The position numbers were made by a program, and so were the translations under genes. The notes beneath the pieces are model-generated. The model worked only from the letters and a program-made list of their open reading frames with translations, was not told the origin of the DNA and did not search any database. From Halobacteriales archaeon SW_6_65_15 (GTDB lineage Archaea > Halobacteriota > Halobacteria > Halobacteriales > Haladaptataceae): DNA of 42,046 nt. Positions 1-42,046 of the stretch are shown piece after piece (position 1 is the stretch's first letter; the number at the start of each line of letters is the position of its first letter). Location: positions 1-42,046 of the forward strand of contig PXSM01000077.1 of NCBI GenBank assembly GCA_003023465.1, given 5' to 3'.

Positions 1-1
1 G

Positions 2-1450
2 CTGTCGCTGGCAACGTGGTGGGCGCTGAACGAGACCCGGTTCGGTCTCGTGATCCGGGCGGGCGCGCAGGACCGCGAGATGGTCCGGAACCTCGGCATC
101 GACATCGACCGGTACTACACCCTCGTCTTCGGCGTGGGCGCGGCGCTCGCGGGGGTCGCGGGCATCGTGCTCGGGGCGCAGCGCAACGTCAGCCCCACGA
201 TGGGCAACGAGGTCATCATCCCGGCGTTCGTCATCGTGGTGCTGGGCGGCCTCGGGAGCTTCCGGGGCGCGGTCGTGGGCGGACTCGGAGTCGGCGTAAT
301 CCAGACGCTGGCCCGGTCGTACGTCCCGCAGCTGGAGGGCCTCATCGTCTTCCCGCTGATGATCACGGTCCTGCTCGTCCGGCCGGAGGGGCTGTTCGGC
401 ACCTCGGCCGACGAGGGGTCGGAGGCCGAACTCCTCGCGGTCGTCCCGTTCGGCGTGGAGGTGTTCTACTCGGAGTACGTGCTGACCCTGCTGTCGGACG
501 TGCTGGTGTGGGCGCTGTTCGCGCTCAGCCTCGACTTCGTGATGGGCTACGCCGGCCTGGTGTCGCTGGGCCACGCCCTGTTCTACGGCACCGGCGCGTA
601 CGCCGCAGTCCTCGCGCTGATGCACCTCTCGCCGTCGATAGTCATGGCGCTCGCCGTCGCCGTCGCGGTGTGCGCGGTCGTGGCGTGGGTCGTGGGCTAC
701 CTCTCCATCCGGGTGTCGGGCGTCTACTTCGCCATGATAACGCTGGCGTTCGCTCAGTTGTTCTACAACGCGGTGTTCAAGTTCGACTGGACCGGCGGGG
801 GCGACGGCCTGTTCGGCGCGGACGTGGTGTACGGCCTCGGGAGCTTCGCGGTCGAGTTGGACGAGTTAGAGGAGTCGGTTCCACTGCTGAGCGACGACGC
901 CCTGTTCTACTACTTCCTGCTCGTGGTCGTGGTCGGCTCGTACCTCCTCGCCCGCCGCATCATGCAGGCCCCGTTCGGGAGCGTGCTCCAGTCCATCCGC
1001 GAGAGCGAGCGCCGGACCGAGTTCGTGGGCTACGACGTGACCGCGTACAAGCGCCGGGCGTTCGTGGTCAGCGGCGCGATGGCCGGGCTCTCGGGCGGGC
1101 TGTTCGCGGTCCGGGACGGCTACGTCGCGCCGTCGTTGCTCCACTGGCTCAACTCTGGCGAGGTGGTCGTGATGACGGTGCTGGGCGGGATGGGCACCCT
1201 CTACGGGCCGATGGTCGGCGCGGGCGTCTACATCGGGTTCGAGGACCTGCTGTCGTCCTATACGGACCAGTGGCAGCTCGTCCTCGGGACCATCTTCGTC
1301 GCGTTCGTCATCTTCCTGCCGCGCGGGCTGGTGTCGTTCCCCGACCAGTTGGTCGGAGCGCGCACGAGGAGCGGCGTGGGTGAAGAACCCGCCGACCGCG
1401 ACGAGACCGAGCCGCTGGCCGACGGGGCCGACCGGGAGGTGAACGAATGA
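2..1450 (+). CDS. Fused LivH-LivM branched-chain amino acid ABC permease (5' truncated by window)
   Basis: Membrane permease of a Liv/HAAT-type ABC importer. The frame is open from base 2, so the track's GTG at 50 is not the start and the N-terminus lies upstream. The first ~130 residues are the C-terminal half of a LivH module, ending in the typical 'RPEGLFG' tail. After a short acidic linker (TSADEGSEAE) the same frame continues into a complete LivM module: 'DFVMGYAGLVSLGHALFYG' near residue 165, several hydrophobic segments, and the EAA-like cytoplasmic loop around 'SIRESERRTEFVGYDV'. LivH and LivM are usually separate genes. Here there is no stop or start between them, so this is a genuine fusion or a fusion by deletion. 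The stop overlaps the next ATG (ATGA), so translation is coupled. Substrate unknown because the binding protein is outside the window. Confidence 0.9.
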   Translation: MSLATWWALNETRFGLVIRAGAQDREMVRNLGIDIDRYYTLVFGVGAALAGVAGIVLGAQRNVSPTMGNEVIIPAFVIVVLGGLGSFRGAVVGGLGVGVIQTLARSYVPQLEGLIVFPLMITVLLVRPEGLFGTSADEGSEAELLAVVPFGVEVFYSEYVLTLLSDVLVWALFALSLDFVMGYAGLVSLGHALFYGTGAYAAVLALMHLSPSIVMALAVAVAVCAVVAWVVGYLSIRVSGVYFAMITLAFAQLFYNAVFKFDWTGGGDGLFGADVVYGLGSFAVELDELEESVPLLSDDALFYYFLLVVVVGSYLLARRIMQAPFGSVLQSIRESERRTEFVGYDVTAYKRRAFVVSGAMAGLSGGLFAVRDGYVAPSLLHWLNSGEVVVMTVLGGMGTLYGPMVGAGVYIGFEDLLSSYTDQWQLVLGTIFVAFVIFLPRGLVSFPDQLVGARTRSGVGEEPADRDETEPLADGADREVNE

Positions 1451-2250
1451 CGACGACCCAACCCGACGACTTCCATCCCACGACCGACGCGGTGCTTCGG
1501 ACCGAGGAGCTGACCAGGGAGTTCGGCGACTTCGTGGCGCTCGACCGGGTGAACCTCGACGTTCGGGACGGCGAGTTCCGGAGCGTCATCGGCCCGAACG
1601 GGGCTGGCAAGACGACACTGTTCAACTGCATCACCGGGGCGCTCGCGCCGACTTCGGGGCGGGTCCGCTTCCGCGGCGAGGACGTGACCCGGATGGCACC
1701 CCACGAGCGAGTCCGGCAGGGGATGGGCCGGTCGTTCCAGATCAGCACCGTCTTCGGCGGCCTGACGGTCCGGGAGAACGTGCGCCTCGCGGCCCAGTCG
1801 GTCGCCGAAAGCGAGGGGAAGATTCCCTTCCACCGGAGCCTGTTCAGCCCGACAGACCGATTCGAGGAAGTCGAATCCCGGACCGACGAGGTACTCTCGG
1901 AGATCGGCCTCGCCGACAGGAGCGACGAGCACGCCCGGGCGCTCGCCCACGGCGACCGGCGACGGCTCGAACTCGGGCTGGTGCTGGCGACCGACCCCGA
2001 CCTCGTCATGCTGGACGAGCCGACCGCCGGGATGGGCAACGAGGAGACCCAGCGCACTATCGACCTCATCAACGACGTGCTGGCCGAGCGGACCCTGCTC
2101 CTCGTCGAGCACGACATCGACCTCGTGATGAACGTCTCGGACTCCGTGACGGTGCTGAACCGCGGGCAGGTACTCACGACGGGGTCGCCGGAGGCGGTCG
2201 CGGCCGACGACGAAGTTCAGCAGGCGTACCTCGGGGGCGTCCGCGAATGA
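1447..2250 (+). CDS. livG: Liv-type ABC transporter ATP-binding protein (LivG)
   Basis: First of two cytoplasmic ATPases that power the upstream LivHM permease. About 267 residues, the usual LivG length. Walker A is 'GPNGAGKT' near residue 50. The signature region is the LivG-style 'AHGDRRRLELGLVLA' rather than a canonical LSGGQ. Walker B is 'LVMLDEPTAGM' and the switch histidine is in 'LLLVEHDID'. Start ATG at 1447 overlaps the permease stop by four bases, and the stop overlaps the next gene in the same way, so permease and ATPases form one tightly coupled operon. No lesions seen. Confidence 0.93.
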   Translation: MTTTQPDDFHPTTDAVLRTEELTREFGDFVALDRVNLDVRDGEFRSVIGPNGAGKTTLFNCITGALAPTSGRVRFRGEDVTRMAPHERVRQGMGRSFQISTVFGGLTVRENVRLAAQSVAESEGKIPFHRSLFSPTDRFEEVESRTDEVLSEIGLADRSDEHARALAHGDRRRLELGLVLATDPDLVMLDEPTAGMGNEETQRTIDLINDVLAERTLLLVEHDIDLVMNVSDSVTVLNRGQVLTTGSPEAVAADDEVQQAYLGGVRE

Positions 2251-3002
2251 GCGATAGAGACCGCCTCGACGCCGGGGCCTGTCAGGACCCTTTGCTCGAC
2301 GCGTCGGGGCTCGTGGCGGGCTACGGCGCGACCGAGGTGCTCCATGGCGTGTCGCTGTGCGCCGGGGAGGGCGAGGTCGTCTCGCTGGTCGGCCGGAACG
2401 GCGCGGGCAAGACCACCACCCTGCGCTCCATCGTAGGCACCGTCACCCCGACTGCCGGGCGGGTCACCTTCGCAGGCGAGGACGTGACGGACCTCTCTGC
2501 GGAGAAGACGGTGCGGCGCAACGTCGCTTTCGTCCCGGAGGAGCGGCGCATCTTCCCCGGCCTGACGGTGCTGGAGAACCTCCGCGTCGGGCAACTGGGC
2601 GGCGGCGAGACGACCCAGCGCCGCGACCCCGAGGAGATACTGGCGGAGTTCGAGAACCTGCGCGACCATCCGGACCGCCGGGGCGGCGCGCTCTCGGGCG
2701 GCGAACAGCAGATGCTCGCCATCGCTCGGGCGCTGGTCGCGGGCGCGGACCTCCTCCTGCTCGACGAACCCACAGAGGGGCTGGCCCCGTTCATCGTTCG
2801 GCAGGTCGAAGAGCTCGTCCGCGGCCTGAACGACGACGGCATCTCGGTCCTGCTGGTCGAGCAGAACGTGGAGGTGGCGCTCGAACTCGCCGACCGCCAC
2901 TACGTCCTCGACCGCGGCGAAATCGTCTATCACGGCACGAGCGAGCAACTCCGGAACGACGAGGACGTGATGGACCGCCACCTCGGCGTGACGACGAACT
3001 GA
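2247..3002 (+). CDS. livF: Liv-type ABC transporter ATP-binding protein (LivF)
   Basis: Second ATPase of the Liv-type importer. It carries Walker A 'GRNGAGKTT', the LivF hallmark 'VPEERRIFPGLTVLENL', signature 'LSGGEQQMLAIARAL', Walker B 'LLLLDEPTEGLAP' and a switch region ('LLVEQN'; LivF has Q where LivG has H). About 251 residues, slightly longer than bacterial LivF because of an acidic N-terminal extension. ATG at 2247 overlaps the livG stop (ATGA). It is the last gene of the operon; downstream is a non-coding stretch with a repeat element. Family membership is clear. The transported amino acid or amide (Liv-type systems can also take urea or amides) cannot be told. Confidence 0.93.
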   Translation: MSDRDRLDAGACQDPLLDASGLVAGYGATEVLHGVSLCAGEGEVVSLVGRNGAGKTTTLRSIVGTVTPTAGRVTFAGEDVTDLSAEKTVRRNVAFVPEERRIFPGLTVLENLRVGQLGGGETTQRRDPEEILAEFENLRDHPDRRGGALSGGEQQMLAIARALVAGADLLLLDEPTEGLAPFIVRQVEELVRGLNDDGISVLLVEQNVEVALELADRHYVLDRGEIVYHGTSEQLRNDEDVMDRHLGVTTN

Positions 3003-3092
3003 CCCTCGACTTTTCGGGACGGGGAACTTCCTTCGGGACTCGCTCGGTGACACGTTCCACGAAGGGCACACCCGGTGAACCAGACCACCGTC

Positions 3093-3167
3093 GGGTGGAT
3101 AAAGGGGCCGCCAGAGACGACCACGGGCCGGTGGCCCGCGACCGGGCGGGAGCTTTCGAAACGTTCT
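3093..3167 (+). repeat. Repeated intergenic element, copy A (short form)
   Basis: Left end resembles 'gtggataaaggggccgcc' and right end 'cgaccgggcgggagctttc' followed by AAACGTTCT. The same two ends enclose longer, different interiors at 36544-36727 and, inverted, at 38523-38830. Copy A is nearly all ends with almost no interior. It is intergenic, downstream of livF, and non-coding. Confidence 0.7.
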
Positions 3168-3298
3168 CGGCTGTGGATTCTGCTGCAAATTCTCTATCGA
3201 CCGCTAGCGACAGAGTGGGGACTTTCGAAGCTGTCCCGTTCATGACGAGTTCTCCAACGAACCGACCGCCAACAACTGATCGTCGCGGGTGTCACCCA

Positions 3299-3305
3299 TA
3301 TTTAA
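3299..3305 (+). promoter_or_regulatory. TATA box for the 3331 gene
   Basis: 'tatttaa' lies about 28-32 bp before the ATG at 3331, the spacing expected for a leaderless haloarchaeal transcript. It supports 3331 over the track start at 3289, which would precede the promoter. Confidence 0.6.
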
Positions 3306-3330
3306 CACCCCGTGGACCTTTTCACCAGCC

Positions 3331-3549
3331 ATGGCCTCGGACACGCTCTCGAAGGTAAAGCAGTTGATCCCGCAGTTCCTGATAATGATGGTCATCTACT
3401 TCGTCGCCGTCACGGCACTCCGGCAGGTCGGCGTCGAGGGGTTCTACCCGGAAGTCGCCGTCGCGCTGGTGATCGCGTTCGGCTACCCCGCGCTCCTTCG
3501 GTACTTCGACCGCGCACCGCCCGTGTGGCAGTACGACCGACCGGAGTAA
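3331..3549 (+). CDS. Small conserved-type membrane protein (72 aa)
   Basis: Unrecognised small protein. The track starts at 3289, but ATG 3331 fits the TATA box 28-32 bp upstream and gives a cleaner N-terminus (MASDTLSKVKQ). Residues ~10-28 and ~36-52 are hydrophobic and can form two membrane spans ('FLIMMVIYFVAVTAL' and 'VAVALVIAFGYPALL'). A short polar tail rich in Pro and aromatic residues follows. Composition and third-position GC match neighbouring genes, and the upstream and downstream regions are non-coding, so it is probably real. A T-rich stretch follows the stop. Function unknown. Confidence 0.65.
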   Translation: MASDTLSKVKQLIPQFLIMMVIYFVAVTALRQVGVEGFYPEVAVALVIAFGYPALLRYFDRAPPVWQYDRPE

Positions 3550-3571
3550 TGTCATTCGTCGTTTAGAACAT

Positions 3572-3605
3572 ATTTCTATTTTTTTAGCAATTTATTCCTA
3601 TTTTA
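3572..3605 (+). terminator. T-rich transcription terminator
   Basis: Shortly after the stop at 3549 the plus strand becomes strikingly T-rich, with a run of seven T in 'atttctatttttttagc' and further short T tracts to about 3604. Archaeal intrinsic termination depends on such U tracts without a required hairpin. It stands out in a GC-rich background. Confidence 0.5.
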
Positions 3606-3778
3606 CGTCGGGAAGGCTCATTTTCGACTCGCCCAGTCCGTGTTCGGAGTGACATCGGGGCTCGACCGGCGGTAGGGTTACTCTCACTGAGCAGACCGAG
3701 CCGATATCGAGAAGTACGGGCCCCCTACAGCTCCACAGACGGCCCATAACAAACCTCGTTCCGGAACGAGTGGCGCGC

Positions 3779-5200
3779 ATGCGAGGATTCACAGCGACCG
3801 TCGCGGTGCTGGTCGTCGCCGCGAGTCTCGTGGCCGCCATCCCGGCCGAGGCCGTCGGCGACCGAGTACCCGAATCCACGGGAGAACCGACGGGAGAGAT
3901 CGGTGCCCAAGAACCGCCGGACCTGCCCGAACAGTGGCGACAGACGTACGGCGCGGACGGCGACGACATGTTCTCGGACCTCGTGCGAACCGAGGACGGC
4001 GGTTACCTCGTCGTAGGCTGGACCCAGCGCGAAACCACCGAGGGCTGGGTGGTGAAGATCGACGGCGAGGGCGAGCGCGAGTGGGAGCGGACCCTCGGCG
4101 GTTCGGGCACGGACCGCTTCTGGGGCGTCGCCGAGACCGAGGACGGCTACCTGCTCGCGGGCCGGACCGACGGCGACGGCGGCACGACCACGGCGTGGCT
4201 CGTCGAGTTGAACGCCGACGGCGAGGTCCGCGAGGAGCGAACCGCCGGACCCGGGGCGTTCAACGCCATCGCCCGCGACGGGTCGGGAGCGGACTCGGGC
4301 TACCTGCTCGCCGGATGGACCAGTAGTGGAGAGGGGAAGGCGCTGAAGCTCGACGAGAACCTCTCTCGGGAGTGGCAGCAGACGTACGCGACCCCCGATG
4401 GCTACGGGAGCGGCTACCTCCGAGCCGTCGTGCCCGTCGAGAGCGAGAACGGAACCGGCGGCTACTACCTCGCCGGGAAGATCGAGGGCGACAGTAACGA
4501 CGCGTGGGCGCTGAAGGTCGGTTCCGAAGGCGACCGCGAGTGGCAGGCGACCGCTGGCAGCCCGAACAGAGACGACGCGTGGGCCGCGGCACCCGCCTCG
4601 TCGGACGCCGACGACGGATTCGTCCTCGCGGGCGAGACCGGGATCGATACCGACGACCGAAGCGGTTGGCTGGTCAAGTTCGACGCGGACGGGAGCGTCG
4701 CGTGGGAGCGCACGCCCGGCAACGGAGCCCTGTGGTTCGACTCCGCGATGAAGACCGACGACGGCTACCTCTTCACCGGAAGCGGAGACGGCGGCCCGAC
4801 CGGGGGCACCGACGGGTACGTCCTTCGGACCGGCGACGACGGGACTGCCGAGTGGGATGTCTACTACAGCACCCAAGGGTGGGACAAGCCGTGGCCCGCC
4901 ATCCGCGCCCACGACGGCGGCTACCTGCTGGCCGGACAGACCGGCGGCGACGACGGCGGTGCCAAAGACGGGTGGCTCGTCCGGATCGGAAACGGGTCGG
5001 TAGCTGGCGGACCGGACTCCGAAACCGACGAGTCTGGCGACGAAGGAAGCCGAGGCGAGACCGCCGACACCACGGACAGCGCGATCCGCGACGGGACCGA
5101 GACGACTGCGAACGACCCCGACGTGGAGGGCGTCCCGGGAATGGGGGTCGGCGCTACCCTCCTCGCTCTCGTAGTGCTCCTTCTCTTGGCCCGGCGATAA
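3779..5200 (+). CDS. Secreted repeat protein with PGF-CTERM-like anchor
   Basis: Predicted extracellular protein. The track uses GTG 3770; ATG 3779 (MRGFTATVAVLVVAASLVAA) gives a standard Sec signal peptide with cleavage around the AEA site. The body contains about seven to eight degenerate repeats of ~50 residues built on 'DGGYLLAGxT...GWLVKxDxxGxxEWxxT', a pattern typical of beta-propeller-like secreted proteins. An acidic Ser/Thr/Asp-rich linker (~residues 405-450) precedes the C-terminal 'VPGMGVGATLLALVV' segment and terminal ARR. This is a PGF-CTERM-like tripartite sorting signal with PGM in place of PGF, so it is probably processed by an archaeosortase and lipid-anchored to the S-layer side. 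Ligand and role unknown. Confidence 0.85.
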   Translation: MRGFTATVAVLVVAASLVAAIPAEAVGDRVPESTGEPTGEIGAQEPPDLPEQWRQTYGADGDDMFSDLVRTEDGGYLVVGWTQRETTEGWVVKIDGEGEREWERTLGGSGTDRFWGVAETEDGYLLAGRTDGDGGTTTAWLVELNADGEVREERTAGPGAFNAIARDGSGADSGYLLAGWTSSGEGKALKLDENLSREWQQTYATPDGYGSGYLRAVVPVESENGTGGYYLAGKIEGDSNDAWALKVGSEGDREWQATAGSPNRDDAWAAAPASSDADDGFVLAGETGIDTDDRSGWLVKFDADGSVAWERTPGNGALWFDSAMKTDDGYLFTGSGDGGPTGGTDGYVLRTGDDGTAEWDVYYSTQGWDKPWPAIRAHDGGYLLAGQTGGDDGGAKDGWLVRIGNGSVAGGPDSETDESGDEGSRGETADTTDSAIRDGTETTANDPDVEGVPGMGVGATLLALVVLLLLARR

Positions 5201-5303
5201 GTCCGGCCTATAACCCCGATAAGCCAAGACAACGCGCCGTTACGCTCCCCTTGCGCTCCGGATAACAAAGGTGGAAGGCAGGTTATTCCGCGACTGAGAC
5301 ACA

Positions 5304-6566
5304 ATGGCGCGGGGAGAGGGCGACGCGAACCGCCGGCTCCAAGTCTTGATCTTCTCGTGGCTGCTCGTCGCCAGCGCCGTAGGTGCGAGCGGTTTCGTCG
5401 CTAGAGCCGACGCGAAGCCGACGACCATGGAGTCGCCGCAATCCTTCGAACCCCGGTTCGACTTCACCTGTGAACAGGTGGCGGTGACCGCGCGCAGCTA
5501 CGATTCGGTGACGCTGATCTTCGCGGACGACCGCCAGACCTTCTACTGGTCGTTCCGCGGTCGAAACGTCTTCTTCGGAACCGGCGAGAACGTCGGCGCT
5601 GTCGTGGAACGGGTGGTGGTCCGACGCGACGGCGAGCGAGTCACCCGGCGCAACCCCCGCTTCGAGGCGTGCGTGGGGTCAAACGTGACCGTCGAAGGCA
5701 CCGCAATCGGCAAAACTACCACAGTCGCCGAGACCGCCGTAGCCACCGAAACTACCACAAGCACTGTAACCACCACGGTCGCCGCGACCCACACGACTAC
5801 TGCAAGTACCGCAACTGTCGCAAATACCACAACTACTCCGAGTACTACGACTCCCCGAACCACCGCAACGACCCGAGCTACCGAAACGAATCGACCGACC
5901 GCGACGGTCGATTTTCCGACAATCCCCGAGATCACGGCGGTCGCGACCGCGACGCCCGAAACGACCGTTGTCGAGACGACCACGATGCCGACGCCTACGA
6001 CGGCTCCCGTTCCGACGCCGACCGTCACGCCCCAGCCCATCGCTGGCTTTCCCAGGTGCTCGGACGAGGAGTTCCGACTCACGAACGTCCTGAACCTGAT
6101 CTACGAGGACGGGGGGTTCACGAGCGAGAACGCCACCGAACTCGAGGCAAACCGCTTCCGGTTCACCGTCGAGAACGAGACTTACGAGGTCGAACTGGTC
6201 GAAGTCGAGCGCAACGAACGGGGCCAGCCCGTCTCGGTGACCTTCGTCGCGACGCTACCGGTGGACGGAGTCGTCGTCCGCGGTGGGCCGGGCGCGAACG
6301 TCTACGAGTTCCCCGAGGGCGTCTCCCGGCGGGCCGACCTCCGAGCGCCGACCGACGGGAACACCGGCCAGCCGTTCGCCATCGACGAGATCGCGTTCTG
6401 CGACGAGCTCGGGGATTCCACCCGGACCGAGAGCGGAACGGAGAACGAGGGTGGGCTCGGTACTCTCGGGGTGGGCTTCGAGCTACTGGTCGGTAGGGAC
6501 GCGACCGCGGCGGTCGGGCTGGCGGCCGCTGGCCTCCTCACCGTTCGACGGAGGCTGGCCGCGTAG
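5304..6566 (+). CDS. Secreted Thr-rich mucin-like surface protein
   Basis: Starts MARGEGDANRRLQVLIFSWLLVASAVGAS, a signal peptide or N-terminal anchor with a hydrophobic stretch at residues ~12-32. A ~110-residue N-terminal domain follows. Next comes a low-complexity Thr/Ala/Val/Pro tract (~residues 135-245, with runs of TTT) that would be a stalk carrying O-glycans, then a second folded domain of ~130 residues with several N-glycosylation sequons such as NAT and NET. A short hydrophobic C-terminal segment (~390-410) is followed by RRRLAA. Each folded domain has a few cysteines, possibly disulfide-bonded. It sits directly after another surface protein, 103 bp away, suggesting a cell-envelope gene pair. 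No family recognised. Confidence 0.8.
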   Translation: MARGEGDANRRLQVLIFSWLLVASAVGASGFVARADAKPTTMESPQSFEPRFDFTCEQVAVTARSYDSVTLIFADDRQTFYWSFRGRNVFFGTGENVGAVVERVVVRRDGERVTRRNPRFEACVGSNVTVEGTAIGKTTTVAETAVATETTTSTVTTTVAATHTTTASTATVANTTTTPSTTTPRTTATTRATETNRPTATVDFPTIPEITAVATATPETTVVETTTMPTPTTAPVPTPTVTPQPIAGFPRCSDEEFRLTNVLNLIYEDGGFTSENATELEANRFRFTVENETYEVELVEVERNERGQPVSVTFVATLPVDGVVVRGGPGANVYEFPEGVSRRADLRAPTDGNTGQPFAIDEIAFCDELGDSTRTESGTENEGGLGTLGVGFELLVGRDATAAVGLAAAGLLTVRRRLAA

Positions 6567-6612
6567 CTACCGCGCCGGTCGCGGAGCCTGCCGGTCGCAG
6601 AGCCCCGACCAC

Positions 6613-7038
6613 TCAGAGTTTCTCGTCGGCGTCTCGGACGAGCCGCCGGACGTGACCGAGCGAGTAGGAGACGTCGTACTCGCGCTCGATGAGCTTCCGG
6701 ACGAGTTCGGGCGTCCACGACGACGCGTCGAAGCCGTACGCCTCGGGTGAGTCGGCGATGGCGTCGAACACCGCCTCGCGCTCGCGCTCGTCGAGCTCCG
6801 ACGGCCGTCCGGGTCGGTCGTCGTCCTCGACTGCCTCCGAGAGGGGCTTGTCGGCGATGCGGTCGAGCCAGTAGTACAGCGTCGACTCGGGCACGCCGTA
6901 CCGGTCCGAGAGCGTCGAGACCGGCACGCCGTCCTTGTAGGCGATGGCGACCATCAGCCGCTTCGTCGCCTTCGGGCTCTCGGCCGCGTCGAGGTGCTCC
7001 TGCAACGCGGAGAGCGAGACACCGTCGAGCTTGTCCAT
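6613..7038 (-). CDS. IS630-type helix-turn-helix protein (transposase N-terminal domain, stand-alone)
   Basis: A 141-residue protein matching the DNA-binding half of IS630-family transposases. The first HTH lies around residues 25-60 ('YKDGVPVSTLSDRYGVPEST'). A winged-helix-like second part ('RPSELDEREREAVFDAI...WTPELVRKLIEREYDVSYS') ends in 'LGHVRRLVRDADEKL'. The DDE catalytic domain that should follow is absent: the gene stops cleanly and the downstream sequence is unrelated. It has its own promoter, with a TATA at 7063-7071 and a perfect 14-bp palindrome between TATA and ATG. That is more like a regulator than a dead fragment. It could be a domesticated transposase domain or an IS remnant. 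Confidence 0.8.
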   Translation of the reverse strand: MDKLDGVSLSALQEHLDAAESPKATKRLMVAIAYKDGVPVSTLSDRYGVPESTLYYWLDRIADKPLSEAVEDDDRPGRPSELDEREREAVFDAIADSPEAYGFDASSWTPELVRKLIEREYDVSYSLGHVRRLVRDADEKL

Positions 7039-7041
7039 CGG

Positions 7042-7055
7042 TGTGAAATTTCACA
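7042..7055. promoter_or_regulatory. Perfect 14-bp palindrome, probable operator
   Basis: 'tgtgaaatttcaca' is a perfect inverted repeat that starts four bases upstream of the ATG at 7038. It lies between the TATA-like element (7063-7071) and the start codon, where a bound dimer would block transcription of a leaderless gene. The gene it precedes encodes a helix-turn-helix protein, so autoregulation is a reasonable inference. Confidence 0.55.
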
Positions 7056-7062
7056 TTTCTGG

Positions 7063-7071
7063 TTTTTAATT
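7063..7071 (-). promoter_or_regulatory. TATA box of the HTH gene
   Basis: The minus strand reads 'aattaaaaa' 25-33 bp before the ATG at 7038, typical haloarchaeal spacing for a leaderless transcript. Confidence 0.55.
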
Positions 7072-7310
7072 CTACCTGTTTTATCCGGATGGACGCGCCG
7101 AAGTAACTTTCCACGAGATCGACGCCGAGACCGGAACGGGCCCGAAAGCCGGGTTTCCGAAAAGATATATGATTAGAGATTCTTTAACCACAAATACATT
7201 GTCTATAACACTTTTTCTATTTCTCAAGGTCACTAGGCTCGGCGATACTAGCCGCTGCCGTAATCCCTCGTCGTTGCCAGAGGTTGAGACGATACGTGCG
7301 TGGTGCGAAT

Positions 7311-8720
7311 CTACCGTTCTTTCGTGATGAACGGTATCGTGGCGCTGACGCCGGGTTCAGCGTCTTTTGCAGTTTCGGAGTACGAGACGCCCGGGGCGTG
7401 CCCGTCTGGCATCTCTTGGAGACGCTGACGCCGCCGCCGCTTCTTCACGTATCGATACAGCGGATACATCACGTCGTACGTCCAGTCTGGCGCATTTCGA
7501 TACGCGAACTGGAGCAGTTGCGTCGTCACGTCCCCCTGAGGCCGGTGCATATACTTGGAGAAGTCCGTCGTCAGCATCCAATCGAAGAACGCTTGGGCCT
7601 CCTCGTATCGGTCGTTCACGTCGGGTGAGACCCGCGTCTGGAGGTCCTCCCACATTATCCGTTCGTCGTTTCCAACCGGCCACTCCCGCCTCTCGAACTT
7701 GCGGGGGATTTCGTCGAACGAGTCTACGTCCAACGGATACCCGTGGTCGCTGGGGTCGAGTCCGGCTACGAACATCCCGACCGCGGTTCGATAGCACTTC
7801 TCGCAGTCTCCGCAGTTTTCGGCGACTGTTTCGTTACACGTGCGAAGTTCCAGACCTGGATTCTCCTCGCGAACGTAGTCTGCGACCGCTTCGAGACGCT
7901 CTTGACGCGTGATCTCGTACCCGTCGTGGTGACATCGAGTTCCCGCCCAGGCGACGTTCTCGACGATGCTGGGATTCGACCCCCACGGGAGCGAAATCCC
8001 GTTCCAGTGGGTCGCAGCCATGTAGAGGTCACCGATACCGTTGGCGTACGCCAGCGGTGCGCACATCCCGAGTAAGCCTACTCCGTGACCGACCGAACTG
8101 TACCATGCGCCGTCGACGTACGGTTCGCATTGAGCCTTCAGCATCCCTACGTTGAAGAGCGAATGCCTGTTCGAGCGAACGAAGTAGTTGTCGGCACCGT
8201 GGTCGGTACCGAACGCTTCGACGTGACCCTTCAGGCCATTCCACTTCTCGAATTCTACGTCGACTACCGTCCACCCTTGAATGGTGATGAGCGCGAGGTC
8301 TTCGTCGCGGTGTTGGATAAACGAGTAGGTCGAGTCAACCCCTCCAGTGAAAAGAAGGCCGGTCTCCTCGAATTCGCCAGCGGGATTCCGTTCTTCCAGT
8401 TCCTTGTAACGGAGATTTCCTCCGAGCACGAACTTCGGATACAGTTGCATCAGCGTGTCTCTCACATCGAGCAGAGAGGCTGCGAATCGCGAATCGACCG
8501 TCGGAACTCGAACGTCGGCGTTCTGAGTCCACGCGACGGGACAGACCTGTGCCAGTACCGGCAAGACGAGAATGCTGTCGGGTACGTCGTCGATACTCGT
8601 ATCGTACTCGACGAGGAAGTCCTCGCCGGAGAAGAACATACGCAGGTCTGGTGAGCAGGTAATCTTCGCCCGTAACACGTTAGTGTCCGATTTGACTTGC
8701 TCTATTGAAATCTCTGACAT
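7311..8720 (-). CDS. QueC-like PP-loop ATPase (orphan)
   Basis: About 469 residues from ATG 8720; the track's TTG at 8732 is less likely because a TATA lies at 8751-8760. Residues ~1-110 are an unrecognised N-terminal domain. A PP-loop 'LLFTGGVDSTYSF' near residue 125 marks an adenylating N-type ATP-pyrophosphatase fold. Near residue 300 the cysteine cluster 'CNETVAENCGDCEKCYRT' is the zinc site seen in QueC (7-cyano-7-deazaguanine synthase). The protein is about twice QueC length and lies apart from any queuosine/archaeosine genes. Related long QueC-like proteins occur in polysaccharide clusters and in defence systems (QatC, some CBASS). The actual substrate is unknown. The gene and its flanks are AT-richer than the neighbours, suggesting transfer. 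Confidence 0.75.
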   Translation of the reverse strand: MSEISIEQVKSDTNVLRAKITCSPDLRMFFSGEDFLVEYDTSIDDVPDSILVLPVLAQVCPVAWTQNADVRVPTVDSRFAASLLDVRDTLMQLYPKFVLGGNLRYKELEERNPAGEFEETGLLFTGGVDSTYSFIQHRDEDLALITIQGWTVVDVEFEKWNGLKGHVEAFGTDHGADNYFVRSNRHSLFNVGMLKAQCEPYVDGAWYSSVGHGVGLLGMCAPLAYANGIGDLYMAATHWNGISLPWGSNPSIVENVAWAGTRCHHDGYEITRQERLEAVADYVREENPGLELRTCNETVAENCGDCEKCYRTAVGMFVAGLDPSDHGYPLDVDSFDEIPRKFERREWPVGNDERIMWEDLQTRVSPDVNDRYEEAQAFFDWMLTTDFSKYMHRPQGDVTTQLLQFAYRNAPDWTYDVMYPLYRYVKKRRRRQRLQEMPDGHAPGVSYSETAKDAEPGVSATIPFITKER

Positions 8721-9160
8721 CTTATCCCCCAACCCTACGTGATATGCACGAATTTAATATTTATTAGTTTTCGCCACCAGCTGGTAGCTGGAAACAGCGG
8801 ATTCCCCGTCGTTTCTCGGGGAACGACTGCAGAGAACGTGGTCGTAAACGACACGATGACTACAGAACATGTGGGTTAAATCCAGAAGGTAGACGACTAC
8901 TGATTACTACGGGTCGCTTATTTCGAGGTCGTCTCACCGAAGTTCACGCTTCTCGCTCCCCGTCTATGCATCGCGATCTGAACCGCCTTTTCACTACCGT
9001 TTCAATTGTCTCTTACCGGTCGTCACCAGACCCGACTCCGGCCACCTTCTTGCTCGCCAGTTCCCACTGTCTTCGAGGTCGTGGAGTTTCGTCGCTTGCA
9101 GACACCGAGTGTCAATTACGACCCTGCAGGTTTAGACCGTGGCCCGCGTAGCCCGCGAGC
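8721..9160. other. Intergenic region between PP-loop gene and dehydratase gene
   Basis: No gene is supported. The left end holds the PP-loop promoter. At 8800-8825 'ttccccgtcgtttctcgggg' with following bases can form competing small hairpins. Just before it, 'ctggaaacagcgg' resembles an isolated half of the origin-type repeat seen near 20 kb, but without its full core. A TATA-like 'tttaga' at 9131-9136 lies about 27 bp before the ATG at 9161. Confidence 0.5.
8751..8760 (-). promoter_or_regulatory. TATA box of the PP-loop gene
   Basis: The minus strand reads 'atattaaatt' about 31-40 bp before the ATG at 8720. This AT-rich box in a GC-rich genome supports the ATG start and a short or absent leader. 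Confidence 0.5.
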
Positions 9161-10240
9161 ATGGAGATCACCGACTACGAACTGTTCGAGGTGCCCCCGA
9201 GGTGGCTGTTCCTGCGCCTCGAAACCAGCGACGGGACCGTCGGCTGGGGCGAGCCCGTGGTCGAGGGCCGCGCCCACACCGTCCGGGCCGCGGTCGAGGA
9301 GCTCCTGGAGAGCTACCTGCTCGGTAAAGACCCGACGCGGATCGAAGACCACTGGCAGACCATGTACCGCGGCGGGTTCTATCGCGGCGGACCGGTCCTG
9401 ATGTCGGCCATCGCGGGCATCGACCAGGCGCTGTGGGACATCAAAGGCAAGCAGTTCGGCGCGCCCGTCTACGAACTGCTCGGCGGGCGGGCCCGCGAGG
9501 TCGAGGCCGGATTCACGGCCCTCAAGATGAACGCCACCGCCGAGATGGAGCGGATCGACTCGCCCGCCACAGTACGGGAGGCCGAAGCCAGACTCGCAGA
9601 GGTCCGCGAGGCGGTCGGCGACGAGGTGGACGTCGGCGTGGACTTCCACGGCCGGGTCGCCAAGCCGATGGCCAAGCGCCTCGCCAGCGCACTGGAGCCC
9701 TACGAGCCGATGTTCGTCGAGGAGCCGGTCCTGCCCGAGCACAACGATGCCCTGCCGGAGATCGCGGCCCACACCACGATTCCCATCGCCACGGGCGAAC
9801 GGATGTACTCGCGATGGGACTTCAAGCAGGTCCTCGAATCGCAGGCCGTGGACGTGATCCAGCCCGACCTGAGCCACGCCGGCGGCATCACGGAGGTCCG
9901 GAAGATCGCCGCGATGGCCGAGGCTTACGACGTGGCGCTCGCGCCCCACTGTCCGCTGGGTCCCATCGCGCTGGCGGCTTGCGTGCAGGTTGACGCCTGC
10001 ACCCACAACGCCCTGATTCAGGAGCAGAGCCTCGACATCCACTACAACGAGGGCAGCGACCTGCTGGACTACCTCGCGGACCCCTCCGTCTTCGAGTACC
10101 ACGACGGGTACGTCGAACTCCCGGACGGGCCGGGACTCGGCATCGAAATCGACGAGTCGGTCGTCCGCGAGCGCGCGGGCGACGTGAACTGGCACAACCC
10201 CGTCTGGCGACACGCCGACGGAAGCGTCGCGGAGTGGTGA
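9161..10240 (+). CDS. dgoD: D-galactonate dehydratase-like enolase-superfamily enzyme with internal deletion
   Basis: Member of the mandelate racemase/galactonate dehydratase group. DgoD converts D-galactonate to 2-keto-3-deoxygalactonate. N-terminal capping domain with '[12 protein letters not shown]' and '[20 protein letters not shown]', then the barrel. All expected active-site motifs are present: 'VDFHGR', 'FVEEPV', 'ATGERM', 'DLSHAGGI', 'APHCPLGP', 'QEQS', and the C-terminal 'GLGIEIDE' and '[14 protein letters not shown]'. Compared with the E. coli protein as I remember it, about 23 residues are missing between 'LLGG' (residue ~105) and 'GFTALKMN'. This removes the first barrel strand and the 'WVGGDRP' loop, in frame. 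Total length is 359 against about 382. Activity is therefore doubtful. The next gene starts one base after the stop, so the two are probably cotranscribed. Confidence 0.85.
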
Positions 10241-10241
10241 G

Positions 10242-10589
10242 ATGGCGGAGCCACTCGACTCGTTTCCGGACGTGGAGGGTGAGGACGACCGAGAACTGGT
10301 CGCTCGCCACCAACAGGCGGTTCGGAATCTGGAGGGCGTGACGGTTGACGGCCTCGTCTACGAGTACCGGACCCAGTTTCACCGGGACCCCCTCGTGACC
10401 CAGACCGAGACGGCCTACTACCTCTCGGTCCGGAGCCACGTCTGGGACGAATTTGGGGAGCGAATGGGGTTGAGCGACGCGGAGCTGGAGACCCTGAAGG
10501 ACGCCCACGCCGAACAGTTCGCGGCGAGCGTGGGGGAGGAGACGGGCGACGCGAAGAATGGCGAGGACATGATCCTGACGAAGGAGTGA
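10242..10589 (+). CDS. Small conserved-type haloarchaeal protein (115 aa), operon partner of dgoD-like gene
   Basis: Soluble, strongly acidic protein. ATG at 10242 follows the dehydratase stop by a single base, so translation is likely coupled. It has a central 'GLVYEYRTQF...LVTQTETAYYLSVRSHVWDEFGERMGL' region with an aromatic-rich motif and no recognisable catalytic site. No signal peptide or membrane span. It resembles small uncharacterised haloarchaeal proteins; no function can be assigned. The link to the sugar-acid enzyme rests on spacing only. Confidence 0.75.
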   Translation: MAEPLDSFPDVEGEDDRELVARHQQAVRNLEGVTVDGLVYEYRTQFHRDPLVTQTETAYYLSVRSHVWDEFGERMGLSDAELETLKDAHAEQFAASVGEETGDAKNGEDMILTKE

Positions 10590-10651
10590 TACGAACTCCG
10601 GTGGCGGACAGAAGACAAACGGTTTATGCTGTCCGTCGGCGAGAGAAGACC

Positions 10652-11644
10652 ATGCCCTCCAACGCGTCACGACGAACGATTCTCGCGGCGTGCACCGCGA
10701 TAGCTACGTCGACGGTCGGCGGCTGTTTGGAAGCACTGACCGGCAGATCGGAGTCGGACTCGTTGCGCAAGCTAACGCTCCGGTTGTCTCATCGAGACGG
10801 GTCGCTTCGCGAGCGACACGTCGTGGACCTCGACGAAACCCGGATACCGTGGGACGAAGCGGCGTTCGCGGCGGCGCTCGACGGCGAGTCGTACACGACG
10901 ACGACCCGGAAGCCGTTCTTCGCCAGCGACCGACCGAAGTACGTCAAGCACGACGGCACCTACTACGAACTCGGCTCGGTCGTCGTAAACGAAGCGACCC
11001 ACGTCCACCCCGTTCTGCGTCTGGAGACGGTCGGCCGGACGAGCGAGATGAACTCGGTTCCCGACCACGTCTCCCGGTCCGAACTTCCTGAAGAGGATCG
11101 ACAGGCCGTACACGTCGCATACATGGCGGCGAGAGCCCGCGGCAACGAGGGCGGCGTGCCGTGGGGACTCGTCGAGCGCGGCGGGTACGTCTACCGGAAC
11201 GAGGACGCCGTGGAGAACAGTCGCCTGCTCGGCGATTCGGGACCGTCGCACGTCGAGTATCGGGACCGGATATACGCGGTCGAGGTGACCCGCGAGGAGT
11301 TCCGAGAACCGGTCTATCGGGCGACCGTCGAACCCGTCACGGAGAACGAGACCGCCGTGGAGACGATTCTGCGCGCTCGACTGGTCGACGCCTACGTCGA
11401 CCGGGGCGACCTCTCGGCGGAAGCCCAGTCAGTTCTGCGGAAGGCCCGGCGCGACGGCGGCTACGCCGAGTCACACCCCTACTCGGCGGCGTTCGAGACG
11501 GTACTCCGGGAACTCGACCGCCGGGCGTACCTCGACGGAAACGTCGAAAGTGACGCTGGCGTAGCGCCGAACGAGCGAAGGCTCGTCCGATACGACGGCC
11601 GATACTTCGACTACCGACTCGAATTCGGGGAGGCGGACGCGTGA
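10652..11644 (+). CDS. Tat-exported lipoprotein of unknown function
   Basis: The track ORF starts at 10586, but the coherent N-terminus is ATG 10652: MPSNASRRTILAACTAIATS. A twin arginine motif (SRRTIL) and hydrophobic stretch end in lipobox 'TVGGC', with the cysteine near residue 24. This is the usual Tat-dependent lipoprotein arrangement in haloarchaea. A TATA-like 'gtttatg' at 10621-10627 lies ~28 bp before this ATG, again favouring it. The mature ~305 residues are acidic, with paired elements such as 'YVKHDGTYYEL', 'GGYVYRNEDA' and 'RLVRYDGRYFDYRLEF' that look like repeated small beta domains. No family recognised; probably a surface-exposed protein. Confidence 0.75.
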   Translation: MPSNASRRTILAACTAIATSTVGGCLEALTGRSESDSLRKLTLRLSHRDGSLRERHVVDLDETRIPWDEAAFAAALDGESYTTTTRKPFFASDRPKYVKHDGTYYELGSVVVNEATHVHPVLRLETVGRTSEMNSVPDHVSRSELPEEDRQAVHVAYMAARARGNEGGVPWGLVERGGYVYRNEDAVENSRLLGDSGPSHVEYRDRIYAVEVTREEFREPVYRATVEPVTENETAVETILRARLVDAYVDRGDLSAEAQSVLRKARRDGGYAESHPYSAAFETVLRELDRRAYLDGNVESDAGVAPNERRLVRYDGRYFDYRLEFGEADA

Positions 11645-11728
11645 CGCGGAGTGTCCGTGAGAAGGTTCGACCGAGGGAGTCCACCGGCCCACAGGAATAC
11701 GACTACTGACGCCGTACCCTGGAGGGTC

Positions 11729-12757
11729 ATGCGAACCGAGATTCCGTACGACCCACGTTCGCGCAGTTGACGGTCCACCTCGACCAGAACGAGGGGATTC
11801 AGGCCGAAGCGGGCGCGATGCTCGGTATCCCGGGGTATCGACGTCGAGACCGGCATGCGAGGAGGGTTCGTCCAGTCGCTCAAGCGGTCGGTGTTCGGCG
11901 GCGAGTCGTTCTTCCTGAACCGGTTCATCGCCCGCGAACCGGGGTCGGTGACCTTCGCGCCGCGACTCCCCGGCGACGTAATCGAGCGCGACCTCGGGAC
12001 CGAACCGCTGTTCGTCCAGTCGAGTTCGTTCCTCGCCGGGACGCCGGGGGTCGAAATCGACACCAAGTTCGGCGGGTTCAAGACCTTCTTCGCGGGCGAG
12101 GGGCTCTTCCTGCTGAGGCTAACCGGCCCGGGACGCGCGTTCCTGTCGAGCTTCGGTGCCATCGACGAGATCCGACTCGGGGCCGGCGAGGAGTACGTCG
12201 TCGATACCGGCCACGTCGTCGCCTTCGAGTCGTCGATTCCGTACTCGGTCCGGCGAGTCGGCGGCCTCGCCTCGACCGTACTCAGTGGAGAGGGACTGGT
12301 CGTGGAGTTCGAAGGTCCGGGGACCGTCTGGACCCAGTCGCGGAGCCCCGACGCCTTCCTCTCGTGGATCGCCGCAAACGCCCCGTCCGGAACCGGGGCC
12401 GTCGTTCCGGTCGATTACTCGTCCGATTCGACGCCGACCGCGGCGGGGGTGAGAGCGGGATTATCGCTCCACCGGGCGGAGATTCCCCGAGGGCCGGGAA
12501 GCCACCGAGGAGAGGCGAAGGGTCGCCACGGGGAGGAACCGCGCCACGTCGGGGACGCAACGAGCCACCTCGCGGGCGCAGTGGAGCACCACGGGGACGC
12601 GGTGGAGCTTCCGAGAGGGGCGGAAAGGCACCGAACCGGAACCGAGGGGCCTCCGGCGGTGGAACGCGAGTCGGCGGAAATCGCGGGCCGTCGCGGCAGT
12701 CGGTGGATCAGAATGCAGGAAAGCGTCGATAGGAATCGGGATTACGCGGAGTCGTGA
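11729..12757 (+). pseudogene. AIM24/TIGR00266-family gene with two N-terminal frameshifts
   Basis: The ATG at 11729 gives MRTEIPYDP and then runs into TGA in the native frame. Moving one frame at ~11752-11755 restores the family sequence 'TFAQLTVHLDQNEGIQAEAG'. A second shift in a G run at 11832-11835 (ccggggtatc, where the family has GGID) returns to 'DVETGMRGGFVQSLKRS'. The body then reads normally: 'VFGGESFFLNRFIA', 'VTFAPRLPGDV', 'TVWTQSRSPDAFLSWIA'. The two shifts cancel, so everything between the first and second is out of frame. The last ~100 residues in this frame are basic and unlike haloarchaeal protein, so the true C-terminus may end near 12450 or involve a third shift. The end overlaps the convergent oxidoreductase gene by 16 bp. 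Family role: broadly conserved protein of uncertain function. Confidence 0.75.
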
Positions 12758-13749
12758 ATCTGGCGCATAGTCCCGTCCGAGGCGAAGATGGCGTCCACGA
12801 CGCGCTGAACCCGGTTCGCCTCCGCGAACGAGACGAGGTCGCCCCCTTCGCCGTCCAACTCGGCGACGAATTCGTCCACGAGGGTGAGCGTGGTTCGCTC
12901 TCGGGCGTCGTTCAGGACGGTCTCGTCGTCCCCGCACCGGTTCTCGACGAGCCTGTACCATTCGAGGAGCGAGAGCGAGCCCTGCGAACCGACGACCGTG
13001 ATGGAGTTCTCCTCCGACTGCTGGTGGTCCGTGAGCAGGTCGATGGTTCCGTGGACCTCGTTGCCACCTCGGCCGGTCTCCGTCCCGCGAGGGTCGTCCA
13101 CCGCGAAGTGACCGACGATGGACTCCTCGTACCGGTCGGGGGCGCTGTAGGTGACCTCCGCACTGACGCGCTCGATGGGGCCAAATATCTCCTGTACGCC
13201 GAAGAGGAAGTGCGTGCCGACCTCTCGGAGTGGGCCGCCCTGCTCGCGGGTCCGGAGCCAGTCAACGTCCTGCCACTCGCGGGGCCACCGGGGGAATCGG
13301 AAGTCGAGGGTGATGCGCTTGGGCTGACCGATCTCACCGGCCTCGATTCGCTCTCGCATCGCCACGAATCCCGGCGTGTAACGGAACGGCAGGTTGACGG
13401 CGGTCGCTTGCTCGCTCTCCGCGGCCAGTTCGACCATCCGCTGGCCCTCGTCGGGGTTCTCTGCGAGGGGTTTCTCGCAGATGACGTGCTTGTCGCTTTC
13501 GAGGGCGTCGCGGACGATGGCGGCGTGGTGAACCGGCGGCACGCCGACGTAGACCACGTCCACCTCGTCGCGAGCGATCAGGTCGCGGTGGTCCGCGAAC
13601 GCCTCGCAGTCGTGCTTCTCGGCGAACGCGGACAGTTTCGACTCGTCCACGTCGCAGGCTCCCCAGACGGTCGTTCGCTCGTGGTCGTCGAACGACTCCG
13701 CGAGGCGATTGCCGACGACCCCGCAGCCGATGACACCGACGTCGTACAT
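12742..13749 (-). CDS. Gfo/Idh/MocA-family NAD(P)-dependent oxidoreductase
   Basis: 335 residues, typical length. N-terminal Rossmann fold with 'GVIGCGVVGNRLAE' (residues ~5-18) and the dinucleotide-binding acid after the second strand ('GACDVDES'). The family signature 'VICEKPLAENPDEG' near residue 90 contains the catalytic lysine. The C-terminal alpha/beta domain carries 'GGPLREVGTHFLF', holding the conserved histidine region. Such enzymes oxidise or reduce sugars, inositols or sugar-acid derivatives; the substrate cannot be told. ATG at 13749. Convergent with the broken AIM24 gene. No lesion seen. Confidence 0.9.
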   Translation of the reverse strand: MYDVGVIGCGVVGNRLAESFDDHERTTVWGACDVDESKLSAFAEKHDCEAFADHRDLIARDEVDVVYVGVPPVHHAAIVRDALESDKHVICEKPLAENPDEGQRMVELAAESEQATAVNLPFRYTPGFVAMRERIEAGEIGQPKRITLDFRFPRWPREWQDVDWLRTREQGGPLREVGTHFLFGVQEIFGPIERVSAEVTYSAPDRYEESIVGHFAVDDPRGTETGRGGNEVHGTIDLLTDHQQSEENSITVVGSQGSLSLLEWYRLVENRCGDDETVLNDARERTTLTLVDEFVAELDGEGGDLVSFAEANRVQRVVDAIFASDGTMRQIHDSA

Positions 13750-14080
13750 GCTCGGACGGTTCGGTGCGCGGCATTTGTAACTGCGGGTTGGGAGTTAGGC
13801 GTTCTAGAGCAATATAATTCGTCGTTAAGAGACTATTTAGTGAGGTCCGCTGAAGGGACCTTCCATCGCTAGCTTCCGCTCGGCCGGATAGAAGTCACGT
13901 CGAACCGCCACGCATTGCTAGTGACTGGTTCGGCGGGGCTGTCGCCGAGACCGTCGCATCTCACGTACGGGAGTAATTCCGAATTTCGACGTGATATCCA
14001 GTATATCAAAACCGGGAGGTTTTTGTATTAGAGGATGGTGGGGTTGGTAAGCCGATTGCGAGATTTCCGATTCGAAAACC
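13750..14080. other. Divergent intergenic region
   Basis: Separates the minus-strand oxidoreductase from the plus-strand HalOD1 gene. It contains AT-rich patches around 13809-13841 ('caatataattcgtcgtt') and 14022-14036 ('tttttgtattagagg') that could be upstream promoter elements. Neither lies at the -27 leaderless spacing. No ORF here looks haloarchaeal. Confidence 0.45.
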
Positions 14081-14440
14081 ATGACACGGGATACCGAAGA
14101 CCTCACGGAGCGCGCGCCGTCGCTCGACCAGAACGGACGCGCGGCGTATCGAGTAGCACCGAACGGCCGGAGTCCGAGCACGAACGTCATCGAAGCCGTC
14201 GTCGAGGTGGCCGACTGTGACCCGCTCGCCGGCGACTGCGTGCTCTACGACGTGATCGACCCGGACGCGCTCGACCGACTGTTCGCCGACCGAGATGCCG
14301 GAACCGGCCTGACCGCCGGAAAAGTGGTCTTTTCCCTGCAAGGATGTCGCATCGAAGCCTGCGCCGACGGCAAACTCGTCGTCCACGAACCCCACGACGG
14401 CCACGGGGAGTCGAACACCTCGGCCGCGTGGTCGGCCTGA
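14081..14440 (+). CDS. HalOD1 output-domain protein
   Basis: 119 residues. Residues ~35-100 match the haloarchaeal HalOD1 output domain: 'NVIEAVVEVADCDPLAGDCVLYDVIDPDALDRLF', then 'GKVVFSLQGCRIEACADGKLVV'. HalOD1 is typically a single-domain output module of haloarchaeal signalling, thought to act downstream of sensor proteins. Its biochemical activity is not established. Unusually for a HalOD1 there are four cysteines (including ADCD, GDC, GCRIEAC). ATG at 14081; the N-terminal ~30 residues are acidic and disordered. No neighbour indicates its input signal. Confidence 0.85.
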   Translation: MTRDTEDLTERAPSLDQNGRAAYRVAPNGRSPSTNVIEAVVEVADCDPLAGDCVLYDVIDPDALDRLFADRDAGTGLTAGKVVFSLQGCRIEACADGKLVVHEPHDGHGESNTSAAWSA

Positions 14441-14625
14441 CCTCGTAAGGTGGGCATAACGCGGGACGAGTCCGCTTCTGCAGCGCGGCGGCCAGTTCGT
14501 CGCTGCACCCGAGTACGACTTCGAACGGCTTCACCGGTCGGTCTCACGCCTGCGACAGGTCGAACGGCGTTTACGAAAAGGTAATGTGGCGGTAGTTGCA
14601 GAATTGGTCAAGGAGCGATTACCGC

Positions 14626-14877
14626 ATGGCCGTCTCGGACAACGTCACGTTTTGGGAGATGTACCGCGAGCTGCCGGTTCGAACGACGATTGCGACCGTC
14701 GTCCCGCTCTTTCTAGGCGTGGCGCAGTTACTCAACGGCGTCGTACACGACGTGCCGATAGTGCGAATTCTCGGGTTCACGGCGGGAATGGTCATCGCAG
14801 CTGTGCTGGTCACTCAGCTCCACCTCGTCCAGTACCACCGTCGAAAGCTCCAGCAGGAAGTGCTCGGCGAGGAGTAG
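14626..14877 (+). CDS. Small two-span membrane protein (83 aa)
   Basis: ATG 14626 (MAVSDNVTFWEMYREL) is preferred to the track's TTG 14596. Two hydrophobic stretches, residues ~22-40 ('IATVVPLFLGVAQLLNGV') and ~45-66 ('VRILGFTAGMVIAAVLVTQL'), are followed by a charged cytoplasmic-type tail 'YHRRKLQQEVLGEE'. Composition fits the genome. No family recognised. Converges on the S9 peptidase gene 18 bp away. Confidence 0.65.
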   Translation: MAVSDNVTFWEMYRELPVRTTIATVVPLFLGVAQLLNGVVHDVPIVRILGFTAGMVIAAVLVTQLHLVQYHRRKLQQEVLGEE

Positions 14878-14895
14878 CGGACCTACTTTGTATTC

Positions 14896-17015
14896 TTACG
14901 CGTCGGGGTCGTGGCGCTCGAACCAGTCCGTCAGTGCTTCTAACCGATGGATGGCCCGGTCGGGGTCGCCGATGGCGTGGTGTTCGTCGGGGTAGACGAC
15001 CAGTTTCGCGGGGACGCCGCGCTTCTTGAGGCTGACGTAGAGCTGTTCGCTCTGGGATGGCGGACACCGCCAGTCGTCGCCGCCCGCGGTCACGAGGAGC
15101 GGGGTGTCCATCTCCCCGACGTCGCCGATGCTGGAGGCGGCCTCGTAGGCCTCCGGGTTCTCCCACGGGAGGCCGAAGTCGTTCGCCCACCAGACGTGGC
15201 AGTCGTCGGTGCCGAACGCCGACCGGAAGTCGTAGACGCCGTGCTCGGCCGCCCCGGCGGCGAACCGGTCGGTCTCGGCGACGAGGTAGCCGGTGGTGAT
15301 GCCGCCGTAGGAGAAGCCCGCGACGAACAGCCGGTCGGGGTCTGCCCACCCGCGTTCGACGAGTTCCTCGACGCCGGCCAGCACGTCGGCCGTCTCGCGG
15401 GGACCCCAGTCGGCGCGGATACACTCGCTGAACTCCCGGCCGTACGAGCTACTCCCGCGGTAGTTCACCCGGAGGACGACGTACCCCCGACCGGTCCAGT
15501 ACGAGAAATCGAAGTCGAAGGTGGGCGCGTCGTAGGCGACCGGCCCGCCGGGGATCGAGGTGATCAGTGGTCGCCGTTCCGGATTTTCAGAGTCGAAGTC
15601 TTCGGGGAGGTACGCGATGGCCTCGACCTCGTGGCCCTCGGACTCGAAGGTGACCCGGCGACACTCGGGCGTGCGGTGGTCGGCGACGAGTTCGTCGTTG
15701 ACCTCGGTGAGTCGCGTCGGGGAAGCGTCCGTCCCGGTGTCACCTTCAGCTTCGAGTCCCTCGGCGTCCGTGGCCTCTGCCTCGCCTTCGAAGTCGTCCG
15801 CGTCCACCGCGTAGAGGTCCTTGCCCTCCTGCGGGTCCGAGAGGACGACGACCGCGGTCCCGCCGCGGAGGTCGAAGCCCTCGACGGTCCGATGGCGGCC
15901 CTGCGCGTCGAAGGTGCGTTCCGGGTCGGCGTCCGCTCGGAATCGCGCGAGTCGAGTCAGCCCCTCGTCGCCGATGGGCGCGAGCAGGTCGTCGCCGTGC
16001 CACGAGATGTCGTATCTGCCGACCGGTCGGTCGAGGTCGGCCGACCACGATTCGTAGGTCTCGCTCGGAGCCGACTCGTCGCCCAACTCGGCGACGTGGA
16101 CCTCGGGCGGAACGTGACCGTTCTCGGGGTCTCTCCCGACGAAGGCGAGTCGGTCGCCGTCCGGGTGCCACTGAAGCTGGTACGCCGTCAGTTCGGAGTC
16201 GGTTACCTTGCGGAGGTCCGAGCCGTCGGGCGCGATGGTGTAGACGTCCATCACGTAGCTGTCGTCCGGGCGCTCGGTCCGGTTCGAGAGGAAGGCGATT
16301 CTCTCTCCCTTCGGCGACCAGGAGGGGTCCAGCCCCGTGATCGGCTCCTCACCTCGTCCAGCCAGCCCTGACCGTCGTACTTGTGCTGGAGGCGTTCCGT
16401 GACGATGGGGCCCCCCTCCGCGCGCCGGTCCGTCAGGTACTCGCGCTCCTCGTCGGTCGGATCGCGGGCCGCGACCACGAGGCGGTCGCCCGCCGGACCC
16501 CAGTCGAAGCCCCTCGCGCCCTCCTCGAAGTCGGTTACCTGCCGGGCGTCCCCGCCGCGGTCGAGGTCGAACGCCCAGACCTGTGACTTGGGTTCGTCGT
16601 CCCCGTTCTCGTCGGCCGCGGCGTTCGCGTCGTTTCCGTCGTCCTCCTCGTCGCTCCCGTCGCCGGGTTCGTCGGACCCCGACCCGGAGTCGTCGATTTC
16701 GATTGCCACGTCGGTCTCGCGGGCGGCCGTGAACCCCAGTTTCGAGCCGTCGGGGCTCCCCTTCGGGGAGCCAGCGTCCGAGACCCGCGTGAGGCGGTGA
16801 GGCTCTCTGGAGCCGTCGGTCGGAACGACGAACAGCGAACTCCGTCGGTCGTCGTTGTCGCGGTCGAACTCGTCGGCGACGAAAGCGACGCGCTCGCCGT
16901 CAGGCGAGACTGCAGGGTCGGAGACCAGCGTCAGGTCGTAGAAGTCTTCGAGGTCGAGTGGGTCTGGAGTGTTGGAGATGTCGGATGTGTCGTGTGAGTC
17001 AGAGGAGTCGCTCAT
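14896..17015 (-). pseudogene. S9-family prolyl oligopeptidase/acylaminoacyl-peptidase, single frameshift
   Basis: Serine peptidase made of an N-terminal beta-propeller and a C-terminal alpha/beta-hydrolase. The propeller runs from ATG 17015 ('PLDLEDFYDLTLVSDPAVSP') with WD40-like TolB repeats. It includes a long acidic Asp/Glu/Gly insert, and continues to 'YDGQGWLDEV'. There the frame breaks: one base is missing at ~16350. The next frame continues directly with 'EEPITGLDPSWSPKGERIAF' and then the rest of the enzyme (14896-16254 ORF). Catalytic residues are present: nucleophile 'GFSYGGI', Asp in 'GGDDWRCPP', His in 'DEHHAIGDP'. If real, the lesion leaves a catalytic half without its propeller. 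If a sequencing error, this is an intact ~705-residue peptidase. ATG 17042 is an alternative start. Confidence 0.85.
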
Positions 17016-17113
17016 GGAGATAGCCTCGGGTGCCGTCCCCATTAGGGTGTGGGCAGGGGCAATCCGGTGGCTCGCGGGAGCGCGAGCAGTGGAGGCGCGA
17101 GCGGCCGAGTCGG

Positions 17114-18118
17114 TCACCCGCTTCGCGAGGTGCTCACGACGTAGATTCCCAAGGCCATGACGGCTCCGCCGAAGAGGAATCCGCCGCCGACTCGCTCGTC
17201 GAGAAAGACGACCCCGAGCACGGTTCCGACGACCGGCTGGGCGAAGAAGAACACCGCGACGGTGCCCGCGTCCACGTATTCGAGGCCCTTGTACCAGAGG
17301 TACCACGCGGCCGCGGTGCTGGCGAGTCCGAGGTAGAGAACCGCCGCGGCGACGGAGAGCGACGGCGAGAGGAGCACGTCTTCGACGGCGTACCCAGTCA
17401 CGAGGAGTTCCCCGAGAGCGAGGCCCCCCAGCATCGGCACGGCGGCGACCGTCGAGTAGGTCGCGGTCACCAGCGCGGAGTACTTCCGGACGAGCGGCTT
17501 CCCGTAGACGGTGTAGGCCGCCCACGCGAAACTGGCCGCGAGGAGCACCGCGACCCCGCCGAGGTTGCCCGCGGCCATCGCTGCGAGGTCGTACCGACCC
17601 GCGAGGACGACGAGAGTGCCCGCCGCGGCGAGAGTCATCCCCGCGGTCTTGCGCCGGGTCAGAGGCTCGGAGAGGACTGAGATTCCTAGCAGGAGGGTGA
17701 ACACGGGCGTCAGAACCGTCAGGAGCGCTCCCTGACTCGCGTTGGTCAGGTCGGTGCCGACGAACTGGGTGGCGATGGTCGCGGTGACCCAGCCGCCGAG
17801 GACGATCAGGTTGCGCCAGTCAGACCGCGAGAAGTTCCGCCCCGGTTGGCCTCCTCGGGGAGCCGTCCCCCACCGGACCAGCGCGAGCAGGGCGGCCGCT
17901 CCGAGCGCGACCCGGAGGAACCCGAGCGTGACCGGCGGAATCGCCGAGAAGCTCCACTTGCTGACGACGTACATGCCTCCCCAGAGCGCGGCCGCGGCGA
18001 GCGGTGCGAGCGCGTAGGTGAGGCCGCCGAGCGACTCGCTACGTGACGAGTCACCCGATGAGTCAGGCGAATCGCTGGTGGCACCCGAGGGAGACGCTCG
18101 GCTCTGGTCGTCGGCCAT
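17114..18118 (-). CDS. DMT/EamA-family transporter
   Basis: 334 residues from ATG 18118; the track ORF to 19093 is an upstream extension through other genes. After a ~30-residue Ser/Asp-rich tail come about ten hydrophobic helices arranged as two EamA repeats. The first begins 'APLAAAALWGGMYVVSKWSF'. The second begins 'GVAVLLAASFAWAAYTVYGKPL' and contains 'SALVTATYSTVAAVPML' and 'FFFAQPVVGTVLGVVFLDER', the characteristic repeat ending. Such permeases export metabolites or amino acids; the substrate is unknown. Divergent from the thioredoxin gene. A TATA-like 'attcaaata' lies on the minus strand near 18149-18157, about 31-39 bp upstream. Confidence 0.88.
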   Translation of the reverse strand: MADDQSRASPSGATSDSPDSSGDSSRSESLGGLTYALAPLAAAALWGGMYVVSKWSFSAIPPVTLGFLRVALGAAALLALVRWGTAPRGGQPGRNFSRSDWRNLIVLGGWVTATIATQFVGTDLTNASQGALLTVLTPVFTLLLGISVLSEPLTRRKTAGMTLAAAGTLVVLAGRYDLAAMAAGNLGGVAVLLAASFAWAAYTVYGKPLVRKYSALVTATYSTVAAVPMLGGLALGELLVTGYAVEDVLLSPSLSVAAAVLYLGLASTAAAWYLWYKGLEYVDAGTVAVFFFAQPVVGTVLGVVFLDERVGGGFLFGGAVMALGIYVVSTSRSG

Positions 18119-18210
18119 GGCGTACGGTGTACTGTGCGGTGACTGGTATTTGAATGTGCGTGATTGAAGGTGCGGTGGTACCGCCAGATAGTATTGTGGA
18201 AACCTTGCAA

Positions 18211-18221
18211 AACGGTTAAAG
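18211..18221 (+). promoter_or_regulatory. TATA-like element of the thioredoxin gene
   Basis: 'cggttaaagc' lies 24-34 bp before the ATG at 18245, consistent with a leaderless transcript. Confidence 0.45.
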
Positions 18222-18244
18222 CTGGCCGACGCCAAAGGCGAGTA

Positions 18245-18694
18245 ATGACCGACGACGAACTGGAAGCCATCCGCGAGCGGAAGCGAGAGGAACTCCTCGA
18301 GGAGGAGCCAAACGTGGGTGAAAGGGACTCGGATGTGGGTGCCGACGTGAGCGACGCTGGCGACTCGACGGTCGCACCCGACGAACCCGTCCACGTCGAA
18401 AGCGTCGAACAGTTCTCGACCGTGACCACCCAACACGACGTGGTGTTGGTGGACTTCTACGCGGACTGGTGTGGTCCGTGCACCATGCTCGAACCCACCG
18501 TGGCCGCCATCGCCGAGAACACCGACGCCGCCGTGGCGAAGGTTGACATCGACGAGCATCAGGGCCTCGCGGCCCAGTACGGCGTCCGGAGCGTTCCGAC
18601 CCTGCTCCTGTTCGCCGACGGTACGCAGGTCGAGCAGATCGTCGGCGCGCAGGACGAAGCGAAGTTGACCGCACTCGTGGAACGGTACGCCTGA
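18245..18694 (+). CDS. trxA: Thioredoxin
   Basis: 149 residues. The C-terminal ~105 residues are a full thioredoxin fold with 'VLVDFYADWCGPCTMLEP' (CGPC redox site), the cis-proline 'VRSVPTLLLF' and the terminal helix. Residues 1-45 are an acidic, Glu-rich extension starting 'MTDDELEAIRERKREELL', common in haloarchaeal thioredoxins. Role: general thiol-disulfide reduction in the cytoplasm. ATG 18245 is supported by the TATA-like box. A methyltransferase gene follows 60 bp downstream on the same strand. Confidence 0.93.
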   Translation: MTDDELEAIRERKREELLEEEPNVGERDSDVGADVSDAGDSTVAPDEPVHVESVEQFSTVTTQHDVVLVDFYADWCGPCTMLEPTVAAIAENTDAAVAKVDIDEHQGLAAQYGVRSVPTLLLFADGTQVEQIVGAQDEAKLTALVERYA

Positions 18695-18754
18695 GCTGAT
18701 CTTCACGCCGTTCGCTTCGAGTCTCCGCGACGATAGGCCACCGAGAGGAGCACG

Positions 18755-19318
18755 ATGGGCTTTCACACGTTCGATCCCGAGTCGGCGGACAAGCTCGAAG
18801 ACGAGTCCCGGTATCGCTATCTCTCGCGCGAGGAGTTGGTGAGTGCACTCGACCTCGGTCGGGGAAGGTCGCGCGACACGATTGCCGACCTTGGAAGCGG
18901 CACCGGGTTCTACACCGACGACGTTGCCCCCTTCGCTGGCGACGTTCGAGCCGTGGACCTGCAGGACGCGATGCACGAACTGTACCGCGAGAAGGGCGTT
19001 CCCGAGAACGTGGAGCTGGTGACCGCCGACGTGGAGGACTTGCCGTTCGGCGACGGCGAACTCGACGCCGCATTCTCCACGATGACGTTCCACGAATTCG
19101 CCAGTGAGGGAGCACTGGCGGAGGTCGCCAGAGTGCTCGAGGACGGCGCACGGTTCGTCGTCGCAGACTGGACTGCAAATGGTGACGGCGAGAGCGGCCC
19201 GCCGGTCACCGAGCGCTACGACCGCGACGAGGCGGTCGAACTCCTCGAAGATGCGGGGTTCGAGGTTCTTCGGGGCGACGAGCGCCCCGAGACGTTCTTC
19301 GTGATCGCGATGGCGTAG
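18755..19318 (+). CDS. Class I SAM-dependent methyltransferase
   Basis: 187 residues with Rossmann-type motifs of class I methyltransferases: motif I 'IADLGSGTGFYTDDV' (SAM glycine loop), the acidic end of strand 2 'VRAVDLQDAMHELY', motif II 'VTADVEDLPFGDGELDAAF', and motif III region 'ALAEVARVLEDGARFVVADW'. The size and the Methyltransf_11-like pattern suggest a small-molecule or quinone/arsenite-type methyltransferase, but the substrate cannot be told. An AGGAG-like ribosome site precedes ATG 18755 by about 6 bases, unlike the leaderless neighbours. It may therefore be translated from a thioredoxin cotranscript. It is the last gene before the origin region. Confidence 0.88.
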   Translation: MGFHTFDPESADKLEDESRYRYLSREELVSALDLGRGRSRDTIADLGSGTGFYTDDVAPFAGDVRAVDLQDAMHELYREKGVPENVELVTADVEDLPFGDGELDAAFSTMTFHEFASEGALAEVARVLEDGARFVVADWTANGDGESGPPVTERYDRDEAVELLEDAGFEVLRGDERPETFFVIAMA

Positions 19319-19440
19319 CGGTGAGGGAAGTGGATTTTCATTCCCTTTAGTGGTGATATCACGTGGTAAAGGATGGAATAGTTGTTTTGTGGAGAGGATC
19401 GTTTAGACGAGGAAGCCGTTAAACGGTAAGCAGTCCCTAC

Positions 19441-19464
19441 CAACCCCGTCGTTTCCGCTGTTTT
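19441..19464 (-). repeat. ORB-like repeat 1
   Basis: Core 'ccccgtcgtttccgctgt'; G-rich end points left. Among the closest to the consensus. Confidence 0.75.
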
Positions 19465-19534
19465 ATCGAACTGGTCGGTCGGGGAGACGGATCGAGGAGA
19501 CGGGCCCAGTTTTGAGTGAAACGACGAGACGGGT

Positions 19535-19571
19535 ATCCCGTGGGTAGGGAAGGACACCACGATTTCCGGTG
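19535..19571 (+). repeat. Direct repeat of ~36 bp containing an ORB (copy 1)
   Basis: 'atcccgtgggtaggga' followed within two or three bases by an ORB ('acaccacgatttccggtg'). The same unit recurs at 19720-19755, 185 bp away, differing by one substitution and one indel. This is recent duplication or a conserved composite element. Confidence 0.75.
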
Positions 19572-19575
19572 TTTT
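19555..19575 (-). repeat. ORB-like repeat 2
   Basis: Core 'caccacgatttccggtgt'; GGTGT variant, G-rich end left. Part of the ~36-bp direct repeat. Confidence 0.7.
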
Positions 19576-19650
19576 CGAACGTCGGCGAAGAAAGGAGAAG
19601 GCGACCAGGGCGGCTCAGACCGACGAATGACTCGAATCGGCTGTTGCTCG

Positions 19651-19671
19651 ACCCCACCATTTCCGCTGTTG
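19651..19671 (-). repeat. ORB-like repeat 3
   Basis: Core 'accccaccatttccgctgtt'; G-rich end left. Confidence 0.75.
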
Positions 19672-19719
19672 TCCGATCTGGACCCTACTGTTGGCTGATC
19701 TAAACCGACCAAGAGCAAC

Positions 19720-19755
19720 ATCCCGTGGGTAGGGATGACACCACGATTTCCGGTG
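19720..19755 (+). repeat. Direct repeat of ~36 bp containing an ORB (copy 2)
   Basis: Second copy of the composite element at 19535-19571. The leading 'atcccgtgggtaggga' is identical and the attached ORB ends in GGTGCAAG instead of GGTGTTTT. Confidence 0.75.
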
Positions 19756-19756
19756 C
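19738..19756 (-). repeat. ORB-like repeat 4
   Basis: Core 'acaccacgatttccggtg'; left orientation; the second composite copy, lacking the T run after the core. Confidence 0.65.
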
Positions 19757-19848
19757 AAGAGTGTCCAAGAGCGACCAACAGTGACCGATAGTGTTTGAGC
19801 AGTGTCTGGAGCTCGTCAGGCGACTCCGTGAAGTCGTCGGGTGACTCC

Positions 19849-19873
19849 CACCCCACCGTTTCCGGTGTTTTGG
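19849..19873 (-). repeat. ORB-like repeat 5
   Basis: Core 'caccccaccgtttccggtgt' followed by TTTT; G-rich end left. Confidence 0.75.
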
Positions 19874-19917
19874 ATGCGGAGTGACCTGTAGGAAGAAAGA
19901 CAGTCGTCGGGGACACT

Positions 19918-19938
19918 CACCCCGTCGTTTCCGCTGTC
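19918..19938 (-). repeat. ORB-like repeat 6
   Basis: Core 'caccccgtcgtttccgctgt'; G-rich end left; innermost copy of the left arm. Confidence 0.78.
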
Positions 19939-20181
19939 TCGCGGCGAGGTGATGGTGTGGGGTGGATTTACGGTGGAATTGACAGGAAAGTCGAGGCGAT
20001 CAGAAGTAATCTCCGACAGTTTCCGGCAGTTTTCGACTCTCCAAGCCTGAACCCACACCTAAAACGCCTAACTAGTCTATTTCGACTAACTGTAGTGCGG
20101 GTATGGTCTTACGCTTATTCACATAAAGCTTTCGACCTATGCATACTTCTCTCAACACGTCCACCACCTTACCTCCCGATA

Positions 20182-20202
20182 ACTCCGGAAACGATGGGGT
20201 GG
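20182..20202 (+). repeat. ORB-like repeat 7
   Basis: Core 'actccggaaacgatggggtg'; opposite orientation (G-rich end right), on the far side of the AT-rich stretch. Confidence 0.7.
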
Positions 20203-20223
20203 GTGTGTCTTTAAACCTGACGA

Positions 20224-20245
20224 GACAACGGAAACGACGCACCCC
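20224..20245 (+). repeat. ORB-like repeat 8 (degenerate)
   Basis: Core 'gacaacggaaacgacgcacc'; the conserved half is intact but the G string is replaced by CACCCC. Confidence 0.5.
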
Positions 20246-20313
20246 TCCCGAACACTCGTTGCTTAAAAATGAGCGGGACAGAAGAAACAGCGGACGTCCC
20301 AGTAACCACGTGG

Positions 20314-20321
20314 CTTTATAT
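20314..20321 (+). promoter_or_regulatory. TATA box of orc1/cdc6
   Basis: 'ctttatat' lies 33-40 bp before the ATG at 20354, implying a leader of roughly ten bases. It is the clearest TATA on this strand here. It lies ~70 bp from ORB 8, so initiator binding could also influence its own transcription. Confidence 0.55.
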
Positions 20322-20353
20322 CCCCGCCCGTACAACCACCGTCCAGACGACCA

Positions 20354-21595
20354 ATGTCATCGTTCAGCTTCGACCGGGACAACTCCCTCTACAAGAACCG
20401 GGACGCCCTGCTGGAGGAGTACACCCCGGACAACCTCGTCGGTCGCGACGAGGAACTCGAAGAGTACCACGCCGCGCTTCAGCCGATCATCAACGGCGAA
20501 GCGCCCTCGAACATCTTCCTCTACGGGAAGAGCGGCGTGGGCAAGACCGCGGCCACCCGCTTCCTGCTCAACCGCCTGCAGGACGACGCCGCCAAGTACG
20601 ACGACATCTCGCTCAACGTCCTCGAGATCAACTGCGACGGACTCAATTCGAGCTACCAAGTTGCCGTACGACTCGTCAACACGCTCCGGGACCCCTCCGA
20701 GCAGATCAGCAACACGGGCTACCCGCAAGCACAGGTGTACAGCTTCCTCTGGGAGGAACTCGACGAGTTGGGCGGGACCATCATCGTGGTCCTCGACGAG
20801 GTCGACCACATCAACGACAACTCCATCCTCTACCAGATTCCTCGCGCCCGGTCGAACGGCTACCTCGAAGACGCCAAGATCGGCCTCATCGGTATCTCCA
20901 ACGACCTCTCCTTCCGCGATTCGCTCTCCGCCAAAGTCCGCTCGTCGCTCTGTGAGAAGGAGGTCTCGTTCCCACCCTACGACGCCACCGAACTCCAGAA
21001 GGTCCTCAGCCAGCGCGAGGAGGTGGCGTTTCACGACGGCGCGCTCGCCGACGACGTGATTCCGCTCTGTGCCGCCTACGGTGCGCAGGACGCGGGTGAC
21101 GCCCGGCAGGCGCTCGACCTCCTGCTCGAAGCAGGCGACCTCGCGAGGAAGGAAGCGGTCGATCAGGTCACCGACGGACACGTTCAGGAGGCCCGCGAGA
21201 AGCTCGAACGCGACCGCATCATGGAAGGCGTCGCCGACCTGACCGAACACGCCCGACTCGTCCTCTACGCCCTCACCTCGCTCGAAGCCGAGGGCGAGAC
21301 CCCCGCGCGCTCCAGAGACATCCGACCCCGGTACGAACAACTCTGCAACCACGTCGGTACCGAACCCCTGACCAGTCGCCGGATGCGCGACCACCTCGCG
21401 GACCTCGCGATGCTCGGGGTCATCTCCTCGACGGAGAAGAACGAGGGCATGTCCGGCGGCAAGTACCGCGAACACGCCCTGAAGCAGGAACTCCAGCTCG
21501 TCGTCACCGCGCTGGAGGAGACCATCGAGTTCGCGGGCGTCCACGAGAGCATCCGACCCTACTACCAGACGACGTTCGAGGACGCCGAGAGCTGA
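20354..21595 (+). CDS. orc1/cdc6: Orc1/Cdc6 replication initiator
   Basis: 413-residue archaeal origin-recognition ATPase. Residues ~1-230 are the AAA+ module: N-terminal 'LVGRDEELEEYHAAL', Walker A 'YGKSGVGKTAATRF', Walker B 'IIVVLDEVDHI', sensor 1 'LIGISNDLSFRDSL', and box VII/arginine region 'VRSSLCEKEVSFPPYD'. Lid domain to ~290 with 'GAQDAGDARQALDLL' (sensor 2 'DARQAL'). The C-terminal winged helix (~300-410) contains 'LVLYALTSLEAEGETPARSRD' and 'EPLTSRRMRDHLADLAMLGVI', the part that contacts the ORB. It binds the flanking repeats and recruits MCM. ORB-like clusters on both sides make it the cognate initiator. Which paralogue group it belongs to needs a tree. Confidence 0.95.
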   Translation: MSSFSFDRDNSLYKNRDALLEEYTPDNLVGRDEELEEYHAALQPIINGEAPSNIFLYGKSGVGKTAATRFLLNRLQDDAAKYDDISLNVLEINCDGLNSSYQVAVRLVNTLRDPSEQISNTGYPQAQVYSFLWEELDELGGTIIVVLDEVDHINDNSILYQIPRARSNGYLEDAKIGLIGISNDLSFRDSLSAKVRSSLCEKEVSFPPYDATELQKVLSQREEVAFHDGALADDVIPLCAAYGAQDAGDARQALDLLLEAGDLARKEAVDQVTDGHVQEAREKLERDRIMEGVADLTEHARLVLYALTSLEAEGETPARSRDIRPRYEQLCNHVGTEPLTSRRMRDHLADLAMLGVISSTEKNEGMSGGKYREHALKQELQLVVTALEETIEFAGVHESIRPYYQTTFEDAES

Positions 21596-21630
21596 CCTCG
21601 GCCGCTTCGTCTCGGCGGGTTCCAGACTGC

Positions 21631-21652
21631 CACCCCAGCGTTTCCGGTGTCT
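21631..21652 (-). repeat. ORB-like repeat 9
   Basis: Core 'caccccagcgtttccggtgt'; G-rich end left; 35 bp after the orc1/cdc6 stop. Confidence 0.75.
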
Positions 21653-21735
21653 CGACTTTCTTCCCCATCGCGACTCGACATCTAGCCCTGCAACACCCGA
21701 TTGCTAGCTCTGAAACGCCGCGGTCCCGGTTCTAC

Positions 21736-21757
21736 GACACCACCATTTCCGCTGTCG
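21736..21757 (-). repeat. ORB-like repeat 10
   Basis: Core 'acaccaccatttccgctgtc'; G-rich end left with GGTGT in place of GGGGT. Confidence 0.7.
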
Positions 21758-21803
21758 GCTTCGAGCTACCTCGGCTGGCTTGCCGACTAACTCCCTCTCG
21801 AAA

Positions 21804-21826
21804 AACAGCGGAAACGACGGGGTGGT
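21804..21826 (+). repeat. ORB-like repeat 11
   Basis: Core 'acagcggaaacgacggggtg'; matches ORB 1 and ORB 6 over the core in opposite orientation; best consensus copy. Confidence 0.78.
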
Positions 21827-21848
21827 AGACGAATGTGCTTTCCGACCG

Positions 21849-21869
21849 AACAACGGAAATCCCGGTGTC
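21849..21869 (+). repeat. ORB-like repeat 12
   Basis: Core 'acaacggaaatcccggtgtc'; weaker copy, right orientation. Confidence 0.55.
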
Positions 21870-21893
21870 CAAACCGCAGAAATCACGTCTGCC

Positions 21894-21914
21894 GACAGCG
21901 GAAATAACGGTGTT
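21894..21914 (+). repeat. ORB-like repeat 13
   Basis: Core 'gacagcggaaataacggtgt'; right orientation, GGTGT variant. Confidence 0.65.
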
Positions 21915-21958
21915 CCACGGTCATCGGACGCGTCCTAAATCGGGTCCGACGGTCGAGT

Positions 21959-21981
21959 GACAGCGGAAACAGCGGGGTTGG
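21959..21981 (+). repeat. ORB-like repeat 14
   Basis: Core 'gacagcggaaacagcggggt'; right orientation. Confidence 0.75.
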
Positions 21982-22004
21982 CCTCTTCCTAACTCTCGCT
22001 GCAT

Positions 22005-22025
22005 GACAGCGGAAACGGTGGGGTA
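22005..22025 (+). repeat. ORB-like repeat 15
   Basis: Core 'gacagcggaaacggtggggt'; right orientation, outermost downstream copy. Confidence 0.75.
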
Positions 22026-22153
22026 GTTTTCCGTTCGTCTTGTCCGTCTTAAGACCTCCTCAGCCCCGAAGTCGCCGCGATTATGCGTGAAAAATGACAG
22101 ACTCATTGATTATTTACGAAGATTTATTTCGGGGAACGAAGCAATCCGTCCCG

Positions 22154-22754
22154 ATGTCCGAGGACGATTCGACATCGGATGGTAATCGTGACGCGCGTCG
22201 AAAGTCTCTATCCGATTCTGTAGGAGGGAAAGATGGAGTTGCAGTCTTAATGCGCTACGAAGGCCGTCAAACTGTCGATAATCTGAATAGTGGCCTTACC
22301 GATATCGACGCGAAGGCTAGCAAGCTAATGCGTATGAATATCATCGTTGCAGGATTACTCCTGAGCGCACTTTCGTTCGCAGCGAAATCAGCTAACGTCG
22401 GGGTGGAACCATTCATTAATCCCTTCTCGATCAGTGGACTCGTTGTTCTCGTCACCTCCATCGTTGCGGCTGTTAGTACCTATTCTGCAGCCGAGTCACG
22501 AGTTGGCATCTCTGCGGAGACGAAAGAATGCGTTCTATCTCAGCGTGACGATCCTGTTCGTTCTTGCTTCGGTGGTTCTCTTTTCCGTCGGCGCATCCGT
22601 GGGGATCGCTGGCGGTTCACTGCCTACCCACCTTCGTTTTAGCATTTGGATTCTTACCATCGTGACGATTGCCTGCATCGGCTGGATCACTGACGTTCGA
22701 AGAGAGTACGAAGCTTGGACGAAATACGGTCGAACGAATGGGGAACGGGAGTAA
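22154..22754 (+). pseudogene. Multi-span membrane protein gene, frameshifted (resembles PycTM/SLATT-like TM module)
   Basis: The track starts at 22094, but ATG 22154 (MSEDDSTSDGN) has a TATA-like 'gatttatttc' ~27-33 bp upstream. The first frame gives 'DNLNSGLTDIDAKASKLMRMNIIVAGLLLSALSF' and a second span 'FSISGLVVLVTSIVAAVSTY'. It loses haloarchaeal character after 'AESRVGIS' (~22515). A second frame takes over at ~22520 with 'RRKNAFYLSVTILFVLASVVLFSVGASVG' and 'FSIWILTIVTIACIGWITDVRREYEAW'. Together they make a four-span protein. Family members generally have a longer loop between spans 2 and 3, so a small deletion causing the shift is likely. The D-x-KAS start of span 1 recalls the TM modules of PycTM/SLATT effectors, but the resemblance is weak. 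Beside the origin and AT-richer than the surroundings. Confidence 0.6.
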
Positions 22755-22832
22755 ACGTGAATGAGAAGCAGGAGCAAACGTTGACGAAGATGGCTAACGA
22801 TGTGTTCGAATGGAGAACGTTCCCGAACAAAA

Positions 22833-22839
22833 GTATAAA
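22833..22839 (+). promoter_or_regulatory. TATA box of the 22858 mini-gene
   Basis: 'gtataaa' lies 19-25 bp before ATG 22858 and 25-31 bp before the second ATG at 22864. This is one of the best TATA matches in the window and supports transcription of the short ORF. Confidence 0.55.
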
Positions 22840-22857
22840 CGTCACACCGACGAAAGG

Positions 22858-23001
22858 ATGACTATGAACGAAATCGGCGAACGCGAAATTAGGCGAGACG
22901 AGGACGGTGACCCTATCGTGACCGGAACGTCGTTCACGACGGGGGCTATCGAGAACGACGAACTCGAAGAGACACTCATTCAAGAGGTTCTGAAAGACTG
23001 A
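22858..23001 (+). CDS. Very small acidic protein (45-47 aa)
   Basis: MTMNEIGEREIRRDEDGDPIVTGTSF..., ending 'ELEETLIQEVLKD'. The track begins at 22810, upstream of the promoter. The strong TATA at 22833-22839 fits ATG 22858 or, with better spacing, 22864. Composition (acidic, IREI / DEDGD) is haloarchaeal and the sequence reads as a folded micro-protein with a C-terminal helix. No family recognised. Because it lies alone between the origin-side pseudogene and the zinc-ribbon gene, context gives no function. Confidence 0.55.
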   Translation: MTMNEIGEREIRRDEDGDPIVTGTSFTTGAIENDELEETLIQEVLKD

Positions 23002-23077
23002 TTCGACCGGCACTCAGACGGTCGCGTTAGAATTCGACACTGCCTGCGCTGTCGAACGGAAATCAGCAATCGGCGCT

Positions 23078-23887
23078 TTACTGGTCGTGTTCGACTTCCA
23101 GGAGGCGCGAGTCACACTCCGTACAGCTGACGGCCACCACGTCGAGCGTCCGGCAGCAGGATTCGACCGTCTCCTGTTCCATCGCGATCTCGCCGCCGCA
23201 GTCCGGACAGGCTTCGAGGAAGACGCGAAGCCCGCTCAGGACGCGACTCTGGTTCGTCACCGTCAGGTCGTCCCAGTCGTCGTAGCTGTCTTCGAGCACC
23301 TTCGCCGCCGCGAGGTCCGCGATGAGTGCTGCGCGGGATTCCCACTGACCGAGGCGACCGCCGTCGTACTCGGCGACCAGCGCCTCGTCGTGCTCCTCGA
23401 ACGAGAGCTGTTCCTCCTCGACGTCGAGGACGCGACTGAGGTCGCTCTTCTCGGTCTCCTCGGCCTTGATGGACTCCATGTTCGCGTCCCACGTCTCGCG
23501 GAACGAGTCGGCCAGACAGAGGTCGTCGACGTCGTCGCACGGCCGGACGGCTCCGGCCTCGGCGAGTACCTCTTCGGGGTCGCGCTCGTCGTCGGCGACC
23601 TCGACGGGTTCGGCTTCGAGCTTGTCGAACTTCGCCAGCAACCAGTCGGGGAAGTACCGCTTCGTGAGGGTCGGGGTCCCCGGCACGAGATACCCTCGCA
23701 GGTAGATGGTCACTAGCGACAGCGCGAACACTACTGCCCCGCCCGCGGGCGTGAGGACGAGCGAGAGCGCCGCACTCCCGACGGCCGCGATGACGATGTT
23801 GACGATGGTACACGGCGTACACCGATTCTCTCCCGTGTACTCCGGTTGGCGAAACCGTTCCACGAATCCGGTCGATTTTGTACTCAT
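23078..23887 (-). CDS. Haloarchaeal membrane protein with C-terminal zinc ribbon
   Basis: 269 residues. After a short N-terminus with 'NRCTPCTIVN' there are two hydrophobic spans (~28-62, 'IVIAAVGSAALSLVLTPAGGAVVFALSLVTIYL'). A cytoplasmic region follows with 'LTKRYFPDWLLAKFDK' and long acidic stretches rich in helices (~80-215). The C-terminus has 'CPDCGGEIAMEQETVESCC' and 'VSCTECDSRLLEVEHD', paired CxxC motifs that form a zinc ribbon. Start ATG 23887 is fixed by 'gatatatagg' on the minus strand at 23911-23920. It resembles conserved haloarchaeal proteins of unknown function. Confidence 0.8.
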   Translation of the reverse strand: MSTKSTGFVERFRQPEYTGENRCTPCTIVNIVIAAVGSAALSLVLTPAGGAVVFALSLVTIYLRGYLVPGTPTLTKRYFPDWLLAKFDKLEAEPVEVADDERDPEEVLAEAGAVRPCDDVDDLCLADSFRETWDANMESIKAEETEKSDLSRVLDVEEEQLSFEEHDEALVAEYDGGRLGQWESRAALIADLAAAKVLEDSYDDWDDLTVTNQSRVLSGLRVFLEACPDCGGEIAMEQETVESCCRTLDVVAVSCTECDSRLLEVEHDQ

Positions 23888-23910
23888 ACTGTCTCGTTCT
23901 TTGTTTTCAC

Positions 23911-23920
23911 CCTATATATC
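23911..23920 (-). promoter_or_regulatory. TATA box of the 23887 gene
   Basis: The minus strand reads 'gatatatagg', 24-33 bp before the ATG at 23887; leaderless spacing. Confidence 0.6.
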
Positions 23921-24026
23921 TGTTGTTAAAGGAAACGAACAGGTAGCAGAAACGCAGGCCCTGTGCTTGGCTCGCCGATTGAAGTTTGCGGGACTCGAAA
24001 TTCGCCGATTCGAACGTCGAATCGCG

Positions 24027-25679
24027 TCACTCCGTGCCGAGCGTCGAAACGTCCCGCGAAGACGCGGCGTCCTCGACGGCCCGCTGGAGTCGGAGCGTCA
24101 CCGCGCCGCCGGTCGCGTGGTAGTCGTCGAACGAGAGTTCGCCGCCGAACTTCCCGACGATCCAGTTCGTCAGCCAGAGGCCGAGGCCGCTTCCGTGGTG
24201 GAGCGCGGTCTCCTCGCCCGCCGCCAGCACTTCGCGTTCTTCCTCGGGGATGCCCGGCCCGTCGTCCAGCACCGTGAGTTCTATCCAGTCGCGGTCGTCG
24301 TCGGTGGCCGAGACGGTCACGGTGACCGACGACTCTCCGTCGTTGTGTTCGATGGCGTTCTCGATGACCTCGCTGATCGCGGCCTCCAAGGTCTTGTCGG
24401 CGTAGACCTGAACCGAGTCGGGGATCTCGGCGGTGATGTCGGCGTCGGGGTAGCTCTGGCGGAACTCGGTGCACGTTCGCTCGACGCAGTCGGTCACGTC
24501 GATCTGCTTCGTCGTTCGGTCCTCGCGGTCGAGCGTCTTGCCGACCTCACGGGCCTTCTCGCTGATCTCGATGAGTTCGCTCGCCTTCTGTTTGATGACG
24601 TCGGCCTCCTGTTCGGCGGGCGGGAACTCCTCGCTGATGTTCTCGGCCCGACCTAGCACGACGTTGAGGTCGTTGCGGAGGTTGTGTCGCAGGATGCGGT
24701 TGAACACCTGCAGGCGCTGTTCCCGCCGGACGAGTTCCTTGCGGGTCTGAACCGAGTCGATGGCGTACGCGACGCTGTTGCCGAACTTCGAGAGGACTCG
24801 ACGCTCGGTCTCACCGAAGGCGTGTCGCTGGTCCGACCAGACGCTCAGCACGCCGTAGGTCCTGTTCTCGTATACGAGCGGAACGGCCGCGACGGCGTGG
24901 CGGTCGGCACTCACGCCGGCGTCGATGTCGAACCGCTCCTCGACCGTGGTCTCCCGCTCGACCTGGACCGACCCCGTTTCGATGGCTTCGCGGACCGTCC
25001 GTCGGCCGTCGTGACGACCACCATCGTTTCCGGAGTCGCTACTGCCGAGGTTCACGTCGAGCGCCACCGCGTCGAGGTAGCGCTGGTCGATGCCCGCCGA
25101 CACCTCGGGGCGAACTGCGGGCGTCTCCTCGTCTACCTTCCCGATCCACGCCAGCACGTACGGTTCCGAGTCGGCGAACCGCTCGCAGACGATTCGTTCG
25201 ATGTCCTCGCGCGAGGAGGCCTGCAGGACGGACTGACTCACGTCCCAGATGAGGTCGTTGACCGCTATCTGGCGGTCGCTGAGTCGCTCGGTCCGCCGCC
25301 GGGAGATGGCGTTCTCGATGCGGTTGGCCAACACCGCGAACTGCTCGCGGCCGTCCCCTTTCTTGAGGTAATCGGTCACGCCAGCCGAGATGGCCTTGCT
25401 CGCTATCTGCTCGCTTCCGCCGCCGGTCAGCAGGATGAACGGAATCTTCGGATACGTCTCCATGACGGCGGCGAGCAGTTCGAGTCCGTCCATCCCCGGC
25501 ATCTCGTAGTCGCTGACGATGCAGTCGAATCGCTCGGATTCGAGCCGTTCGAGGGCCGCCTGCGCGCTCTCGACCGTGTACACGTCGATGTCGTAGTCGT
25601 CGTCGAGGATGCCAGCCGTCACCTTGGCGAAAAAGTCGTTGTCCTCGACGTGCAGTACACGGGGACGCGCTTCTGGCAT
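24027..25679 (-). CDS. Response regulator-GAF-histidine kinase hybrid
   Basis: 550-residue cytoplasmic signalling protein. REC domain ~8-120 with 'LHVEDN', phospho-acceptor D57 in 'CIVSDYEMPGMDG', the conserved Thr in 'FILLTGGG' and Lys in 'DYLKKGDG'. GAF domain ~145-310 ('VLAWIGKVDEE...AAVPLVYENRTYGVLSVWSD'). Histidine kinase ~320-535: H-box 'RILRHNLRNDLNVVLGRAEN', N-box 'EVIENAIEHNDGE', G1 'VLDDGPGIPEEE', G2 'GSGLGLWLTNWIV'. This N-terminal receiver with C-terminal kinase layout is common in haloarchaea. The GAF insert 'SSDSGNDGGRHDG' is encoded by DNA that strongly resembles an ORB repeat (25015-25038). TATA 'atttattagg' on the minus strand, ~28-37 bp before ATG 25679. Confidence 0.92.
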   Translation of the reverse strand: MPEARPRVLHVEDNDFFAKVTAGILDDDYDIDVYTVESAQAALERLESERFDCIVSDYEMPGMDGLELLAAVMETYPKIPFILLTGGGSEQIASKAISAGVTDYLKKGDGREQFAVLANRIENAISRRRTERLSDRQIAVNDLIWDVSQSVLQASSREDIERIVCERFADSEPYVLAWIGKVDEETPAVRPEVSAGIDQRYLDAVALDVNLGSSDSGNDGGRHDGRRTVREAIETGSVQVERETTVEERFDIDAGVSADRHAVAAVPLVYENRTYGVLSVWSDQRHAFGETERRVLSKFGNSVAYAIDSVQTRKELVRREQRLQVFNRILRHNLRNDLNVVLGRAENISEEFPPAEQEADVIKQKASELIEISEKAREVGKTLDREDRTTKQIDVTDCVERTCTEFRQSYPDADITAEIPDSVQVYADKTLEAAISEVIENAIEHNDGESSVTVTVSATDDDRDWIELTVLDDGPGIPEEEREVLAAGEETALHHGSGLGLWLTNWIVGKFGGELSFDDYHATGGAVTLRLQRAVEDAASSRDVSTLGTE

Positions 25680-25830
25680 CGTTCGTCTTGCCGGAATCGC
25701 GGCTACCTAATAAATGGTTTCCTTCTTTTAACTTTACGAAATCGGACTAGAGAAACGATGTCACCCCGTCGCCGCGATTCTCCCGGCAAAGATGACCGCC
25801 TTCGCACTTGCCGACCGTATCTCTGCTTGG

Positions 25831-27123
25831 TTATTCTTCGGTTCTGACTGGCCCATCAATGCCGGGTTCATTCACGGCTGTTATCTCGAATCGGGCTCCA
25901 CCACTCGCACTCTCCGTGATTTCTATCGTCCAGTTGTAGATATCGACCAGATGTTTCACGAATGCGAGACCGAGTCCGTTTCCGGTGTCACTCGTCGTAA
26001 ACCCTGCGTCAAACACTTCGGTACGCTGTTCCTCTGGGATTCCATTCCCAGTATCCGCGACGTAGAAACCAGTCGGAAGCCCTCCCACACGGACCGCTAC
26101 ATCACCATCATTATGCGAGACTGCATTTCGGAACAGATTTTCAAGGATATGCTGGAGATGTATTGGATCAACATTTACACGGCGGTCGGTTTCAATGAAC
26201 AATTCACTTTCCGTCGGTTCGATTGGCTTCCAGGCTTGTTCAGCAATTGGACGGATCTTGACCGTTTGCCGGTCAAGCGTTGCGTCGCTACCCCGCGTCG
26301 TCACTAATAAGACATCAATCATTTCTTCGATTCGCCCGAGTGCGTCGTCAACCTGTTGGACGGCATCCTGATTGCCTGTGGCGGCTTGTTGGAGATAGAC
26401 TTGGGCGATGGTGAGGGGATTCCGGAGTTCGTGCGCTAACATATTGGCGAACGTTTCTAACCGGTTATTTTGTTGTTTTAAGCGCTCATTTTGGTTTTCT
26501 AATCGGCGTTCGTACTGGATGCGCTCTGTCAAATCGCGGGTCACTTTGATAAACCCGAGCAGGTCTCCAGTCGAATCGTACACGCTCGAAATGACGACGT
26601 CTGCCCAAAACCGCGATCCGTCCTTCCGTACCCGCCACCCTTCATCCTCCATCCGTCCATTTGCCACTGCTTTCTCGAGATTCTGCTCGGGGACGCTCTC
26701 TGCGATATTCGATTCAGTGTAAAAGATGGAAAAATGTTTCCCAATCGCCTCCTCTTTCCGGTACCCTTTCTTCCGTTTTGCACCTTGATTCCACGTCTGA
26801 ATGTACCCCTCCGCATCCAATACAAAAATCGCATAATCGACGACGGCATCCACAAGTTCCTCAAACTGTAGATCGTTCATCTTTTGCTTTTTGGAGGCCG
26901 TATAGCTTTCCTGCTCCGGAAGATACCACCAAATCCGCTTGTTTTCTCTGGTTTGCTTGGTCTCTAAAACGCCTTCATCAGCCAAATCAATCAGCACATT
27001 TTGCACTTCCTTCGTTGACTCTCCCACTACCTCTGCGAGTTCACGAACCGTAAACGGCGTACTGGAGTCAAACGCATTCCGGACGGTGCTGAAATCAACC
27101 CCCGTCGACCCTTTTTCGCCCAT
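25831..27123 (-). CDS. wHTH-PAS-histidine kinase (compositionally atypical)
   Basis: 430 residues. An N-terminal winged-helix domain (~5-70, 'VRELAEVVGESTKEVQNVLIDLADEGVLETKQ') is followed by a PAS domain (~85-205, 'YAIFVLDAEGYIQTWNQGAKRKKGY', 'WRVRKDGSRFWADVVISSVYD'), a short coiled-coil linker, HisKA with 'NMLAHELRNPLTIAQVYLQQ' (His ~232), and HATPase_c with N-box 'LFRNAVSHND', G1 'ADTGNGIPEEQ', G2 'TGNGLGLAFVKH'. An N-terminal DNA-binding domain fused to a kinase is unusual. The gene is clearly AT-richer than its neighbours, with codons such as TTT, TTG and AAA. This suggests horizontal acquisition. ATG 27123; a TATA-like 'aacttattga' on the minus strand lies around 27147-27156. Confidence 0.9.
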   Translation of the reverse strand: MGEKGSTGVDFSTVRNAFDSSTPFTVRELAEVVGESTKEVQNVLIDLADEGVLETKQTRENKRIWWYLPEQESYTASKKQKMNDLQFEELVDAVVDYAIFVLDAEGYIQTWNQGAKRKKGYRKEEAIGKHFSIFYTESNIAESVPEQNLEKAVANGRMEDEGWRVRKDGSRFWADVVISSVYDSTGDLLGFIKVTRDLTERIQYERRLENQNERLKQQNNRLETFANMLAHELRNPLTIAQVYLQQAATGNQDAVQQVDDALGRIEEMIDVLLVTTRGSDATLDRQTVKIRPIAEQAWKPIEPTESELFIETDRRVNVDPIHLQHILENLFRNAVSHNDGDVAVRVGGLPTGFYVADTGNGIPEEQRTEVFDAGFTTSDTGNGLGLAFVKHLVDIYNWTIEITESASGGARFEITAVNEPGIDGPVRTEE

Positions 27124-27286
27124 AATGATCTATTTGTGAACCAAACTCAATAAGTTCGTCGTAATCCACGTCCGTTGAATATCTCCGAGTGGTGTCCGGA
27201 GTACAGGACGACCAGTCCCGTCCCCGACCGGACCTAGTCACAGATGCGTTCGACTCGGTGTTCGTTCCAGACGGTGACGCTGGTCG

Positions 27287-28330
27287 CTAGGTCCCTCCAG
27301 CGGACGCACTGAATCCGACGTCGGAACGCGACTCGATCTCGAACAGCGCGTCGAGCGCGGAGTTGTCCTCTGCCAACTCGCGGCCTGCACCCGTCAACTC
27401 GTACCCGCTGTCCTCTCTCTTCTCGGCGAAGCCCTCCCGTTCGAGGTGGTCGAGGTGTGCCCACGCCTCGCCGGGACCGTGCATGACGTGGATGTTCTCC
27501 AGTTCGCCGAAGAGGTCGGCGCTGACGGTCCACGGGTCGGCCACGCCGCGCTCGCGGAGGACCGAGAGGACGCGCTCGGTTCGCTCGCGGTGGTGGGCGA
27601 CGATCTCGCGGGCCCGTCCGGCCGGGTCGTCGATGGGGTCGCGGTGGCCGGGCCACGCGCGGTCGTAGTCGTTCTCGACGATCCGCGCGAGCGAGTCGAG
27701 GTAGGTGCCGAGAGGGTCCTCGACGCGGGGGTCGGCTCCGCCCACGTTCGGGGTGTACTTCAGGAGGAGGGCGTCCCCGGCGAGGAGTTCTCTGCCCCGG
27801 TCACCGGCAAATTCGAATCCCGACAGTCCGGCGGCGTGACCGGGCAGGTGGACCGCCTCCAACGCGACCCCGCTGAGGTCGAATCGGTCGCCGTCCGCGA
27901 ACGTCTCGACGGTCGGCCGGTCGCCCCGGATGTCGTCGTGGAGTTCGAGGAAGTCGAGCAGTTCCGCGGCCTTCTCGTCGGGCATTCCCCACTCGTCGAA
28001 CAGGTTCCGCTCCTCGATCTCGGCCTCGTGGCCCGCGACGTCGCTCTCGACCATCGGCGCGTCGGCCTCGTGGACGTACACCGTGGCCCCGCTCTCGGCC
28101 TGAATCTCGCCCGCGAGTCCCACGTGGTCGTGGTGCCAGTGGGTGAGGAAGATGGCGTCGACGTCCGCGAACGAGAGGTCGTACTCCGCAAGGCCGTCCC
28201 GCAACTGCTCGCGACCCTTGGCGGTGGCGACACCGGTGTCTACCAGCGCGGTCGTCCCCGAGTCCACCCCGAAGACGTACACGTCGTTTCGCCCCTCGAA
28301 GACGGTGTTTCCGAGCTGAATCCGTTTCAC
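27287..28330 (-). CDS. Metallo-beta-lactamase-fold hydrolase
   Basis: 347 residues. MBL-fold domain ~1-225 with the metal motif 'FLTHWHHDHVG' near residue 62, 'HLPGHAAGLSGF' (third His), 'LLAGDALLLKYTP' (bridging Asp) and 'AWPGHRDPI' (last His), all present. The C-terminal ~110 residues, beginning 'HHRERTERVLSVLRERG', form the helical/winged domain of the LACTB2-like branch. Members hydrolyse thioesters, RNA or lactones; the substrate is unknown. ATG 28330 with TATA-like 'acttatcg' on the minus strand at 28352-28359. Divergent from the small zinc-ribbon gene, sharing a control region with inverted repeats. Confidence 0.9.
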   Translation of the reverse strand: MKRIQLGNTVFEGRNDVYVFGVDSGTTALVDTGVATAKGREQLRDGLAEYDLSFADVDAIFLTHWHHDHVGLAGEIQAESGATVYVHEADAPMVESDVAGHEAEIEERNLFDEWGMPDEKAAELLDFLELHDDIRGDRPTVETFADGDRFDLSGVALEAVHLPGHAAGLSGFEFAGDRGRELLAGDALLLKYTPNVGGADPRVEDPLGTYLDSLARIVENDYDRAWPGHRDPIDDPAGRAREIVAHHRERTERVLSVLRERGVADPWTVSADLFGELENIHVMHGPGEAWAHLDHLEREGFAEKREDSGYELTGAGRELAEDNSALDALFEIESRSDVGFSASAGGT

Positions 28331-28399
28331 GTTCGTACTCGACCCCTGCTCGATAAGTCGTTTTCCTTCTCAAAACTCTCACCGACTCGACCCGAGGCG

Positions 28400-28426
28400 T
28401 ACGGTTTTAGTACAACCGTAGTAAAA
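28400..28426. promoter_or_regulatory. Overlapping inverted repeats in a divergent promoter
   Basis: 'tacggtt' at 28400-28406 and 'aaccgta' at 28414-28420 are exact inverted arms around 'ttagtac'. Overlapping it, 'ttttagtac' (28405-28413) and 'gtagtaaaa' (28418-28426) are inverted with one mismatch. It lies ~20 bp upstream of the TATA of the plus-strand gene and ~40 bp from that of the MBL gene, a typical regulator position. The binding protein is unknown. Confidence 0.45.
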
Positions 28427-28445
28427 ATCATGACGAAAATTTTAT

Positions 28446-28453
28446 GATATATA
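28446..28453 (+). promoter_or_regulatory. TATA box of the 28476 gene
   Basis: 'gatatata' lies 23-30 bp before ATG 28476; strong match. Confidence 0.6.
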
Positions 28454-28475
28454 CTGTTGGCCCTACTATCACCCG

Positions 28476-28730
28476 ATGAGCGAATCAGTGGAGCGACGGG
28501 AGCGCGACGCCGAACCGGTGAACTGGCGGCGGACCGACGGCGGCGTCGAGATCTACGACGAGGCGAACCCCGACGCGTGGGTGCGGATGGAGTTCGTCAG
28601 TGGCATCGACCCGGACAAGCGACTCTACGGCGTCTGCGACGACTGCGGACTCGTCACGCCACAGCCCGCACTGCCCTCGGCGAGCATGGCCTGTGGCAAC
28701 TGCGGAGCCGAGTTCGACGCGGACTCGTAG
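28476..28730 (+). CDS. Small zinc-ribbon protein (84 aa)
   Basis: MSESVERRERDAEPVNWRRTDGG, ending 'CGNCGAEFDADS'. Central 'AWVRMEFVSGIDPDKRLYGVCDDCGLV' and C-terminal 'MACGNCGAEF' supply two CxxC pairs for a zinc ribbon. Short, acidic and very like other small haloarchaeal zinc proteins of unknown role. ATG 28476 fits the TATA box. Divergent from the MBL hydrolase gene, with overlapping inverted repeats between them, so the two may be controlled together. Confidence 0.8.
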   Translation: MSESVERRERDAEPVNWRRTDGGVEIYDEANPDAWVRMEFVSGIDPDKRLYGVCDDCGLVTPQPALPSASMACGNCGAEFDADS

Positions 28731-28773
28731 TCCGATAGTTACCACCTCAGCAGCTCTTGCGCGGATTCTGCGG

Positions 28774-29268
28774 CTATCGTAGTTTGTCCAGCACCGACGA
28801 CCCCTCCGAGACGGAGTTCAGTTTTTCGAGCGCGGCCGTCTCCTCGCGCCGGTTCTGTTCGAGGAGGTCGCGCACGTCGTCGTCCACGTCCAGTTCGTCG
28901 GCGAGCGTGAGCAGTCCCTCGTACATCGTGAGCTCCATCCGTTCGGTTTGTCGGCCCGCCTGATTGTAGAACCGGTTCTGCAGGTCCTCGCTCTGGGCCT
29001 GGGCGTCGAACTCCCGCTTCTCCTGGAGGAGTCCGTCGAAGCTCGGGACGCTCTCCTCGGTCGCTTCCATCCCCAGCAGGTCGAACGCCTCTTCGAGACG
29101 GTCGACGTGAACCTCGGTCTCGTCCCGATGCTCGGCGAAGGCGTCCACCAGTTTCCCGTCGGTCGCGCTCGTCTGTAATTCGTCGAGCGCGTCCACGAGT
29201 CGCCGTTCGACGTAGTACGCGCTCCGGAGCTGATACTCGAAGAGGTCGGCCTCCGTTTCCAGCGTCAT
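28774..29268 (-). CDS. DUF892/YciE-type ferritin-like protein
   Basis: 164 residues from ATG 29268 (MTLETEADLFEYQLRSAYYVE); the track start at 29394 adds an unlikely basic extension. The family pattern is visible: 'LFEYQLRSAYYVERRLVDAL', 'AFAEHRDETEVHVDRLEEAF' (E..H metal-binding helix pair), 'ERMELTMYEGLLTLADEL' and 'LLEQNRREETAALEKL'. These four helices form the ferritin-like bundle of YciF/YciE-type stress proteins. No enzymatic activity is known for the group; it is usually stress-linked. No operon partner; the divergent ORF at 29393 is on the other strand. Confidence 0.85.
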   Translation of the reverse strand: MTLETEADLFEYQLRSAYYVERRLVDALDELQTSATDGKLVDAFAEHRDETEVHVDRLEEAFDLLGMEATEESVPSFDGLLQEKREFDAQAQSEDLQNRFYNQAGRQTERMELTMYEGLLTLADELDVDDDVRDLLEQNRREETAALEKLNSVSEGSSVLDKLR

Positions 29269-29392
29269 GGTCCCCGTTCCAGATACCCCGCAGGCGTCCT
29301 TAGCCGTTGTCGCCGAGAGCCGCCGTTTCGGGAGTTGTATCCTTCCGCTGCTCTGCAGTACCGTTTTCACGAATGCGACCGTTCGAGTGTCC

Positions 29393-29569
29393 ATGGGGGT
29401 TCCGAAACCGACGTCGCCGCTCCAGATCGCGGCGGTGGCCGTGGGTGCGCTGGTCGGACTGCTCGTCGTGGTACCGCTGGTTCCGTTACTGCTCGACTTC
29501 GCGGTCGGACTGTTCAGGGGCGTCTTCGACGTGGTCGTTCCCGGTGGTCGCAGTCCCGCGGCGGGGTAG
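29393..29569 (+). CDS. Possible small membrane protein (58 aa)
   Basis: MGVPKPTSPLQIAAVAVGALVGLL... has a hydrophobic stretch (~12-34) and a second weaker one (~36-50, 'LLDFAVGLFRGVFDVVV') before 'PGGRSPAAG'. The track ORF begins at 29267, upstream, where sequence is shared with the divergent gene. No clear TATA. Composition is plausible but the evidence is modest; it may be a chance ORF. Confidence 0.4.
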   Translation: MGVPKPTSPLQIAAVAVGALVGLLVVVPLVPLLLDFAVGLFRGVFDVVVPGGRSPAAG

Positions 29570-29596
29570 AGTCCAACGTCTCCTCTTCAGACGGGA

Positions 29597-30034
29597 CTAC
29601 TCCGACCCCTCGTCTGGCGGAAGGACGGTCGAGATTCGGGCGTTCTCCTTCAGTCGAATTCCGCCGTTCCCGACCGAGAGGGGCATCCGTCCGAGTTCCA
29701 CCACCTCCAGCGTCGGGTGGAACGCACCGCGTTCGCGGAGGGCGTCGCGGGTCTGGACCGTCAGTCGTCGGTCGGCCGACAGCGACTCGTTGTACTCCAC
29801 GAGGTACTGCCCCGATTCGAGGTGCCACCACTGGTAGTCGTCGTCCTCGTCGCGCCACACCTTCTCGTGGGCCCTGACGTTGGCGTCGTCGAGTTCGTCC
29901 CCGCCGAAGTCCACGCGGCCGGGCGTCTCGACGGTCAGCACCTCGTTCACGGTGAGGTCGAGTCCGCGCTCGGTCACTTGCGTCTCCTCGTGGAGCAGGC
30001 CCTCGACGAGGGTGGTGAGTTCGCTGGGTCGCAT
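29597..30034 (-). CDS. dCTP deaminase/dUTPase-superfamily protein
   Basis: 145 residues from ATG 30034 (MRPSELTTLVEGLLHEETQV). It shows the Dcd-type beta fold: 'RGLDLTVNEVLTVETPGRVDFGG', 'WWHLESGQYLVEYNESL', 'LTVQTRDALRERGAFHPTLEV', and the C-terminal 'PLSVGNGGIRLKENARISTVL'. Archaeal dCTP deaminase (Dcd) makes dUMP/dUTP for thymidylate supply and acts as a trimer. This protein is shorter than typical Dcd and lacks some conserved catalytic motifs I would expect, so it may be a divergent paralogue. It follows the aspartate-dehydrogenase-like gene on the same strand after 54 bp. Confidence 0.72.
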   Translation of the reverse strand: MRPSELTTLVEGLLHEETQVTERGLDLTVNEVLTVETPGRVDFGGDELDDANVRAHEKVWRDEDDDYQWWHLESGQYLVEYNESLSADRRLTVQTRDALRERGAFHPTLEVVELGRMPLSVGNGGIRLKENARISTVLPPDEGSE

Positions 30035-30088
30035 GGTCGTCTCCACGAGGGCCACGTTGAAAAGTCTCAAAGCCGATTCCGTCGTCGT

Positions 30089-30922
30089 TCAGAGGAACCT
30101 CACGCCGCCGTCGGCGTCGAGCGCGCGTCGCACGGACCCCCAGACGGACGCGAGCGTGTAGTCGCCGGTGACGCCTTCGATGGCACTCTTGCGGACGATT
30201 TCGAGGTCGAACCCGTCGCCGGACGCCGTGATGACGTGGTCGGCACTCTCGGCGCTCGGGTCCGCGACGAGCTTCGAATGGGTGTCGTCCAGTCCGAGCG
30301 AGGCGAGCGCCACTGCCGCGTGGGAGTTGAAGTTCCGGGGGAACAGTTCGCAAAGGCCTCGAACCGGCCCCTCGTAGAGGACCGTTCGGTTCTCGATATC
30401 GTCTGGGCCGAGGCTGTCCGCGTCGGCCGAGTGGAGACCGCTTACGTCGTCCGGGTCGAGTTCGTTCGCGTAGCTGAAATCGAGGTGAGAAGGCGCTTTG
30501 GTCGCCCGGATGGATACCGAATCGAGGGTCCCTCTGGCGTCTACCAATCCGTCGATGCCCAGCAGCGCGGCGTGGGGCAGATACACGTCCGTCCCGCTCT
30601 CGTTCGCGGTCTCCACCAGCCGTTCTTCGACCGTCTCGTCCACGAACGCCGACCCGGAGAGGACCATCAGGTCGCTGGCTTCGAGGACCCGTTCGCCGAG
30701 GTCGGCGAGGACCTCGTGGGTCGCGGCTTCGACGACGAGATCGACCGGCCTGTTCCCGAGTTCCGACGGGTCGGTCACCTGCTTCTCCGCCGGGAGGCCG
30801 TCCTTCGGCGAACGGACGAAGACGTAGCCGAGTTCGAAGTCGGGGTCCGACTCGACGTAGTCTGCGAGCGCGCTACCGATTCGACCGAACCCGAGTAATC
30901 CGATAGTGTACGTTTCTGCCAT
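30089..30922 (-). CDS. Aspartate dehydrogenase-like (NadX/DUF108) oxidoreductase
   Basis: 277 residues from ATG 30922, chosen over the GTG at 30940 because an AGGAG-like site sits 8-12 bases before it. N-terminal Rossmann motif 'GLLGFGRIGSALADYVE'; then 'DLVVEAATHEVLADLGERVLE' and 'DLMVLSGSAFVDETVEERL'; C-terminal catalytic region 'RNFNSHAAVALASLGLDDTHSKLVADP'. The overall order matches NAD(P)-dependent aspartate dehydrogenase (NadX), which feeds NAD synthesis. It is the last gene of the CUT1-type ABC operon and follows the ATPase directly. It is not near other nad genes, so its true substrate may be different. Confidence 0.78.
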   Translation of the reverse strand: MAETYTIGLLGFGRIGSALADYVESDPDFELGYVFVRSPKDGLPAEKQVTDPSELGNRPVDLVVEAATHEVLADLGERVLEASDLMVLSGSAFVDETVEERLVETANESGTDVYLPHAALLGIDGLVDARGTLDSVSIRATKAPSHLDFSYANELDPDDVSGLHSADADSLGPDDIENRTVLYEGPVRGLCELFPRNFNSHAAVALASLGLDDTHSKLVADPSAESADHVITASGDGFDLEIVRKSAIEGVTGDYTLASVWGSVRRALDADGGVRFL

Positions 30923-30936
30923 CTCTCTTCTCCTGA

Positions 30937-32058
30937 TCACAGCGTGAGGTTCTCACCAGTCGCCCGGTCGAAGAGGTGCGCCTTCGACATGTCCACCGCG
31001 AACGTGACCGTGTCGCCCGGTTGCGCCGTGCTGTTCGCATCGACGCGAACGGTGAACTCTTCGTCCTCGGGGGCGGACTCGCTCGGTGCGAGCGTGAGGT
31101 CCTTGTTGGCTCCGATGGGCTCGACGACCGTCACGTACGCGTCGAACGTCGTCTCCGGCGGGAACGACTCGTCGACGACCGTCGTGTCGGTGACGTCCTC
31201 CGGCCGGACGCCGAACACGAGGTCCGTCGCGTCGCCGGCCTGCAGGCGCTCGCCGAGCGTCTGGAGCACGGCCCGGGTCGCGCGGACGGCCTCGCCCTCG
31301 ACGAACAGGTTCGCAGGCCGCTCGTACACCGTCTGCGGCGGCGCGATCTGCTGGAGCTTCCCGTCGTTCATCACGGCGACCCGGTCGGACAGCGTCATCG
31401 CCTCCTCCTGGTCGTGGGTGACGTACACCGACGTCTTGCCGACCCTCGCGTGGAGCTTGTTCAGTTCGGTCCGCATCTCGATCCGGAGCTTGGCGTCGAG
31501 GTTCGACAGCGGCTCGTCGAACAGGAACACCTCGGGGTCGCGGATGATGGCTCGCCCGAGCGCGACCCGCTGCTGCTGGCCGCCCGAGAGGTCGCCGGGC
31601 CGCCGGTCCAGTAGCTCGGCGATGTCGAGCAGTTCGGCGACCTCCTGGACGCGGGACGCCCGCTCCTCCTTCGGGTACTTTCGTATCGCCAGCGGGAACG
31701 CGAGGTTCTCCCTGACCGTCTTGTGGGGGTAGAGCGCGTAGTTCTGGAACACCATCGCCACGTTCCGCTCGCGCGGTTCCTGGCCCAGCACGTCCTCTCC
31801 GTGTATCACGACCCGGCCCTCCGTCGGATCTTCGAGGCCGGCGATCATCCGGAGCGTCGTGGTCTTCCCGCAGCCGGACGGCCCCACGAGGACGACGAAC
31901 TCGCCGTCGCGGATGTCCATCGAGACGCTGTCGACCGCCACGACCTCGCCGCCCCCGTCCTCGAAGGTCTTAGTCACGTCTTCGAGCCGGAGACTCACGT
32001 CCCGGTCGTCTACGTCAGCCGATTCGTCCAGTGTCGTCTGTGGCGTCGTGTCGCTCAT
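30937..32058 (-). CDS. CUT1-type sugar ABC transporter ATPase (MsmK/UgpC-like) with a shortened C-terminal domain
   Basis: 373 residues. Walker A 'GPSGCGKTTTLRM', Q-loop 'MVFQNYALYPHKTV', signature 'LSGGQQQRVALGRA', Walker B 'VFLFDEPLSNLDAKLR', H-loop 'YVTHDQEEAMTL'. The C-terminal regulatory (TOBE-type) domain starts at ~260, but the conserved 'GFIGSPxMN' segment after 'YERPANLFV' is missing. The sequence goes straight to 'EGEAVRATRAVLQTLGERLQ' and then resumes normally at 'LVFGVRPEDVTD'. About 12-25 residues are missing in frame, possibly by recombination between NLFV-like repeats. A TATA-like 'actattaaattg' near 32103-32114 upstream may give it a promoter of its own. Confidence 0.9.
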   Translation of the reverse strand: MSDTTPQTTLDESADVDDRDVSLRLEDVTKTFEDGGGEVVAVDSVSMDIRDGEFVVLVGPSGCGKTTTLRMIAGLEDPTEGRVVIHGEDVLGQEPRERNVAMVFQNYALYPHKTVRENLAFPLAIRKYPKEERASRVQEVAELLDIAELLDRRPGDLSGGQQQRVALGRAIIRDPEVFLFDEPLSNLDAKLRIEMRTELNKLHARVGKTSVYVTHDQEEAMTLSDRVAVMNDGKLQQIAPPQTVYERPANLFVEGEAVRATRAVLQTLGERLQAGDATDLVFGVRPEDVTDTTVVDESFPPETTFDAYVTVVEPIGANKDLTLAPSESAPEDEEFTVRVDANSTAQPGDTVTFAVDMSKAHLFDRATGENLTL

Positions 32059-32200
32059 GGGTGTTCGTCCTCGGTTTCGAATCGTCGCGGGCCACGCGAC
32101 GAACTATTAAATTGATTTCTTACCATTTCTCTGGAAATCCTTGAGAAACAAGTACAAGTTCCAAACCGGCGGTCGGAGGTCCGGAGCGGTCGGCCTCCTC

Positions 32201-33070
32201 TCATCGCTTCAGCCCTCCCGTCAGCCCCACGACGATGTACCGCTGGAAGAAGAACACGACGAGCGCCGAGGGGATGGTCGCCACCACGGCGGCCGCGGCC
32301 ATCGAGGCCCACTGGATCGAGGTGTCCCCGACGAACAGGTAGGTGGCGACCGGGATGGTCATCGAGGAGAGGTCGGTGCTCACCGTGAACGCGAACAGGA
32401 ACTCCCGCCACGAGTAGAGGAAGGTCAGGATGGTGCCGGCGGCGAATCCCGGCAGCACCACCGGGAAGACGACGTGGCGGAACGCCTGAATCTTCGTGCA
32501 GCCGTCCACCCGCGCGGCCTCGTCGAGTTCCTGCGGGATGGTGATGAAGAAGTTCCGCATGATGTAGATGACGAGGGGGAGCCAGAGGTACACGTAGGCG
32601 ATGACGATGCCCGTCCGAGTGTTCAGAATGCCGAAGAACCGCATGATGCGGTAGTACGGCACCACCAGTCCGATGGGTGGGAACAGCCGCGTGAACAGGA
32701 CGAACGTGAACACGAGGTTGTCGAAGGGGAACCGGTAGCGGCTGAAGACGTACCCGGCGGGCGTGCCGAGGATCATCACCGCCACCGTCGAGGCCGACGC
32801 GATGATGATGCTGTTGACGACCGCGCGCCAGAAACCCCGGTCGAACAGCGCGATGTAGTAGCTTTCGAGCGTCGGCTCCCGGGGAAGGTACGTCAGATTG
32901 TACACGGCCTGATTCGTCTTGAACGAGGTGAGCAGTTCCCACGCCAGCGGCCCGACGATGAAGAACACCGACAGGAAGAGTACGAGGTGGACGACGTACG
33001 GACTCTCGACGACGTTCCAGAAGCGCTGTCGCCGCCGATACTGTTCGATTCCGAGGTCTTTACTCGCCAT
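32201..33070 (-). CDS. CUT1-type sugar ABC permease (MalG-like)
   Basis: 289 residues, about six spans. Starts MASKDLGIEQYRRRQRFW, then a first span around residues 25-45. The EAA loop is 'ELDEAARVDGCTKIQAFRHVVFPVVLPG' near residue 190, the site that docks the ATPase. The C-terminus is 'FFQRYIVVGLTGGLKR', typical MalG. Its start lies four bases after the preceding permease's stop, so the two are translationally coupled. Integral inner-membrane component of the sugar importer. Confidence 0.92.
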   Translation of the reverse strand: MASKDLGIEQYRRRQRFWNVVESPYVVHLVLFLSVFFIVGPLAWELLTSFKTNQAVYNLTYLPREPTLESYYIALFDRGFWRAVVNSIIIASASTVAVMILGTPAGYVFSRYRFPFDNLVFTFVLFTRLFPPIGLVVPYYRIMRFFGILNTRTGIVIAYVYLWLPLVIYIMRNFFITIPQELDEAARVDGCTKIQAFRHVVFPVVLPGFAAGTILTFLYSWREFLFAFTVSTDLSSMTIPVATYLFVGDTSIQWASMAAAAVVATIPSALVVFFFQRYIVVGLTGGLKR

Positions 33071-33073
33071 CGT

Positions 33074-34024
33074 TCAGGCCTCTATCTCCGATATCTGTTC
33101 GAGGATGACGTTCACGTAGATGCCCGCGACGATGAGGGTCACCCCGACGAGGAACATCGACACCGCCGACGCGAAGCCGAAGTCGAACAGTTCGATGCCG
33201 AACCGGTGGATGTAGATGGCGAGCACCTCCGTCGCGCTCGCAGGCCCGCCGCCAGTGGTCGAGAACGGGATGGCGAACGCCCGGAACGCGAACATCCACG
33301 TTATCAGTCCCGCCACGAAGAACGATGGCCGGAGGTACGGCAGGGTGACGTGGCGGAACGTCTGTAACGTGGTCGCGCCGTCCACCCGCGCGGCGTCGTA
33401 CATCTCCTGCGGAATCGACTGGAGGCCGGCGAGGATGATGATGGTCGCGAACGGGATGCGCGACCACGCGTCGGCCATGATGACCACGGCCATCGCCGTG
33501 TCCGGATTGGCGAGCCACGAGAAGTTCTGCGAGAGCAACCCGACGTCCCGGAGTATCTTGTTCACCACGCCCAGTTGTCCGTTGAACATCCACCGCCACG
33601 TGACGCCCACGATGGACAGCGGGACGGCCCACGACAGCAGTATCAGGGTCGTGTAGGTGTCCCGGAGTCGCTTGCGGACGACGTTGTTCAGCGCGAGGGC
33701 GATGACGAGTCCCGCGAGCATCGAGACGGCGAACGACCCGAACGAGTACGTCAGCGTCTTCTCGACGGCGCTCCAGAACGTCGGGTCCTCTACCATCGCG
33801 GCGTAGTTGGCCGTCGGCGCGAACTCCGCCCCGACCCCGAACGCGAGGGTCCGTTGCATCGAACTCCAGACCAGATACGCGACGGGGTAGATGAAGATGA
33901 CGAGGAGACTCACCAGCGCCGGGCCGAGCAGTACGAGCCGTACGTGGTCGTTGGCGAACTCCGACACCAGTTGCTTGACCCGCCCGAACGTCGTCTCCGG
34001 AACTCGCCGATACACGTCTGACAT
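33074..34024 (-). CDS. CUT1-type sugar ABC permease (MalF-like)
   Basis: 316 residues; first membrane span near 30-55 ('RLVLLGPALVSLLVIFIYPVAYLVW'). EAA-type loop 'QEMYDAARVDGATTLQTFRHVTLPYLRP' near residue 215. Further spans to the end 'LIVAGIYVNVILEQISEIEA'. It pairs with the MalG-like permease downstream. Starts at ATG 34024, 31 bp after the binding-protein stop. Order (binding protein, permease, permease, ATPase) matches known haloarchaeal sugar importers such as the tsg family. The sugar cannot be inferred. Confidence 0.92.
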   Translation of the reverse strand: MSDVYRRVPETTFGRVKQLVSEFANDHVRLVLLGPALVSLLVIFIYPVAYLVWSSMQRTLAFGVGAEFAPTANYAAMVEDPTFWSAVEKTLTYSFGSFAVSMLAGLVIALALNNVVRKRLRDTYTTLILLSWAVPLSIVGVTWRWMFNGQLGVVNKILRDVGLLSQNFSWLANPDTAMAVVIMADAWSRIPFATIIILAGLQSIPQEMYDAARVDGATTLQTFRHVTLPYLRPSFFVAGLITWMFAFRAFAIPFSTTGGGPASATEVLAIYIHRFGIELFDFGFASAVSMFLVGVTLIVAGIYVNVILEQISEIEA

Positions 34025-34055
34025 GGTGTGACTGCTGGAAATCGGAATTCGGGGA

Positions 34056-35555
34056 TTACTGGTTGAGAACGCTGTCCACGAACTGCTGGCCCTGCTGGGT
34101 CGCCTCCTGTGGCGACATGTCGCCGACGATGGCGCTCTGGAATGGATCGGCCAACCGCTGGAAGATGGCCTGTTGCTGGGGGAACAGTTCGAGAACCCCG
34201 TTCTGGATGGCCGACCCGATGACGTCGCCGTACTGGACGAGTCCGGCCTGCGCGGAGTCGTCGTACACCCTGTCCATGTACGATGCGTTGCCCTCGAAGG
34301 TGAACTCCCACCACTGGCTCGGGTAGCTCAACCGGAGGTCGCCGAAGAGCAGTCCGGCGACCTTGTGCGCGTCGTCGGCGAACGGATTGATGGCCGTGAG
34401 GTTGGGCGCGAACAGCGACGCCTGTGTCGGACTCGGCCCCGTGTTCGCCATCGGCGGGACGACCGCACGATACTGTTCGTCGGCCTCGTACTGGTTGAGC
34501 GCACGCGGCACGAAGTCGGCGAACGCGTCCACGTACGCCAACCGTCCGGCGAGGAACAGGTCCACGAGGTCGCCCTCGCCGTACCCGATGACGTCCTGAG
34601 GGACCCAGTTGTTGTCCCGCCACTCGGCCATCTTCCGGAGGACGGTCCGGGCCGGTTCGGTGTCGATCTGCACGGTGCCGTCGTCTGCTACGAGCTGGCC
34701 GCCCTGCTGGTAGAGCAGTTGTCGGAACGAGTAGAACAGGTACACCGGGTTCCCGGCGTAGTACGCGTAGCCGAACACGTCCGTTCCCTCGAAGGCCTGC
34801 ATCGTCTCTTCGAGCAGGTCCCACGACCACTCGCCGTCGAACCGGCTCGGGTCGATGCCCTGCTCTTCCACGAGGTCCGGCCGGAGGTTCCCTACCGTTC
34901 CCTCGCCGATGTTGGGGAAGCCGTACTGGTGGGTCCCTTCCCGGTTCGGGTCGATGTCCCACTCGACGAGACTTCGGAGCGCCGGGATGTAGGTGTCCCA
35001 CATCTCCTCGGAGTAGAGCGGGTCCACCGCTTCGAGATAGCCCTGCTGGATGAACACCGGGCTCAGCGGTCCGTCCACGTTCATCACGTGCGGTTCGCCC
35101 TGCTGGGCGCTCAGGAACTGCTGTTCCCTGAGGTTGGCCTGATCCACGCCGATCTCCAGCGGTTCGACGGTGATGCCCGTCTTCTCCTCGAACAGTTCGT
35201 AGGTCGCGAGCGTGGCCGGGTCGAACTCCATGTTGGCCGCCCCGTGGTTCAGGATCTGGATGCTGTCCACGTCGCCCGCTATCGTGTCGTCCCACCCCTC
35301 CGGTGGCTCCCACGGTGCGGTCTGGAACGACTGCGAGTTGGTCCACGTCTGGTCTTCCTGCCTGTTGGGCACGTCCCTCCGGGCTTCCATCGACCAGTCG
35401 TCCGCCATGTCGACGCGACGCGCTTGCCAGTTGTCTGCGAATCCGATACTCTGTGCTTCCTGCTGGTACGTGTCTCCGTCCTGTCGATTCGCGTACCCGC
35501 TAAGTCCTGCCAACCCCGCGACCCCCGTCGCGGCGATGAATTGACGCCGTTTCAT
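34056..35555 (-). CDS. Sugar-type ABC substrate-binding protein with mutated lipobox
   Basis: 499 residues; first gene of the operon. N-terminus 'MKRRQFIAATGVAGLAGLSG' has a Tat twin arginine and hydrophobic stretch, so it is exported folded. Where a lipoprotein cysteine is expected (LAGLSG-C), the sequence has tyrosine (codon TAC), one transition away from TGC. The lipid anchor is therefore apparently lost, or the base is wrong. The mature protein is a long extracellular solute-binding fold: 'MEFDPATLATYELFEEKTGI', 'VMNVDGPLSPVFIQQGYL', 'GRLAYVDAFADF', 'GDVIGSAIQNGVLELFPQ'. Many Gln-rich linkers and a ~65-residue N-terminal extension. The transported substrate is unknown. No strong TATA is visible ('gattaa' ~25 bp upstream is weak). 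Confidence 0.9.
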   Translation of the reverse strand: MKRRQFIAATGVAGLAGLSGYANRQDGDTYQQEAQSIGFADNWQARRVDMADDWSMEARRDVPNRQEDQTWTNSQSFQTAPWEPPEGWDDTIAGDVDSIQILNHGAANMEFDPATLATYELFEEKTGITVEPLEIGVDQANLREQQFLSAQQGEPHVMNVDGPLSPVFIQQGYLEAVDPLYSEEMWDTYIPALRSLVEWDIDPNREGTHQYGFPNIGEGTVGNLRPDLVEEQGIDPSRFDGEWSWDLLEETMQAFEGTDVFGYAYYAGNPVYLFYSFRQLLYQQGGQLVADDGTVQIDTEPARTVLRKMAEWRDNNWVPQDVIGYGEGDLVDLFLAGRLAYVDAFADFVPRALNQYEADEQYRAVVPPMANTGPSPTQASLFAPNLTAINPFADDAHKVAGLLFGDLRLSYPSQWWEFTFEGNASYMDRVYDDSAQAGLVQYGDVIGSAIQNGVLELFPQQQAIFQRLADPFQSAIVGDMSPQEATQQGQQFVDSVLNQ

Positions 35556-35733
35556 GTTCCCCCACCTGACTTAATCGTCATCAAAAACTCTTAACGTCTT
35601 TGTGCCGATACTGACAGATTCTCGACTATGGTATTGATTCGCACATTTGTAATTAACGGCCGACCTCGGCTGACCGACGATTCGACTCGTCACCGACCAC
35701 TCGCCGCGAGCGCCTCGGTCCGTCGTTTGCAAG

Positions 35734-36354
35734 TCAGTCCGTCGTTTGCGAGTACTCGTCTACCCACTCCTGCAACGTGATTCCCATCGCAGACTGGGTG
35801 ATGGCGTTCGAACTCGCGGAGTTGGCGCTCTTGACGAGTTCGGCTTCGAGGGTCCGCTTTGGAACTTCCCCCAAGAAGTGCGGGATGGCCCGCTGAACCG
35901 CAAGCGGGCACCCGACCTCGTGGGCCAGCGCGTATCCAGACAGCGAGTGTGGAATCTCCTCGGTGGCGTAGGTCGGGTCGGGGTCGAGTAGTTTCTCGTC
36001 CTCGACGTGTTCGACGTATTCGTAGCACTTGCCCACGTCGTGGAGGAGGCAGGCCGCCCGGATCACGTCGAGGTCGGGGTCCGCGCCGTGGAAGTCGCGC
36101 TACTCCTCGGCCGACCTGACCGCGATGCGGGTTACTCCGCGGACGTGCTCGACGTTTGTGACCTCGTGGATGTTCCACGCGTACGGGACGTTGGACACGT
36201 CGCGCCAACCGCCGCGTTCGAGTCCGAGCGTCCACGCCTCCACGACCTTCTCGCGGAGGTCCGCGTCCTCGATGTCCGCGATTTCGGGGAAGGCGTCCCT
36301 GACCTGCGCCTCGTAGTCGGGGCGGTCGTCCGCGTCGGAACCGTCGTCGGTCAT
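35734..36354 (-). pseudogene. HD-domain phosphohydrolase gene with in-frame amber stop
   Basis: ATG 36354 begins 'MTDDGSDADDRPDYEAQVRDAFPE'. The family sequence continues 'REKVVEAWTLGLERGGWRDV', 'NIHEVTNVEHVRGVTRIAVRSAEE', and then TAG at 36100-36102. Beyond the stop, in the same frame, 'RDFHGADPDLDVIRAACLLHDVGKCYEYVEH' carries on perfectly into the HD motif (LLHDVGK) and a terminal helical part ending 'EWVDEYSQTTD'. The stop replaces what is probably Tyr (TAC/TAT, one base away) or similar. So the catalytic HD half is cut off: a nonsense pseudogene or a base error. Intact, it would be a ~206-residue HD-family phosphohydrolase. Confidence 0.85.
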
Positions 36355-36801
36355 GGTTCGGAAATTTACCGGACGGAACGTAAGGGTTCGTGTCTCGGAG
36401 ACGGGGTACGGATACCCCCAGTCTGCCATCTCCGCGAGGCGCTCGGTGACGCAATCCACCGGGAGCGCCCGGTGACACATTCCACCGGTAGCACTCGGTG
36501 AGACAGACCACCAGTAGCGCCCCGTGACCCAAGATACCCGTCAGGGTGGACTGAAAGGGGCCGCCCGGTCGCGTCCAGTTCAGTCGTCTCTGGCGGCCCT
36601 ATCTGCGACGGGCGGTGTCTTCGGGAGCGAAGCGACCGAAGGCTCGGAAGAGCATGCTCTTCCGGTGCGGAGAGGCCGGATATGTCGCTGAGCGACCGCG
36701 ACCGGGCGGGGGCTTTCTAACCGTTCTTCACGACGGCTTCCGCTGTAGAAACTCTCTTGATTGGTAGCGACCGGTCAAAAACGAAGACCGAACAATCGCC
36801 T
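36355..36801. other. Intergenic region with repeat element copy B
   Basis: No gene is supported. It holds the 184-bp copy of the repeat element (36544-36727). To its left, 36480-36530 contains short degenerate tandem-like text ('cggtagcactcggtgagac', 'cagtagcgccccgtgaccc'), a weak repeat of about 28 bp. Confidence 0.6.
36544..36727 (+). repeat. Repeated intergenic element, copy B (medium form)
   Basis: Left end 'gggtggactgaaaggggccg'; right end 'gaccgggcgggggctttcta' plus ACCGTTCTT. The interior includes 'ctctggcggccctatctgcg', also present (in modified form) inside copy C, and a palindromic 'agagcatgctct'. Same orientation as copy A. Confidence 0.75.
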
Positions 36802-37413
36802 CTAACCCCGATATCTAGCCGCCATCGAGAGCCCGAACTCCTCGACGGAGTCGGGGACGATGCCCTTGGCGGTGTAGATGTCGGGCTTGTAGAGAATCTC
36901 GTCGGTCACGCCGTGCTCGTCCCGGAGGTGCTCGCGGACGCGGTCCACGTCGTGCTTCTCGAAGTAGTTGGGTGTGTACACGACGATCATGTAGTCGTCG
37001 TAGAGGAGTTCGTCGTGACCGAACCCGGTCATGGCTTTCGCGGCCCAGAGGACGCCGTCGGCGGCGTCCGCGACGATCTCCGGCCAGAGTCGCTCTATCT
37101 CCTCGGCCGACCCCGTGACCTGCCACTTGCCGATGAACTTCTCCTCGTCGAGCGCGTCGCGGTCGATCTCTCGGACCGCCTCGTCGTCGGCCGTCGTCTC
37201 CTCCGAACGTGCAACGTCGTGTTCGTCGAAGTACTGGTCCCCGCCGATCTTCGGCGAGTCGCTCACGTCTCTGCTGCGGAGCCAGTAGTGGTCCTTCTCG
37301 GTGATCTCCGTCGGCGACTGCTCTACGGATATACCCGTTCTGGGGGTGGACTCCCCGTAAACGTTGTCCGGGAAGTGAAAGTAACCGCCAGCGGACCTAT
37401 CGTGCGTTCTCAC
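36802..37413 (-). CDS. DUF1917-like protein (Bles03-type; putative phosphothreonine lyase domain)
   Basis: 203 residues. 'GKWQVTGSAEEIERLWPEIV', 'GVLWAAKAMTGFGHDELLYDDYMIVVYTPNYFEKHDVDRVREHLRDEHG' and 'ILYKPDIYTAKGI' match the conserved core of DUF1917/Bles03-type proteins as I remember them. These are sometimes annotated as putative phosphothreonine lyase domain proteins. No enzyme activity has been proven to my knowledge. The start is GTG 37413, with an N-terminus rich in His/Ser/Asp; no alternative ATG and no TATA nearby, so the start is uncertain. Confidence 0.7.
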   Translation of the reverse strand: MRTHDRSAGGYFHFPDNVYGESTPRTGISVEQSPTEITEKDHYWLRSRDVSDSPKIGGDQYFDEHDVARSEETTADDEAVREIDRDALDEEKFIGKWQVTGSAEEIERLWPEIVADAADGVLWAAKAMTGFGHDELLYDDYMIVVYTPNYFEKHDVDRVREHLRDEHGVTDEILYKPDIYTAKGIVPDSVEEFGLSMAARYRG

Positions 37414-37742
37414 CGCGTCTCGTTGCGGCGCTGACTGCTCTCAGTACTCACTGATCGAAAGCTTCCTCGACCCATTTGAGATATAGGAAAAGAGAACTTT
37501 AGAAATTACATTTATTGGTCAGGTCGCAAGTTCGACCGTCGCCACGATTTCTGGCGAGAACGCCTGCCGAAGCCCTCGGCCGCTAAACCGGCCGGGTCCG
37601 GCGAGACTCGGTTCGTTCGTCTCGCCGAAGTTGGGGCGTCGGGGTAGCTCGGGAGTGGAGGGAGTGGATGGTTCGTTAGGGGATTTGCAGACGCACCTGT
37701 CGAATTGACGGTTTTATTAGGGTTCCCGCAAATCGTACGGCC
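37414..37742. other. Intergenic region
   Basis: No gene supported. Contains an AT-rich patch at ~37483-37515 and the promoter of the methyltransferase at its right end. ORFs crossing it are shadows of the reverse strand. Confidence 0.55.
37712..37719 (+). promoter_or_regulatory. TATA box of the 37743 gene
   Basis: 'ttttatta' lies 24-31 bp before ATG 37743; typical leaderless spacing. Confidence 0.6.
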
Positions 37743-38459
37743 ATGAACGAGAACCTCTACGCCGAGTATCCCGAGGCGTACGACGCCCTCTACGCCGAGA
37801 AGGACTACGAGGGCGAAGTCGAGTTCGTCCTGTCTCAGTTCGAGGAGCGAGTGAATTCCGAATCCGACGCGCTGCGGGCGCTCGTCGTCGGCTGTGGCAC
37901 CGGCGAGCACAGCAAGCGCCTCCGCGAGAGAGGATTCGAGGTCGTCGGAATGGACAAGTACGAGGCGATGGTCGAGCGCGCCCGGACCAAGTCCGACGCC
38001 GAGTTCCGCGTCGAGGCACTCCCGGACCTCCCGGTCGCGGGCCGGTTCGACCTCGTCTGGCTCCCCTTCACGGTCGTCCAGCACCTCGACCCCGACGACC
38101 TCGCCGCGGGTCTGCGCGCCTGTGCAGACGTTCTCGCGGACGACGGCGTGCTGATCTTCGACCAGTTAGCCAACGACGGTGGGAACGACCCACGGCTCTG
38201 GACCTACCCGTCGGACCAAGGGACCTACGCCAGACTCGTACAGATCCACGAGGTCGGCGACGCCGAGTACCGGTGGGACTCGCTCGTCTTCACGCCCGAC
38301 GGCGAGTTCTTCGTGGACGCCCACCGACTGTTCGACCACGACCCCGAATACCTCGCGGGCGTCTGCGACGTGCTCGGTCTGTCGCTCGACCTGTACGGGT
38401 GGTACGACGAGGACGCGGAACCCGGAGAAGACGGCCACTACGTGTTCGTGGCCTCGTGA
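37743..38459 (+). CDS. Class I SAM-dependent methyltransferase
   Basis: 238 residues. Motif I 'ALVVGCGTGEHSKRLRERG' (near residue 50), acidic end of strand 2 'VVGMDKYEAMVERARTK', 'RVEALPDLPVAGRFDLVWLPFTVVQHL' and 'DVLADDGVLIFDQL' follow the small-molecule methyltransferase pattern. 'YPEAYDALYAEKDYEGEVEFVL' at the N-terminus recalls the SAM-dependent N-methyltransferase-like group acting on sugars or amines, but the substrate is unknown. Has its own promoter. No operon partner. Confidence 0.88.
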   Translation: MNENLYAEYPEAYDALYAEKDYEGEVEFVLSQFEERVNSESDALRALVVGCGTGEHSKRLRERGFEVVGMDKYEAMVERARTKSDAEFRVEALPDLPVAGRFDLVWLPFTVVQHLDPDDLAAGLRACADVLADDGVLIFDQLANDGGNDPRLWTYPSDQGTYARLVQIHEVGDAEYRWDSLVFTPDGEFFVDAHRLFDHDPEYLAGVCDVLGLSLDLYGWYDEDAEPGEDGHYVFVAS

Positions 38460-38966
38460 GCTGGCGGGGGTTCGCTCCCGAAAGCTTGGGATGATTGCTA
38501 TGAACTGCATGAGCTGTAGGTGAGAACGTTTAGAAAGCCCCCGCCCGGTCGCGGTCGTCGTCCGAAAATCGAAGATTTTCGTGACTGAGCAGGACGCAGT
38601 CCCGCGAGGGCAGCGAGAGCGGCGCTCTCGCGTGCTCACGAAAGAGCGTCGCTCTTTCGAACGACTCTGGCGGATATCTGCGCCTCACCGCAACGCACCG
38701 CCACGGCGCAGATAGAGCCGCCAGAGACGACCATGTCCTTCGGACGCCGGGAGACTGCGTCTCCCGAGGTCACCCTCGCTCACCGCGTTCGCTCGCGTGA
38801 CCGCGACCTGGCGGCCCCTTTCAGTCCCGCCCGCGCGGACTGGTCAATCGGGCGTACTTTGGTGGACTGCTCAGTTGGTCTTCGCACGAGGATTAATCGG
38901 CCAGCAGTAGTCGGTGGCCCCGGACGTCGTCACGTAAAAACCGAAATCCGTCGCGTCAGAATCAGT
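38460..38966. other. Intergenic region with repeat element copy C
   Basis: Gene-free stretch between the methyltransferase and the epimerase. It contains the longest copy of the repeat element (38523-38830). The remainder, to 38966, shows no gene; the epimerase ends at 38967. Confidence 0.65.
38523..38830 (-). repeat. Repeated intergenic element, copy C (long form, inverted)
   Basis: Read on the minus strand it begins with a 'gggactgaaaggggccgcc'-type end (plus-strand 38810-38830) and finishes with 'cgaccgggcgggggctttct' and AAACGTTCT (plus-strand 38523-38556). The interior is ~250 bp with hairpins: 'cgaaaatcgaagattttcg', 'gagagcggcgctctc', 'gaaagagcgtcgctctttc', and 'tctggcgg'/'ccgccaga' arms bracketing a mirrored 'tctgcg' stretch. 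It does not encode a protein. Confidence 0.75.
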
Positions 38967-39929
38967 TTACTCCAGCGGCTCCAGCCCTTCCTCCGCGCGG
39001 AGGGCGTCGACGTACTCCCGGAATCCGGTTTCGAGGTCGTACTCGGGGTCGTAGCCGAGGTCCTCCTGCGCGGCGGTCATGTCGAGCTTCTGGGTCCACG
39101 GCAGTTCGCCCTCGTCGCTGACCTCGATTTCGGCGTCAGGCATGATGGACTGGACCGCCTCGGCGGCCTCCCGGATGGTGGCGACCTCGCCCCGGACGTT
39201 GTAGATTCGCTGGCTCAGGTCCTCCTCGGGTGCGAACGCGGCCTTGCGGAACGCCTGCGCGATGTCCTTGACGTACTGCCAGTCGATGACCTGATCGCCG
39301 TACTCCACCGAGAAGGACTCGCCGACCGCGGGCTTCTCCACGATGTTGGCGAGGAACGCCGAGCCGCCGGTCTCGCGGTAGGGGCCGTACGCGACCGTGG
39401 GGCGGAGGCCGACGTGGCTCAGGTCGTAGTCCTCGTAGTACACCTTGGCCTGATGCTCGTTGTACTCCTTGGTCGCGCCGTAGAGGGTGTCGGGGTACAC
39501 GAGATCCTCCTCGGCCACCCAATCGTCGTCGTAGTTCGCGGGCGGAGCGTACACCGCGGCCGAGGAGGCCCACGCCACGCGCTCGACCTGCTCGTCGAGG
39601 GTCCGGGCCGCCTCGAAGACGTTGTTCGTTCCCATGACGTTGACCCCGGCCCCCGCTCGCGGGTTCTCGCGTGCGAGGTTCGTCAGGAGTGCCGCGAGGT
39701 GGACGATCCGGGTCGCGCCCGACTCCCGGACCGCCCGGACGACGCTCGTCGGGTCGGTAATGTCGCCGCGAACGACGTCCACGTCGTCGGCGACGCCGAG
39801 TTTCTCCAGAATCCGCTCGTCGGTCGAGAGGTCGTACGCCACGACGTCGTGGCCCTCCTCCACGAGGTCCTGCGCGACGTACGATCCGATGAAGCCGGTC
39901 CCGCCCGTGACGAGTACTGTTTCGGTCAT
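38967..39929 (-). CDS. NAD-dependent sugar epimerase/dehydratase (extended SDR)
   Basis: 320 residues from ATG 39929. N-terminal NAD motif 'VTGGTGFIGSYVAQDL' (GxxGxxG), Asp after strand 2 'AYDLSTDE'. Catalytic triad region 'WASSAAVYAPP' and 'YGATKEYNEHQAKVYY' (YxxxK near 170), 'LRPTVAYGPYRE'. C-terminal substrate domain 'DWQYVKDIAQAFRKAAF', 'RIYNVRGEVATIREAAEA'. GalE/WcaG-like; interconverts nucleotide sugars or reduces them. The precise substrate is unknown. TATA on the minus strand 39953-39960 ('tttttagc') fits ATG 39929. Confidence 0.9.
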   Translation of the reverse strand: MTETVLVTGGTGFIGSYVAQDLVEEGHDVVAYDLSTDERILEKLGVADDVDVVRGDITDPTSVVRAVRESGATRIVHLAALLTNLARENPRAGAGVNVMGTNNVFEAARTLDEQVERVAWASSAAVYAPPANYDDDWVAEEDLVYPDTLYGATKEYNEHQAKVYYEDYDLSHVGLRPTVAYGPYRETGGSAFLANIVEKPAVGESFSVEYGDQVIDWQYVKDIAQAFRKAAFAPEEDLSQRIYNVRGEVATIREAAEAVQSIMPDAEIEVSDEGELPWTQKLDMTAAQEDLGYDPEYDLETGFREYVDALRAEEGLEPLE

Positions 39930-39952
39930 CACTCGCCAATCGTATCGGGAAC

Positions 39953-39960
39953 GCTAAAAA
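39953..39960 (-). promoter_or_regulatory. TATA box of the epimerase gene
   Basis: The minus strand reads 'tttttagc' 24-31 bp before ATG 39929. Confidence 0.45.
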
Positions 39961-39987
39961 AGTGCAGTAACCGGATTCCGAGTTTCG

Positions 39988-40461
39988 TCACACCGATTCC
40001 TTGACCAGCAGATAGGCCAGAACCACCGCGAGCGCCACCTCCGAGACGATGGCGAGGAACTTCACCGGCCCGGCGAAGAGGTGGTCGAGGAGGAACTGGC
40101 CGACCGGTCCCTGATGCGGCGTGGGTTCGCGGAACACGAATCCGTGGCCGCCGAGGTGCCAGCTGAAGTAGCCGACGACGTAGACTATCATCAGCCCGAT
40201 TCCGGCAGCGTACAGGGTCCTGCGGTGGCGACCCTGCGCGGCGATGAACAGGCCCGCGATCAGGGCGAGTCCGGAGACGACGAACAGGGGCCACCGGAGG
40301 TCGCGAGGAACCAGGAACCCGGCGTTGAGCCACCTGAACCAGTTGTAGAGGCCAAGCGAGACGTGAATGACCCCGACGACGACGACGAGGTGGGCCGCGA
40401 CGAGTTTGACCGGCGAGGGGAAGTCGGAGTCCAGCGCCGGAGACGAGTCCTCGGTTTCCAT
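39988..40461 (-). CDS. Haloarchaeal membrane protein (four spans)
   Basis: 157 residues from ATG 40461 (METEDSSPALDSD). Four hydrophobic stretches: ~20-40 ('LVAAHLVVVVGVIHVSLGL'), ~58-75 ('LFVVSGLALIAGLFIAA'), ~83-103 ('LYAAGIGLMIVYVVGYFSW') and ~130-153 ('VKFLAIVSEVALAVVLAYLLV'). The third is followed by a conserved-looking 'HLGGHGF' loop with three nearby His residues. No known family is recognised; the pattern recalls uncharacterised haloarchaeal DoxX-like or heme-binding small membrane proteins, without decisive motifs. Confidence 0.72.
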   Translation of the reverse strand: METEDSSPALDSDFPSPVKLVAAHLVVVVGVIHVSLGLYNWFRWLNAGFLVPRDLRWPLFVVSGLALIAGLFIAAQGRHRRTLYAAGIGLMIVYVVGYFSWHLGGHGFVFREPTPHQGPVGQFLLDHLFAGPVKFLAIVSEVALAVVLAYLLVKESV

Positions 40462-40576
40462 TGTCTGAGTCGAGGCAGAGCGTCCTCAAGGGTTTCACGG
40501 TTTTAGTCTCGGTTTTCGGCGGGCGTACTAACGTGGCGGATCGGAATGAGAAGTCGGTCACGACCCGCCGCATCGC

Positions 40577-42046
40577 TCACTCGTGAAGTCCGCCGACCTC
40601 GGCGTAGAACGACGACTGGAGCGTCTCGGCCATGTCCTCCTCGCGGTCGATTCGCACGTCGATGACGGTCGGCACGTCGCTGTCCGTGCCCTCGCGGAGC
40701 GCGACGGCGAGTTCGTCGGGGGTCGTCGCGCGGATGCCCTCGGCACCGAAGCCCTCGGCGACGGCGACGAAGTCGGTGTCGTGGAACTCCACGCCCGCGA
40801 TGTCGCCCTCGCCGTCTTGCATTTGGCGGACCATCCCGAGGCTGGTGTCGTTGAGCACGACGAACGTGGGAGCGACGCCCTGCTCGACCGCGGTCTCGAC
40901 GCTGGTCATCGTCATCGTAAACCCGCCGTCGCCCGCGACGCCAATGACGTCCTTGTCGGTGGTGAGAGCCGCCGATACCGCCGCGGGGGTCGCCCAACCC
41001 ATGCCGCCGACGCCGCCCGACCCGAAGTAGGTCCGGACGCCGGGCGTCTGGAGGTAGTTGAGCAGCCAGAAGCGATTGTTGCCCGAGTCGGCGGTGACGA
41101 GGGTGTCCTCGTCCACGACGGCCTCGATCTCCTTGACCGCGCGCTGGGGCTTGATGGGTACGTCGTCGGACTCGCACTCGGGCGCGTGGAACGACTCGCG
41201 GGCAGTAGCGGCGCGGTCGCGCGCCCAGTCGTTGGTACCTGCACTCACGTCTCCCTCGTCCGCAGCATCAGCGAGCGCTCGGAGGCTCTCCTTGGCGTCG
41301 CCGATGAGGCCCACGTCGGCGGGGTAGACCCACCCGGCGTTGCGGGTGTCGATGTCGGCGTGGATAATGGTCTGCTCGTCGGGCGGGATGAACGACGGAG
41401 CTTGCCAGTTGGTGTCCATCGGGTTCATCCGACAGCCGACCACGAGGAGGGCGTCGGCCTCGCTCACCACCTGGTTCGCGCCCTCGTGGCCGAACGACCC
41501 GATGACGCCCGCCGCGAGGTCGTGGATCTCGGGGAAGGTGGACTTCCCGAGGTAGGACGTGGCGACCACGGCGTCGTAGGCTTCGGCGACGGCCGCCAGT
41601 TCGTCGTAGGCCTGCGCGGCGTGGACCCCGTTTCCGGCGATTATCACGGGTCGCTCTGCCTCGGCGAGAGCTTGGGCCGCCGCTTCGGCGTCCTCGTCGG
41701 TCGGTGTAGAATCCCAGTTGCGGACCTGCTCGTCGGCGTCCCAGACCGGCGGGACGGGGTCCTCGGGCACCTCCTCGGTGATGGCGTCGCCGTCGAGGAT
41801 GACCGCGGTCGGGCCGGGCCGGCCGGCGGTGGCGTGCTTGAACGCCAGCTGGACGCTCCGGAGCGTCTCGGTCGGCGAACGGGGGAACCAGTGTTCCTTG
41901 GTCACGCCGTCGAGAATCTTCGGGAGGTCGAGGCCGCCGTAGTCGCCGCGGGCCTGCTGGTACGGCGCGAGCGTCGAGTACTCGCCGCGCTCGCTGGCCT
42001 CCGTGACCACGACCATCGGCGAGGACCCGAGGCGGGCCTCCATCTG
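40577..42046 (-). CDS. ThDP-dependent acetolactate synthase-like enzyme (5' end beyond window)
   Basis: C-terminal ~489 residues of a thiamine diphosphate enzyme. The frame is open to the window edge, so the N-terminal PYR half with the catalytic glutamate is missing here. The central domain has 'AERPVIIAGNGVHAAQAYDELAAVAE'. The PP domain contains the ThDP-binding signature 'GDGGFTMTMTSVETAVEQG' with the terminal Asn in 'FVVLNDTSLGMVRQ'. The C-terminus ends 'MAETLQSSFYAEVGGLHE'. The track's ATG at 42043 is an internal Met. Acetolactate synthase, sulfopyruvate or related decarboxylases share this architecture; the specific reaction is undetermined. No regulatory subunit gene is seen in the window. 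Confidence 0.88.
   Translation of the reverse strand, partial: QMEARLGSSPMVVVTEASERGEYSTLAPYQQARGDYGGLDLPKILDGVTKEHWFPRSPTETLRSVQLAFKHATAGRPGPTAVILDGDAITEEVPEDPVPPVWDADEQVRNWDSTPTDEDAEAAAQALAEAERPVIIAGNGVHAAQAYDELAAVAEAYDAVVATSYLGKSTFPEIHDLAAGVIGSFGHEGANQVVSEADALLVVGCRMNPMDTNWQAPSFIPPDEQTIIHADIDTRNAGWVYPADVGLIGDAKESLRALADAADEGDVSAGTNDWARDRAATARESFHAPECESDDVPIKPQRAVKEIEAVVDEDTLVTADSGNNRFWLLNYLQTPGVRTYFGSGGVGGMGWATPAAVSAALTTDKDVIGVAGDGGFTMTMTSVETAVEQGVAPTFVVLNDTSLGMVRQMQDGEGDIAGVEFHDTDFVAVAEGFGAEGIRATTPDELAVALREGTDSDVPTVIDVRIDREEDMAETLQSSFYAEVGGLHE

Follow-up and report, generated by a model that had tools for sequence, protein, structure and literature searches.

A predicted PP-loop ATP pyrophosphatase inserted alone into a haloarchaeal locus belongs to an unnamed family of surface-glycan clusters

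The window, that is, the whole stretch of 42,046 nucleotides that was analysed, carries a gene for a PP-loop protein that we interpret, with a probability of roughly 0.6, as an ATP pyrophosphatase of glycan clusters which would activate a glycan-precursor carboxylate by adenylation and join it to an amine, and which is present here as a single-gene insert. We infer the chemical part of this reading, adenylation and amine coupling, from the precedents of QueC and QatC. The features concerned are the following.

7311..8720 (-), gene of the PP-loop protein, 469 aa, with its ATG start at 8720
8382..8720 (-), N-terminal domain, residues 1-113, beta-beta-beta-alpha-beta-alpha-beta, AlphaFold2 pLDDT 94.8
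8331..8348 (-), PP-loop TGGVDS, residues 125-130, ATP pyrophosphatase signature
7794..7838 (-), four-cysteine motif CNETVAENCGDCEKC, residues 295-309, QueC-type site presumed to bind zinc
7314..7400 (-), predicted disordered C-terminal tail, residues 441-469, pLDDT below 50
7083..9130 (no strand), insert separating the HTH gene from the dgoD-like gene, about 2.05 kb, ends only roughly placed

The reading frame is open from 7311 to 8732 (-). The best start is the ATG at 8720, which aligns with the start position in the relatives and gives the length of about 469 residues proposed in a first-pass annotation. According to the translation and the AlphaFold2 model, TGGVDS is placed between a strand (119-123) and a helix (128-136), i.e. 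an SGGxDS-type loop occupies the first strand-helix junction in a Rossmann-like domain, as in PP-loop ATP pyrophosphatases. The cysteines are laid out as C295-x7-C303-x2-C306-x2-C309. In an alignment of 50 family members conservation was 94-100% for GG and D in the PP-loop and 98-100% for the four cysteines. Because these residues are near-invariant, the PP-loop and the four-cysteine motif that had been pointed out earlier are real signal conserved across the family and not chance. The same alignment contained 48 columns with at least 80% conservation; the window protein keeps 46 of them and departs at P142L and D253V. The family signature is roughly [FL][ST]GG[VI]D[SA] followed by C-x6-9-C-x2-C-E-K-C-x-R-T, the first cysteine gap being x7-x9 in nearly all members. 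The C-terminal tail (441-469) was private to the window protein and absent from its aligned relatives.

A six-frame search matched 102 of the 394 genomes of the same order, mostly in family f8, recognised as Natrialbaceae through plasmid records, with identities up to 50%. When the window protein was used as a single query against GTDB contigs no match was obtained, while a profile scan of genome contigs built on a 12-sequence alignment added bacteria (Flavobacteriaceae, Opitutae, Bacillota, Psychrobacter, Alphaproteobacteria and Dehalococcoidia) and further archaea (Methanobrevibacter and Bathyarchaeota). Searches of the window protein against Pfam, NCBIfam and PADLOC models and PDB sequences returned nothing useful, and phage records gave no match; a RAP-domain match at E 0.15 was dismissed as chance. 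The unnamed family lies out of range of every model in Pfam, NCBIfam and PADLOC. Two or three PP-loop gene copies were found in tandem at eight loci (L034, L051, L112, L119, L123, L127, L131 and L143), which suggests paired or specialised versions.

The AlphaFold2 model of the window protein, computed from the family alignment, had a pLDDT of 87.6 and a pTM of 0.85. It consists of the N-terminal domain (1-113), the Rossmann-like PP-loop domain, the cysteine site, a helical C-terminus and the disordered tail. Foldseek against viral models ranked QueC first (probability 1.00, E 1.2e-4), and the whole model against the PDB retrieved only weak matches to PP-loop enzymes, e.g. TtuA, TilS and MnmA. 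The N-terminal domain, described earlier as unfamiliar, was predicted confidently as a separate unit of about 115 residues (pLDDT 95) with no named counterpart. Searched alone against the PDB its best match was non-significant (E 0.014); the top chains included RT, the UvrC C-half and RNase H, all with E above 0.01, so that the resemblance to RNase H-like folds was weak and non-significant.

The profile search suggested by the first-pass annotation found QatC-like proteins as the nearest relatives and no named model. Profile-profile comparison with haloarchaeal QatC-like proteins gave E 1.5e-7 over 171 columns spanning the PP-loop and the cysteines, and that with annotated QatC gave E 2e-6 over 83 columns around the PP-loop. 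The values for congeneric QueC (E 0.0027, 196 columns) and for the NadE control (E 0.0015, PP-loop part only) were weaker. Reversed-profile controls gave E 0.18-0.77, with 0.18 for the haloarchaeal QatC-like comparison. Judged from these values against the reversed controls, the window protein is therefore placed within the QueC/QatC superfamily and outside QueC and QatC proper. Among the matches of family members QueC was the top Pfam and PADLOC family; eight of the 50 members matched PF06508 weakly, below the cut-off (best E 0.0023). DUF6395 (PF19932) was matched weakly by 3-6 members, also below the cut-off (best E 0.0045), and was dropped as a parent family, no gene exceeding its cut-off in 19 family-carrying genomes.

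That the window protein is a housekeeping QueC is very improbable, even though it has the fold found by Foldseek and the motif order of that enzyme: an SGG-D-S loop and then C-x7-C-x2-C-x2-C, where QueC has C-x8-C-x2-C-x2-C after its PP-loop. It is twice as long as QueC, is without the catalytic motifs VPxRN and YPDC of QueC (PMC13329287), and has no match at the cut-offs of PF06508 and TIGR00364, scoring nothing against the QueC models. Moreover, a separate canonical QueC was present in its own genome and in all 17 congeners searched. In its own genome the canonical gene lies on another contig (G000:C161), where the match at 3909-4546 is split into a pair of overlapping segments, 3909-4178 and 4163-4546; a frameshift in the gene or the assembly is the probable cause. 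No queD or queE was found beside the relatives in annotated plasmid neighbourhoods, and the neighbours in the window are an HTH gene and an MR_MLE gene. The statement that no queuosine genes occur nearby thus held, and homology to a housekeeping QueC with conserved synteny, which would have spoken against an orphan, was looked for and not found.

The normal home of the family is the surface-glycan cluster, of capsule, exopolysaccharide or glycoprotein-glycan type, and this is well supported. In annotated plasmids the haloarchaeal copies were surrounded by genes for glycosyltransferases, flippases, a polysaccharide deacetylase, Gfo/Idh/MocA oxidoreductases, epimerases and an alkaline-phosphatase-like protein, and the bacterial copies by pyruvyl transferases, glycosyltransferases, GalU and UDP-glucose dehydrogenase. 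A glycan-type gene was located within 8 kb in 55 of 65 haloarchaeal and 27 of 32 non-haloarchaeal loci; for loci without annotation the genes were called and labelled in this analysis, and some of these assignments are generic. The earlier suggestion that QueC-like proteins of this kind go with polysaccharide clusters was confirmed by these counts. Such clusters were found across lineages but not at the window locus itself. In most Flavobacteriaceae loci the order was epimerase, UDP-sugar dehydrogenase, flippase, PP-loop gene, pyruvyl transferase and glycosyltransferase; a UDP-sugar dehydrogenase was labelled in 16 loci overall.

The commonest Pfam family among the close non-haloarchaeal neighbours (n=86) was the PF04230 pyruvyl transferase with 18 matches, followed by Polysacc_synt with 12. 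In 18 genomes, which were picked partly after the neighbour labels had been seen so that the frequency over all loci is lower, PF04230 was matched 38 times in about 65 Mb (1-4 copies per genome). It lay within about 4 kb of the PP-loop gene in all 18 by coordinates converted by hand, an arrangement with a chance of about 1% per genome. No pyruvyl transferase was among the labelled genes of the haloarchaeal clusters, and a role on pyruvate ketals therefore cannot be general. At L114 (7759-9564, -) and similar places in Natrialbaceae, about 40 loci in all, a protein of about 600 aa is encoded divergently from the adjoining PP-loop gene; it had no Pfam match, and NCBI names a relative DUF6541. 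Its homologues at E 1e-20 were found in 248 of 394 genomes, distant homologues being so common that co-occurrence is blurred, and its closest homologues (about 49% identity or more) were confined to Natrialbaceae.

As the nearest profile match is QatC-like, we considered whether the protein works like QatC or Cap9, conjugating a deazaguanine-type carboxylate to a partner protein in anti-phage defence. QatC and Cap9 are the members characterised outside nucleoside synthesis (PMC13279940; PMC11996544). The window protein and QatC share a PP-loop followed by a four-cysteine site, a C-terminal extension and an extra region ahead of the PP-loop. The full profile alignment reached back to residue 62, but with the N-terminal domain alone the similarity to the QatC N-terminal region was not significant (E 0.017). 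The cysteine spacing also differs, x6-9 in the window family versus about x19 in QatC. The window protein had no NCBIfam match and no PADLOC match; the QatC model (NF041925, cut-off 280 bits) was matched by two of the 50 members with a best E of 0.044, below that cut-off. Neither qatA, qatB or qatD partners nor a CBASS operon with CD-NTase and Cap10, as accompanies Cap9 in type IV CBASS, was found in the annotated neighbourhoods of the relatives; no qat operon or CBASS partner was annotated or labelled beside the loci examined, and the window neighbours are the HTH and MR_MLE genes. PADLOC matches among neighbours were sporadic, few and of mixed kinds, with no recurring system. The contexts of the relatives are glycan loci and not defence islands, and we consider the defence function improbable; the association with defence systems raised in the first-pass annotation is unsupported. 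QatC-like proteins of about 420-490 aa were present in several haloarchaeal genomes (L175-L182) and scored 87-147 bits against the QatC cut-off of 280.

That PP-loop chemistry can serve in glycan loci has a precedent in the N-acetyl sugar amidotransferases (NASAT; WbpG, WbuX and LpNASAT; PMC10607449). They have the same broad anatomy, a PP-loop and a tetracysteine zinc site, and occur in the same kind of surface-glycan cluster (PMC10607449), and the window family might likewise form an amidine on the N-acetyl group of a sugar. In these enzymes, however, the tetracysteine motif CxxC...[GN]xCxxC precedes the PP-loop (PMC10607449), with the cysteines of LpNASAT at 44-82 and its PP-loop at 122-127, whereas all four cysteines of the window family are downstream of the loop, as in QueC. 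None of the 50 members matched a NASAT family in NCBIfam or Pfam. We therefore regard amidine formation as unlikely.

Under the preferred reading, carboxylate activation in glycan clusters, the first step would be cleavage of ATP to AMP and PPi, which is implied because the PP-loop is intact. Uronic acids and pyruvate ketals are natural carboxylates in such clusters. The enzyme could adenylate the carboxyl group of a glycan precursor, belonging to a uronic acid or, among bacteria, to a pyruvate ketal, for subsequent attack by ammonia or another amine to give an amide-type modification, in the manner of QueC and QatC, where carboxylate adenylation is followed by amine attack (PMC13329287, PMC13279940). 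The Cys4 zinc site would be structural, and the N-terminal domain might help to hold the substrate. In this genome the protein would modify a glycan whose synthesis is encoded at another place in the assembly, which is incomplete, or it may be a passenger drifting towards loss of function. A wider proposal, which we offer tentatively and at somewhat below even odds, is that a widespread, unnamed branch of the QueC/QatC superfamily tailors the glycans of both archaea and bacteria by a reaction not previously described, in which ATP would drive the formation of an amide or the conjugation of an amine at a carboxylate, for instance that of a uronic acid or a pyruvate ketal.

The QueC scaffold is used for 7-deazaguanine base synthesis and, as recently recognised, for protein tagging in phage defence. 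If the wider proposal is true, the scaffold would serve a third purpose, in addition to making nucleobases and conjugating proteins in defence. A broad glycan-locus family with its ATP and cysteine sites kept would extend the QueC scaffold to surface sugars and supply a definite gene to account for unknown substituents on the glycans of haloarchaea and bacteria. It would also caution against calling all orphan QueC-like genes defence genes. In a survey of PF06508 (PMC13329287) polysaccharides, glycans and glycosyltransferases are not mentioned, and no relevant paper was found in the literature on a PP-loop enzyme beside a pyruvyl transferase.

The gene is indeed an orphan, standing alone at its locus. 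The HTH gene (6613-7038) and the dgoD-like gene were conserved in ten Halorussus congeners that are without the insert, and by DNA similarity these flanking genes match Halorussus megaplasmids, which identifies Halorussus as the genus of the host. The stretch between them measures 2122 bp here versus 98-215 bp in the ten congeners, from which a single-gene insert of about 2 kb was deduced, the PP-loop gene being its only recognisable gene. The GC content of 55.9% at 7090-9130, compared with 64.0% for the window, bore out the AT-rich patch described before, though the GC content is about equally low around 21 kb and around 25 kb. Neither target duplication nor terminal repeats were found at the insert, only short chance-like repeats. 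In the tree the main Natrialbaceae clade was the sister group of the window protein (support 97), and the three congeneric Halorussus copies fell elsewhere; given the long end branch of the window protein (1.06), its precise position is less secure than that support value implies. Taken together, one gene has been inserted into the HTH-dgoD locus of a Halorussus, acquired horizontally from a lineage near Natrialbaceae. Of the island with an HTH protein that had been proposed, horizontal acquisition stands, but the HTH gene is a resident, conserved in the congeners lacking the insert; the insert is one gene in about 2 kb and not an island with its regulator.

Given the distance from any glycan gene, P142L, D253V and the long branch, the function of this copy may be altered or lost. 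Loss of function as a passenger, i.e. a horizontally acquired gene without its cluster, would fit the solitary position of the gene, the end branch, both substitutions and the finding that its own genome (assembly 62% complete) yielded no homologue of the protein encoded beside the gene in Natrialbaceae. Set against this, the frame is open over 469 codons, and the 46 conserved positions kept include the PP-loop and all cysteines. We consider a passenger unlikely. Two other congeneric copies (L048 and L049) are likewise outside recognisable glycan clusters. Elsewhere in the window, the start of the protein encoded at 20354-21595 (+) resembles, by eye, an Orc1/Cdc6 replication initiator with an AAA P-loop. 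Since the dgoD-HTH locus is on megaplasmids in named Halorussus, the contig may itself derive from a megaplasmid. In another AT-rich patch, a 430-codon ORF at 25831-27123 (-) with a low GC3 of 0.54 is possibly a second acquired gene.
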